A program made the position numbers and the translations under genes. Shown here one piece after another: positions 1 through 48,559 of a DNA stretch of 48,559 nt. Source of the DNA: Terriglobia bacterium (GTDB lineage Bacteria > Acidobacteriota > Terriglobia > UBA7540); contig JAIQGH010000012.1 in NCBI GenBank assembly GCA_020072655.1, positions 1 through 48,559 on the forward strand. The letters run 5' to 3'. Within the stretch, counting starts at the first letter, position 1. Every line of letters begins with the position of its first letter. Below the pieces are notes generated by a model that was not told the origin of the DNA, did no database searches, and worked only from the letters and a program-made list of their open reading frames with translations.

Positions 1-468
1 CAGGTCTCATATGTTGCGCGATTCACTCTCGAAAACCAGACCTTCCTCGTCGGCGAACCCATCTTCTGCACCTTCACCATTCGCAACACCGGCTCAGAGG
101 TCTTCGCGTTTTCCTACCGCGCGCCTTCTCGGCTCCTCAATCCGGAATTGGAATCAGAGCCGCGGTTCGCAGTCCGTGATGACGCCGGCCGCCCGGTTGA
201 GGACCCCGCACCTCACCCGTGTGGCGGAGCCAAGGGCAGCGCCGTTTACGGCTCCGTCCAGCTCCCTCCGGGTCAAACGCACACCGAGCACTGGCTGCTC
301 AACCAGTGGGCGCGCTTCTCCCGGCCGGAGGGGTACCTCGTCCGCGCGGAGCGCCGTTTGCCGCTGTTCGGCCTTGATTCGGCACGGCAGAATTTCTCCG
401 ACCGGCCTGCAGCCTTTGCGCTGGCGATCAACGAGCTAACGCTGGAGGTTCGGCGCCGCGCGGGATGA
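1..468 (+). pseudogene. N-terminal part of a HEAT-repeat protein, truncated by the window and frameshifted
   Basis: The frame is open from base 1 and stops at 466-468 (TGA TGA). The visible product (…SYVARFTLENQTFLVGEP…) looks like a beta-sandwich domain of the kind found in intracellular protease inhibitor or Ig-like modules, with extended strands and no transmembrane segment. Just before the stop the reading continues naturally, without a start codon, in the next frame as …ARDDELRSQFGPYLKAL…, which runs into HEAT repeats (464-1219). One surplus base in the G/C-rich run at about 451-465 explains the break. The two parts are therefore most likely one gene, disrupted by a real 1-nt insertion or a sequencing error. 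The true start lies outside the window. The function is unknown. Confidence 0.6.
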
Positions 469-1219
469 TGAGCTCCGAAGCCAGTTCGGCCCTTATCTAA
501 AGGCGCTGAACAACCCCGGTGCCTCGGAGTTCAATGAAGCCGCGCTGGCTGTCACAACGCTTCCGCAGCCATTCCTGCTCGATGAACTTGTGAAGCTCGC
601 CGGCCCTCCGCCCAAGGGACAAAAGTGGGATCGGGAGCAGGCGCTGGAAGGCTTGGGGCGCCTCGGCACGCCCGCCGCGTGGCAGGCAATCTTGAAGATC
701 GCGCTGGGGGAAGGGAAGACTGCGGCCACTCGGGCGGCGGGATCGAGCCACGAGGCTTTGCGCGCCTACGCCATCCTGCTGCTCGGTGAGAAGGGTGACG
801 AAGCCTTCCTGACTCCCCTTCTGGGGATGCTTCCGCAGGCTCCGGAAAGCTTGCGTGGCGAAATCCTCCGAACCCTCGGATTCTTCCACGCGCCACGCGC
901 CAACCAGGTGCTGTTCGACCGGCTCCACTCCCGCGATGTGAACGACCGCGTGAACGCCATCCTGGGTCTAAGGAATCTGGAGAACAAGAATTCAATTCCC
1001 GCGCTCATTGCCATGTTGGACGATCCCAGTTCCGAGGTCCGGCAGGTGGCAGACTTTGCGCTGCGCCAACTGACCGGGAAAGCGGTCACGCGCTCGCCCC
1101 AGGCGTCTGTGGCGGAGGCGGAACCCGCCGGACGGCGGGCGGGCGAGTGGCAGGCCTGGTGGCGCGAAAATGGTGGGAAGCTCGTCGTTACGGCTCAACC
1201 CCCCTGCCGAGACTGGTGA
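464..1219 (+). pseudogene. C-terminal HEAT-repeat half of the same frameshifted protein
   Basis: This frame continues the protein after the 1-nt shift. It holds alpha-helical repeats of HEAT/PBS-lyase type: one near 640-700 (LGRLGTPAAWQAILKIAL), one near 760-830, one near 860-930, and one near 950-1075 (RVNAILGLRNL, then IPALIAMLDD). A tryptophan-rich tail (WQAWWRENGGKL) ends it at TGA 1217-1219. HEAT repeats usually form a solenoid for protein binding, and no catalytic motif is seen. If translated alone, the first good ATG is at 590, giving 209 residues, but it lacks a convincing ribosome-binding site and would remove conserved-looking sequence. I read it as the second half of the upstream fragment. 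Confidence 0.6.
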
Positions 1220-1501
1220 CTCGGCATGGGCCGAGTACGTCCAACTGTGCTGACGCTGGTGGGGTCAAAAAGACAGGCATTTGGGTGATACCGGCCCCAG
1301 AATCTTGTTGCGCTGCCGCCCCCGCTCGGCGAAAATAAGAAACGCCCGTTGCAGACGACAGGTTACGAAGATTCGGGGGCGAGGGCGGGTGCGCCAGCGG
1401 CTGAGTGGAGCCGCGGCACCCCGGCGGCCGAGTTCCAACCTGGCAGGCGGCAGGTATCGAGGGGGAAGTCCGGCGCATCTAATCGGCTGTTCCCAAAGCT
1501 G
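1220..1501. other. Gene-poor leader upstream of purF
   Basis: About 280 bases of G/C-rich sequence. An open frame in phase with purF begins at 1349, but its 51 extra codons encode Arg/Gly/Ala/Pro-rich low-complexity sequence unlike the PurF family, so they are treated as untranslated. No tRNA fold, clear promoter or riboswitch was recognised. Confidence 0.5.
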
Positions 1502-2944
1502 ATGGGTGGAGAAGCCTTTTTGCATCCTGCTTCACAGCTCTTGCGTTCCCTTCCTGACGACAAGTTCCACGATCATTGCGGTGTATTTGCGGTTTATGGG
1601 CACCCAGAGGCCGCAAAGCTCACATACTTAGGGCTTTACGCGCTCCAGCATCGCGGGCAGGAAAGCGCCGGAATTGCCGTTTCCGACGGTGAGACGATCA
1701 CCTGCCACCGCGGCATGGGCCATGTCGCGGAGGTTTTTACGAAGCACGTTCTGGCGGGGCTGGGGGGCCCCTATGCCATCGGCCACACGCGGTACTCCAC
1801 GGCCGGCGACACGGTTCTGAGGAACGCGCAACCGCTCACGGTGAGCTGCCAAAAAGGGCAGGTTGCGGTCGCGCACAACGGTAACCTGGTGAATGCCTCC
1901 AGCATTCGGCGGGACCTGGAGAGCCGCGGCGATATCTTCCAGACGACCAGCGATACGGAAGTGATCCTGCATTTCCTGGCGCGCTCCAAGCACAAAGGCA
2001 TCCCGGAATCGCTGGCCGACGCGCTCGACCGCGTCGAAGGTGCCTATTCGCTGGTGGCGCTGTTCAAGGACAGTGTCTACGGCATCCGCGACCCGCGCGG
2101 ATTCCGCCCCTTGACGCTGGGGCAGCTTGACGGCGGTTACGTGATCGCCTCCGAGACCTGCGCCTTCGATCTGATTGGGGCCAGGACGATCCGCGACATC
2201 GAACCCGGTGAGATGGTCATTCTCGACAAGCGCGGCGTGACTTCGCTGCGTTTTGCGCCCCCCGGCCGCGTGGCGCAATGCATCTTCGAGCATGTTTATT
2301 TTTCCCGGCCGGACAGCGTTGTCTTTGGCCGTTCGGTCCAGACCAGCCGCGAGATGCTGGGTCGCTTTCTGGCCCGCGAGCATCCCGTCGAGGCGGATAT
2401 GGTCGTGCCCGTGCCCGATTCCGGAGTCCCGGCGGCGACGGGGTTCTCCGAGGAATCCGGCATTCCGATGAAGATCGCCCTCATCCGCAATCACTACATC
2501 GGCCGGACGTTTATCGAGCCTAGCCAGGCCATCCGCGATTTTGGCGTCAAGCTCAAGCTCAACCCCGTGCGCAGCCTGCTCACGGGGAAGCGGGTCGTGT
2601 TGGTCGATGATTCCATCATCCGGGGAACAACCAGCCGGAAGATTGTGCGCATCGTACGGGAGGGTGGCGCGCGCGAGGTCCACATGCGGATCAGTTGCCC
2701 GCCCACCGTTTCACCGTGCTATTACGGCATTGACACACCAACCAGAAAGGAACTGATTGCAGCGAGCCATAGTGTGGAGGAAATCCGGCAGTACATCGGA
2801 GCGGATACGCTCGGCTATGTTTCTCTCGCCAGCCTGCGGGAGGCGGTCGGCGATACCGAGGGCCGGTACTGCATGGCCTGCTATACGACCTCCTATCCCA
2901 CCGCCGTCCAAGAGCCGCTGATTGCGCTGCGTCAACGAGATTAA
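1502..2944 (+). CDS. purF: Amidophosphoribosyltransferase, Fe-S type
   Basis: PurF catalyses the first committed step of de novo purine synthesis, from PRPP and glutamine to 5-phosphoribosylamine. With the ATG at 1502 the product is 480 residues. Cys26 in DHCGVF would become the N-terminal glutaminase nucleophile after propeptide removal. The Ntn-hydrolase half (LQHRGQESAG, GHTRYST) is followed by a type I phosphoribosyltransferase half with PRPP loop VVLVDDSIIRGTT. Cys260, Cys399, Cys457 and Cys460 (the last two in CMAC) match the spacing of the 4Fe-4S ligands known from Bacillus PurF, so the oxygen-sensitive cluster type is expected. The frame is open upstream to 1349, but that sequence is low-complexity. 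The stop is followed after 2 nt by lepB, so translational coupling is likely. The assignment is secure; the exact start is less so. Confidence 0.95.
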   Translation: MGGEAFLHPASQLLRSLPDDKFHDHCGVFAVYGHPEAAKLTYLGLYALQHRGQESAGIAVSDGETITCHRGMGHVAEVFTKHVLAGLGGPYAIGHTRYSTAGDTVLRNAQPLTVSCQKGQVAVAHNGNLVNASSIRRDLESRGDIFQTTSDTEVILHFLARSKHKGIPESLADALDRVEGAYSLVALFKDSVYGIRDPRGFRPLTLGQLDGGYVIASETCAFDLIGARTIRDIEPGEMVILDKRGVTSLRFAPPGRVAQCIFEHVYFSRPDSVVFGRSVQTSREMLGRFLAREHPVEADMVVPVPDSGVPAATGFSEESGIPMKIALIRNHYIGRTFIEPSQAIRDFGVKLKLNPVRSLLTGKRVVLVDDSIIRGTTSRKIVRIVREGGAREVHMRISCPPTVSPCYYGIDTPTRKELIAASHSVEEIRQYIGADTLGYVSLASLREAVGDTEGRYCMACYTTSYPTAVQEPLIALRQRD

Positions 2945-2946
2945 CC

Positions 2947-3786
2947 TTGATCGAGCCGCTCGAGCCAAAGCCCGTGGCCCCTGCACACGCCGGGGAACTG
3001 CAGTCCGCCCCTGAGCCCGCACCGTCCGGAAGACGGACGCGGCGAGAGAGCGTCTGGGAAACCGTCCGCTCGCTCTTGACGGTTCTCATTGCGGTCTTTT
3101 TCATCCGCACCTTTGTCACCGAGGCCACGGTGATCCCCACCGGCTCCATGGAGAAGACGATTCTCATCGGTGATCACGTGTTCCTGGACAAGCTGCTTTA
3201 CGGGCCGCGGTTGCCGTTCACCTCCGTACGGGTTCCGCCGCTCAAGACGGTGCGCCGGCAGGAGATTGTAGCGTTTCGGTATCCACTGAATCCTTCCGTG
3301 ATGTTTGTAAAGCGAGTGATCGGCGTCGGCGGAGACCTCATCCGCATCAAGGACAAAAAGGTTTTTGTCAACGGTCAACGGCTCGCTGAGCCTTATGCGC
3401 AGTTCCAGTTCACCAGCATGTTCCCGCTGCGGGACAATTTCCCTCCGCCGGTAGATCAGATCGCCACGTTGCCGGCCGCCTGGGGGCTCGACCCCGGCTG
3501 GGCTCGCGAGATGGCGCAGTTCATCGAGAACGACGGCCTGCGCGTGCCGCCCGGATACCTCTTCATGATGGGCGATAATCGCGACAACTCGCTGGATAGC
3601 CGGTTCTGGGGTTTCGTCCCCATGGAAAACGTCGTCGGCGAACCGCTCTTCGTCTACTGGTCCTATGACGCGCCTAGCCGCGATTGGACCGCCGAGGACC
3701 TTACCGACCGCGTGAGGTTTAACCTGTCCATCGTCTGGAATTTCATCCGCAGGACGCGCTGGTCGAGAACTGGGATGATCTTCTGA
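2947..3786 (+). CDS. lepB: Signal peptidase I
   Basis: A membrane-bound serine/lysine protease of family S26 that removes signal peptides from exported proteins. The 279-residue product has a Pro-rich cytoplasmic N-terminus, one membrane anchor at about 40-58 (LLTVLIAVFFIRTF), the catalytic serine motif PTGSMEKTI (Ser67), the general base Lys122 in FVKRVIGVGGD, and box E (MGDNRDNSLDSR). A roughly 55-residue insertion between the Lys motif and box E is within the range for the family. The start is a TTG only 2 nt after the purF stop, with no separate ribosome-binding site, so expression probably depends on purF translation. Its place between purF and purM is unusual for a secretion gene. Confidence 0.93.
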   Translation: MIEPLEPKPVAPAHAGELQSAPEPAPSGRRTRRESVWETVRSLLTVLIAVFFIRTFVTEATVIPTGSMEKTILIGDHVFLDKLLYGPRLPFTSVRVPPLKTVRRQEIVAFRYPLNPSVMFVKRVIGVGGDLIRIKDKKVFVNGQRLAEPYAQFQFTSMFPLRDNFPPPVDQIATLPAAWGLDPGWAREMAQFIENDGLRVPPGYLFMMGDNRDNSLDSRFWGFVPMENVVGEPLFVYWSYDAPSRDWTAEDLTDRVRFNLSIVWNFIRRTRWSRTGMIF

Positions 3787-3844
3787 TTAGACCGTAAGGC
3801 CGGCGCCCTCGCCGGTTGATGCTCACGGTTCTACCTTTCTTTCC

Positions 3845-4870
3845 ATGCGCTACCGAGATGCGGGCGTCGACATCGACGCCGCGAGCCGCGCCAAAGCCCG
3901 AATCAAGAGTCTTGCCCGCCGGACGTTCAGCCGCCGCGTCTTGAGGGATGTCGGTGCGTTCGGAGGCTTCTTTTCGCTTGAGGGCTTGCCCCGCGACGCC
4001 GTGCTCATCTCGAGTGTGGATGGCGTGGGGACGAAGCTCAAGATCGCCTTCGCGCTCGACCGGCACTCGACCGTCGGCGAGGACATCGTCAACCACTGCG
4101 TGAACGACATCGCCGTGCACGGGGCGGCGCCGCTCTTCTTCCTCGATTATCTGGCGACGGGGAAGCTGCGCCCGCGCGTGGTGGAGGAGGTCGTCGCCGG
4201 CCTGGCGCGCGCCTGTCGCGCGGTCGGCTGCGCGCTCATCGGCGGCGAGACGGCCGAGATGCCGGGATTCTACCCGCCCAACGAATACGATCTGGCGGGA
4301 TGCATTGTAGGCTGGGTCCGCCGCAGGCGGATTGTGGATGGCAGCGGCATCCACCCCGGCGACGTTATCCTGGGGCTTGCCTCTTCCGGGCTGCACACCA
4401 ACGGCTATTCGCTCGCCCGCAAGGTGCTGCTCGAGCAGGAAGGCCTGAAGCTCACCGCCCGCGTCCCCGTGCTCGGCCGGACGCTCGGTGACGAGCTCCT
4501 GGAGCCGCATCGCTGTTATTGGGCCGTCGTCGAGCCGCTGCTCGCGAAGGGTTGGTTGAAAGGCATCGTCCACGTCACCGGCGGGGGACTGACGGACAAC
4601 ACGCCTCGTATCCTTCCGTCCGGCTGCCGGGCGGAGATCCAGTTGGGCTCCTGGCCGGTCCCGGCCATTTTCGATCTGATCGCGCGCCGGGGCGAGGTTC
4701 CGCAAGATGACATGCTGCGCACCTTCAACATGGGAATCGGTCTGGCGCTGATCGTGGCCGAGCCTCAGTTGAGCCGTGTTGCGGGGATGCTCGAAAAGGC
4801 GCGGGAAGAATTTTGGGTCATTGGCCGTATCGTCCGCGGCCATCCGAGCGTACAATACGTCGGCGCTTAG
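3845..4870 (+). CDS. purM: Phosphoribosylformylglycinamidine cyclo-ligase (AIR synthetase)
   Basis: PurM closes the imidazole ring, turning FGAM and ATP into AIR in purine synthesis. The 341-residue length is typical. It starts MRYRDAGVDIDAA, the canonical PurM N-terminus, and has the ATP/metal loop SSVDGVGTKLK, VNHCVNDIAVHGA, and the GGETAEMPGFY signature, with the ATP-grasp-like C-domain ending in FWVIGRIVRG. It lies 58 nt after lepB on the same strand and is probably co-transcribed with purF-lepB. The long open frame on the opposite strand here (3743-4909) is a high-GC shadow. Confidence 0.96.
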   Translation: MRYRDAGVDIDAASRAKARIKSLARRTFSRRVLRDVGAFGGFFSLEGLPRDAVLISSVDGVGTKLKIAFALDRHSTVGEDIVNHCVNDIAVHGAAPLFFLDYLATGKLRPRVVEEVVAGLARACRAVGCALIGGETAEMPGFYPPNEYDLAGCIVGWVRRRRIVDGSGIHPGDVILGLASSGLHTNGYSLARKVLLEQEGLKLTARVPVLGRTLGDELLEPHRCYWAVVEPLLAKGWLKGIVHVTGGGLTDNTPRILPSGCRAEIQLGSWPVPAIFDLIARRGEVPQDDMLRTFNMGIGLALIVAEPQLSRVAGMLEKAREEFWVIGRIVRGHPSVQYVGA

Positions 4871-4913
4871 TTGGAACCGTTGGTGAGAAGTCTGCAGATT
4901 CGTCAGCATAACA

Positions 4914-5060
4914 GGTCGCTGAAGAACCCTTGCGCGATGTCATTCTGAGCGAAGCGAAGAATCCCGGCATTCATAGAATCAGGCAAATACTCAGATCCCT
5001 CGTCGTCCCGATCTGATCGGGACTCCTCAGGATGACAGTTTGCAGGGCTTTTCAGCCACC
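4914..5060. repeat. 147-bp imperfect inverted-repeat (MITE-like) element
   Basis: The left end (4914-4950, starting GGTCGCTGAAGAACCCT and including GTCATTCTGAG) matches the reverse complement of the right end (5026-5060, CTCAGGATGAC…TTTTCAGCCACC) over about 36 bases with a few mismatches and one gap. A perfect inner palindrome, TCCCGAT/CTG/ATCGGGA, lies at 5007-5023. The element lies in the purM-purN gap and has no coding capacity. Ends containing GTCATTCTGAG or GTCATCCTGAG resemble short dispersed palindromic elements I recall from acidobacterial assemblies. Other copies in the genome would confirm a mobile family. Confidence 0.65.
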
Positions 5061-5092
5061 TCACTAAGCGTACTATCTGGCGAGAGGCGATC

Positions 5093-5695
5093 ATGAAAAA
5101 ACTGGGCATCCTGATTTCCGGTCGCGGTTCGAATTTTGAAGCCATCGCTCGCAACGTTCAGGCGGGAAAAATCCCGGCAGAAATCGCTGTCGTCATCAGC
5201 AACAAGGAAGAAGCCGCGGGCCTGGCCATCGCGCGGCAGATGGGTCTGAAGGCTCTCGCCATCCCCTCCAAGGGCAAAGAACGCGAGGCCTTCGAGCGCG
5301 AGCTCGTCGCCGCCCTGCACGAGCACCAAGTGGATCTGGTATGCCTCGCGGGCTTCATGCGCGTGCTCACGCCGTATTTCATCCGTGAATTCCGCGGGCG
5401 CATCCTGAACATCCACCCCGCGCTGCTGCCCTCGTTTCCTGGGGTCGAGGCCCAGAAGCAGGCGCTCGATTACGGCGTGAAATGGACGGGCTGCACGGTG
5501 CATTTCGTGGATGAGGGCGTGGACACCGGCCCGATCGTCTGCCAGGCCGCGGTGCCCGTGCTCGACGAAGACACGCCGGAGACGCTCGCCGCGCGCATCC
5601 TCAAAGAAGAGCACCGCATTTACTCCGAAGCGGTGGGCCTGGTCGTCGAGGATAGGATTCGCATCGAAGGCCGGCGCGTCCTGAGAAAAGAGTGA
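5093..5695 (+). CDS. purN: Phosphoribosylglycinamide formyltransferase
   Basis: GAR transformylase transfers a formyl group from 10-formyl-THF to GAR in purine synthesis. The 200-residue product has the N-terminal LGILISGRGSNFEAI phosphate-binding segment, the catalytic triad region ILNIHPALLPSFPG (Asn and His), and the distal Asp in VDEGVDTGPIV. The start ATG at 5093 is preceded by GAGAGGCG (5081-5088) as a ribosome-binding site. It is separated from purM by the inverted-repeat element. A weak TTTTCA-16-TACTAT promoter (5049-5076) would place its -35 inside the right end of that element, but this is speculative. Confidence 0.95.
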   Translation: MKKLGILISGRGSNFEAIARNVQAGKIPAEIAVVISNKEEAAGLAIARQMGLKALAIPSKGKEREAFERELVAALHEHQVDLVCLAGFMRVLTPYFIREFRGRILNIHPALLPSFPGVEAQKQALDYGVKWTGCTVHFVDEGVDTGPIVCQAAVPVLDEDTPETLAARILKEEHRIYSEAVGLVVEDRIRIEGRRVLRKE

Positions 5696-5821
5696 CGCGT
5701 GCGCGCCGTTCCAGCCCGCCAGCGTCTCCCTCCCTGTCCAAGTTTTGTCCCCCAAACCGCCGCCGAACAGGTATCATGTGCGTCTGAGCGTAATTCTCTC
5801 CGGAAGAACCCTTTCGAATCC

Positions 5822-7063
5822 ATGACCTTGGACGAACAATTGGCGTATCTCACGAAGGGCGCGGAAGAGACCATCCGCGTGGAGGAACTGCGCGCTAAGC
5901 TCGAGCGCTCGGCGAAGACCGGCAAGCCGCTGCGCGTCAAGGCGGGCTTTGACCCCACGGCGCCGGACATTCACCTTGGCCACACGGTCCTCATCCGCAA
6001 GCTGAAACACTTTCAAGATCTCGGCCACACGGTCATCTTCCTGATCGGCGATTTCACGGGGCTGATTGGGGACCCATCGGGGCAGAACGTGACGCGCAAG
6101 CCGATGACGCCGGAAGAGGTCGCGGCAAACGCCGAGACTTACAAGAAACAGGTCTTTAAGATTCTCGATCCCGCCAAGACGGTAGTGGATTTCAATAGCA
6201 AGTGGCTGGGCAAGCTCAGCGGCCGCGACTGGGTCACTCTCTGCTCCAAGTACACGGTGGCGCGCCTGCTCGAGCGCGACGACTTCGCCAAGCGCCTGAA
6301 AGAGCAGCGGCCCATCTCGATTCACGAACTGCTCTATCCGCTTGCGCAGGGCTACGATTCCGTGGCGCTCGAAGCCGATGTCGAGCTGGGCGGAACGGAC
6401 CAGAAATTCAATCTGCTCGTCGGCCGCGCAATTCAGGCCGAATACGGCCAGGAATCGCAGGCCATCATGATGATGCCCATCCTCGAAGGCCTCGACGGCG
6501 TGCAGAAAATGTCGAAATCCCCCGACAACTACGTGGGGATCAACGAACCGCCGGCGGAGATGTTCGGCAAAATCATGTCCATCTCCGACGAGCTGATGTG
6601 GCGGTACTACGTGCTGCTAACCGATATGACGGCGGAGGAAATCGAGGAGAAAAAACAAGGCACTGCAGCAGGTGAGGTGCATCCACTGGAGGCGAAAAAG
6701 GCGCTCGCGCGCCGCCTTGTGGCCGACTTCCACGGCGCCGACAGTGCGATACAAGCGCAGAAGGATTTCGAGGCGCAGTTTCGCGAGAAGGCTCTGCCCT
6801 CCGTCATTGAAAGCCAAGTGTTTCCCCTGAACCGACCGCGAAAGCTGTTCCGGCTGCTTGTGGACTTGAAACTCTTTGAGTCCAACAGCGAAGCTCAGCG
6901 CAAAATCAAAGAGGGCGCCGTGTACATGGCGGCTGGGGATCTGGGTCAACCTAACTGGCAACGGTTGACGGAGCCAACCTGGGAATTTGACCCTCGAGTA
7001 CATCCCTTAGTGATCTTCAGAGTCGGAGCTCGGCACCTTCTCCAAGTAGCCTTCAAGACCTAA
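5822..7063 (+). CDS. tyrS: Tyrosyl-tRNA synthetase
   Basis: A class I aminoacyl-tRNA synthetase charging tRNA-Tyr. It has the HIGH-type motif HLGH at residues 51-54 (within [14 protein letters not shown]), the tyrosine-binding region [13 protein letters not shown], and KMSKS at 229-233, followed by a C-terminal S4-like RNA-binding domain ([22 protein letters not shown]). The ATG at 5822 ([10 protein letters not shown]) gives 413 residues, the usual length for the HLGH subtype. The upstream frame to 5699 adds 41 residues without family character. It is likely a separate transcript from the purine cluster, although only about 126 nt separate it from purN. Confidence 0.94.
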
Positions 7064-7182
7064 ATTGTGTGGTGGAAGGGTACTGAGTGCCGGCAGGCGC
7101 GTGAGAGCGGCTGCTGCAGATGGAGTTCTTCTGCGCAAACTGCCCAGCAAAGTGCCGTCGCAAAAGGCCTGCGCTGGCGCCC

Positions 7183-7582
7183 TTACTCCCCTTCCTTTTC
7201 CGCAGGAACGCGCAGGTTCAGGACGATTCTGTTGCGGGGATCGATGGAGCTGACCTTGCGGACGCGGGAAGCATCATCTTTGAAAGTCGCCTGAACCTGT
7301 GAACGTGGCGGTCTTCTTGCCGTTGCTCAGGTCCGTCAAGGTCACCACCGCCCCGGAGATGGGGTTTTCCGACGCATCGGAGACCAGACCGCTCACCGTA
7401 CGCGAGACCTTCCTTTCCTTGGCCCCCAGACCGGACCCTAGCGCGATGAGCAAGGCTGCCAGAACCCCCACTGCCAGGCGGCGGAACTGCGTGCGCCGGT
7501 AAGGCGTCCCAATCAATGTTCGTAAGAAGCCGTGTGATTGCCGAGTCTCGTTCGCCATTCCGCTACCAGCTTCCCTCTCCAT
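7183..7582 (-). pseudogene. CnaB/carboxypeptidase-regulatory-like secreted protein, broken by internal deletion
   Basis: Translation from the ATG at 7582, with strong Shine-Dalgarno sequence GGGGAGGAAA, gives a signal/anchor segment (LAVGVLAALLIALGSG) and the first strands of a CnaB-type beta-sandwich (SGLVSDASENPISGAVVTLTD), then a premature TGA at 7274-7276. Directly after, in another frame, comes a convincing C-terminus (QATFKDDASRVRKVSSIDP, then NRIVLNLRVPAEKEGE) ending at TAA 7183-7185. The two halves fit one family if roughly 20 central residues, including the usual Gly-x-Phe/Tyr strand and turn, are missing. I infer an internal deletion that also shifts frame. The start overlaps the end of the upstream LysW-like gene by 20 nt, so the pair was once coupled. 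Confidence 0.6.
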
Positions 7583-7745
7583 TTTCCTCCCCCTCTTCTT
7601 CGGTGGCGACAACGTCTAATTCCAAGGGATTGGTGTTCACCACTTCGAGTTCCGCACCACATTCGGGGCAATCGAGTAGCTGGCCTTCCTCGACATCTTC
7701 ATCTTCCAGATCGATGGTGGCCTCACACTCCGGGCAACTGGCCAT
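7563..7745 (-). CDS. LysW-like zinc-binding carrier protein, lacking the terminal EDWGE signature
   Basis: A 60-residue acidic protein with two CxxC zinc knuckles (CPEC at 4-7 and CPEC near 28-31), then AELEVVNTNPLELDVV, closely resembling LysW, the amino-group carrier of the alpha-aminoadipate lysine and related arginine pathways. In those proteins substrate is attached to the last Glu of an EDWGE tail. Here the tail reads EEEGEENGEGSW then stop, so the tryptophan is present but the Gly-Glu end is not. The ATG at 7745 has GGGGGTG upstream. No lysX, lysZ or lysJ is nearby. It may be a decayed LysW, or a LysW-like zinc ribbon with another role. Its last codons carry the ribosome-binding site of the next gene. 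Confidence 0.7.
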   Translation of the reverse strand: MASCPECEATIDLEDEDVEEGQLLDCPECGAELEVVNTNPLELDVVATEEEGEENGEGSW

Positions 7746-8006
7746 AAAACACCCCCGATGAGTCCTCGGAATCCGATACTTCCCATCTCTAGTCATTTCT
7801 CGGCGGGATGTCAAGCGCCTCTTCGCGGTTGGGCAGAAGAGATCCGACGCGCCCCTCGGACGATGTCGGACAGTGGTCGGAGCGGCCTCGCTCGCGCGCC
7901 TTTGTCTTTCGTGCCGGCCTTCGAACTGGCTCTTCTCCTGCGCACCCGGCTGGGATACTCTTGAAGTTCAAGCGGGGCCCGGAAAATTCCGTCCTTGAGG
8001 TGCTGC

Positions 8007-9185
8007 ATGAGAGATGCCCATCGCTTTGCCACACTCGCCGTTCACGCCGGAGAATCGCCTTGCCCGGCGACCGGCGCGCTTGACACGCCCATCTATCAGT
8101 CGAACACGTTCGTCTCCGCCGACGCCGACGAGATGGCGGCTGTGTACGGAGGAGAGAAACCCGGTTATATGTACACGCGCTACGGCAATCCCACCATCCG
8201 GGCACTGGAAACGAAAGTGGCGGCGCTCGAGGGCGGCGGAGCGGCGCTGGCTTTTGCGACGGGAATGGCGGCGATTTCGTCGGCGATTCTGGGGTACGTG
8301 AAGGCGGCCGACCACGTCGTGGCGCAGCGTTCGCTTTACGGCGGAGCGTACAACTTCCTGAACACGAAACTGCCCCGCATGGGAGCTTCCACTACGTTCG
8401 TGCCCTCGTCGCGGGTCGAGGATTTCGAGAAGGCGGTCCAGCCCAACACCCGCCTGATCTATTTCGAGACGCCCAGCAATCCCGTGCTCGAAATCGTGGA
8501 CATCGCGGCGCTGGCACGCCTGGCGAACGCCCGCGGAATCCCCACCATCATCGACAATACCTTCGCGTCGCCCGCGCTGCAGCGCCCCATTCCGCTCGGC
8601 GTCACGGTCTCTGTCCACTCCGCCACCAAATACCTCTGCGGGCACGGCGACGCCATGGGCGGTGTCGTCATCGGCCCTCAGGATTACATTTCCCGGCTCG
8701 CTCACGATGTGATCCGCGATTTCGGTGGCGTCATCAGCCCCTTCAACGCCTGGCTTATTCTGCGCGGTATCCGCACGCTTCACCTGCGCATGCCCGCCCA
8801 TTGCGCCAACGCGGTGCAAGTTGCCGAGTTCCTGGCCCGCCATCCTCGCATCGAGCGGGTGCACTATCCCGGCCTCGCCAGCCATCCGGGCCATGAAATC
8901 GCGCGGAAGCAGATGAGCGCCTTCGGCGCCATGCTGAGCTTCGACCTGAGAGATGGTTACGAGGGCGGCAAGAAAGTGATGGACCGCGTCAAAATCTTCG
9001 CCCGCGCCGGCAGCCTCGGCGACACGCGCTCGCTGATCGTCCACTCCGCTTCGACCAGCCATCGCGCCGTCCCGCGCGACCAGCGACTGGCTATCGGCAT
9101 CACGGACGGTCTGGTGCGCTTGTCGGTGGGAATCGAAGCGGTCGAAGACCTTATCGCCGACCTCGACCAGGCCCTGGCGTTTTGA
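8007..9185 (+). CDS. Cys/Met metabolism PLP-dependent enzyme (cystathionine gamma-synthase / methionine gamma-lyase family)
   Basis: A fold-type I PLP enzyme of transsulfuration or sulfhydrylation. The 392 residues include AVHAGE near the N-terminus, YTRYGNPT (phosphate-binding Tyr/Arg from the neighbouring subunit), FATGMAAISSA, the IDNTFASP loop (Asp holding the pyridine N), the Schiff-base lysine in SVHSATKYLCGHGD, and SLGDTRSLIVHSAST at the C-terminus. Sequence alone does not separate cystathionine gamma-synthase or lyase, O-acyl-homoserine sulfhydrylase and methionine gamma-lyase. The ATG at 8007 has GAGG 6 nt upstream; a TTG at 7995 is in frame but less likely. The gene stands alone, divergent from the LysW-like gene. 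Confidence 0.88.
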   Translation: MRDAHRFATLAVHAGESPCPATGALDTPIYQSNTFVSADADEMAAVYGGEKPGYMYTRYGNPTIRALETKVAALEGGGAALAFATGMAAISSAILGYVKAADHVVAQRSLYGGAYNFLNTKLPRMGASTTFVPSSRVEDFEKAVQPNTRLIYFETPSNPVLEIVDIAALARLANARGIPTIIDNTFASPALQRPIPLGVTVSVHSATKYLCGHGDAMGGVVIGPQDYISRLAHDVIRDFGGVISPFNAWLILRGIRTLHLRMPAHCANAVQVAEFLARHPRIERVHYPGLASHPGHEIARKQMSAFGAMLSFDLRDGYEGGKKVMDRVKIFARAGSLGDTRSLIVHSASTSHRAVPRDQRLAIGITDGLVRLSVGIEAVEDLIADLDQALAF

Positions 9186-9322
9186 GCTTGGTAGCACGGG
9201 TCCGTGTCGTAGGAATGCGGCTTGTCAATACGGAAAGCCTGCGGCCCGTGGAGGCCTGGAGTGCGTTACCCCTTCGCGAGTCGCCGCCGCCAATCGAAGT
9301 CAATTCACTCTGATCGAGGAAT

Positions 9323-10374
9323 CTACCGGGAGAGGGCTTCAACCACGGCCGCGGCGAAATCCGCCGTGGTGTTCTTGCCCCCCAAGTCGGGTGTCCGGAC
9401 CTGACCCTTGCCCGTAACCGCTCGGAGGGCGTTCATGATGCGCGCGGCGGCTGCAGGCTCGCCCAGGTGTTCCATCATCAACGCGGCGGTCCAGATGGCG
9501 GCAATGGGATTCGCCACGCCGCGACCCGCAATGTCCGGAGCGCTGCCGTGCACCGGTTCGAACATGGGAGGCCCGAGCCGTTCGGCAGGGTTGATGTTGG
9601 CGCTCGCCGCCAGCCCCAGGCTGCCCTGCAAAGCGCCGCCGATGTCGGTGAGGATATCAGCGAACAGGTTCGAGCCCACCACGACGTCGAGAGTCTCGGG
9701 ATGGGTAATCATGCGTGCGGCCCATTCGACTTGGTGGCGCTCGCCAGCCGCTTGCGGGGGCGCCGGCGCGCCCGTTCGAAGGCGTAACGGATCACCCGCT
9801 CCGTCCCTCGGCGAGTGAAGACCACCTCCTGGATGGCGACTTCCTCCGCCGTGGCGCGCTTGAACCGCCCGCCCAGCCCGCAATACTCGCCTTCGGAGTT
9901 CTCACGGATGAAGAGCATGTTGATGTCGGCGGCGGTCTTGCTGCGTAACGGGGACTCCAGTCCGGGCAGGATCTCCACCGGCCGCAGGTTCGCATAAAGG
10001 TCGAACCCGAAGCGAATCTCGAGCAGGAGTTGGCGCAACGAGATGTGGTCGGGCACGGTCGGGTGGCCGATGGCGCCGAGGTAGATGGCATCGAAAGGCC
10101 GCAACTGCTCGAGCCCGTCTTCCGGCATCATCCGCCCCGTGCGCAGGTAGTACTCGCAGCCCCAGTCAAATTCGCCGAAGCTGAGCGCGAATGCTTCCGC
10201 TGAGCCCGTCGTCGCGCCAGGCGGAACTTGTCCCGACGACGGCGGGAGCCCGGCATTTGCCCTCGCCGCGTCCCTGGCGCTTGCTGCCGCCGCTTCGAGT
10301 ACCTGTACCCCCGCAGGAATCACTTCCTTGCCAATGCCATCGCCGGGGAGCAACGCAATCCGATAGGTTTTCAT
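9323..10374 (-). pseudogene. Tartrate/isopropylmalate dehydrogenase family protein, broken by an internal deletion
   Basis: The N-terminal part (10374 down to about 9728: MKTYRIALLPGDGIGKEV, EYYLRTGRMMPEDG, GAIGHPTVPDHISLRQ, FIRENSEGEYCG, ASATKSN) belongs to the NAD-dependent tartrate/D-malate dehydrogenase branch. The frame then ends early (TGA at 9709-9711), while the C-terminal part resumes in another frame from about 9724 (AARMITHPETLDVVVGSNLF, then FADILTDIGGAL and EPVHGSAPDIAG) to 9323. Between ATKSN and the ARMITHPE strand the family normally has about 30 residues (the F/YWDEVF helix and the Asp-containing strand). They are absent, and with them a catalytic/metal Asp. An Ala-rich insertion of about 20 residues lies near position 30. 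I read this as a pseudogene or assembly deletion. Confidence 0.75.
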
Positions 10375-10437
10375 GATGCCTCAGATTGTACACGAAACGA
10401 GCCGCCGCTCGCCGACCGGCGGGCCCTGCACTACGCA

Positions 10438-10466
10438 TTGCACGCAAATAGCGTCGACAATATACT
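10438..10466 (+). promoter_or_regulatory. Putative sigma70-type promoter for the sugar cassette
   Basis: TTGCAC at 10438-10443 and TATACT at 10461-10466 are separated by 17 nt. The -10 matches consensus at 5 of 6 positions, the -35 at only 3. It lies in the 189-nt gap between the divergent dehydrogenase pseudogene and the hydroxyacid dehydrogenase gene, about 100 nt before the latter's start. Confidence 0.4.
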
Positions 10467-10563
10467 GTTGCGGCTTGCGCGGCAGCGTATCCCGGAGCGG
10501 CTTGAGATTTCGAAATACACCGCAAATTCACGCGCTCCAGGCAGGCCGAGGAGAGGGCTCAAT

Positions 10564-11619
10564 ATGGCCAAGGTCCTTTGCGTTGGCGACGCGATGATTG
10601 GACCCGATCGTTTTGTCGCCGCCTGTCGAGAATTGTTTCCCGATTCGGAGCCGATTGGGGCTCAGTGGCTGGGTCAAGATAAGGCCGCGCTGCAACTGGA
10701 GCGGCTGAAGGTGGAAAAGGGTGGACCCTCGGCCGTGCCGGTGCCAGCCTTTGATTTTCCGGAGCTGAAAGATTGCGAGATCCTTCTGGTCCATTATTGC
10801 CCGGTTTCCTCCGAACTGCTGGGGCTCTTGCCAAATCTGCGGATCATTGGCGTGGCGCGCGGAGGAGTCGAGAACATTGACGTGGACAGTGCGACGGCCA
10901 AAGGAATCCTGGTATTTCGGGTGGAAGGCCGGAATGCCCAGGCCGTATCAGATTTCGCGATTGGATTGATGATTGCCGAGCTTCGGAACATCGCGCGCTC
11001 CCACCAGTCTCTTCGGGAGGGCCGATGGAGGAAGGAGTACGTCAATTCTGGATATTCCTGCCAACTTGAACGCAAACAAGTGGGCATCGTGGGGCTGGGG
11101 AAAATAGGGTCACTCGTCGCCAAGAAATTGAGTGGCTTCGAAGTGAAAGCCGTTGGATATGACCCTTTCGTCGACGCTTCCTTGTTTCAGCAGTGGGCTG
11201 TGACAAGAGTCGAGCTGCCTGAACTCATGAGCACCTCGGACGTCATCACCATCCACGCGCGGCTTAGTGCAACGACTCGGCACTTAATCGGACGCCGGGA
11301 GATCCAGAGGATGAAACCGACCGCCATCCTGGTTAATACCGCGCGCGCGGGTTTGGTGGACGAGGATGCCCTCGTCGAAGCGCTCACGAAGCGGCTCATC
11401 GGCGGAGCCGCGCTGGATGTTTTTGACCAGGAACCCTTACCTCCTACCGACCCCTATCTGAGTTTGGACAACGTTACGGTCACGTCCCATTTGGCCGGGA
11501 CTGCCGTCGAGGTGCTGCAACGGTCACCTTACCTCCTTTGCGAAGTAATCCAAGATTACTTATTGCATCGAAGGGTCGGAACGCTCGTGAATCCCGACGC
11601 GCTGGCCAAAACCGCTTAA
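10564..11619 (+). CDS. D-2-hydroxyacid dehydrogenase, NAD-binding
   Basis: A member of the phosphoglycerate/D-lactate dehydrogenase family, 351 residues. The Rossmann motif is GIVGLGKIGSLVAKKL, with an acidic residue after the second strand (GYDPFVD) favouring NAD. The catalytic residues can be placed: Arg in NTARAGLVDEDAL, Glu in DVFDQEPLPP, and His in TSHLAGTA. The ATG at 10564 is preceded by GGAGAGGG; the frame is open far upstream, but that sequence is not coding-like. It is the first gene of a tight three-gene set with an FGGY kinase (21 nt gap) and a class II aldolase, suggesting catabolism of a sugar acid or polyol. The substrate cannot be told from sequence. Confidence 0.88.
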   Translation: MAKVLCVGDAMIGPDRFVAACRELFPDSEPIGAQWLGQDKAALQLERLKVEKGGPSAVPVPAFDFPELKDCEILLVHYCPVSSELLGLLPNLRIIGVARGGVENIDVDSATAKGILVFRVEGRNAQAVSDFAIGLMIAELRNIARSHQSLREGRWRKEYVNSGYSCQLERKQVGIVGLGKIGSLVAKKLSGFEVKAVGYDPFVDASLFQQWAVTRVELPELMSTSDVITIHARLSATTRHLIGRREIQRMKPTAILVNTARAGLVDEDALVEALTKRLIGGAALDVFDQEPLPPTDPYLSLDNVTVTSHLAGTAVEVLQRSPYLLCEVIQDYLLHRRVGTLVNPDALAKTA

Positions 11620-11640
11620 GCCAGAGAATAGGGGCCCCGA

Positions 11641-13155
11641 TTGAGGAACGCGGACGTGCTGGTGGTCGTCGACTTGGGGACCTCAGGCTGCAAGGTTTTG
11701 GCTTTCGATCCCCAGGGAAGAAGGCTGGCTTACGGGCGCCGAACCTACTCCGCCACCCTGGACGCAACTGGACGCGTCGAGCAGAGTTCCGATTCTTGGT
11801 GGGATGCCTTCCGAGGGGCGCTCCATGAGGCAGGTGTCCGATCGCTCTTAGACCGCGTCGCCGCAATCGCGATCACCAGCCTGCGCGCTGCAGTTCTTGC
11901 CATTGACGGAGCCGGAACGGCTCTAGGGCCGGCCATTCTCGCTTCCGACCAGAGGGCGCGAGAGGAAGCTCTCTTCCTCCGTCAATTCATTGGAGAAGAG
12001 AGGCTTTACGACATCACGGGGTTACGCACAGATTTTTACTTTCCACTTCCTCGAATTCTGTGGCTGAAGAAACATCACCGCGACATCTTCGGCCGGGCGA
12101 AGAAATTAATCGGCGGGCAGGAATACCTCATCCAACGACTCTGCGGGAGGGTCGTCATGGACACCTCCCACGCCTCACGCTGGCTCTGTTTCAATGTCAG
12201 GGCACGCGAATGGGACTCAGAGCTGCTCGAGAAATTAGACCTGCGGAGCGGAATTTTCCCGGAGCTCGTTGACCCCGGCGCCACCGTTGGGGAAGTCGAG
12301 CCGGCACTGGCCAGGGAAATCGGCTTGCCTGTCGTTCCAGTTGTCGCTGCCGGCGGTGACCAAACCTGTGCTTCTTTGGGCATGGGAGCTTTGGATGCGG
12401 GAACGCTGACGATTAATCATGGAACAGGAACCTTCTTGGAGTCGCCCAGGCGATTCCCTCAATTCGACAAGGAAAAAAGGTTCTTGTGCAGCGTCCACGT
12501 GGTCCCCGGGGAATGGATCGTGGAATGCCCAATTCTGGTTGCGGGTCGCTTGCTGGACGAGCAGATGAAATTCTTCTGCGGTCCCGAAGTGGATGTCGAG
12601 AGTGAGTATGCCCGGGTCTTCGACATGGCCGCGTCGCCGACGACTGGGGAAGCACTTGTGTACCTTCCTTATCAAGGCGGGTCCACCTCACCGCATTGGC
12701 AGGAACGATTGCGGGGTGTGATTTGGGGTCTGCAGAGTTCCACCCAGCCGCGTCAAATCCTCCGGGCCCTGGGAGAGGGGATTCTTTTCGATGTTAGACG
12801 ATCGATTGATCTGTTCCCCACGCGGCCGACCGAGGTAATTGTGGCAGGAAGACTGGCGCAGCTCGATGGGTTCAACCAAATGCAGGCCGACATTCTCAAC
12901 CTCCCCGTGGTTCGAGTAGCCGAGCCCGAGGCCACAGCCCTCGGTGCGGCGATTGTCGCCAGTGTTTCGGTCGGGGTTCATCCCTCCATCCCCGAGGCCG
13001 TCAAAGCCATGACCCGCAAGGTGGAATCGTCCCAGAAATGTCCTCGGGCAGATTCTCGCGACCATTATCAAAATCTCTTTGACAAGCACGAACGAATTCT
13101 TCGCTGGGCACTCCATGAGGCCAAAGAAGGAACGAAATCGCCATGCCCCTCGTGA
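11641..13155 (+). CDS. FGGY-family carbohydrate kinase
   Basis: An ATP-dependent sugar kinase of 504 residues with the actin-like/FGGY fold. The phosphate-1 loop is VVVDLGTSGCKVLAFD and the adenosine region is VVAAGGDQTCASLGMGAL with INHGTGTF. The C-terminal half has EVIVAGRLAQLDGFNQMQAD and the VAEPEATALGAAIVA strand-helix. It has the general look of proteins annotated as xylulose, gluconate or autoinducer-2 kinases, but I cannot assign a substrate. The TTG start at 11641 (MRNADVLVVVDLG) fits the fold and has no better alternative. It overlaps the aldolase start by 13 nt, so the products are probably made together: phosphorylation of a ketose-like compound, then aldol cleavage. Confidence 0.88.
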   Translation: MRNADVLVVVDLGTSGCKVLAFDPQGRRLAYGRRTYSATLDATGRVEQSSDSWWDAFRGALHEAGVRSLLDRVAAIAITSLRAAVLAIDGAGTALGPAILASDQRAREEALFLRQFIGEERLYDITGLRTDFYFPLPRILWLKKHHRDIFGRAKKLIGGQEYLIQRLCGRVVMDTSHASRWLCFNVRAREWDSELLEKLDLRSGIFPELVDPGATVGEVEPALAREIGLPVVPVVAAGGDQTCASLGMGALDAGTLTINHGTGTFLESPRRFPQFDKEKRFLCSVHVVPGEWIVECPILVAGRLLDEQMKFFCGPEVDVESEYARVFDMAASPTTGEALVYLPYQGGSTSPHWQERLRGVIWGLQSSTQPRQILRALGEGILFDVRRSIDLFPTRPTEVIVAGRLAQLDGFNQMQADILNLPVVRVAEPEATALGAAIVASVSVGVHPSIPEAVKAMTRKVESSQKCPRADSRDHYQNLFDKHERILRWALHEAKEGTKSPCPS

Positions 13156-14009
13156 ACCTGACTGCCGTCCTCCCGAACGCTCAACGGCTCGGCTACGCAG
13201 TGCCGAGCTTCAATGTGTGCACTCTCGAAATGATCGCCGGAGTGCTCCAGGCTGCCGAGATGGTCCGGTCACCTGTCATCATCGCGCTGGCGGAGAGGCA
13301 TTTCCGCCAAATCAATCCGTGGCATATCTCCGCGGCGATTCGGGAAGGTGCTCACCGAGCGAAAATTCCAGTTGTCCTGCATCTCGACCATGCCGCTTCA
13401 CTGGAAGGTGTGAAGCTGGGAATCGAACTGGGTTGTACTTCCGTGATGATCGACGGTTCCCGACTTCCGTTCGGTGAGAACGTGGCCGTAACTCGCAAGG
13501 CCGTGGAGATCGCCCGCGCCCACGAGGTGTCAGTGGAGGGTGAATTGGGAAGCATTGGAGGCTCCGAAGGAGAGGTTCAGGGGGGTAAGGAGCCGAAACT
13601 CTACACCAATCCAGACGAGGCAGCGCAGTTCGCCCTCGAGACAGGCGTCGATGCTTTAGCGGTCGCAATCGGAACTGTCCACGGCCTCTATCGCACCGCC
13701 CCGCAACTGCAGTTTGAGCTTCTGGAACAGATCCGTCGAAGCACAGAGGCCTTTTTGGTCTTGCATGGGGGGACGAGTCTGCCGGATTCCGACTTCGCAA
13801 GACTGATCGAACGAGGTATCACGAAAATCAACATTTTCACTGAACTTTCTTTACGCAGTGCGGAGAGGATTCGTAAGAATCTGGAACGGTCTGAGGGAGC
13901 TATCGGGATCACCGAGAGTCTGGAGGGTGTCACGATGGAGATTGCTGAAGCTGCCCGTCGATTCTTCCAGGTTTTCCGTGGCGTGGGCCGGTCCGAATCA
14001 TTACTTTGA
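13143..14009 (+). CDS. Class II (zinc) fructose/tagatose-bisphosphate-type aldolase
   Basis: A 288-residue class II aldolase of the FbaA/GatY/KbaY type, cleaving a ketose phosphate to DHAP and an aldehyde. Metal ligands are visible: HLDHA near residue 82, Glu in [10 protein letters not shown], His in [10 protein letters not shown], and His in LHGGTSLPD. The phosphate-binding segment [10 protein letters not shown] replaces the common KINxxTD wording, hinting at a non-fructose substrate. The ATG at 13143 overlaps the kinase gene by 13 nt. As the third gene of the dehydrogenase-kinase-aldolase set it probably performs the carbon-splitting step. A separate archaeal-type class I fructose-bisphosphate aldolase at 33766-34740 may serve glycolysis. 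Confidence 0.87.
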
Positions 14010-14076
14010 TTTGCCCGCGATCCACAGGAGCACTTTGAGGTCGGTGGGAATTTTCCCCGGATTCACCAGGTTGAAT

Positions 14077-16137
14077 ATGCTTCATTGGAGAAGAATCGGT
14101 TGGGTTCTACTCGCGCTGATCGGCGCGCTGGCGCTGGGCGTGATCGCCGCGACACGCGGCGAGCCGATTAACGCCGTGTGGTTAATCGCCGCGGCCGCGT
14201 GCATTTTTGCGCTTGGCTATCGGTTTTACAGCCGCTTCGTGGCGTATCGCTTGCTGGAACTCAACGACCGGCGCGCTACGCCCGCCGAACGTCTGGAGGA
14301 CGGTATCGATTTCGTCCCCACCAACAAATGGGTGGTTTTCGGCCACCACTTCGCGGCTATCGCGGGGCCGGGGCCCCTGGTCGGCCCGATTCTCGCCGCG
14401 CAATTCGGCTACTTGCCCGGCACGCTTTGGATCGTCATTGGCGGAGTACTGGGCGGCGCGGTGCAGGACTTCGTGACGCTGTTCTGCTCGTTGCGCCGCG
14501 ACGGCAAATCGCTCGGCCAGATGGCGAAAGATGAAATCAGCGCGCTCGGCGGCTACACGGCACTCTTCGGCGTCCTTTTCATCATTGTCATCCTGATTGC
14601 GGTCGTCGCCCTCGTGGTGGTGAATGCGCTCAAGCAGAGCCCCTGGGGACTTTTCACCATCGCGATGACGATTCCCATCGCTTTTCTGATGGGGATTCAT
14701 CTGCGCTGGTTGCGACCTGGGAAGGTTCTGGAGACTTCGATCCTGGGATTTGCTCTGGTTTTGGCGGCAGTGGTGGGCGGGCGCTATGTGGCGGAATCCG
14801 CGCTCGCGCCCTATTTCACTTACAGCGGCGAGTCCCTGGCCTGGATGATCATCGGGTACGGCTTCGCGGCCTCGACACTCCCCGTATGGATGCTGCTTGC
14901 GCCGCGCGACTACCTCAGCACCTTTGTGAAGCTGGGAGTCGTTGTAGCACTCGCTCTGGGAATCATCCTGGTGCGCCCCATCATGCTCCTGCCTCCGCTC
15001 ACGCGTTTCACCGACGGCACAGGCCCGATCTTTGCCGGCAAGATCTTTCCTTTTTGCTTTATCACCATCGCCTGCGGGGCCATCTCCGGATTCCACTCTC
15101 TGATTTCCTCTGGTACCACGCCCAAAATGCTGATCCGGGAGAGCCATGCGCGCATGGTCGGCTACGGTGGGATGCTGATGGAATCGTTTGTGGCGATCAT
15201 GGCCATGGTGGCGGCATCGGTTCTCCAGCCGGGGGTCTATTTCGCCATCAACAGTCCGGCGGGCGTTGTGGGGGCACTACCGGCGCAGGCCGTTCAAACC
15301 ATCTCCGCCTGGGGCTTCCCCGTGACCCAGCGCCAGATGGCCGACCTGGCACAGAAGATCGGTGAGACGACGCTCTTCAATCGTACCGGCGGCGCGCCAT
15401 CCCTCGCCGTGGGCATGACGCAGATCTTCGCCAGAGTACTGGGGGGCCCCGAAGTCATGGCGCTGTGGTATCACTTCGCCATCATGTTCGAGGCGCTTTT
15501 CATCCTCACGCTGCTCGACGCGGGCACGCGCGTCGGACGCTTCATGCTCCAGGATTTGCTCGGCAACTTCTGGAGGCCCCTGGGCAGGACGGCCTGGTAC
15601 CCTGCAAACATCCTGGCCAGTGCCCTGATCGTGGCGGCGTGGGGATACTTCCTCTATCAGGGAGTGGTGGACCCGCTGGGCGGCATCAACAGCTTGTGGC
15701 CGCTGTTTGGGATTTCGAATCAGCTGCTGGCCACCATCGCGCTTTGTGTTGCCACCACCATCCTCATCAAGATGGGCAAAGCGAGGTATGTTTGGGCCAC
15801 GCTCACACCGCTCGTGTGGTTGGTTAGCGTGACGATGACGGCGAGCTTCCAGAAAATCTGGAGCACCGACCCACGGCTCGGCTTCCTGGCGCACGCGCGC
15901 GCGCTTGCCGGTCAAATTGCCACCGGGGCAATTCCGGCAGACCAAATCGCCTTGACCGAGCGGCTGATCTTCAACGACCGGCTGGACGCCGCGGTGACGG
16001 GAGTTTTCGCAAGCCTGGTGTTGCTGATTCTCATCGAATCGGGCCGGCATTGGTGGCTGTACGCGACGGAGCGGAAGAAGCCGGCGCTGCGCGAGGCGCC
16101 GATGGTCGTCTCGCGATGGGTGTCGTCGGAGCCGTAA
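14077..16137 (+). CDS. cstA: Carbon starvation protein CstA, membrane transporter
   Basis: A large polytopic inner-membrane protein of the CstA/BtsT family, shown in Enterobacteria to import pyruvate and/or peptides under carbon limitation. The 686 residues start [16 protein letters not shown] and contain the family signatures [19 protein letters not shown] and [16 protein letters not shown], with [19 protein letters not shown] and [12 protein letters not shown] further on. More than a dozen hydrophobic helices follow. The ATG at 14077 is preferred because upstream in-frame sequence overlaps the aldolase gene. Its YbdD-type partner follows 40 nt downstream, the usual arrangement. Confidence 0.95.
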
Positions 16138-16177
16138 CCTTGGGGGAGTGCGCGCGCCGGCGCGAGGAGAAAGTGCT

Positions 16178-16360
16178 ATGAGGAAGATGCGAGAAATTTT
16201 GAGCGGAATCTGGGCCTTCGCACGCGAACTGGTGGGCGACAACGCCTACGCTCGTTACTGCGACCACGTTTCAGCGCGAGGAGGCTCCCCATTGACGCCG
16301 GAGGAGTTCTACATCTCGCGACTGGAGCGGAAGTATTCCCGCCCCAACCGCTGCTGCTGA
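16178..16360 (+). CDS. YbdD/YjiX family (DUF466) small protein
   Basis: A 60-residue protein with the family features: NAYARYCDHV near the middle, then GGSPLTPEEFYISRLERKYS and a Cys-Cys C-terminus. Members sit beside cstA or btsT, and the E. coli homologue is needed for CstA/BtsT pyruvate transport. The ATG at 16178 has GAGGAGA 7 nt upstream. It is co-directional with cstA and almost certainly co-transcribed with it. Confidence 0.92.
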   Translation: MRKMREILSGIWAFARELVGDNAYARYCDHVSARGGSPLTPEEFYISRLERKYSRPNRCC

Positions 16361-16476
16361 CGGGGCTAGCGATCCCCCGCCAACCCGGACATTAGGGGGG
16401 CTAGGACGGTAGGCCGCTTTTGGGCTTGGTTCCACGACTCTGATATATCCAGATCGTTAACCCCGCCAAACGTTAC

Positions 16477-16506
16477 TTGACATTCACCTGCGTTGGGTGC
16501 CAGATT
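16477..16506 (+). promoter_or_regulatory. Possible promoter before the sigma factor gene
   Basis: A perfect TTGACA hexamer at 16477-16482 lies about 80 nt upstream of the sigma-factor start. The best -10 at proper spacing is only CAGATT (16501-16506, 18-nt spacer), so the assignment is weak. The 202-nt gap between the YbdD gene and the sigma gene holds nothing else recognisable. Confidence 0.25.
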
Positions 16507-16562
16507 AGGGAGCGATCACTTCGGGGGGCGCCCAGCGGAGGGGCACTGGCGTCCCAGATGGC

Positions 16563-17447
16563 GTGGGAACCTTGACCTTCGAGAAGTTCTTTTCCGACCA
16601 TCGCAAGCGCTTGGAGGCCATGCACGCGTCTTCGGGCGCAACGACTTGGTCCGTCTCGCTCGACGAACTGGCCCGGGTGGTGTGGGAAGGCATGAGCGCC
16701 GCCACCGAGGCCGGAAATATCCCCGAACTCCTGCAGAAGATTCGTGCTGACGAACTAGCCCTGGTCATTGCCTGTGTCAAAGGAGATAGCCGGGCCTGGG
16801 AAGCCTTCAGCTTTGGCTATCGCGGCGCGATCTATGAGGCGGCGTGCTCGTTTGCGCCGGATCTGACCGCGGCCCGGGAGCTTTCCGACTCTTTGACGGC
16901 GGAACTCTACGGGGTGGAGGCGGAAGGCGGCATGGCGCGCTCGAAACTGAGGTACTTCCACGGTCGGAGCAGCTTGCGGACCTGGTTGCGCGCCGTCGTC
17001 TACCAAAAATTCGTGGATGAGTACCGGCGGCTGAGCCGGCTGGCGCCCCTTCCGGATGACCTCGAGGCCCCGGCGGGCAGCAAGGCCGTCTCGGAGCGGG
17101 AGGAGCACCGCTACGCCAAACTGCTTGGCGAGGCAGTCGCGGTGGTGCTGCGGGAACTTCCCGGCGCCGAGAAAATGTTGCTCAGCTTCCATTATGTACA
17201 GCAACTCACCATGAAGCAGATTGGCAGGCTCGTCGGGGCGCACGAATCCACCGTTTCCCGGCGACTGGATGGGGTGAATAAGAAGTTGCGCAAGCAAATT
17301 GAAAACTACCTCCGCAAGGTCAAGAAACTGAATGCGTTCGAGGTCGATCAATGCTTTGACTTTGTTGCCCGCGGCGCCCTCGTGGACCTGGAAAAGGAAT
17401 TGAAGCGCGAAAAGCTTCCGCAAGAAAGCACGGGCAGTTCGTTCTAA
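16563..17447 (+). CDS. ECF-like RNA polymerase sigma factor with N-terminal extension
   Basis: A sigma-70 family protein of 294 residues. Sigma2 lies around residues 70-160 (WEAFSFGYRGAIYEAA … SLRTWLRAVVYQKFVDEYRR), and sigma4 around 195-245 with the helix-turn-helix LTMKQIGRLVGAHESTVSRRL. There is an N-terminal extension of about 60 residues and a short C-terminal tail, longer than minimal ECF sigmas. The start is GTG at 16563. The next gene (45 nt downstream) encodes a membrane protein with an HxxxCxxC anti-sigma motif, so the two form a regulatory pair in which the anti-sigma probably holds this factor at the membrane. Target genes are unknown. Confidence 0.8.
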   Translation: MGTLTFEKFFSDHRKRLEAMHASSGATTWSVSLDELARVVWEGMSAATEAGNIPELLQKIRADELALVIACVKGDSRAWEAFSFGYRGAIYEAACSFAPDLTAARELSDSLTAELYGVEAEGGMARSKLRYFHGRSSLRTWLRAVVYQKFVDEYRRLSRLAPLPDDLEAPAGSKAVSEREEHRYAKLLGEAVAVVLRELPGAEKMLLSFHYVQQLTMKQIGRLVGAHESTVSRRLDGVNKKLRKQIENYLRKVKKLNAFEVDQCFDFVARGALVDLEKELKREKLPQESTGSSF

Positions 17448-17492
17448 TTCCAGGGCGGCACCGCGGCCTGATTCGGGTCTCAGGCTAGGTGG

Positions 17493-18701
17493 ATGAGTCA
17501 TATGAAGCCCATTGACAATCCGGCGACCGACAAAGGGTTAGGGAAGATCATCCGGGGAAAGCTGCAGGAGCAGCTCCGGGTCGAGCCGTCCGGGTGTCCC
17601 GAGGCTGAAACTCTCGCTGCCTATTTCGAACGCTCGCTTTCTCCCAGCGAGCGGATGGCTTGCGAGACCCACTTTATGACCTGCTCTCGCTGCCAGCTTT
17701 TCGTCGCCGAACTTGCTCGGTTGAGCGAAGCGGACGAGCCCCGTACGGTCGTGGGAGACGTCGAGATTGAGAGTGAGCCAGAAACCGGATGGGCTTTTCG
17801 TCTCGTTTGGGTTGCTCCAGTCCTTGTCGTCTTAATCATCGGCGGCGTCTGGTACCGCGAGAAAATCCGCGATTACCTTCGGCCGCCAGAGCAGGCCGCC
17901 ATGGAGGAGCCGGCCCCGACTACAACGGCTCCCGTCGCAGGGGGAGAAAAGGGCAAGGCGAAGACCGTCGGTGCGCCCGTAACAAGTCCTGCCGAGGCGA
18001 TGGCCAATCAGGCTGGTACGGAACAGAAGCAGCAGGCTGCGGGGGTCCCCGCGAACGCTCCAGGGTCAGCAGAAGGGCAGCCAAGTGCCGGAGTCCAGAT
18101 TTCGGTTGCCGGCACGGCTTCCAAGTCCACCCAGGGGCGCGGGGCAGGAGCAGCGGCTGCACCTGAGGCCGAGACTCGGGTGCTGCAGATTCCCGCTGGG
18201 GGCCCCCCGGCGGAGGTCGCTGACCGCACGCTCGCCGCAGCAGTACCGGCACCCGGGGCCAGGGCCGCCGTGACCGGCGTGCCAGAGAGTGTCCCCACAT
18301 CAGAGCGAGAAGCTGTTGCGAAGGCGTCGACGCTGACCAACTACACGATCGAGGGGTACACCCCGGCCTACCACGCGAAGTGGCGGGTCGGCCGAGGCGG
18401 ACTGATTCAGCAGCAGGTGCCCGACCGCGGCTGGGTTGATATCGCCAGCGGTGTCCAGGCCGACCTCTTCGACATCACCTTTGCAAGCCCCGCCATCGGA
18501 TGGGTCGTCGGGCATGAAGGCACCGTACTCAGAACGACCGACGGCGGCGCCACCTGGAACAGGGTCTCCAGCCCCACCAACGAAGACTTGGTCCGCGTCA
18601 GCGCCCTCGGCGACCAGAAAGCTCAGGTCATCACGCGCTCCGGCAAAACTTTCGGCACCGACGATGGCGGCAGATCCTGGAAGCCGATCAGCGCGCCGTA
18701 A
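17493..18701 (+). CDS. Membrane anti-sigma factor with C-terminal YCF48-like domain
   Basis: A 402-residue modular protein. The N-terminal cytoplasmic part carries the zinc anti-sigma motif His60-x3-Cys64-x2-Cys67 (ETHFMTCSRCQLF). One transmembrane helix lies at about 102-121 (LVWVAPVLVVLIIGGVWY). A long Ala/Pro/Gly-rich linker of roughly 160 residues follows, then about 110 residues of YCF48/photosystem assembly-like propeller sequence (IGWVVGHEGTVLRTTDGGATW, then SGKTFGTDDGGRSWKP). It follows the sigma gene by 45 nt. I infer that the extracytoplasmic blade-like domain senses a ligand or envelope state and controls release of the sigma factor. The YCF48 label reflects fold similarity, not photosynthesis. 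Confidence 0.82.
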   Translation: MSHMKPIDNPATDKGLGKIIRGKLQEQLRVEPSGCPEAETLAAYFERSLSPSERMACETHFMTCSRCQLFVAELARLSEADEPRTVVGDVEIESEPETGWAFRLVWVAPVLVVLIIGGVWYREKIRDYLRPPEQAAMEEPAPTTTAPVAGGEKGKAKTVGAPVTSPAEAMANQAGTEQKQQAAGVPANAPGSAEGQPSAGVQISVAGTASKSTQGRGAGAAAAPEAETRVLQIPAGGPPAEVADRTLAAAVPAPGARAAVTGVPESVPTSEREAVAKASTLTNYTIEGYTPAYHAKWRVGRGGLIQQQVPDRGWVDIASGVQADLFDITFASPAIGWVVGHEGTVLRTTDGGATWNRVSSPTNEDLVRVSALGDQKAQVITRSGKTFGTDDGGRSWKPISAP

Positions 18702-18888
18702 AGGCGACGTCATTCACAATCCACCCCTTAGAATCCCCGAATTGCAGAGTCGGCCTGCGGTGCGCTCTCGGTCAAGTGCTCAAACCCGCGTTTTCTTAGT
18801 TGCTGTCACGATGCGCTCCTCCCGGCTTGACAGGGCGAGGCTCCTGGTGCGGGTTTTCACGGAGCCATAGCGCCGCCCGCGGACGGGC

Positions 18889-18897
18889 TGCTACAAT
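18889..18897 (+). promoter_or_regulatory. Extended -10 element upstream of tilS
   Basis: TGCTACAAT is an extended -10 (TGN followed by TACAAT at 18892-18897), 21 nt before the tilS ATG. No matching -35 was found, as is usual for extended -10 promoters. The same 9-mer precedes glmM. Confidence 0.4.
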
Positions 18898-18918
18898 GAG
18901 GCGCAACGAGGTCCCATC

Positions 18919-20352
18919 ATGCCTGCTCACACCGATCTTTACGGCCGATGGGCGCACGAAGTGCGGCGCAGCGGACTCCTCCGCAGCGGCGAGCGTGTGG
19001 GAGTGGCTGTATCCGGCGGGCCTGACTCCGTGTTACTACTGGAGTTTACGAAGGCCCTCGCCGGCAAGATGGGCTTGGTGGCCTCCGCCGTGCATTTCAA
19101 TCATCAACTGCGCGGCTCTGAATCGGACGCGGACGAGCAGTTTGTGCGCGACTTGGCCGGGCGTCTCGGTGTGGCGTTCCTTGGCGGTGAGGCCGACGTC
19201 GCCCGCGTGGCGAGAGAGAAGCATCGGAACCTGGAAGCCACGGCGCGAGAGCTCCGGTATCGGTTCTTCTTTTCTCTGATTCGCCGCGGCCAGCTCGACA
19301 AGGTCGCCACGGCACACACCGCCAACGATCAGGCCGAAACGGTCCTTCTGCGGATCTTGCGCGGCACCGGCACACGCGGCCTGGGCGGGATCTATCCAAC
19401 GCTCGAAGGGAGAATCGTTCGGCCGTTCCTCGGCCTTACGCGTGCCGAGATCGAGGCGGAAGTCGCTCGCCGCAGTCTTCCTTTCCGCGTCGATTCCACG
19501 AATCTCGAAACTCGCCTCCGGCGCAACAAGGTTCGCCGGGAATTGCTTCCCTGGCTGCAGAGAGAATTCAATCCGGACTTGATTCCGCTGCTCGGCGAGT
19601 TCGCTGATCGCAGCCGCGATGACGAGGAGTATCTGGAAGAGCAGGCCCGCGAGCGGGCGCGACCCTGGCGCGGGCGCGAGGGCCAGGAGGAAAGGATTCC
19701 AGCGCGGGCTTTGGCGGAACTTCCCCGCGCGCTCGTGCGGCGCGTTCTTCGTCAAATGATTCTGGCGGCGCGGGGGTCGCTTCTCGGCACCTCACACCGC
19801 CACATCGAGGCCCTGCGGCGGTTTGCGACTGACGCACAAAGCGGGCGGACGCTTGCCCTTCCTGGGAATCTCGTGGCCCGTCGGGAGTTCGAGTGGCTAG
19901 TGATCGGCGTGGCTTCGGCTCCGACGGAGAACCACGATTTCTCTTTTCATCTCACCCCTCCTGCGGAGGTTACCGTTCCTCAGCTGGGCGTCCGCCTTGA
20001 GTTCAAAATTGTTGGGCGGGAAGAAGTTGGAAAGGCGTATAATAAGCGGCGAGTTGGCTTGGACCCACTCAAGCTGGCGGGAGAGTTGCTCCTGCGCAAC
20101 TGGGGGTGGGGAGATCGTTTTTGTCCGTTGGGGTTCCGCAAGTCGCGGAAGCTTAAGGAGTTGTTCCGGCAAATGAAAATCCCCCTTGGACAGCGCGGCG
20201 CTTGGCCGGTTCTGGAAAGCGGGAAAGAGATTGTCTGGGTCCGAGGCCTGCCGGTGGCAGCTTCGGTGGCTGCTTCCCCTGACGCCGAGAGGGTTCTGAC
20301 AATTGTGGAAAGCCCCGGCGGGAGCGTTTCCAGGCGTGTGGAGCCGCGATGA
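18919..20352 (+). CDS. tilS: tRNA(Ile)-lysidine synthetase
   Basis: TilS converts the wobble C34 of tRNA-Ile(CAU) to lysidine using lysine and ATP, changing its decoding from Met to Ile. It is essential in most bacteria. The 477-residue product has the PP-loop SGGPDS at 32-37, the HFNHQLRG segment, TAHTANDQAETVLLR, the FRVDSTNLETRLRRNKVRRELLP signature region, and a C-terminal domain with WGWGDRFCPLG. The stop overlaps the hpt start as ATGA (20349-20352). The tilS-hpt-ftsH order is widely conserved in bacteria. In Bacillus and Listeria, TilS and HprT are reported to form a complex affecting ftsH expression. Confidence 0.95.
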   Translation: MPAHTDLYGRWAHEVRRSGLLRSGERVGVAVSGGPDSVLLLEFTKALAGKMGLVASAVHFNHQLRGSESDADEQFVRDLAGRLGVAFLGGEADVARVAREKHRNLEATARELRYRFFFSLIRRGQLDKVATAHTANDQAETVLLRILRGTGTRGLGGIYPTLEGRIVRPFLGLTRAEIEAEVARRSLPFRVDSTNLETRLRRNKVRRELLPWLQREFNPDLIPLLGEFADRSRDDEEYLEEQARERARPWRGREGQEERIPARALAELPRALVRRVLRQMILAARGSLLGTSHRHIEALRRFATDAQSGRTLALPGNLVARREFEWLVIGVASAPTENHDFSFHLTPPAEVTVPQLGVRLEFKIVGREEVGKAYNKRRVGLDPLKLAGELLLRNWGWGDRFCPLGFRKSRKLKELFRQMKIPLGQRGAWPVLESGKEIVWVRGLPVAASVAASPDAERVLTIVESPGGSVSRRVEPR

Positions 20353-20945
20353 AGAAATCTACCAAGCCCGTAGCTCGAAAATCACCTCCCGGGAACGCTC
20401 GTAAGTCGCCTGCCGACAACCACCTGCGGCCGGTGATTTCGACACCGCAGATCCAGAAACGCCTGCGCGAGTTGGCTGGCCAAATCAATCGCGACTATCG
20501 TGGCAAAACGCTCCACGTGGTCGGAGTGTTGGAGAACGCTTTCGTTTTCATGGCCGACCTCATCCGCGCGCTGAAAATGCCGGTCTACTGTGATTTCGTG
20601 CGGGCCGACATCCGCGACACATCCCAGGGCGGAATCGCCACGCGAGAGATCACGTACACTCCGCGCGTGGAGGCGGCGGGCAAGGACATCCTGCTCGTCG
20701 AGGGCATCCTACAATCCGGCATGACGATGGATCACCTCTACCGGTATCTGCTCGGTCAGAATCCGACCTCGGTGCGCACGGTTTGTCTGATCGAGAAGAC
20801 CGACGAGCGGAAAGTGGACGTGCCCACGGACTATGTCGGATTTCGAGCCACGGGGAAATTTCTGGTCGGCTACGGCCTGGGCTACGAGGGCCGATTCAAG
20901 AACTTGCCGTACGTCGCCGCCGTGCCCTCCACCCCCCGGCGATGA
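20349..20945 (+). CDS. hpt: Hypoxanthine phosphoribosyltransferase homologue with degenerate active site
   Basis: 198 residues with clear type I phosphoribosyltransferase similarity to Hpt/HprT along the whole length (VFMADLIRALKMPVYCDFV, then KVDVPTDYVGF and KNLPYV). The residues that make the enzyme work are altered. The pyrophosphate loop LKG reads LEN (61-63). The PRPP motif usually ED-x2-D-[ST]-G reads VEGILQSG (117-124), so the second acidic residue is Gly119 and the catalytic-base Asp is Gln122. The late Asp that binds metal in GYxLDY is Gly178. The N-terminus has a 25-residue basic extension. It is translationally coupled to tilS and precedes ftsH. It is probably not a normal salvage enzyme; a scaffold or regulatory role with TilS is my inference. 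Confidence 0.85.
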   Translation: MKKSTKPVARKSPPGNARKSPADNHLRPVISTPQIQKRLRELAGQINRDYRGKTLHVVGVLENAFVFMADLIRALKMPVYCDFVRADIRDTSQGGIATREITYTPRVEAAGKDILLVEGILQSGMTMDHLYRYLLGQNPTSVRTVCLIEKTDERKVDVPTDYVGFRATGKFLVGYGLGYEGRFKNLPYVAAVPSTPRR

Positions 20946-21012
20946 CGAGGAGTCGCTTTGCCGCATCTAAGAAGGGGAGGCTCTCGACGGAACCCGGCAG
21001 GGAGGAAGTGCA

Positions 21013-22920
<1,908 letters not shown>

Positions 22921-22945
22921 CTAGCGCGCCGAATGTGTAAAATCT

Positions 22946-24790
22946 TCAGTGGAGTTTTTTGCCCGTAGCAACGTCCCAAACCCTGATCGTTCTGGCGTAG
23001 CCGGCGGCAGCCACCTGTTTGCCATTCGGACTGAATGCTACCGTGGTATACGGCTGGTCGTCTTGGTTGAGCGTGCGCACGCACTGCTCATCTTCGACCC
23101 GCCATATTTTCACTGTATTGTCGTCGCTTGCCGACGCAAGTAGGATCCCGTCTGGACTAAACGTGACATGATTCACTGCATCCTTATGCCCCTCAAGCCT
23201 GTGGACCTCCTCCCCCGTGCCAGCATCCCAGATCTTGATGACTTTGTCGTATCCCGCAGATGCGAGCCAAGGGAGCTTCGGGGCGAATGCAACAGTAGTC
23301 ACCTCGTCGGCGTGAACATGGATAATGCGCTGTGCCTCGCCCGCGCCGATTCTCCAAAGCCTCACGGTTTCGTCTGCGCTCCCCGTGGCGAGTAATTTGC
23401 CATCGGGCGAAACCGCAATCTCATCTATGGCATCATCGTGGGCCTTGAAGGTTAGCAGCTTCTTTCCGCTGCTAGGGTCCCAATTCGTTACATCTCCGCA
23501 GCCTCCGGCTGAGACCAGAAGTGCGCCGTCTGGCGTAAAGGTAAGGCTTGTGACTCTGCCTTGAGGCATAATCCGTGGCTGTAACTCTTGACCCTTTTGG
23601 ACGTCCCAAATCCTGATCGACCTGTCTACCCCCCCTGAGGCAAGCCGTCGGCCGTCGGGACTGAAGGCCAACGCCAACACAGCACGAGTATGACCAATGA
23701 GTGTACGGACTAGCTTGCCCGATGCAGCGTCCCAGAGTTTGACGGTCTTGTCCTCGCTCCCTGAAGCAATAAGCAGCCCCTCATGGCTAAAAGCTACGCA
23801 ATTGACGGGCCCTGTATGACGCATCGGTTCCTCACGCCCACGGAAGGACAATAGTGCGACGAGAGAGCCAACCGCAACCGCGAAAGAAACGAGCGCAAGC
23901 CATCGCAAGCGTGCGACCTTGCGGGGCTGGCCTGGGCTGCGAGGCCCTGGGGGAGAGGGTGCGGAGCGGGCTGGTTCGATACTTTGATCCAGCCCTCTTT
24001 CAAGTTCATCTATGCTCTGATAGCGCTTAGCAGGGCTTTTTTCGAGACACTTCAGAATTACCCCTTCCAACCCGACCGGCAAAGTCGGCTCGAGGTCGCG
24101 GGGCCGAATTGGGTTCTCATGGATTTGCTTCACGAGCACCGTGACAGGCGTTTCGCCGTCAAATGCCCGGGTGCCTGTGAACATTTCATAGAGGACGAGC
24201 CCGAACGCGTAAATATCTGATCGCTGATCGGCACGTCCCCCCTCAGCCTGTTCAGGCGCCATGTAGGCAGGGGTTCCAACGATGGCGGTCGTGGTGGCTC
24301 CCGCCTCCACGGGCCTTGCGATTCCAAAGTCCATGATCTTGGCGTTTCCCGAAGCGTCCACCATGACGTTTTGAGGCTTTAGGTCACGGTGGATAACACC
24401 CTGAGCGTGGGCCTCGCGTAACCCAGCGCAAACCTGACGGGCAATCTCGATCCCCTTCCTAAAGCTGAGGGTGCCAAACCTGTTCAAGATCGAGCGAAGA
24501 GTCTCGCCCTCCACAAGTTCCATAGAGATGTAGGCCGTCCCGCCGACACGGCTGAATTCGTAGATGCGGCAAACATTCCTATGCGTGATCTTCCGGGCCA
24601 TTCGGAGTTCGGTCTTGAAGCGATCAACAGACGCGGCGTCGGCGGAAATTTCTGGCTTGAGAACCTTTACTGCGACGAGTTCTCCGGTTTCTCGGTCGCG
24701 CGCCCTGTATACAATACCCATGCCTCCGCGCCCGAGCTCCTCAGAAATCTCGTACCGCGCGTCAACACCTGATCCCATTTGCTCGGGCAT
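22946..24790 (-). CDS. Serine/threonine protein kinase with C-terminal WD40 propeller
   Basis: A 614-residue Hanks-type receptor-like kinase. The N-terminal kinase domain (about 12-270) has the glycine loop LGRGGMGIVY, VAVKVLK (ATP lysine), catalytic HRDLKPQN, DFGIARP, and GTPAYMAPEQ. A Pro-rich linker leads to one membrane helix (WLALVSFAVAVGSLVALLSF), then seven WD40 repeats (about 325-614), enough for one closed propeller. All active-site residues are present, so it is probably active, with the propeller outside the cytoplasm as sensor or docking surface. The start is ATG 24790 with GAAGGTG upstream; GTG 24799 is an alternative. It is opposite to its neighbours, visibly less G/C-rich than them, and bracketed by a 41-bp repeat of the ftsH end, all suggesting insertion. 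Confidence 0.92.
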   Translation of the reverse strand: MPEQMGSGVDARYEISEELGRGGMGIVYRARDRETGELVAVKVLKPEISADAASVDRFKTELRMARKITHRNVCRIYEFSRVGGTAYISMELVEGETLRSILNRFGTLSFRKGIEIARQVCAGLREAHAQGVIHRDLKPQNVMVDASGNAKIMDFGIARPVEAGATTTAIVGTPAYMAPEQAEGGRADQRSDIYAFGLVLYEMFTGTRAFDGETPVTVLVKQIHENPIRPRDLEPTLPVGLEGVILKCLEKSPAKRYQSIDELERGLDQSIEPARSAPSPPGPRSPGQPRKVARLRWLALVSFAVAVGSLVALLSFRGREEPMRHTGPVNCVAFSHEGLLIASGSEDKTVKLWDAASGKLVRTLIGHTRAVLALAFSPDGRRLASGGVDRSIRIWDVQKGQELQPRIMPQGRVTSLTFTPDGALLVSAGGCGDVTNWDPSSGKKLLTFKAHDDAIDEIAVSPDGKLLATGSADETVRLWRIGAGEAQRIIHVHADEVTTVAFAPKLPWLASAGYDKVIKIWDAGTGEEVHRLEGHKDAVNHVTFSPDGILLASASDDNTVKIWRVEDEQCVRTLNQDDQPYTTVAFSPNGKQVAAAGYARTIRVWDVATGKKLH

Positions 24791-24903
24791 TGGAGGCACC
24801 TTCGATTACAGGAATACTACCACTGTGGGGCGCACGCCAGAAGATGTAACAAGGTCGGAATTACCACGTGGAGGTCGATTCAAGGAACGCGTCCAGCGGA
24901 CAT

Positions 24904-24944
24904 CCCCCGGCCTCCCCGGCCGCGAGCGCCCCCAGCCGGCGTAG
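24904..24944. repeat. 41-bp direct repeat, copy 2
   Basis: A 39/41 copy of the ftsH 3' end, including the TAG, located 2,024 bp from copy 1 and just upstream of the kinase gene. It has no FtsH coding context here: the sequence before it is unrelated. It marks the far edge of the probable insertion. The remaining 211 nt to the aquaporin gene contain no recognisable gene. Confidence 0.8.
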
Positions 24945-25155
24945 CCTGAAGTTCGAAAAAAGGCTTCTGCTCTTCGTTCTTGGTCTTCTGTAATTTCCAC
25001 TTCGCCCGCCTTAACCCCCAGCCAGCCACTCTCCTTGTGCATCCTCTCGTCCGAACTCCTAGACCACACTTTTTGTCACGCATTCCACGTCGGAGCAATC
25101 TATACTCACCCACGCGAGTGGGGGTTGACCCCTATTCAACGCGTGGAGGAAAGGT

Positions 25156-25872
25156 ATGAGCGCCTTTACGGCGGAAGTTCTCGGTACCATGCTGCTGATC
25201 CTGCTCGGCGACGGGGCGGTGGCGGGAGTTCTACTCAACAAGTCTAAAGCCCAGAACGCCGGCTGGATGGTCATCACGACGGGATGGGCCCTGGGTGTAG
25301 CGGTAGCCGTTTACGCGGTGGGAAGAATCAGCGGGGCCCACATCAATCCCGCAGTGACCATCGGCCTTGCCGTGGCAGGCAAATTCCCCTGGGCGGAAGT
25401 GCCGCGCTATATCGCCGCGCAGTTCCTCGGCGCGTTTCTCGGCGCAGTCCTGGTCTGGCTGGCTTATCTGCCGCACTGGGCCGAAACGGCCGACCAAGGC
25501 TCAAAACTCTCCGTCTTCTCGACGATCCCGGCGATCCGGAGGTATCCTGCCAACCTGGTCACCGAAATCGTGGGGACGTTTGTTCTGGTGCTGGGCGTCC
25601 TGGCGATTACCGCCAACGCCGCGCCGGTTCAGGCAGGCTTGGCGCCCCTGCTTATCGGATTCCTGGTGTGGGCAATTGGTCTCTCCCTGGGCGCTCCGAC
25701 CGGGTACGCGATCAATCCCGCGCGCGACCTCGCGCCCCGCATCGCGCACGCCTTGCTCCCCATTGCCGGGAAAGGCAGCTCCGATTGGAGCTATGCTTGG
25801 ATCCCGGTGATCGGTCCGGCGGTGGGCGGCGTCGTTGGTGCCGTCGTGTATATCGGGCTTTTCACGAAGTAG
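25156..25872 (+). CDS. MIP family channel, glycerol facilitator-like aquaglyceroporin
   Basis: A 238-residue channel with six membrane helices and the two pore half-helices: HINPAVTIG (NPA at 64-66) and AINPARDLAPR (NPA at 187-189). The Asp after NPAR and the short length are characteristic of the glycerol-conducting (GlpF-like) branch rather than strict water channels. The start ATG at 25156 has GGAGGAAAGG upstream. No glycerol kinase or glycerol-3-phosphate dehydrogenase lies next to it, so the physiological solute is uncertain (glycerol, water or small neutral compounds). Confidence 0.92.
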   Translation: MSAFTAEVLGTMLLILLGDGAVAGVLLNKSKAQNAGWMVITTGWALGVAVAVYAVGRISGAHINPAVTIGLAVAGKFPWAEVPRYIAAQFLGAFLGAVLVWLAYLPHWAETADQGSKLSVFSTIPAIRRYPANLVTEIVGTFVLVLGVLAITANAAPVQAGLAPLLIGFLVWAIGLSLGAPTGYAINPARDLAPRIAHALLPIAGKGSSDWSYAWIPVIGPAVGGVVGAVVYIGLFTK

Positions 25873-25899
25873 CGCTCCGAGTGAGATCTGATTGCCCTC

Positions 25900-26856
25900 A
25901 TGGTGACTCGTCCCCCATTCGAGCTCAGGATTGCAGGCCGCAAGGTGCGGCTCGGCGAGCGCACGCTCATCATGGGCGTGATCAACGTGACGCCCGATTC
26001 GTTTTCTGATGGTGGCCGTTACCTCGATCCGGCACGTGCCATCGAGCATGGCCTCGAACTCGTGCGTCAGGGCGCTGACTGGATCGACGTGGGTGGCGAA
26101 TCGACGCGGCCGGGGTCGAAACCCATCCCGGCAGAGGAAGAGTTGCGGCGGGTCTTGCCGGTGATCTGCGGTTTGCACGGCGAGCGGCCGTCGCTGCCCA
26201 TCTCGATTGACACGACCAAAGCGGACGTGGCGGAAGAAGCGGTGCGCGCGGGGGCTACCATTATCAACGACGTGAGCGGGCTGCGCTTTGATCCACAAGT
26301 TGCCGACGTCGCGCGTCGCCGCCGGACGCCGCTCATCCTGATGCACCTGCGTGGGCGGCCCGAGACGATGCAGCAGAAGCCTTTCGCCCGCGCGATCTGG
26401 CCGTCATTGCGGGGAGGCTTGACACGCTCTATCCGCCGGGCGCTCGCGGCGGGAGTGCCGCGCTCGCAGCTCATCATCGATCCGGGCCTGGGCTTCGGGA
26501 AGTCGCGCCGGCAGAACTACGAGATTCTCGCCGGGCTCGCGCGCCTCCAGAGCTTTCGTCTGCCCATTCTCGTCGGCGCATCCCGCAAATCGTTTGTGCA
26601 GGCGATCGTGCGTGGAGAGGGACTGGAGCCAGGGAAGCACGGCAGATCTGCTTGGCCGCTCAATCGGGATGTAGAGGCAGGGTTTGCCCTGCCCAAAAAG
26701 GCGCAGCAGGCTGCGCCCTTACAAATCGGCGATGCCGCGGCGGTCGCCGCTTCCGTCCTTGCCGGAGCGCACATCGTCCGCGTGCACGATGTGCCGATCG
26801 TAATCCCGGCGCTGCGCATTGCCGATGCCATCCTGGCGGCAGGTCGCGGCGAGTAG
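25900..26856 (+). CDS. folP: Dihydropteroate synthase with an in-frame palindromic insertion
   Basis: DHPS joins p-aminobenzoate to dihydropterin pyrophosphate in folate synthesis and is the sulfonamide target. The 318 residues form the TIM barrel: MGVINVTPDSFSDGG (pyrophosphate loop), DVGGESTRPGS, SIDTTKADVAEEA, INDVSGL, LMHLRGRPETMQ, IDPGLGFGKS, LVGASRKSF, and RVHDV near the end. Around residues 259-273, between the SRKSF strand and the last helix, extra sequence (EAGFALPKKAQQAAP) is encoded by two adjacent DNA palindromes, a repeat inserted in frame. The site is a surface loop region near the C-terminus, so activity may be kept. The gene lies 27 nt after the aquaporin and 87 nt before glmM; a folP-glmM pair is common in bacteria. 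Confidence 0.93.
   Translation: MVTRPPFELRIAGRKVRLGERTLIMGVINVTPDSFSDGGRYLDPARAIEHGLELVRQGADWIDVGGESTRPGSKPIPAEEELRRVLPVICGLHGERPSLPISIDTTKADVAEEAVRAGATIINDVSGLRFDPQVADVARRRRTPLILMHLRGRPETMQQKPFARAIWPSLRGGLTRSIRRALAAGVPRSQLIIDPGLGFGKSRRQNYEILAGLARLQSFRLPILVGASRKSFVQAIVRGEGLEPGKHGRSAWPLNRDVEAGFALPKKAQQAAPLQIGDAAAVAASVLAGAHIVRVHDVPIVIPALRIADAILAAGRGE
26676..26717. repeat. Double palindrome inserted within folP
   Basis: Two perfect hairpins lie back to back: GGCAGGG-TTTG-CCCTGCC (26676-26693) and GGCGCAGC-AG-GCTGCGCC (26700-26717). The second resembles the intergenic hairpin at 33733-33760 (shared GGCTGCGCCC core). Both look like dispersed small repeats usually found between genes. Here the insertion keeps the folP frame. 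Confidence 0.75.
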
Positions 26857-26875
26857 TGCCGGCTTTAGCCCGGCA
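26857..26875. repeat. Short palindrome after folP
   Basis: TGCCGG-7-CCGGCA immediately after the folP stop, a 6-bp stem with a 7-nt loop. It lacks a T-run, so a terminator role is doubtful. The sequence type resembles the GCCGGC palindrome at 39284-39301. Confidence 0.45.
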
Positions 26876-26926
26876 TGCGGGGTGCTACGACGCAGGGGAC
26901 ACGATTCGCCACCAATTCGAGGGCAA

Positions 26927-26935
26927 TGCTACAAT
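26927..26935 (+). promoter_or_regulatory. Extended -10 element directly upstream of glmM
   Basis: TGCTACAAT (TACAAT at 26930-26935) ends 8 nt before the glmM ATG at 26944, so transcription would start about 1-2 nt before the start codon. The same 9-mer is found before tilS. This predicts an essentially leaderless glmM mRNA. Confidence 0.4.
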
Positions 26936-26943
26936 CCCAGACC

Positions 26944-28305
26944 ATGAGTCATAAGCCGCAGCTTTTCGGCACGGACGGCGTGCGCGGTGTGGCTGGCGAG
27001 CATCCGCTCGACCCCGCGACGGTCTGGAAGCTCGGGTGGGCGATCGGCGCGGTCTTGGGGAAGGAAGTTTCCAGCGGCTCCGTTCGCGTGATCCTCGGAG
27101 AGGACACGCGCGAGTCAAGTGGCTGGATCTCCCGCACACTGGCCGCCGGGCTGTCCTCGGCGGGGGCCACCGTCACCTCCGCCGGAGTGATCACCACACC
27201 CGGCGTGGCTTTCCTGACCCGGCATCACAGTTTCTCAGCGGGAATCATGGTTTCCGCCTCGCATAATCCCTTTCAGGACAACGGCATCAAGGTGCTCTCC
27301 TCCAAGGGCATGAAACTTTCCGAAACCCGCGAGTTGGCGATCGAGCGGGAGCTTGCCAAGAGCCCGCCAGGGAAGCCGCCAGCCTCCCGGCGACAGCTCG
27401 CGCAGCCTCCCCAACTCCTCAATGACTACATCACTTATCTTCTCAGCTTGGTCACTCCGAGCGCGCGCCTGTCCGCCCTTCGGCTGGTTGTCGACTGCGC
27501 ACACGGCGCTTCCTGCCGTGTGGCGCCGGAGCTACTCCGCCGTCTGGGAATCGATGCGCACATCCTCAACGCCGCGCCTAATGGGCGAAACATTAACCTG
27601 AACTGCGGCTCGCTCCATCCGGAACATATGGCGGAGACAACCCAGCGACTCAGAGCCGACCTGGGTGTAGCCTTCGACGGTGACGCAGACCGCGCCATCT
27701 TCGCCACGCGGCAGGGCCGCATCCTGGACGGGGATCACGTCCTGTACGCCTGCGGCCTCCACCTGCACCGCCGCGGAGGGCTGAAAGGCCCGTGCGTTGT
27801 GGGAACGCTGATGACGAATCTCGGGCTGGAATTGGCTTTGGGCCGGCACGGCATCGCGCTCAAGCGCACTCCCGTCGGTGACAAATACGTGCTCGAGGAG
27901 ATGCTGCGCTCCGGCCTGAACCTCGGCGGCGAGCCTTCCGGCCATCTCATTTTCTCCGACATTTCGCTCGCCGGCGACGGCTTGATTACGCTGCTCGAAG
28001 TCCTTCGTTTGCTCGATGAGACGGGGGAATCACTCGAAGACTTGGTGAGCGGACTCAAACAGTTTCCCCAGGTCATTCGCAACGTGCGCGTGCGTGAAAA
28101 GCTCCCGCTCGATTCCATCCCGCAGATCGAGAGCGCCATGGAGGATTGTCGGCGGGAGTTTGGGGAGCGGGGCCGTCTGGTCGTCCGCTACTCCGGCACC
28201 GAAAAACTGGCCCGGGTCATGGTGGAAGCCGAAGAGGCGGAGGCCGTCGAGCGTCATGCCGCGCGCATTGCCGGGGCGATTGAAGCTACGCTTGGGGCAA
28301 GCTGA
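26944..28305 (+). CDS. glmM: Phosphoglucosamine mutase
   Basis: GlmM converts glucosamine-6-phosphate to glucosamine-1-phosphate for UDP-GlcNAc, peptidoglycan and LPS synthesis. The 453-residue product starts MSHKPQLFGTDGVRGVAGEHP, with the active-site serine in SASHNPFQDNGIK (Ser106), the metal loop AFDGDADRAIF, the sugar-binding GGEPSGHLIF, and the phosphate-binding RYSGTEKLARVM. These are typical GlmM wordings and separate it from phosphomannomutases. The ATG at 26944 has no ribosome-binding site but lies just after an extended -10 element, so a leaderless transcript is possible. It follows folP. Confidence 0.95.
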   Translation: MSHKPQLFGTDGVRGVAGEHPLDPATVWKLGWAIGAVLGKEVSSGSVRVILGEDTRESSGWISRTLAAGLSSAGATVTSAGVITTPGVAFLTRHHSFSAGIMVSASHNPFQDNGIKVLSSKGMKLSETRELAIERELAKSPPGKPPASRRQLAQPPQLLNDYITYLLSLVTPSARLSALRLVVDCAHGASCRVAPELLRRLGIDAHILNAAPNGRNINLNCGSLHPEHMAETTQRLRADLGVAFDGDADRAIFATRQGRILDGDHVLYACGLHLHRRGGLKGPCVVGTLMTNLGLELALGRHGIALKRTPVGDKYVLEEMLRSGLNLGGEPSGHLIFSDISLAGDGLITLLEVLRLLDETGESLEDLVSGLKQFPQVIRNVRVREKLPLDSIPQIESAMEDCRREFGERGRLVVRYSGTEKLARVMVEAEEAEAVERHAARIAGAIEATLGAS

Positions 28306-28360
28306 ACTGGGTCTGCGGGCCCCAAGGAGTCCCGGAAGCGCTCACGGCTGGGAGGTTGCC

Positions 28361-28927
28361 ATGCGAACAGGTCTCCTACTGGTATTGCTTCTCGTGCCGC
28401 TGGCTGGGGGCTCGACCCTCCTGGCCCAGCAGCCGGGCTCACCCCAAACTGAGCTCCCGGAGTTCCTGGCCCGTCATCGCGACGCACTGCGGCCCCTCGA
28501 GAAAATCTACGACGAACTAGCCAACGAAAACCTTCCGCTCGAGAACGAGCGAGGCCAGTCAGTCCTCCGGCGTAACCTCGAAGATCAGCAGAAGTCGCTG
28601 CATGAGCTCCTTGCGACAATCGACAGCCTGACGTCGGCCCCGGAGGATCTCGTGCTTGCCACCCAGCTCTGCCTCCAAACCGAAGCGCTCACCGATGACC
28701 TCTTTGACCTCTCCCAGGCCGCGTACGACTCCGACCGCGAGGAACTCGGCAATCGGCTGTCGGATATTGAGACGGTAGTGGACCGGCATGCTGCCTGGAT
28801 TGACTCCTATCTCCTTAAGTTGGCCGCGGACCGGCAGGCGCGCCTCAGCGAACTCGAGAAAGAAAATGCGGAGTTAAAGAAGAAGGTGGGCGAGCTCTCA
28901 AAGTCCAAGGCGCCCGAACCGCACTAG
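28361..28927 (+). CDS. Secreted coiled-coil protein of unknown function
   Basis: 188 residues beginning with a signal peptide (MRTGLLLVLLLVPLAGGS, cleavage probably near LAQQ). The mature part is helical and charged, ending in a coiled coil (LSELEKENAELKKKVGELSK) near residues 160-182. No catalytic motif or known family was recognised. The ATG at 28361 has a strong GGAGGT 5 nt upstream. It lies 55 nt after glmM and could share its transcript. The shape suggests an envelope or periplasmic structural role, but that is only a guess. Confidence 0.7.
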   Translation: MRTGLLLVLLLVPLAGGSTLLAQQPGSPQTELPEFLARHRDALRPLEKIYDELANENLPLENERGQSVLRRNLEDQQKSLHELLATIDSLTSAPEDLVLATQLCLQTEALTDDLFDLSQAAYDSDREELGNRLSDIETVVDRHAAWIDSYLLKLAADRQARLSELEKENAELKKKVGELSKSKAPEPH

Positions 28928-29103
28928 CGAGGGGGTATGAGTCGGCAACGTCCGAGGTGATTGGAGCGGTGCTTCAAAAGCCTAAGCAAGCTGTTAAGCT
29001 GAAAAGTAGGATTCTGGGGCCTGCGCCTCAGTGCGGAGCAACCCGCTCCCGGCGCGGGCCATCCCAGTTGCAGGCGGCAACATGTGAGCCGCTGAGGTGG
29101 TGT

Positions 29104-29850
29104 ATGACTTCCTTTCAGTTGCTTCCCGCTCTGGTAATAGCAGGCCTTCTGTTCCCGCCTTTGTTCGCACGCGGACAGGAGCCTGCCGCCTCACACCCGA
29201 CCTCTGCCCCCGCAGGGAGAGGCCAAATCGTCGTGCCTGTAAACACCACCATTCCACTGTCACTCAAGAACACGGTTAGCTCCCGCACGGCGTTCGTCGG
29301 TCAAGCGATCTATTGTGAGACGATTTACCCCATCGCGCTGGGTAACCGCATCGTGATCCCCGTAGGAACCTATGTAAAAGGCGCTGTGACCCAGGTCATT
29401 CGACCGGGACGCGTGAAAGGCAAAGCCCAGATCGGCATCCGGTTTGACTCCATCACCCTGCCCAACGGGACCACCCGGTCGCTGCGCGCCTCGCTTTCCT
29501 CCTATGGGGGGACAGGGGAAGAGGGGTTCAAGCGCGAGGAATCAAGGATCGAAGGGGCCTCCACAAAGGGCGAGGACGCCGGGCGAATTGCGAGGACGGC
29601 GACGGAGGGCACCATTATCGGCGGTCTCTCGACGCGCAGCGGCAAAGGCGCGGGCGTCGGGGCGCTGAGCGGCGGCCTGGGCGGGCTGATCTGGGTGCTC
29701 GCCACGCGAGGCAAGGAAGTCCTGTTGCCGCCTGGAACAAACCTGGAACTTCAACTTAGCGCGCCTCTCACCTTTGAACGCGACGAGATCGATCCGCCGA
29801 CCCGGTACGACCATGGGCCCGCTCTTCCCGCCCGGCAGCCGGGCTTCTGA
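29104..29850 (+). CDS. Secreted VirB10/TrbI-like beta-barrel domain protein
   Basis: 248 residues with an N-terminal signal sequence (LLPALVIAGLLFPPLFARG). The central part (about 40-135) reads VPVNTTIPLSLKNTVSSRTA, then GNRIVIPVGTYVKGAVTQ and GRVKGKAQIGIRFDSITLPNG, which resembles the C-terminal beta-barrel of VirB10/TrbI proteins. A Gly-rich stretch (GAGVGALSGGLGGLIWV) follows. No other type IV secretion gene is near, so this is probably the stand-alone secreted version and not part of a conjugation system. The ATG at 29104 is chosen for the signal peptide. Confidence 0.65.
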   Translation: MTSFQLLPALVIAGLLFPPLFARGQEPAASHPTSAPAGRGQIVVPVNTTIPLSLKNTVSSRTAFVGQAIYCETIYPIALGNRIVIPVGTYVKGAVTQVIRPGRVKGKAQIGIRFDSITLPNGTTRSLRASLSSYGGTGEEGFKREESRIEGASTKGEDAGRIARTATEGTIIGGLSTRSGKGAGVGALSGGLGGLIWVLATRGKEVLLPPGTNLELQLSAPLTFERDEIDPPTRYDHGPALPARQPGF

Positions 29851-29964
29851 CCAGCGAACCATCCGCTCAGTTTCTAGCCTCGCTTCAGGAGTGCATCTCT
29901 CAATGCACGGTGTGCCGCCGCACGCCACGCCAAGGGAGGCGCAAATTGTAGGTGATTCCAAGTC

Positions 29965-30237
29965 TTATATGAATGCCACCGACTGCACGCCGGAGATTTC
30001 GAAGCGCTTCCGGCAGCGAATGTTCTTGCACTGCACGAAGTCATCGCAGCGCAGCATGTAGGATTGTGCCTTCAGGAAGCGCGCGCGGTCGCGCTCGTCG
30101 GCGCCGCGGGGTGGCGACTTCTTCTTGGTCCGCACCACCCACCGGATCTCGTAGGTGTCGGATTGATGACAGTGGAAGCAGGAAAGGTTGGCGGGCTTCC
30201 GGGTTTCGGTCTCATCAAAGAAATCGCGTTCGTCCAT
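29965..30237 (-). CDS. Small zinc-ribbon-like protein, unknown function
   Basis: 90 residues with cysteine pairs suited to zinc binding: CFHC near residue 20, then CDDFVQC and CKNIRC near 65-80, separated by a basic segment (VVRTKKKSPPRGADERDRARF). It may bind nucleic acid, but no family was recognised. The ATG at 30237 follows TACAATAGTCTCATT, so there is no clear ribosome-binding site. It is divergent from the next small Cys-containing gene at 30369, sharing a 131-nt gap. Confidence 0.6.
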   Translation of the reverse strand: MDERDFFDETETRKPANLSCFHCHQSDTYEIRWVVRTKKKSPPRGADERDRARFLKAQSYMLRCDDFVQCKNIRCRKRFEISGVQSVAFI

Positions 30238-30368
30238 AATGAGACTATTGTACCGAGGAGTGTGCCAGAACTCCACTGTGCGCCGGGGAGAAGACCCGGG
30301 AGTATAATAGCGGCGTTGGCTTCGCGACCTGTTCCCTCGCTACTTCGATTCTGCGGAGAGAGAAGCCC

Positions 30369-30551
30369 ATGACCGTGCATTTATCCGAGCAAGAGCTGGC
30401 CGACTTTATCTTCGACCGGATCATTGTGCATTGTCCTAAGTGCCCTGACGTGGACTGCATCCGAACCGCGTGCCTGAAGGTCGCGGACGACCTGCTGGAA
30501 CATGCTGAGATCGTCTTCCGAGCCGAACCGGTTTCCGACGGCGGCGCGTAG
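30369..30551 (+). CDS. Small cysteine-containing protein, unknown function
   Basis: 60 residues: MTVHLSEQELADFIFDRIIV, then HCPKCPDVDCIRTACLKVAD. A CxxC and two further cysteines could bind a metal. A perfect TATAAT lies at 30303-30308, about 60 nt upstream, though without a recognisable -35, and GGAGAGAGAAG precedes the start. This supports a real gene despite its size. The following gap (30552-30709) shows nothing recognisable. Confidence 0.55.
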   Translation: MTVHLSEQELADFIFDRIIVHCPKCPDVDCIRTACLKVADDLLEHAEIVFRAEPVSDGGA

Positions 30552-30709
30552 GCGCTCGAGCCGGGCTTCCCTCCCATCCCAACCGGACCGGGAGCCTGCG
30601 GGCAGCGATTCTGAGTGGTTCTCCGCGTGGCCGGTTCGCGGCTTTCTCCTTCCGCTGAATCTCTGACACTGCAAAAGCCAGCCCGAGCGAAGCGGCTTCA
30701 GTCCCCCAC

Positions 30710-32065
30710 TCACTTCAGGTCATCGCGGATAATTCGGCCCCCCTTCATCACGAACTTGACGCGCTCCAGCTCCGTGATGTCCGTAAGCGGATCGCCCGCG
30801 ACGGCGACCAGGTCGGCGAACTTGCCCTTCTCGATGGAGCCGATGCGATCCTGCCAGCTCATGAGCTCGGGAGCCACGCTGGTTGAGGCGCGGAGGGCCT
30901 GAAGCGGCGTCATCCCGAAGCGCACCATGTACTCAAACTCCTTCGCCTGACTGCCGTGGGGAAAGGGCCCGACGTCCGTCCCAAAAGCGATTTTGACGCC
31001 CCGTGCGAGAGCGTGCCGGAAGCTGACCTCATGAATGCGTGCTCGGCTGGTCTTCCCACCCGTCGCTCGCAAATCCTCTTCGGGCTCGTTCTCGTAAGCA
31101 TAGAGCGTCGGGACAAAGTAAATGCCCTTCTCGACCATCTGCTGGATCGCAGCGTCATCGAGATCAAGCCCGTGCTCGATTGAATCTACGCCGGCCTGCA
31201 AGCAGTTGTGCAAGCCTTCGCCGCCGTAAGCGTGGCAGGCGACCTTGACCCCTTCACGATGGGCTTCGTCCACGATGGCCTGTGTCTCCGGTAGCGTCAG
31301 TGTCGGAATGCTGACCAGCTTTCCTTCCGCCGTGAAGCGGAAGCGATGCGTGGAATAGATCTTGATCAGGTCAGCGCCATATTTGATCTGCTCGCGAACC
31401 GCCTTGCGTGCTTCCTCCGGCGAATCGACGATCTGTACGCCCGAAGGCACGGGAACTTCCGGCGAGTAGCCCTCCAGAGGGTAACCGCCCGTCGTGGAGA
31501 TCGCCCGCGTGACGACTTGCAGCCGAGGGCCGGGGATCAATCCGCGGTTGATGGCATTGCGGACGTCCACATCGCTGTACATGGCGCCTTCCGTTTCCAG
31601 GTCGCGCATGGCGGTGAACCCCGCCTCCAAATCCTTGCGAGCGTTAACGACGGCTTCAACCGTGCGGTATTGCCAGGATTCCTTAAGAAGCTGCTCGTCG
31701 TAGCGCCCCGCGGCTTCGCCGGTCAGGAAAAGGTGAGTGTGCGCATCGATCAGCCCCGGAAGCACCGTGGCGCGGCGAAGATCGATCACCTCCGCTTCTG
31801 CCGGGATCGAGACGCGCGCAGGCGGCCCCACCTCGGCGATGCGGTCGCCACGGATAAGCACAACTTGCTCCTCCAGCAGGTGGTCCGACTTGCCATCGAA
31901 GAGCCGTCCGGCGCGGACAGCCACGACGCGGGCGGAGTCCGCCGGTGACAAAGCCTCGTCTACCGTAGGGCCGAATTGTCCCGTCGCGCGGCTGGCTGGC
32001 CAGAGCGCGCCAAGGCAGATCATCAAAATTGATGCGAGTCGTCGCGTCCATCGGGAGAGTCTCAT
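30710..32065 (-). CDS. Exported metal-dependent amidohydrolase (prolidase/imidazolonepropionase-like)
   Basis: 451 residues of the amidohydrolase superfamily with an N-terminal signal sequence (LASILMICLGALWPASRA). The metal-site features are HTH in GLIDAHTHLFL, the probable carbamylated lysine in DLIKIYST, His in VACHAYGGEG, His in SIEHGLDL, and Asp in FGTDVGPFPHG. The C-terminal composite beta domain ends GDPLTDITELERVKFVMKGG. The closest general type is the Xaa-Pro dipeptidase/imidazolonepropionase-like group, often periplasmic peptidases in soil bacteria. Its start lies 16 nt after the stop of the CPBP protease gene on the same strand, so the two are probably co-transcribed. Confidence 0.88.
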   Translation of the reverse strand: MRLSRWTRRLASILMICLGALWPASRATGQFGPTVDEALSPADSARVVAVRAGRLFDGKSDHLLEEQVVLIRGDRIAEVGPPARVSIPAEAEVIDLRRATVLPGLIDAHTHLFLTGEAAGRYDEQLLKESWQYRTVEAVVNARKDLEAGFTAMRDLETEGAMYSDVDVRNAINRGLIPGPRLQVVTRAISTTGGYPLEGYSPEVPVPSGVQIVDSPEEARKAVREQIKYGADLIKIYSTHRFRFTAEGKLVSIPTLTLPETQAIVDEAHREGVKVACHAYGGEGLHNCLQAGVDSIEHGLDLDDAAIQQMVEKGIYFVPTLYAYENEPEEDLRATGGKTSRARIHEVSFRHALARGVKIAFGTDVGPFPHGSQAKEFEYMVRFGMTPLQALRASTSVAPELMSWQDRIGSIEKGKFADLVAVAGDPLTDITELERVKFVMKGGRIIRDDLK

Positions 32066-32080
32066 GAGGCAAGCCTCCTT

Positions 32081-32785
32081 TCACAGCGCGGAAGGCCGGG
32101 GCAGAAAACGCGGGCCGAGCCACGCCAGCGCTATCGCGTCAATCAGAAAATGCGCCGCCATGGAAGGGTAGAGGCTACCTAGGTGCACGACGGGATAGGC
32201 CAAAAGGGCACCGAGGATGGCCGCCCGAGCCATGCCATTCAGTCCTTGGTAGGCGTGCGCCAAACCGAAGGCAATGGAGGAAACCGCCCAGCCCCAGACG
32301 TGCCCCCCCAACCAGGCTGAGATTTGGGTGAGGAGGTATCCGCGGTATAGAAACTCCTCGCAAAGGGCCGCAGTCGGCGCGACCATGAGAACCGCCAAGA
32401 ACTGTTCACGTCGGCTCGCTGGAATCAACAGCAGGACCAGATCCGATTCCGGCGGCCACCAGTTGCGACGCTCCAGCACGAGCACCAGCCCCAACCCCGC
32501 CAGCGAGACGGCGGCGAGAAGGGCCACCCAGAAGTAGAAGTCTCGGAGTGGAACGGCCCGGAAACCCGTCGCCTGAAGGCCGGGTCCCCCGGCGAGGGCG
32601 ACAACCACTCCCACAGCCGTCAGGAGCCACTGGGAGATTACTGCGGAGAAGTAGAGGTCTCGTCGCGGAACCGTCCGCAGTTCGGGCCTCCGCGCGGTGG
32701 CGTAGGAGAGCGCGGGGACACCCGCCAAGAGCAACAGGACAAACAGGGCTCCTGCTATTTTGGTCAGCCAATTGAGGAAAACCAT
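32081..32785 (-). CDS. CPBP-family intramembrane metalloprotease
   Basis: A 234-residue protein with about six membrane helices, of the Abi/CPBP (Rce1-like) family. The conserved motifs are present: motif 1 EEFLYRGYLL, motif 2 FGLAHAYQG, and a late HFLIDA. Family members cleave within membranes, process prenylated proteins or small peptides, or act in bacteriocin immunity; the substrate here is unknown. The ATG at 32785 (MVFLNWLTKIAGALFVLLLL) is chosen because the upstream frame is not membrane-like. It is encoded just ahead of the amidohydrolase on the minus strand. Confidence 0.85.
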   Translation of the reverse strand: MVFLNWLTKIAGALFVLLLLAGVPALSYATARRPELRTVPRRDLYFSAVISQWLLTAVGVVVALAGGPGLQATGFRAVPLRDFYFWVALLAAVSLAGLGLVLVLERRNWWPPESDLVLLLIPASRREQFLAVLMVAPTAALCEEFLYRGYLLTQISAWLGGHVWGWAVSSIAFGLAHAYQGLNGMARAAILGALLAYPVVHLGSLYPSMAAHFLIDAIALAWLGPRFLPRPSAL

Positions 32786-33019
32786 GGAGTCCCCGACGCG
32801 CAGATTGGACCGTTCCCTCGAGAGTTCGCCTCGACCCTGCATCCTATGCAACGCAACCCCGCAGGTCAAGTCGCGTGGTCGCAAGGACTGTTCGGGCGCC
32901 CCAAATCTCTCCGCCCAACATTCCGACCTATGTGGCAAAATATCCTGAGAGCAAGGGTCCGACACAGGAGAATCCCCGCCCGGAGGCCTGACGAGCCTGC
33001 CGGGAGAAAGGAACCAAGC

Positions 33020-33718
33020 ATGAAATCGCTTCTTTCGCTTGCTTTGGTGTTGGGCGTGTGTGCTGCGCTACCGGCTGCGGAACAAGGCAAGGAGGTTGAG
33101 AGGCTACAAAAATCGGCCGAAGTCATCGACGAAGTCATGAAGACGCCGGAGAAAGGGGTCCCCAAGGACTTGCTGGACCACTCCGTATGCGTCGGCGTGA
33201 TTCCTTCGCAGAAGAAGGTGGCGCTGGGTCTAGGCGGCAGCTATGGCCGCGGCTGTCTCGTTTGCCGGCGGGGTGGGAACGGCCTCTGGGGCGCGCCCTG
33301 GATGTTCGCGATCGGCGGGCCGAGCATCGGATTCCAGATCGGCGGACAGGCGACCGACTTCGTCCTGCTGGTCATGAATGCGAAGGGGGCCCAGACGCTT
33401 GTCAAGGGTAAGACCAAGCTCGGCGCGGATGCCTCCGTGGCCGGCGGCCCCGTCGGACGGACGGCAGAAGGTGCGACGGGAGTTCTGATGCAGACCGAAA
33501 TCCTCACCTACTCCCGCTCGCGCGGCGCCTTTGCGGGCCTGTCGCTCGAGGGCCAGGTGATCAAAGATGACGGCACTGCCAATGAGAACCTTTACGGCAG
33601 AAAGATCGTGGCGAAGGATATCCTTTTTGGAAGCACCGGAGTTCCCGCGGCTGGACGCGCCTTGGACGCCGTGCTCACGAAGGCTTCTCCGCGCGGGGGA
33701 GAGGCGTTTAAGAAGTGA
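33020..33718 (+). CDS. SYLF/Ysc84 lipid-binding domain secreted protein
   Basis: 232 residues with a signal peptide (LLSLALVLGVCAALPAA) followed by an SYLF domain: SAEVIDEVMKTPEKGVPKDL, then VCVGVIPSQKKVALGLGGSYGRG, GPSIGFQIGGQATDFVLLVM, and the C-terminal SRGAFAGLSLEGQVIKDD. SYLF proteins bind phosphoinositides in eukaryotes. The bacterial members are mostly uncharacterised envelope proteins. The ATG at 33020 has GGGAGAAAGGA upstream. It is convergent with the class I aldolase gene, with a strong hairpin between them. Confidence 0.85.
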   Translation: MKSLLSLALVLGVCAALPAAEQGKEVERLQKSAEVIDEVMKTPEKGVPKDLLDHSVCVGVIPSQKKVALGLGGSYGRGCLVCRRGGNGLWGAPWMFAIGGPSIGFQIGGQATDFVLLVMNAKGAQTLVKGKTKLGADASVAGGPVGRTAEGATGVLMQTEILTYSRSRGAFAGLSLEGQVIKDDGTANENLYGRKIVAKDILFGSTGVPAAGRALDAVLTKASPRGGEAFKK

Positions 33719-33732
33719 CAGGTGGTTATTAG

Positions 33733-33760
33733 GTAGGGGCGCCGAAGGCTGCGCCCCTAC
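33733..33760. terminator. Strong hairpin between convergent genes, possible bidirectional terminator
   Basis: GTAGGGGCGC-8-GCGCCCCTAC is a perfect 10-bp stem placed in the 47-nt gap between the SYLF stop (33718) and the aldolase stop (33766). T-runs are weak, so it is an imperfect intrinsic terminator. It is also of the same repeat type as the palindrome inside folP (shared GGCTGCGCCC). Confidence 0.5.
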
Positions 33761-33765
33761 GTGTT

Positions 33766-34740
33766 CTACTTTATTTCGCCCGCGTAGATTTTCATGATCG
33801 TCTCAAGGAACTTCAGCGCATGTTCCTTGGGCCGTTGGAAGGAGTTGCGGCCGATGATCGAGCCGAAGCCGCCGCCGTCGCGGATGGCTCTGGCTTCGTC
33901 GAACACGGCCTCATCGCTCTCCTTCTTCGCGCCGCCCGAGAAGATGACGATGCGCCGGCCGTTGAAAGCTCCTTGGATGACGTGCCTGACGCGGTCGGCG
34001 AGAGTGCTGATGGGCACTCCCACCTTCTCATAGACCTTCTTGGCCTCCGCCTGCTCGATGTGCGCGCTGGGCAGCTTCACCTTAATGACGTGCGCACCGA
34101 GTTGCGCGGCGATCTGCGCGGCGTATGCGGCCACGTCGATGGCCGTTTCCCCTTCCTTCGTCAGACTCGAGCCACGCGGGTATGACCACACGACGACCGC
34201 GAGGCCGCGACTCTTGGCCTCGGCGGCCATTTCGCGCAATTGCTGGTACATCGTCTGTGCGTGGGCGGAGCCGGGGTAGATCGTAAAGCCGATCGCCACA
34301 CAGCCCAGGCGCGACGCGTCCTGGACGCTGGCCGTGACGGCGGGGAGGGGGTCCTTCTCGTCGTGCAGCACATCGTGGCTGTTGGCCTTCAGGATCAGCG
34401 GAATCTCGCCGGCGTGCCGGGCGGCGGCGCCTTCCAGAAAACCGAGCGGCGCCGCGTAGGCGTTGCACCCGGCCTCGATCGCCAGCTCGAAGTGGTAATT
34501 CGGATCATACCCGGGTGGGTTGACGGCAAAACTGCGCGCCGGCCCGTGCTCGAAGCCCTGGTCCACCGGCAAGATCACGAACTTGCCCGTACCCGCCAGG
34601 CGCCCGCTATTGAGCAGGCGGGCGAGGTTGGTCTTCGTCCCCGGATTGTCACTCTCGTACCAGCTCAGGATTTCCTTGACCCGGCCGGCATTTCCTGCCA
34701 CGTGGGTCCGCGTGGTTGATGCGGCTGCTGCTACTGCCAT
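33766..34740 (-). CDS. Class I fructose-bisphosphate aldolase, archaeal (DhnA/FbaB) type
   Basis: A Schiff-base aldolase of 324 residues, interconverting fructose-1,6-bisphosphate with DHAP and glyceraldehyde-3-phosphate. It has the DhnA-type features VILPVDQGFEHGPARSF, PLILKANSHDVLH, AIGFTIYPGS, VVWSYPRGS, the Schiff-base lysine strand HVIKVKLPSAH, and the phosphate-binding IVIFSGGAKKES and GSIIGRNSFQRP. An Ala-rich N-terminal leader of about 20 residues precedes the fold. The ATG at 34740 has GGAGGATACACA upstream. It stands alone and is probably the glycolytic/gluconeogenic aldolase, distinct from the class II enzyme at 13143. Confidence 0.92.
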   Translation of the reverse strand: MAVAAAASTTRTHVAGNAGRVKEILSWYESDNPGTKTNLARLLNSGRLAGTGKFVILPVDQGFEHGPARSFAVNPPGYDPNYHFELAIEAGCNAYAAPLGFLEGAAARHAGEIPLILKANSHDVLHDEKDPLPAVTASVQDASRLGCVAIGFTIYPGSAHAQTMYQQLREMAAEAKSRGLAVVVWSYPRGSSLTKEGETAIDVAAYAAQIAAQLGAHVIKVKLPSAHIEQAEAKKVYEKVGVPISTLADRVRHVIQGAFNGRRIVIFSGGAKKESDEAVFDEARAIRDGGGFGSIIGRNSFQRPKEHALKFLETIMKIYAGEIK

Positions 34741-34977
34741 TGTGTATCCTCCAGCTTAAGCAAAGCGGAATTTAATAGCCTTTCAGCTTACAAGCCGCCG
34801 CGAGGCTCGTGCAAGAAGAAATTTGATGTGGGTCAAGGTGTCGTCTCATACGAACTTCCAAGACGGCATGCGCGGACCTTCCCACGCGATTGGCCAACAG
34901 TCGAAAGCTGTTCGGGGAGGAAAACGGGGCTGGCAGCAGCGTATAATGAGCGCCCAGAAAATTCTGAGGGGTTAGCC

Positions 34978-36396
34978 ATGCACAAGCGAACTGAAATCAA
35001 TCGCCGCGAATTCCTGAAATCGAGCGCCACGGGTGTCGGCCTTGCCGCGCTCGGCGGGGCGACTCTCATTGCGCACCCGGAGAGGGTTTTGGGCGCCAAC
35101 GACCGGGTACGCATCTGTGTGGTGGGCCTGCACGGCCAGGGCTGGGCGCACGTCGAGCAATATTCCAAGCTGGAGGCGGTCGAGATTGCGGCTCTCTGCG
35201 ACGTGGATGAAAACGTTATGAACCAGCGGCTGGCGGAGATGGAGAAGATGAAGCTTCCCAAGCCGCGGACGTTCGTTGATCTGCGCAAAGCGCTCGACGA
35301 GAAGTCCATCGACGCCATCTCCATCGCCACGCCCAACCATTGGCATTCGCTCCAGGCGATCTGGGCCTGCCAGGCGGGCAAAGACGTTTACGTCGAAAAG
35401 CCGTGCTCGCACAACTGGTGGGAGGGTCGCCAACTCGTTCGCGCTGCCGAGAAGTACAACCGCATCGTGCAGCATGGCGCCAACAGCCGCTCCGGCGCGG
35501 CGATCATCGAAGGTATGAAGAAGATGCGCGAAGGGCTGATCGGGGAGGTCTACCTCGCGCGCGGGCTCTGCTACAAGTGGCGGAAGTCCATCGGCAAGGC
35601 GCCTGAGGAGGCAGTGCCCGCAGGCGTCCACTACGACCTCTGGACCGGGCCGGCGCCCCTGAAGCCCTTCACGAAGAACCGCTTCCATTACAACTGGCAC
35701 TGGGTCTGGGACACCGGCAACGGCGACTTCGGCAATCAGGGCATCCACGAACTGGATGTGGCGCGCTGGGGCCTCGGCGTGAAGCTCCCCAATAAAGTCT
35801 CGGCCATCGGCGGACACTTCATGTTCGACGACGACCAGGAGACGCCCAACACGCTTGCCGTTGCGTACGAGTTCGATATGCCCGACGGCAGGCGCCGCAT
35901 GATGGAGTTCGAGGTTCGGCACTGGATTTCGAATCACGAGGCCCTGATCGGCGATCCGAGCTTCGGCGGCGGCGAAGTGCCCGCGGCGCTGGGCAACGCG
36001 CAAGCATCGCAGAAAAGCCAAGGCCCCCAGAACTCCGTCGGCAATATCTTCTACGGTGCGAAAGGCTATCTGGCCATGAATGGATACGACGCTTACCGCA
36101 CCTGGCTGGGCGAGGATCAGGAGCCCGGTCCTAGCGCGATCCGTGGGGGCAATAACTGGGCCAACTTCATCGACTGCGTCCGCAGACAAAAAAAGGAAAA
36201 CTTGAACGCCTACATCGAGGACGCCCACATCTCCTGCACCTTGCTGCACCTCGGCAACGCGGCCTACCGGCTGGGTCGGACCCTGAATTTCGACCCGGTA
36301 ACCGAGCAAGTAATCGGCGACGAAGAAGCCAATCGCTTGCTGCGCGACGGCGACCGCGGCTACCGGGCACCGTACATCGTGCCAGAAGAAGTGTAA
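34978..36396 (+). CDS. Tat-exported Gfo/Idh/MocA-family oxidoreductase
   Basis: 472 residues. The N-terminus has a twin-arginine signal (NRREFLKSSATGVGLAALGG), so the folded, cofactor-loaded enzyme is exported. The Rossmann domain follows (RICVVGLHGQGWAHVEQY), then SIATPNHWHSLQAIWACQAG and EKPCSHNWWEGRQLVRAAE; EKP is the family hallmark. The C-terminal alpha/beta domain includes GNGDFGNQGIHELDVARWGLG. Such enzymes oxidise or hydrolyse sugars and glycosides using a bound NAD(P). The specific substrate is unknown. The ATG at 34978 follows GAGGGG, and a TATAAT lies at 34942-34947 without a clear -35. No sugar transporter is adjacent. Confidence 0.9.
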   Translation: MHKRTEINRREFLKSSATGVGLAALGGATLIAHPERVLGANDRVRICVVGLHGQGWAHVEQYSKLEAVEIAALCDVDENVMNQRLAEMEKMKLPKPRTFVDLRKALDEKSIDAISIATPNHWHSLQAIWACQAGKDVYVEKPCSHNWWEGRQLVRAAEKYNRIVQHGANSRSGAAIIEGMKKMREGLIGEVYLARGLCYKWRKSIGKAPEEAVPAGVHYDLWTGPAPLKPFTKNRFHYNWHWVWDTGNGDFGNQGIHELDVARWGLGVKLPNKVSAIGGHFMFDDDQETPNTLAVAYEFDMPDGRRRMMEFEVRHWISNHEALIGDPSFGGGEVPAALGNAQASQKSQGPQNSVGNIFYGAKGYLAMNGYDAYRTWLGEDQEPGPSAIRGGNNWANFIDCVRRQKKENLNAYIEDAHISCTLLHLGNAAYRLGRTLNFDPVTEQVIGDEEANRLLRDGDRGYRAPYIVPEEV

Positions 36397-36487
36397 TGCC
36401 AAGGATTCCTTGTCAGGGAAGGCTTGGCCCTCCCGGAACAGGTTTTTCGAAGCTAGTTGATGCGCCTAGACCGGGCGTGGTAGGCTC

Positions 36488-36787
36488 ATGTTGACGATGA
36501 AGAACAACCAGGATCAGTTCGAGTTTACGGGCGCGATTTTCAAGGAGGGCAAGCGGTTCGTCTCGCTCTGCCTTGAGTTGGATGTTGCTTCACAGGGGCG
36601 CACTGCTCGCGAGGCCAAGAGAATGCTTGCCGATGCCGTGTCCCTGTACCTGGAGACATGTTTCGAAAGCAACATCCCTTACCTGCGGCCTGTACCCAGA
36701 GAAGAAGACCCTCGCCTTCACCCTTCGAAAGATGTCGTCGATATCTTTCCGCTCAGGGTAGAGTTCCAAGTCAAGGCCGCCGTGTGA
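36488..36787 (+). CDS. HicB-like antitoxin
   Basis: 99 residues with the partial RNase H-like fold of HicB: FTGAIFKEGKRFVSLCLELD, VASQGRTAREAKRMLADAVSL, then YLETCFESNIPYLRPV. No DNA-binding domain is obvious, so this is the short HicB form. The ATG at 36488 or the in-frame ATG at 36497 could be the start. A HicA-like gene follows at 37016, 228 nt away. The order (antitoxin first, wide gap) differs from the commonest tight hicA-hicB operon. Confidence 0.75.
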   Translation: MLTMKNNQDQFEFTGAIFKEGKRFVSLCLELDVASQGRTAREAKRMLADAVSLYLETCFESNIPYLRPVPREEDPRLHPSKDVVDIFPLRVEFQVKAAV

Positions 36788-36942
36788 GCCCCGGCCGTCG
36801 CCTCTTCTGCCATTCTTGAAATTGGCACGAAGGGATTGATTTCTTGATCTCCCCTACTCTCGGCGGCCTTTCACACCGTTCCTGATCGTTTCCACAAGTT
36901 TCTCCGGTTTTTCACAAGAATTCCTAAAGGGTGCCCCAACAT

Positions 36943-36972
36943 TGACTTGAGAAAGAACGCCAATATCATAAT
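36943..36972 (+). promoter_or_regulatory. Putative promoter for the HicA-like gene
   Basis: TTGACT at 36943-36948 and CATAAT at 36967-36972, with an 18-nt spacer. Both hexamers match consensus at 5 of 6 positions. It lies 43 nt before the HicA-like ATG, inside the gap after the HicB-like gene, so the toxin-like gene may have its own promoter. Confidence 0.5.
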
Positions 36973-37015
36973 ATCTGGCCTTGAGGAGAGCCGGTCTGGA
37001 CGTAAGACGAAATTC

Positions 37016-37240
37016 ATGAGATCTTCTCCGCTACCCATCACCACTCCCAAGCGTTTGATCTCGGCGCTCAAGCGCCTCGGTTTCTACGACGTGCGTCAAA
37101 CAGGAAGTCACCGCCAGCTTAAGCGTGGAAACCTCCTTGTGACGGTGCCCATGCAGCCGGGCGATGTGAGTACACGCATCCTTCGGTCGATCCTCCGGCA
37201 GGCTCACCTATCGGTCGAGGATTTGAAAGAAGCGCTCTGA
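37016..37240 (+). CDS. HicA-like toxin (mRNA interferase fold)
   Basis: 74 residues with the double-stranded-RNA-binding-like HicA fold: TTPKRLISALKRLGFYDVRQ, TGSHRQLKRGNLLVTVPM, then GDVSTRILRSILRQAHLSVEDL. His32 in GSHR is at the position of the catalytic histidine of HicA ribonucleases. The ATG at 37016 matches the usual HicA N-terminus; the TTG at 36947 would add sequence lying in the promoter. Together with the HicB-like gene it probably forms a type II toxin-antitoxin pair that cleaves mRNA when the antitoxin is lost. Confidence 0.78.
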   Translation: MRSSPLPITTPKRLISALKRLGFYDVRQTGSHRQLKRGNLLVTVPMQPGDVSTRILRSILRQAHLSVEDLKEAL

Positions 37241-37572
37241 GACAGAGAGGCTGCCATTCCAAGGGCACTTGACCTCTACTGGTAGCTCGCAAATCCCGCC
37301 TTCAGCGAGCCCTGCGGGTCGTATTCTTCCTGAGTTCTACAAATTTGGGGTCACCCGCTGCCTTGGTGGGCTTTTCACTGTGGCGAGGCCAGTTCGGCTC
37401 CAGCCCGACGGATATTGTTTGCCTCCCGCCACCAGGGCGCCGCAGCTCGCGAAGTTGGAGGGGAGGGCGCCGTTCACAGGTTGCTTTCGGAAGGGCGAGG
37501 AAATTCCGAATCCCATCAGGAAATCGCCCGGTCGCAACTGAGTATCAGTGCGCTGACTTGCTTAGCCAAGTC
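37241..37572. other. Gene-poor stretch after the HicBA-like pair
   Basis: 332 bases with no convincing gene. Open frames here (for example 37269-37541) have low-complexity products without a ribosome-binding site. No RNA gene or strong repeat was recognised. It may be eroded sequence at the edge of an accessory insertion. Confidence 0.5.
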
Positions 37573-38013
37573 CTAATCCAGAGGCACTTCGTTTAGCACG
37601 TCGTCCCAGTGCTCGAGGGTAATTTCCCAGCGTCGTTTCTCCTGCCGGTCGCGGTCGTCCTTATCGGGATAGAGGGCGCGGATGATTTCCGGCTCGCGCG
37701 CGTGCGCCTCCTGCAGTGCTGCCCAGTCGCGCCAAACCATCACGACCTTGTAGTCCCACGCTGGGGTGGCGGCGTGGAAGCGGCGCTCGTAAAGCTTCTC
37801 GCTTTTGAGAATCCCTTCCTTCATCAACTGCTTGAGGATCGGGTTGTGGTTCTTCGTGTAAAGCGCCAGCCATTCCTTTGTCGCGCCGGGCGCGAGCTTG
37901 TAGTAGTACTCGACGGTAACGGACGGGCCACCCACGGGCTCCGCCCCGCCAGCCGGATTGACGGCGAACAGCGTCCCAAACATCAGGCCTCCGTACTTGA
38001 GAATCGAAATCAT
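37573..38013 (-). CDS. Secreted protein of unknown function
   Basis: 146 residues with a probable signal peptide (MISILKYGGLMFGTLFAVNPAGGAEP). The mature part is mixed alpha/beta and Trp/Tyr-rich (VTVEYYYKLAPGATKEWLAL, then WDYKVVMVWRDWAALQEAHA), which resembles dimeric ferredoxin-like ABM/NIPSNAP-type folds, though this is only an impression. The ATG at 38013 follows AGGGGTGAAT. It stands alone, 89 nt from the DRG-like GTPase gene stop. Confidence 0.65.
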   Translation of the reverse strand: MISILKYGGLMFGTLFAVNPAGGAEPVGGPSVTVEYYYKLAPGATKEWLALYTKNHNPILKQLMKEGILKSEKLYERRFHAATPAWDYKVVMVWRDWAALQEAHAREPEIIRALYPDKDDRDRQEKRRWEITLEHWDDVLNEVPLD

Positions 38014-38070
38014 ATTCACCCCTTTGGCGGCCATAGCCGCGGCGACGATTAGGCCCTTCACCAAATCACT

Positions 38071-38096
38071 CAATCACCCCATGGCCCGATGACTCA
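38071..38096. repeat. Fragment of the CCCGATGACTCA repeat family
   Basis: CAATCACCC (38071-38079) and CCCGATGACTCA (38085-38096) recur, in the opposite order, in the inverted-repeat region at 44727-44820. This small copy lies between the secreted hypothetical and the GTPase gene. It may be a remnant of the same dispersed element. Confidence 0.4.
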
Positions 38097-38102
38097 GTTC
38101 CT

Positions 38103-39083
38103 CTACCGGTGCAATTCCACGATGTCCTTATCGGCAAGCACGTAGTCCCGGTTCACCATCTGGCCTTCGAATTTCCCGTGGCCCCAGACGCGCGCGTACT
38201 TGAGCTGCGCGACGAAATCGTGATGGACCATGGCCGCCAGATCGATCAAACGCGAACCCCGCCGAAGCACGTACGGTGGCGTTGGCTCGAGCTTGTGGCC
38301 GGGCGCCTTCGTATAGACGCGGACCAGATCGAGCAGGCCGAAGACGGCCCGGCGCAGGGCGTCCAGCCCTTCTCCGGTTTCCGCCGAGACGGCCACCATC
38401 TCGAAGCACGAGCCATAGAGATCCTGCAGGATCTCCCGGCTCTCAGCCGCCCCGCTTAGCTCACACTTGTTGGCGACGAGCAAGGCCCGCTTCGCCAGCC
38501 AGCCCGGACCTTCGGGCATGGCTCCTCGTCCGAGGTGAACTTTCGCCTTGGCGAGCTCCGCCAGCGTCGTCTCGAAATCTTCCAGCAGGTCCGGGTCGCC
38601 TAAATCGACGACCAGGAGCGCCGCGTCGGCGTTGCGGACGATCTGGTAGACCCACGACTCATGGATCTCGGGATGAACCGGCGGGAGGTCGACGAGCTGG
38701 AACTGGATGTCCTCGAAGGCCATCATGCCGGGCTGCGGCGCGCGGGTGGTGAAGGGATAGTCGGCGACTTCGGGGGTGGCGTGGGTGAGGCGGCGGAGGA
38801 GCGCCGACTTGCCGCTGTTGGGTGGGCCGACGAGCGCCAACTGTCCGGCGCCTTCCTTGTCCACCTTATAGATCAGCCCGGCGCGGCTGGTGGGGCGCTT
38901 CGACTGCTCGTTGCGAAGCTTGGCCAGGCGCCGCTTGATGTCCGCCTGCATTTTCTCCGTCCCCTTGTGCTTGGGGATGGTGGCGAACATCTCCTCGAGC
39001 GACTCGATTTTTTCAACGGTCGTCTTGGCGCGCTTGAACCGCTGCTCGGCTTCGAGATATTCGGGTGTGAGATTCGCGGGCAT
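38103..39083 (-). CDS. DRG/Obg-type GTPase with C-terminal TGS domain, atypical G motifs
   Basis: 326 residues arranged as in archaeal/eukaryotic DRG proteins: an N-terminal helical segment (1-75), a G domain (about 78-245), and a TGS domain (about 250-326: VRVYTKAPGHKLEPTPPYVL … VWGHGKFEGQMVNRDY … DIVELH). G1 is intact (GPPNSGKS, 86-93), and the switch region ADYPFTTRAPQPG is Obg/DRG-like. G3, normally DxxG, reads DLPP (132-135), and G4, normally NKxD, reads NKCE (205-208). Binding to ribosomes or translation factors is typical of relatives. The altered motifs raise doubt about normal GTP hydrolysis or guanine specificity. It is monocistronic. Confidence 0.82.
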   Translation of the reverse strand: MPANLTPEYLEAEQRFKRAKTTVEKIESLEEMFATIPKHKGTEKMQADIKRRLAKLRNEQSKRPTSRAGLIYKVDKEGAGQLALVGPPNSGKSALLRRLTHATPEVADYPFTTRAPQPGMMAFEDIQFQLVDLPPVHPEIHESWVYQIVRNADAALLVVDLGDPDLLEDFETTLAELAKAKVHLGRGAMPEGPGWLAKRALLVANKCELSGAAESREILQDLYGSCFEMVAVSAETGEGLDALRRAVFGLLDLVRVYTKAPGHKLEPTPPYVLRRGSRLIDLAAMVHHDFVAQLKYARVWGHGKFEGQMVNRDYVLADKDIVELHR

Positions 39084-39283
39084 GGCCTTGGCAAGGGCGC
39101 GAATATTATGCGACGAGCGATGTAGACAAGCAATCCGCAGGAGGGTAGCGACTCAATTTGCCTCTGTAGCGCTAAGCATCGGTTCGGCTTCGCTCACGCT
39201 TCGAGTTCGCTCAGCGTCCCTGAGCAACGCCGAAGGGGCCGCCCCAAGCCTGCCGACCGGCAGCCCGGCATACTGGCGAGAAT

Positions 39284-39301
39284 GCCGGCCTAAAGGCCGG
39301 C
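39284..39301. repeat. GCCGGCCT palindrome within a repeat-rich intergenic region
   Basis: GCCGGCCT-AA-AGGCCGGC is a perfect 8-bp stem. The surrounding 324-nt gap (39084-39407) between the divergent GTPase and YVTN-phosphoesterase genes also has TGCCG-AC-CGGCA (39251-39262) and GCTCAG-5-CTGAGC near 39210. No gene is seen. These look like REP-type dispersed palindromes. Confidence 0.6.
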
Positions 39302-39407
39302 GCTACGGCCGCTGGACGGTCGACCCGTGAACGGCCACACGCCCATCACCGGTCCTCGTCGGGAGTGCTAAGATGCTTTGGCTAGTCTTTTCGCACAGGT
39401 GCCGAGT

Positions 39408-42230
39408 ATGCGCCGTACAGCGCTCGTCTCTGCTCTGATGCTCCTTCAGTCGTTCGCCTTTCTGGTCGCAGGCCAGCGCCCCGAACTCCGCGCTCCGGCG
39501 GGAATCCGGCCAGTGGAAATCCATCCTGAAGCTGAAACTGTCCTTCCCAACGGTCGCCTGCTGACGCCGCTGGGCAAGCACGTCTGGGTGGCGCCGCACC
39601 CTTACGGGCTGGCGCTCAGTCCCGATGGGAAGACGCTGGTCACCGCCAATAGCGGCACGAAACCGTTTTCGTTTTCGGTTATCACCGAACTCGAGAGCGA
39701 TCAGCCCAAGGTGGTGCAAGTCCCGCCGCCGGGCCGGGCCGGTGGCGAGGATGACGACGCGGGGCTGGAGAGCGTCTTCCTCGGTGTCGCCATTGCGCAC
39801 GACAACCACACCCTCTATCTGTCCGAGGGCGATAACGGCCGCGTGGGAATCTTCGACCTGACCACGGGCGCGCGGCTCGATTCGATCAGCCTCGACGGCG
39901 AATTTCAAGGCAAGACGTACAGGAACAGCCTGACGGGCGAGCTAAAGGTTTCGCCCGACGACCGGCGCGTCTATGTGCTTGACCTCGCACACTTCCGCAT
40001 GGTTACGATCAACACGGCGTCGCGGAAAATCGTTTCGAGCATCGGAGTCGGCCGGACGCCTTTCGGCCTCGCCGTCTCGCCGGACGGCAAGCGTGCTTAC
40101 GTCTCGAACGTGGGGATGTTCGAGTACTCGCTCGTTCCTGGTTATGACGAAAAAGGTGCGAAACACACCGGGCTGGCTTTTCCGCCCTTCGGATTTCCCT
40201 CGAAGGAAGCCGAGGAAGGTACGACCGTCAATGGGAAAAAGATCCCCGGCCTCGGCGACCCGAACGTTCCCGAGTCCAATTCCGTCTTCGTGGTTGATGT
40301 CTCGGACGCCGCCAATCCGCGCATAACGGCCGAGATTCGAACCGGGATTCCGGTCGGTGCGGGTTCGGTCGGCGGCAGCAGCCCCGGCGCGGTGGTCGCA
40401 GGCCACAAGAAGGTCTTCGTCAGCAACGCCGCACAAGACAGCATCACGATTCTCGATGCGCGCGCGCACCACGTGGAGAAAACCCTCGTGCTGGAGCCGG
40501 CGGAGTCGATGCGCGACCTGCGCGGCGTGCTGCCTTTTGGCATGGCGCTGAGCCCAGATGAAACGCGACTTTACGTGGCGTGTGCAGGCATCAATGCCAT
40601 CGCGGTGGTTGATGCGCGGAGCGACAGAGTGCTGGGGTATCTTCCCACGGCGTGGTTCCCAGCTCGCATCGCCACACGTCCCGACGGCATGGTCCTCTAC
40701 GTCGCGAGCGCCAAGGGTTTCGGCGCCGGCGCTAACGGCGGCCCAAATTTCCAGCCGGGGCCGGAGGGGACATACATCGGCGACATTACGAAAGGTGTGG
40801 TCTCGATCATCCGTTTGCCAGCCCTGATTACCCTCCATGGTCCCGCAGAGGAGGAGCCGGTCAGGCCCGCAGTGACCCGTGGGAACCTGCGCGAGGACAC
40901 AGCAAGGGTGCTTGCGAATAACGGTTTTGTCAGTCAGTCGGCACCGCCAGTTCGTTCAGCGAGTTTTCCTCTGCCCCCGCCGGGTGCTGCCAGCGACAAG
41001 ATCAGGCACGTGATTTTCATCGTCAAGGAGAACCGCACCTTCGACGAAGTCTTCGGCGATATGGCTGCCAGCAACAAAGGGGTGAACGGTGAACCGAGCC
41101 TGGCGCGTTACGGCGAGGACGCAACGGTGAAAGAAAAGGACCAGCCCACCGTCCAGCACGCGCGCGTCACGCCCAATCATCATGCCCTGGCGCGGCAATT
41201 TGCCTTCAGCGACAACTTCTATGTGGACGGGGATGTCTCGCTCGACGGCCACCATTGGTTGGTAGGGAATTACCCGAACGAGTTGGTGGAGAGCGGCTGG
41301 CCGGCGACCTATGGCAAGAAATTCCAGTTCCGCGCGGACCCGGACGCGCCGGGCCGGATCGGCGGCCTGGCCTCCAATCCCTGGCCGGAATCATTTCTCG
41401 AGGCCGGCTCGCTCTGGGAGCATCTGGCGCGGCACCAGATCAGCTTCCGCAATTACGGCGAAGGGGTTTCCATGGCGGGGAACGACGAGGGTCCCGGCCT
41501 GATGCCGACGGGCGTCCGCGAAGCCTCCAATGTGCCCATGCCGCAAGCCCTCTTTGAGAACAGTTCGCGCAGTTATGCCTCCTTCAACCTCTTCATCTCG
41601 GACCAACATCGCTTCGAGCAGTTTAAGCGCGAGTTCGATCTGCGTTACGCCAGCGGCAAGCAACCGCTGCCGCAGTTTCTCTACATCTGGCTGCCCAACG
41701 ATCATACGGCGTTGCCGCGGCCCGAGGACGGCTTCCCCTACACCGCCTCTTTCGTCGCCGATAACGACTTGGCGCTCGGCAAGCTGATCGAACTGCTCTC
41801 GCACAGCCCATTCTGGCGCGACAGCGCGATCTTCGTCACCGAAGACGACGCGCAGAACGGCCGCGACCACGTGGACGCGCATCGCAGCCTGCTGATGGTG
41901 ATCAGTCCGTATGCGCAGCGCGGCGTCTCGCATGTGCACACGAGCATGGAGAGTATCTTGAAAACATTTTTCCTGATTTTCGGCCTGCCGCCGCTCAACC
42001 AGTACGATGCCGCCTCGACCGACCTCTCCGACATGTTCGCGGATCATCCGGACTTCACACCCTACACGGCGCTGCCCTCGGACGCCCGCATATTCGATCC
42101 GGCAAAGGTCCACGACTCGGGGCTTGAGATGCGCGCTCGGCCTGCGCAGGAAGCCGAGCCGTTGGATGATCCTGCCACCATCCGCCGCCGCATGCGCTGC
42201 CGGAGAACCGTCCGTCTCGGGCCTGCATGA
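39408..42230 (+). CDS. Secreted YVTN beta-propeller and phosphoesterase fusion protein
   Basis: 940 residues with a signal peptide (LVSALMLLQSFAFLVAG). Residues from about 40 to 490 form a YVTN/YncE-like propeller with repeated blades (PYGLALSPDGKTLVTANSGT; PFGLAVSPDGKRAYVSNVG; PFGMALSPDETRLYVACAG). From about 530 onward comes a phosphoesterase/acid phosphatase-type domain of the alkaline phosphatase superfamily, starting HVIFIVKENRTFDEVFGD, with NHHALARQFAFSDNFYVDGD, a late IFVTEDDAQNGRDHVDAHR, and LLMVISPYAQRG. It probably hydrolyses phosphate esters outside the cytoplasm. The ATG at 39408 is preferred over 39378 because of the signal peptide. The stop overlaps the pcrA start as ATGA. Confidence 0.88.
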   Translation: MRRTALVSALMLLQSFAFLVAGQRPELRAPAGIRPVEIHPEAETVLPNGRLLTPLGKHVWVAPHPYGLALSPDGKTLVTANSGTKPFSFSVITELESDQPKVVQVPPPGRAGGEDDDAGLESVFLGVAIAHDNHTLYLSEGDNGRVGIFDLTTGARLDSISLDGEFQGKTYRNSLTGELKVSPDDRRVYVLDLAHFRMVTINTASRKIVSSIGVGRTPFGLAVSPDGKRAYVSNVGMFEYSLVPGYDEKGAKHTGLAFPPFGFPSKEAEEGTTVNGKKIPGLGDPNVPESNSVFVVDVSDAANPRITAEIRTGIPVGAGSVGGSSPGAVVAGHKKVFVSNAAQDSITILDARAHHVEKTLVLEPAESMRDLRGVLPFGMALSPDETRLYVACAGINAIAVVDARSDRVLGYLPTAWFPARIATRPDGMVLYVASAKGFGAGANGGPNFQPGPEGTYIGDITKGVVSIIRLPALITLHGPAEEEPVRPAVTRGNLREDTARVLANNGFVSQSAPPVRSASFPLPPPGAASDKIRHVIFIVKENRTFDEVFGDMAASNKGVNGEPSLARYGEDATVKEKDQPTVQHARVTPNHHALARQFAFSDNFYVDGDVSLDGHHWLVGNYPNELVESGWPATYGKKFQFRADPDAPGRIGGLASNPWPESFLEAGSLWEHLARHQISFRNYGEGVSMAGNDEGPGLMPTGVREASNVPMPQALFENSSRSYASFNLFISDQHRFEQFKREFDLRYASGKQPLPQFLYIWLPNDHTALPRPEDGFPYTASFVADNDLALGKLIELLSHSPFWRDSAIFVTEDDAQNGRDHVDAHRSLLMVISPYAQRGVSHVHTSMESILKTFFLIFGLPPLNQYDAASTDLSDMFADHPDFTPYTALPSDARIFDPAKVHDSGLEMRARPAQEAEPLDDPATIRRRMRCRRTVRLGPA

Positions 42231-44449
42231 CGCATCTTCTCGATCAACTGAACCCCCAGCAGCGCGAAGCGGTCGAGCACACCGACGGCCCCGCGCTTAT
42301 CTTGGCCGGCGCGGGCAGCGGGAAAACGCGCGTCATCACCTACCGCATTGCTTACCTGGTCGGTGAGAGGGGAATTCCTCCGGAGAGCATCCTCGCGGTC
42401 ACCTTCACCAACAAAGCCGCCGACCAGATGAAGGAAAGGGTCGCGCGGCTGCTCAGCGTAAACCTGGAGACCTGGCCGCAAGTCTCCACTTTCCATTCGT
42501 TTTGCGTGCGTGTGCTGCGGCGGGCGATCGACCAGCTCGGCTACAACCGGGACTTCTCCATCTACGATGAGGACGACCAAGCGCGCGTGATGAAGGCAGC
42601 CATCCATGAGCTGGGGCTGGGCGAGTTGGTGGGCTCACCGCGCGCGGCGCTCGGGCGCATCAGCTATGCCAAGAATCGCGGTTGGACACCCGAGGATATC
42701 TATCGAAAGGCGACGGACCCCGCGAGCGAGCGTCTGGCCTCGTTGTATGAGCGGTACGAAAGGAAACTCCGCGACTCAAACGCGCTCGATTTCGACGACC
42801 TGCTGCTCAAGACCGTCGAACTGTTCTACAAAGCGCCGGCTATTTGCGACGAGTACAACCGCCGCTTCCGCTACATCCTCGTGGACGAATACCAGGATAC
42901 GAACCGCATTCAGTACGAGTTGATCCGCCAGCTCACGCTCGCGCAGCAGAATCTCTGTGCCGTCGGTGACGAAGACCAGTCCATCTATCGCTGGCGGGGC
43001 GCCGACATCGAAAACATTCTCCATTTCGAAAAGGACTATCCGGCCACGCGCCTCTTCCGGCTGGAGCAGAACTACCGCTCGACGCAGGTGATCCTTGACG
43101 CGGCGACCGCTGTCGTCAGCCGCAACGTAGCGCGCAAAGGGAAGACTCTCTGGACGGACCGCCAGGGCGGCGCCCAAGTGGGCCTCTACGAAGCCGATGG
43201 CGCGGACGACGAGGCGCTGTTTGTGGTGGGGGAGATTCAGCGCGCTCTCGCCACGGAGGCCGACACCATCGCCGTCCTCTATCGCACCAATGCACAATCG
43301 CGGACCTTTGAAGAGGCGCTCCGGCGGCTGGGGATTGATTATCGTCTCGTGGGCGGCTTCAGCTTTTACGAGCGGGCGGAGGTCAAGGACATTCTCGCCT
43401 ACGCGCGTCTCGTGACGAATCTGCGCGACTCGGCCGCCTTGCGCCGCATTTTCAATACGCCGCCGCGGGGAATCGGCGAGACGACGATTGGGGCGCTGGA
43501 GGCTGCGGCGCGACGCTCGGACCACAGCTTGTGGGAGGCGCTCGAACAGGAGTTGGCCGCCAAGCTCCTGCCTTCCCGGACTCTGCGGGCGCTCGACGGT
43601 TTCTACAATCTCCTGCGCCAGCTCGTCGCCGGGCGCGAGGCGTTGACCCTGAGCGGCTTCTTCCGCGAACTGCTCGACCGCACGCGGTACTTGGAGATGC
43701 TCCGTCAGGAGAACGCGCCGGAAGCCGAGGATCGCATCGAGAACCTTCAGGAACTGGTGAACGCCGCCGCGGACGCCGAAGAGCGAGGCGAAACGCTCGC
43801 GGAGTTCCTGGACCACGCGGCACTGGTCTCGGAGGCCGACGGTTATGACGAGCGCGCGCGCGTCACGCTCATGACTCTGCACAGCGCCAAAGGGCTGGAA
43901 TTCTCCACGGTTTTTCTTGTGGGGATGGAGGAGGGCCTTTTTCCCCACAAACTCTCGCTCGACGACGCCGCGGGGCTCGAGGAAGAGCGGCGTCTCTGCT
44001 ACGTTGGCATGACCCGAGCGCGGGACCGATTGATCCTCACGCGCGGGCGATCGCGGCGCTCTTACGCGCGGGAGGATTACGAAACTACTCGGCCGTCGAG
44101 GTTCCTGCGCGAGATCCCCACGGAATTGCTGGAACCCTTGCGCGGCGCGTACTCGGGATCGAAACCGCGCACACTGTGGGAGAATGCCGTCAATTCGCCG
44201 TCGGAAGTGGAACGCGTCCTGCGGGACCGGGGGCTCCCGAAGGGGGAGCGATCCGGCGGCCCGCGGGTCGGCGCACCGCGCCCGCATGGCCGGTGGAAGC
44301 TCGGAACGCTTGTCCGGCATCCGAAGTTTGGTCTGGGCACGGTGCTGGCTTCCGAAGGCGACGGCAACGACACTAAGTTGACGGTCAGCTTTCCCGGCTA
44401 CGGAATCAAGAAGTTCATGAAACGCTACGCGCCCCTCGAAAGGGCGTGA
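42227..44449 (+). CDS. pcrA: UvrD/PcrA-family DNA helicase
   Basis: A superfamily 1A 3'-5' helicase of 740 residues, acting in nucleotide excision repair and removal of recombination and replication blocks. Motifs in order: Q-motif LNPQQREAV, Walker A GAGSGKT (28-34), TFTNKAADQMKER, TFHSFCVRVLR, Walker B VDEYQDTNRIQ, motif III GDEDQSIYRWRGA, motif IV QNYRSTQVIL, motif V LMTLHSAKGLEF, and motif VI EERRLCYVGMTRARDRLIL. The C-terminal Tudor-like segment (HPKFGLGTVLASEGDG) is the RNA polymerase-interacting module of PcrA/UvrD. It starts within the stop of the phosphoesterase gene (ATGA), an odd coupling of a repair gene to a secreted enzyme. Confidence 0.95.
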   Translation: MTHLLDQLNPQQREAVEHTDGPALILAGAGSGKTRVITYRIAYLVGERGIPPESILAVTFTNKAADQMKERVARLLSVNLETWPQVSTFHSFCVRVLRRAIDQLGYNRDFSIYDEDDQARVMKAAIHELGLGELVGSPRAALGRISYAKNRGWTPEDIYRKATDPASERLASLYERYERKLRDSNALDFDDLLLKTVELFYKAPAICDEYNRRFRYILVDEYQDTNRIQYELIRQLTLAQQNLCAVGDEDQSIYRWRGADIENILHFEKDYPATRLFRLEQNYRSTQVILDAATAVVSRNVARKGKTLWTDRQGGAQVGLYEADGADDEALFVVGEIQRALATEADTIAVLYRTNAQSRTFEEALRRLGIDYRLVGGFSFYERAEVKDILAYARLVTNLRDSAALRRIFNTPPRGIGETTIGALEAAARRSDHSLWEALEQELAAKLLPSRTLRALDGFYNLLRQLVAGREALTLSGFFRELLDRTRYLEMLRQENAPEAEDRIENLQELVNAAADAEERGETLAEFLDHAALVSEADGYDERARVTLMTLHSAKGLEFSTVFLVGMEEGLFPHKLSLDDAAGLEEERRLCYVGMTRARDRLILTRGRSRRSYAREDYETTRPSRFLREIPTELLEPLRGAYSGSKPRTLWENAVNSPSEVERVLRDRGLPKGERSGGPRVGAPRPHGRWKLGTLVRHPKFGLGTVLASEGDGNDTKLTVSFPGYGIKKFMKRYAPLERA

Positions 44450-44547
44450 GCAAAAGCAAATATGAATTCCGAATAGTGAATTACGAACGATGATCGGCAG
44501 GAGCCGAGCGCTTCATTCGGCTTTTGACGGCTTCAGGAAAGGGAGCT

Positions 44548-44703
44548 ATGGATACTCGAAAGATCAAAGACAGGGCGGAACGCAAGCGCCTGAAGCGGGA
44601 GGCGCGCAAGAAGCGCCCGCCCAAGCCCAAGCGGACCGATCCGCGCGGGTCGCACAAGCCCAAAGTGAAGAAGCGCGGCCCGGGCGCGCCGCCACGCCGG
44701 TGA
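44548..44703 (+). CDS. 51-residue highly basic protein, unknown function
   Basis: A short gene 98 nt after pcrA, with GGAAAGGGAGCT as ribosome-binding site before ATG 44548 and TGA at 44701-44703. The product begins MDTRKIKDRAERKRLKREAR and ends RGPGAPPRR. Nearly half of it is Lys/Arg, with few hydrophobics: a helical basic N-half, then a Pro/Gly/Lys tail. Such composition suits nucleic-acid or ribosome binding. I do not recognise the family. High GC can create basic open frames by chance, but the start signal and clean helix support a real gene. Confidence 0.5.
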   Translation: MDTRKIKDRAERKRLKREARKKRPPKPKRTDPRGSHKPKVKKRGPGAPPRR

Positions 44704-44726
44704 AAAGTGCAGTGAGGAGCAAGCCG

Positions 44727-44808
44727 GATTGAATCATTGAGCCATTGAGTCATTGATTCATTCGACCCGAATGCTGTTCCAATGGCTCAATGACCCGATG
44801 ACTCAATC
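44727..44808. repeat. Inverted repeat with CATTGAG units
   Basis: The left arm GATTGAATCATTGAGCCATTG (44727-44747) pairs with the right arm at 44780-44808 (starting CAATGGCTCA and ending CTCAATC), with an 8-nt gap. Short direct units (CATTGAG, CATTGA) repeat inside the left arm. Related fragments occur at 38071-38096. The sequence is A/T-richer than its surroundings and non-coding. Confidence 0.55.
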
Positions 44809-44847
44809 TTACAATCACCCTGTCACTCGTCACTGGTCACTGCTTTT

Positions 44848-46304
44848 ATGCCCAGCCAATTCCTGCGCACGAAGAGCATCGATAAGCTGATCGCGGACGC
44901 CAATCGGGCGGACCATCGCCTCCGCCGAACGCTCGGGCCGTGGTCTTTGACGGCGCTGGGCATCGGTGCGCTCATCGGCACGGGGATCTTCATCCTCACT
45001 GGGACCGCCGCAGCCGGAGAGGTTCTGCAAACGCCTTCCATCTGGAAGGCGCCGGTGCTCGAGCTCGTGATGCGCGGGGGAAGCGCGGTGGGAGTGTCGG
45101 GCCGGCCGGGCGCCGGCCCGGGCATCGCGCTCTCGTTTTTGCTGGTGGCGATGGTCTGCGCCTTGGCGGGCCTGTGCTACGCCGAGCTCGCGTCGATGAT
45201 TCCTATCGCGGGCAGCGCTTACACCTATACCTATGCCACGCTGGGCGAGATCGTCGCCTGGATCATCGGCTGGGACCTCATCCTGGAATACGCGGTGAGC
45301 AACATGGCTGTAGCCGTGGGATTCTCCGCCTACGTTGACAGCCTGCTGCAGAGCTTCGGCATCCGCCTCCCCCGTGAGTTCATGGGGCCGATTTTTGTAT
45401 CCGGCCAGCGCACGGGAGCCTACTTCAACGTTCCAGGATTCCTCATCGTCATGGCCATCACCGTGATTCTGGTGATCGGCATCCGCGAAAGCGCCGGAGC
45501 GAACAGTCTCATGGTGACGGTGAAGATCGTCGCCATCCTCATCTTCATTTTCGCCGCGTCCCGCTACATCCACGCCTCGAACTGGAAGCCATTCATGCCC
45601 AATGGCTGGCAAGGAGTGTTGACGGGCGGAGCGATCGTCTTCTTCACCTACATCGGATTCGACTCGGTCTCCACAGCGGCGGAAGAATGCCGCCGGCCGC
45701 AGCACGACGTACCTTTCGGCATCCTGGCTTCCTTGGTCATCTGCGCGGTGCTCTACGTCTCCGTGGCCCTCGTCCTGACGGGAATCCAGCATTGGGACGC
45801 GCTCCGCAACGCTGCGCCCGTGGCCAATGCCCTGCGCGCCATCGGACTCGACAGCGTGCAGCGCTGGGTGACGGTGGGGGCGCTGACGGGAATGATCAGC
45901 TCCCTGCTCGTCTTCCAGCTCGGCCAGGCGCGGGTCTGGTTCGCCATGTCTCGCGACGGATTGTTGCCGCGCGTCTTCTCGAACGTGCATACGCGTTTCC
46001 GTACGCCCCACGTCAGCACCTGGGCGGCGGGACTCTTCGTGGCGATTCCGGCGGGGATTTTCGACATCGGGACGCTCGCCGACCTCTCCAACATCGGGAC
46101 GCTTTTCGCGTTCTTGTTGGTTTCTCTCGGGGTTCTGGTGCTGCGGCGCCGCCAACCACAACGGAGGAGGGGCTTTCGGACTCCGTGGGTGCCGGTCGTC
46201 CCCCTTCTCTCCATTCTCTGGGGTTGACGATTTATTTCAGCTATAGCCGGCACCGCAGCGAATTCGGCAGCAGACCGCGGGAGGCCGCGGCCGGAACGCC
46301 GTAG
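44848..46304 (+). pseudogene. APC-family amino acid permease, frame-disrupted near the C-terminus
   Basis: The first frame gives 459 residues of a cationic amino acid transporter-like permease: RTLGPWSLTALGIGALIGTG (helix 1 unwound Gly motif), LCYAELASMIPIAGSAYTYT, FFTYIGFDSVSTAAEECRRP, and about 11 membrane helices, then …VVPLLSILWG and TGA at 46225-46227. From 46222 another frame continues LTIYFSYSRHRSEFG… to TAG 46302-46304, which is the usual end of the last helix and tail. The family normally has about 25-30 residues (most of the final two helices) between these points. I infer an internal deletion with frame change, so the protein probably lacks its last helix. The start ATG at 44848 follows no strong ribosome-binding site. 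Confidence 0.75.
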
Positions 46305-46392
46305 CCCCCGAAGGGATTGCCTGGCGGGGATGGCGCGGAGGGCCACGGCTGTTCTTCCGGCTCGGCGTTCCTATGCCGCAGTTGACTTCGGT

Positions 46393-46421
46393 GGGACAGA
46401 CGCCAAGAAATCGGGTAAAAT
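46393..46421 (+). promoter_or_regulatory. Putative promoter for the nuclease/phospholipase gene
   Basis: GGGACA at 46393-46398 and TAAAAT at 46416-46421 with a 17-nt spacer; 4 and 5 matches to the sigma70 hexamers. It lies 36 nt before the ATG at 46458. Confidence 0.4.
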
Positions 46422-46457
46422 CACCCCTACTCTTCGCTATCTAATGGACCAACCGCG

Positions 46458-47339
46458 ATGAACCCGGCTGACTGGTCGTGTGACCTGAGATCCAAAGTGA
46501 AAACCCAAGCCCTTCTCAAATCCTTATGCCTGGCGATGCTGCTCCCACTCTTCGTCAGCATCGAGGGGTTCGCTTGGGGCCCGACGGCGCACCGCTTGGT
46601 CAATAACTGGGCGCTCCAAACTCTGCCCCCTGAAATCCGCGGCTTCTTTGAGGCCAACCGGCAGTTCCTGCTCGACCACGCCAACGACCCCGACGCCTGG
46701 ATGGAGAAAGACCGCTACGAGCGCAAGCGGCATTACTTGTACCTGGATAAGTACGGAATGTTCCCTTACCTCGATCTTCCGCATCAATTCAAGCCAGCAG
46801 TGGAAAAGCTGGGTTCGAGCCGCATCAACCGCAATGGACTCCTTCCCTGGCATGTCGGCGAATTCAGTCTGCGGCTGACGACCGCCTTGAAGGCCCAGAA
46901 ATGGACGGAGGCCAAGGAGGCGGCCGCGGACTTGGGCCATTATGTGGCCGACGCGCACGACCCGCTGAATACGACTTCGAATGACGACGGTCAGTTGACC
47001 GGGCAGACCGGCCTCGCGGCGCGGTTTGGTATGACCTTGATCGACCGCTTTCAAGGCTTCTTTATTTTCCGGCCGGCGCCGGCGGTGAAGATCGACGATC
47101 CGACCGAGCACGCCTTTGATGCGGTCTTGGAGGCGAACACGTGGGTCAACCAGATCCTGCTCGCCGACCGCCTCGCGCTCGAGGGCCGGCACGACTACGA
47201 CGACGATTACTACGACCGGTTCTATACGCAGATCGGCTCGGTCATCGTGCGCGAGCTCAACAACGCGGCGCATGACACCGGCTCTTATTGGTACAGCGCG
47301 TGGCTGAATGCGGGCCGGCCCGCGTTGCCTCCGCGATAG
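46458..47339 (+). CDS. Secreted S1/P1 nuclease / zinc phospholipase C-like protein
   Basis: 293 residues with a signal peptide (LLKSLCLAMLLPLFVSIEGFA) whose cleavage would expose an N-terminal Trp (AWGPTAHRLVN), as in the zinc-dependent P1 nuclease/phospholipase C superfamily, where Trp1 binds zinc. Further ligands are visible: DHANDPDAW, PWHVGEFSLRL, and LGHYVADAHDPLN (the H-x3-D-x2-H core). The C-terminus is Asp/Tyr-rich (HDYDDDYYDRFY). Whether it cuts nucleic acids or phospholipids cannot be told from sequence. A promoter-like element precedes it, and it is probably monocistronic. Confidence 0.82.
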   Translation: MNPADWSCDLRSKVKTQALLKSLCLAMLLPLFVSIEGFAWGPTAHRLVNNWALQTLPPEIRGFFEANRQFLLDHANDPDAWMEKDRYERKRHYLYLDKYGMFPYLDLPHQFKPAVEKLGSSRINRNGLLPWHVGEFSLRLTTALKAQKWTEAKEAAADLGHYVADAHDPLNTTSNDDGQLTGQTGLAARFGMTLIDRFQGFFIFRPAPAVKIDDPTEHAFDAVLEANTWVNQILLADRLALEGRHDYDDDYYDRFYTQIGSVIVRELNNAAHDTGSYWYSAWLNAGRPALPPR

Positions 47340-47553
47340 CGTGGTCATACGGGGACAAGAGCAAGCATTAAGCAGAAGGCAGTGGGCGGGAAGCAGTCGA
47401 ACTGCCCCACGCTCCAAAGCACTGGCTAATGTGTGCGGAGAGGTCGGGAGGATGCTGCACAGCATGATCGAGCATCCCCAGAGATTCGCCCCGGCAGCAC
47501 AAGCTTGCCCGTCAGCAGAGGGCTGATTTCTGCCTACTGACGGTTGAACCTGC

Positions 47554-48559
47554 GTGAGTGAGACCACTTCCTCCCTCGAATCCTTCATCGCCCGCCTGCC
47601 CAAGGTCGAACTTCATCTGCATCTCGAAGGCAGCGTCCGTCCGGAGACTTTGCTGGAGTTATCCCGAGACAAGGGATGGCTGCGCCGGCAAATGAGCAAC
47701 TGGGTGAGCGAGCGCGGGCGGGACTTTTATCGCTACGGGAGCTTCGACAATTTCCTCAAGGCCTTCGGAGTGGTCTCATTGCTCCTCGAAAACCCGGACG
47801 ACTATGCGCTTGCGACGACGCGCCTGGCCGAGGAACTCGCGCGCCAGAACGTGAGGTACGCGGAGGTTACGCTCGCCGTGGGCGTGGTGCTTTGGAAGAA
47901 GCAGTCTGTGGAAGCTGTTTTCGAGGCGGTCGCCGCTGCCGCGGAAGCGCAGGCGCGGTTGGGCGTGCGGCTCAATTGGATCTTCGATGCCATCCGCCAC
48001 TTCGGCGCCAACCATGCGCGCGAGGTGCTGGCCTGGGCCATCCGCTACCGCTCGCGCGGCGTGGTGGCCTTTGGAATCGGTGGCGACGAAGCGCGTGGCC
48101 CGGCGGGGCTTTTCGCGGGGAGCTACCGCTAGGCCCGCGAGGCGGGCTTGCACCTCACCGCGCATGCCGGCGAAGCCGTCGGCCCCGAGAGTATTCGCCA
48201 GGCGGTGGAACTCCTGGGCGCCGAGCGCATCGGTCACGGACTGACGGCCATTCAAGACCCCGAAGTGTTGGCCCTGTTGCGCGACCGAGGCATCCCCCTC
48301 GAAGTCTGCCCCACCAGCAACGTGGCGACGGGACTGATTGCCCGCTTCGAGGACCACCCCCTGCCACGTTTCATCAAGAGCGGCCTGAGGGTCACATTAA
48401 ACTCCGACGACCCTGCGATGTTCGGGACGAGCCTCCAGCAGGAATTCGTGCGAGCCGCTCGCGCCTTCTCACTCTCGCGCCAGCAGGTCGTCAACTTGTG
48501 CGAGAACGCCATCCGATATTCTTTTTTGCCGGAGGACGAGAAGGCGCAACTTTTGCGGG
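47554..48559 (+). pseudogene. add: Adenosine deaminase with internal TAG, truncated by the window
   Basis: From GTG 47554 the product begins with the deaminase metal motif VELHLHLEGSVRPE (His21, His23). After FAGSYR an in-frame TAG (48130-48132) interrupts it at codon 193. The same frame continues without further stops to the window end: AREAGLHLTAHAGEAVGPES (metal His, catalytic Glu), AERIGHGL, EVCPTSNVATG, and LNSDDPAMFGT (metal Asp). Family members often have Tyr at the stop position (YRYAREAGL), so a single TAC/TAT to TAG change explains it. The metal site is split across the stop, so the truncated product cannot work. Other genes here end normally in TAG, which argues against recoding. 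Confidence 0.8.

Follow-up and report, generated by a model that had tools for sequence, protein, structure and literature searches.

An altered hpt-like gene between tilS and ftsH

The window, that is, the whole 48,559-nucleotide stretch of Terriglobia bacterium DNA that was analysed (contig JAIQGH010000012.1), carries three consecutive genes on its forward strand: tilS (18919–20352), encoding tRNA(Ile) lysidine synthetase (TIGR02432, 165 bits), an hpt-like gene (20349–20945) and ftsH (21013–22920; TIGR01241, 876 bits). The hpt-like gene overlaps tilS by 4 nt (ATGA) and its stop lies 67 nt before the ftsH start, so that both the coupling to tilS and the adjacency to ftsH on which the original prediction was built are present. 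The product of the gene is a 198-residue Hpt-like protein, a tilS-linked paralogue and a likely pseudoenzyme, in which PF00156 is the only domain detected. It narrowly misses the equivalog cut-off of TIGR01203 (149.1 against 150 bits); several sister copies score above it (e.g. 158.7 bits in genome G009 and 157.8 bits in G004).

The protein matches T. tengcongensis HGPRT (1r3u) with a phmmer E-value of 4e-36, and its core is about 35% identical to solved HPRTs. Its AlphaFold2 model has a mean pLDDT of 83.9 and is placed among HPRTs by Foldseek and VIA-align 2, the latter giving a Z of 25.4 and an rmsd of 1.7 across 164 residues for 3ohp, and a Z of about 25 for solved HPRTs in general. The predicted retention of the fold is borne out by these values. 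The exception is a basic N-terminal tail (residues 1–26, net charge +6; 20349–20426), which is modelled with low confidence and without secondary structure, and which is found only in the window's bacterial family.

The three motif changes that drew attention to the gene occur together. In the pyrophosphate loop (loop I), LEN replaces LKG at residues 61–63 (20529–20537). In the PRPP loop, VEGILQSGMT (20697–20726) aligns with V(E/D)DIxDTGxT: the acidic pair retains one glutamate as E118, D134 is replaced by Gly119 and D137 by Gln122, and the phosphate-binding S-G-x-T is kept. Further downstream, Gly178 (20880–20882) takes the place of D193, turning GYGLD into GYGLG. The PRPP-loop pattern (E/D)DxxD, which reads EGILQ here, is found in none of the 20 copies from the window's family.

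Conservation of the substitutions

We assembled 130 Hpt sequences from relatives, named genome contigs and the phylum, extracted them with their neighbouring genes and set outlying loci aside. The 63 unlinked copies are all canonical (E133 63/63, D134 63/63, D137 62/63, D193 63/63). The linked lineage, nearly all of whose members lie beside tilS and/or ftsH, comprises 17 copies in which the acidic motif is complete and 50 altered copies, the latter lacking one or more of E133, D134 and D137; intact copies number 80 in total. Asp at D134 is found in all 17 intact linked copies versus none of the 37 linked copies from Terriglobia, and in the window's family neither D134 nor D137 is Asp in any of 20 copies. 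The alignment with Hpt proteins of the same phylum, proposed as a check, shows the substitutions to be conserved, and their recurrence in many genomes excludes chance and sequencing or assembly error as their source. Loss of E133 alone among the three acidic residues is seen in 2 of the 50 altered copies (L074 and L079). Several altered linked copies of other classes keep D137, and such copies outside Terriglobia may be active.

The residues lining the remainder of the pocket have been retained. Within the window's family G139 and S/T138 are conserved in 20/20 copies, T141 in 19/20, K165 in 18/20, and the aromatic residue at 186 and Arg/Lys199 in 20/20; the protein of the window itself has the 5'-phosphate loop S/T-G-x-T, Lys165, the aromatic 186 and Arg/Lys199. 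Altered copies have also acquired conserved residues of their own: Cys81 is fixed in 48 of the 50 versus 4 of the 80 intact copies, and E/D62 (36/37 in Terriglobia), P105, R99 and E153 are newly conserved as well. The basic tail occurs in all 17 members of the window's family with a definable start, with a length of 23–31 residues and a net charge of +4 to +11, and is short and near-neutral in most other linked copies. Comparison with a same-genus relative gives a dN of 0.093 and a dS of 1.09 (dN/dS about 0.09), or 0.068 and 1.14 for the core only. These values suggest that the gene is under purifying selection, as a conserved family and not one in decay.

Two individual features of the alignment may be recorded. 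The copy from a sister genome (L020, G003) has an apparent short internal repeat directly before the PRPP loop (AAGKNLLLAGKDLLLVDG). Two altered copies of the linked lineage from family f40 (L077 in G097 and L082 in G086) read VGGILDTG and GYGLG and carry Cys81. A survey of the open-access literature yielded nothing relevant on this Hpt family or on hpt and tilS in Acidobacteriota.

Two paralogues and probable repeated loss

In a quick, unrooted Hpt tree built with the catalytic columns removed, one branch splits the linked from the unlinked copies (SH-aLRT 96). The sequences point to two old hpt paralogues in Acidobacteriota, of which the altered gene is the one linked to tilS and ftsH. We used an FtsH tree, with duplicate contigs left out, as a proxy for species relationships. 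On this tree 4 changes are needed between the intact and altered states and 7 to account for absence of the gene, and therefore motif loss and gene loss have each probably happened more than once. Several relatives have lost the gene by deletion, so that its role is dispensable over evolution. In nine relatives tilS is followed immediately by ftsH, hpt being absent.

The genome of the window does contain the second, intact hpt that was proposed as something to look for. It lies unlinked on contig C138 (30305–30793), shows 41% identity to the tilS-linked protein, scores 201.6 bits and has LKG, VVEDILDTG and VGYGLDY. Of 36 entries with an altered linked copy, 28 come from genomes that have a second HGPRT, versus 3 of the 16 entries in which the linked copy is unaltered (Fisher p = 1e-4, relatedness ignored); the FtsH tree offers too few independent pairs for this association to be confirmed.

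Catalytic state of the linked protein

The alignment makes it likely that the tilS-linked protein has lost useful HPRT activity. D134→G and K68→E carry the case, because the other motif changes are reportedly tolerated or vary elsewhere. The side chains of Glu99 and Asp100 in B. anthracis Hpt-1 contact ppGpp (PMC6783271), and by analogy D134→G would remove one of two ligand-contacting acidic residues. Read from the alignment, K68→E reverses the charge at a pyrophosphate-loop position. The remaining changes are less telling. T. thermophilus HGPRT (3acb) has LNG at the LKG site, and the Gly178 change, although present as described, is not diagnostic alone, since Hpts L061–L066 also have GYGLG, with the acidic pair and the later Asp in place. 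Loop II has likewise lost its Ser-Tyr pair; we dropped this loss as a sign of inactivity because many intact linked copies also lack the pair. There is no shifted Asp in the PRPP loop that could stand in for the catalytic one: the nearest, D128, sits in the following helix and was rejected as a substitute, being common in intact copies too.

Replacement of the presumed catalytic base by Gln does not decide the matter. The title of PDB entry 1i0i (T. cruzi HPRT) names a glutamine mutant of an invariant aspartic acid, and the linked protein scores slightly higher against it than against the wild type (77.7 vs 75.4 bits), as fits its Gln aligning with Gln122. In the T. cruzi enzyme, Gln and Glu at the D137-equivalent position reportedly support catalysis (Canyuk et al. 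2001). The original description of the protein as catalytically dead is therefore sound as a likelihood based on D134→G and K68→E, and is weakened where it draws on loss of the base to Gln and on two motifs that vary in canonical HPRTs.

A reportedly functional Gln variant leaves room for the view that the protein is still a phosphoribosyltransferase, slow or acting on another base, with E118 and Gln122 replacing the usual acidic residues. Retention of the base and 5'-phosphate pockets agrees with it, as does the presence of the altered copy only in G006 (98% complete) and G009 (95% complete). Against this, the acidic pair is a general signature of type I phosphoribosyltransferases, and D134 has been lost in 37 of 37 linked Terriglobia copies as opposed to 0 of 80 intact ones; the loop I Lys is replaced by an acidic residue in 36 of these 37, and in 0 of the 80. 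We consider continued catalysis unlikely.

The ftsH promoter region and the TilS-HprT question

Activation of ftsH in B. subtilis is reported to involve a TilS-HprT complex that binds two inverted repeats (reviewed in PMC8152036). The linked protein might accordingly owe its retention specifically to the HprT role in such a complex, with catalysis discarded, as the original prediction had it. The B. subtilis precedent at ftsH lends weight to this idea, and so does the preservation of the tilS-hpt-ftsH order and of the ATGA coupling in most of the sampled relatives. It is harder to reconcile with the nine relatives that retain tilS and ftsH without the gene, and with the two altered f40 copies, for which neither tilS nor ftsH was detected in the flanking sequence examined. 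The 67-nt gap between hpt and ftsH contains no inverted repeat, the B. subtilis sites sharing no consensus to search by, and a scan for sigma-70 promoters and terminators gave nothing of note, with no sigma-70 promoter before ftsH.

The gap does contain a conserved promoter-like element, GCATCTAA (20963–20970), 42 nt upstream of the ftsH start. Upstream of ftsH, 7 or all 8 of its bases are matched in 18 of 20 loci with the hpt-like gene and in 8 of 9 without it; in this respect the element is independent of the gene. The element occurs 30 times in this genome, versus 68 for a reversed control, and also precedes lon (L185), htpX (L203), trxA (L205) and a superoxide dismutase gene (L192). Upstream of htpX, 16 of 17 family genomes have it with at least 7 of the 8 bases matching (shuffle expectation 0.7), and 9 of 18 have it upstream of trxA (expectation 0.9); at several htpX loci GGAAC or TGAAC lies about 16 nt before it. 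In sequence it resembles an extracytoplasmic-function (ECF) sigma promoter, and the genes that it precedes are a candidate ECF-sigma stress regulon of Acidobacteriota. Such an element offers a putative means of controlling ftsH without the Hpt-like protein, and is compatible with a TilS-Hpt role. Given these observations, we regard retention specifically for a TilS-HprT complex as improbable.

Other features of the window may also be noted. A further copy of GCATCTAA is located near purF (1475–1482). Just upstream of tilS lies a gene for a sigma-70 region 4 protein (16563–17447), followed by one whose product matches zf-HC2 weakly and contains a Ycf48-like region (17493–18701). The two form a possible sigma/anti-sigma pair, and the former might be the putative factor for GCATCTAA. 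A gene for a serine/threonine protein kinase fused to WD40 repeats (22946–24799, reverse strand) is convergent with ftsH.

A proposed binding pseudoenzyme

The reading that we favour, and hold on balance to be probable from the alignments, is that the linked Hpt-like protein performs no useful IMP or GMP synthesis and has a binding or regulatory function instead, holding a purine nucleotide that it does not turn over. In many soil Acidobacteriota, of the Terriglobia and some other classes, the linked copy has lost the residues that deal with the ribose and metal of PRPP and with pyrophosphate, through changes of D134 to Gly or Ala, of K68 to Glu or Asp, and usually of D137 and D193 too. The unlinked copy, having kept all catalytic residues, would usually do the chemistry. 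With its HPRT fold, 5'-phosphate loop (S/T-G-x-T), purine-contacting Lys165, aromatic 186 and Arg199, the linked protein could hold a purine nucleotide in the retained pocket, and in the window's family the basic tail may make contact with a partner or with nucleic acid. PRPP or ppGpp might be disfavoured by E62 of the pyrophosphate loop, and the ligand could be neither of these nor a purine nucleotide.

The linked protein could instead form a hetero-oligomer with the intact Hpt and, as a subunit without catalysis of its own, modulate it in the way that HisZ modulates HisG. HPRTs are dimers or tetramers (PMC6783271), and both copies are present in 11 of the 25 genomes of the window's family. 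The altered copy only is found in 4 of these genomes, the intact copy only in 7 and neither in 3, a co-occurrence that is random (Fisher p = 1) within the limits set by incomplete genomes. The random co-occurrence and the altered copy alone in G006 and G009 led us to reject an obligate heteromer with the intact Hpt, and modulation of this kind is very improbable. That the gene is decaying towards loss is the least credible explanation, being already contradicted by uninterrupted reading frames, a low dN/dS, residues that have become newly fixed and a conserved pocket, in spite of the loss of the gene in several related lineages.

As a tentative suggestion, catalysis may have been lost more than once across the phylum, with the nucleotide pocket kept and new residues fixed, giving a new class of purine-sensing phosphoribosyltransferase pseudoenzymes through which purine status would be coupled to lysidine modification of tRNA or to proteolysis at the membrane. 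If the protein is inactive, it provides a natural separation-of-function variant for asking whether the reported Hpt-TilS partnership at ftsH is independent of catalysis, and, in addition to PurR, a further case of a phosphoribosyltransferase pocket kept without its chemistry. Annotation and metabolic models of Acidobacteriota may also credit purine salvage to proteins that are probably incapable of it, because some of the altered genes, such as those of G009 and G004, pass the 150-bit HPRT threshold.

Comparison with known systems

Bacterial Hpt enzymes (TIGR01203), such as B. anthracis Hpt-1 and T. tengcongensis HGPRT, share with the linked protein the fold, the 5'-phosphate loop, Lys165, Phe186 and Arg199, whereas D134, D137, D193 and the Lys of LKG are missing from the latter, which scores just under the family cut-off. 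The B. subtilis TilS-HprT system has the same tilS-hpt-ftsH order and overlapping tilS and hpt genes; its HprT is an active enzyme, in contrast to the copy in the window, which lacks the catalytic residues and an inverted repeat in the gap before ftsH. Vertebrate PRTFDC1 is likewise a divergent HPRT paralogue beside an active HPRT, with an enzymatic role that is not established (PMC3144895), but it is of separate origin and has no linkage to tilS or ftsH. In Bacillus PurR, a phosphoribosyltransferase domain has no enzymatic activity and senses PRPP and ppGpp (PMC8789054). PurR has, fused to this domain, a winged helix that binds DNA, and it is no HPRT paralogue from a tilS-ftsH cluster; no N-terminal winged helix was found in the linked protein, which has PF00156 only and, in residues 1–26, a basic tail without predicted secondary structure. 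The likeness lies in a phosphoribosyltransferase domain kept without enzymatic activity for ligand sensing, which for the linked protein is our proposal, and by this analogy PurR would be the nearest precedent for a binding pseudoenzyme.
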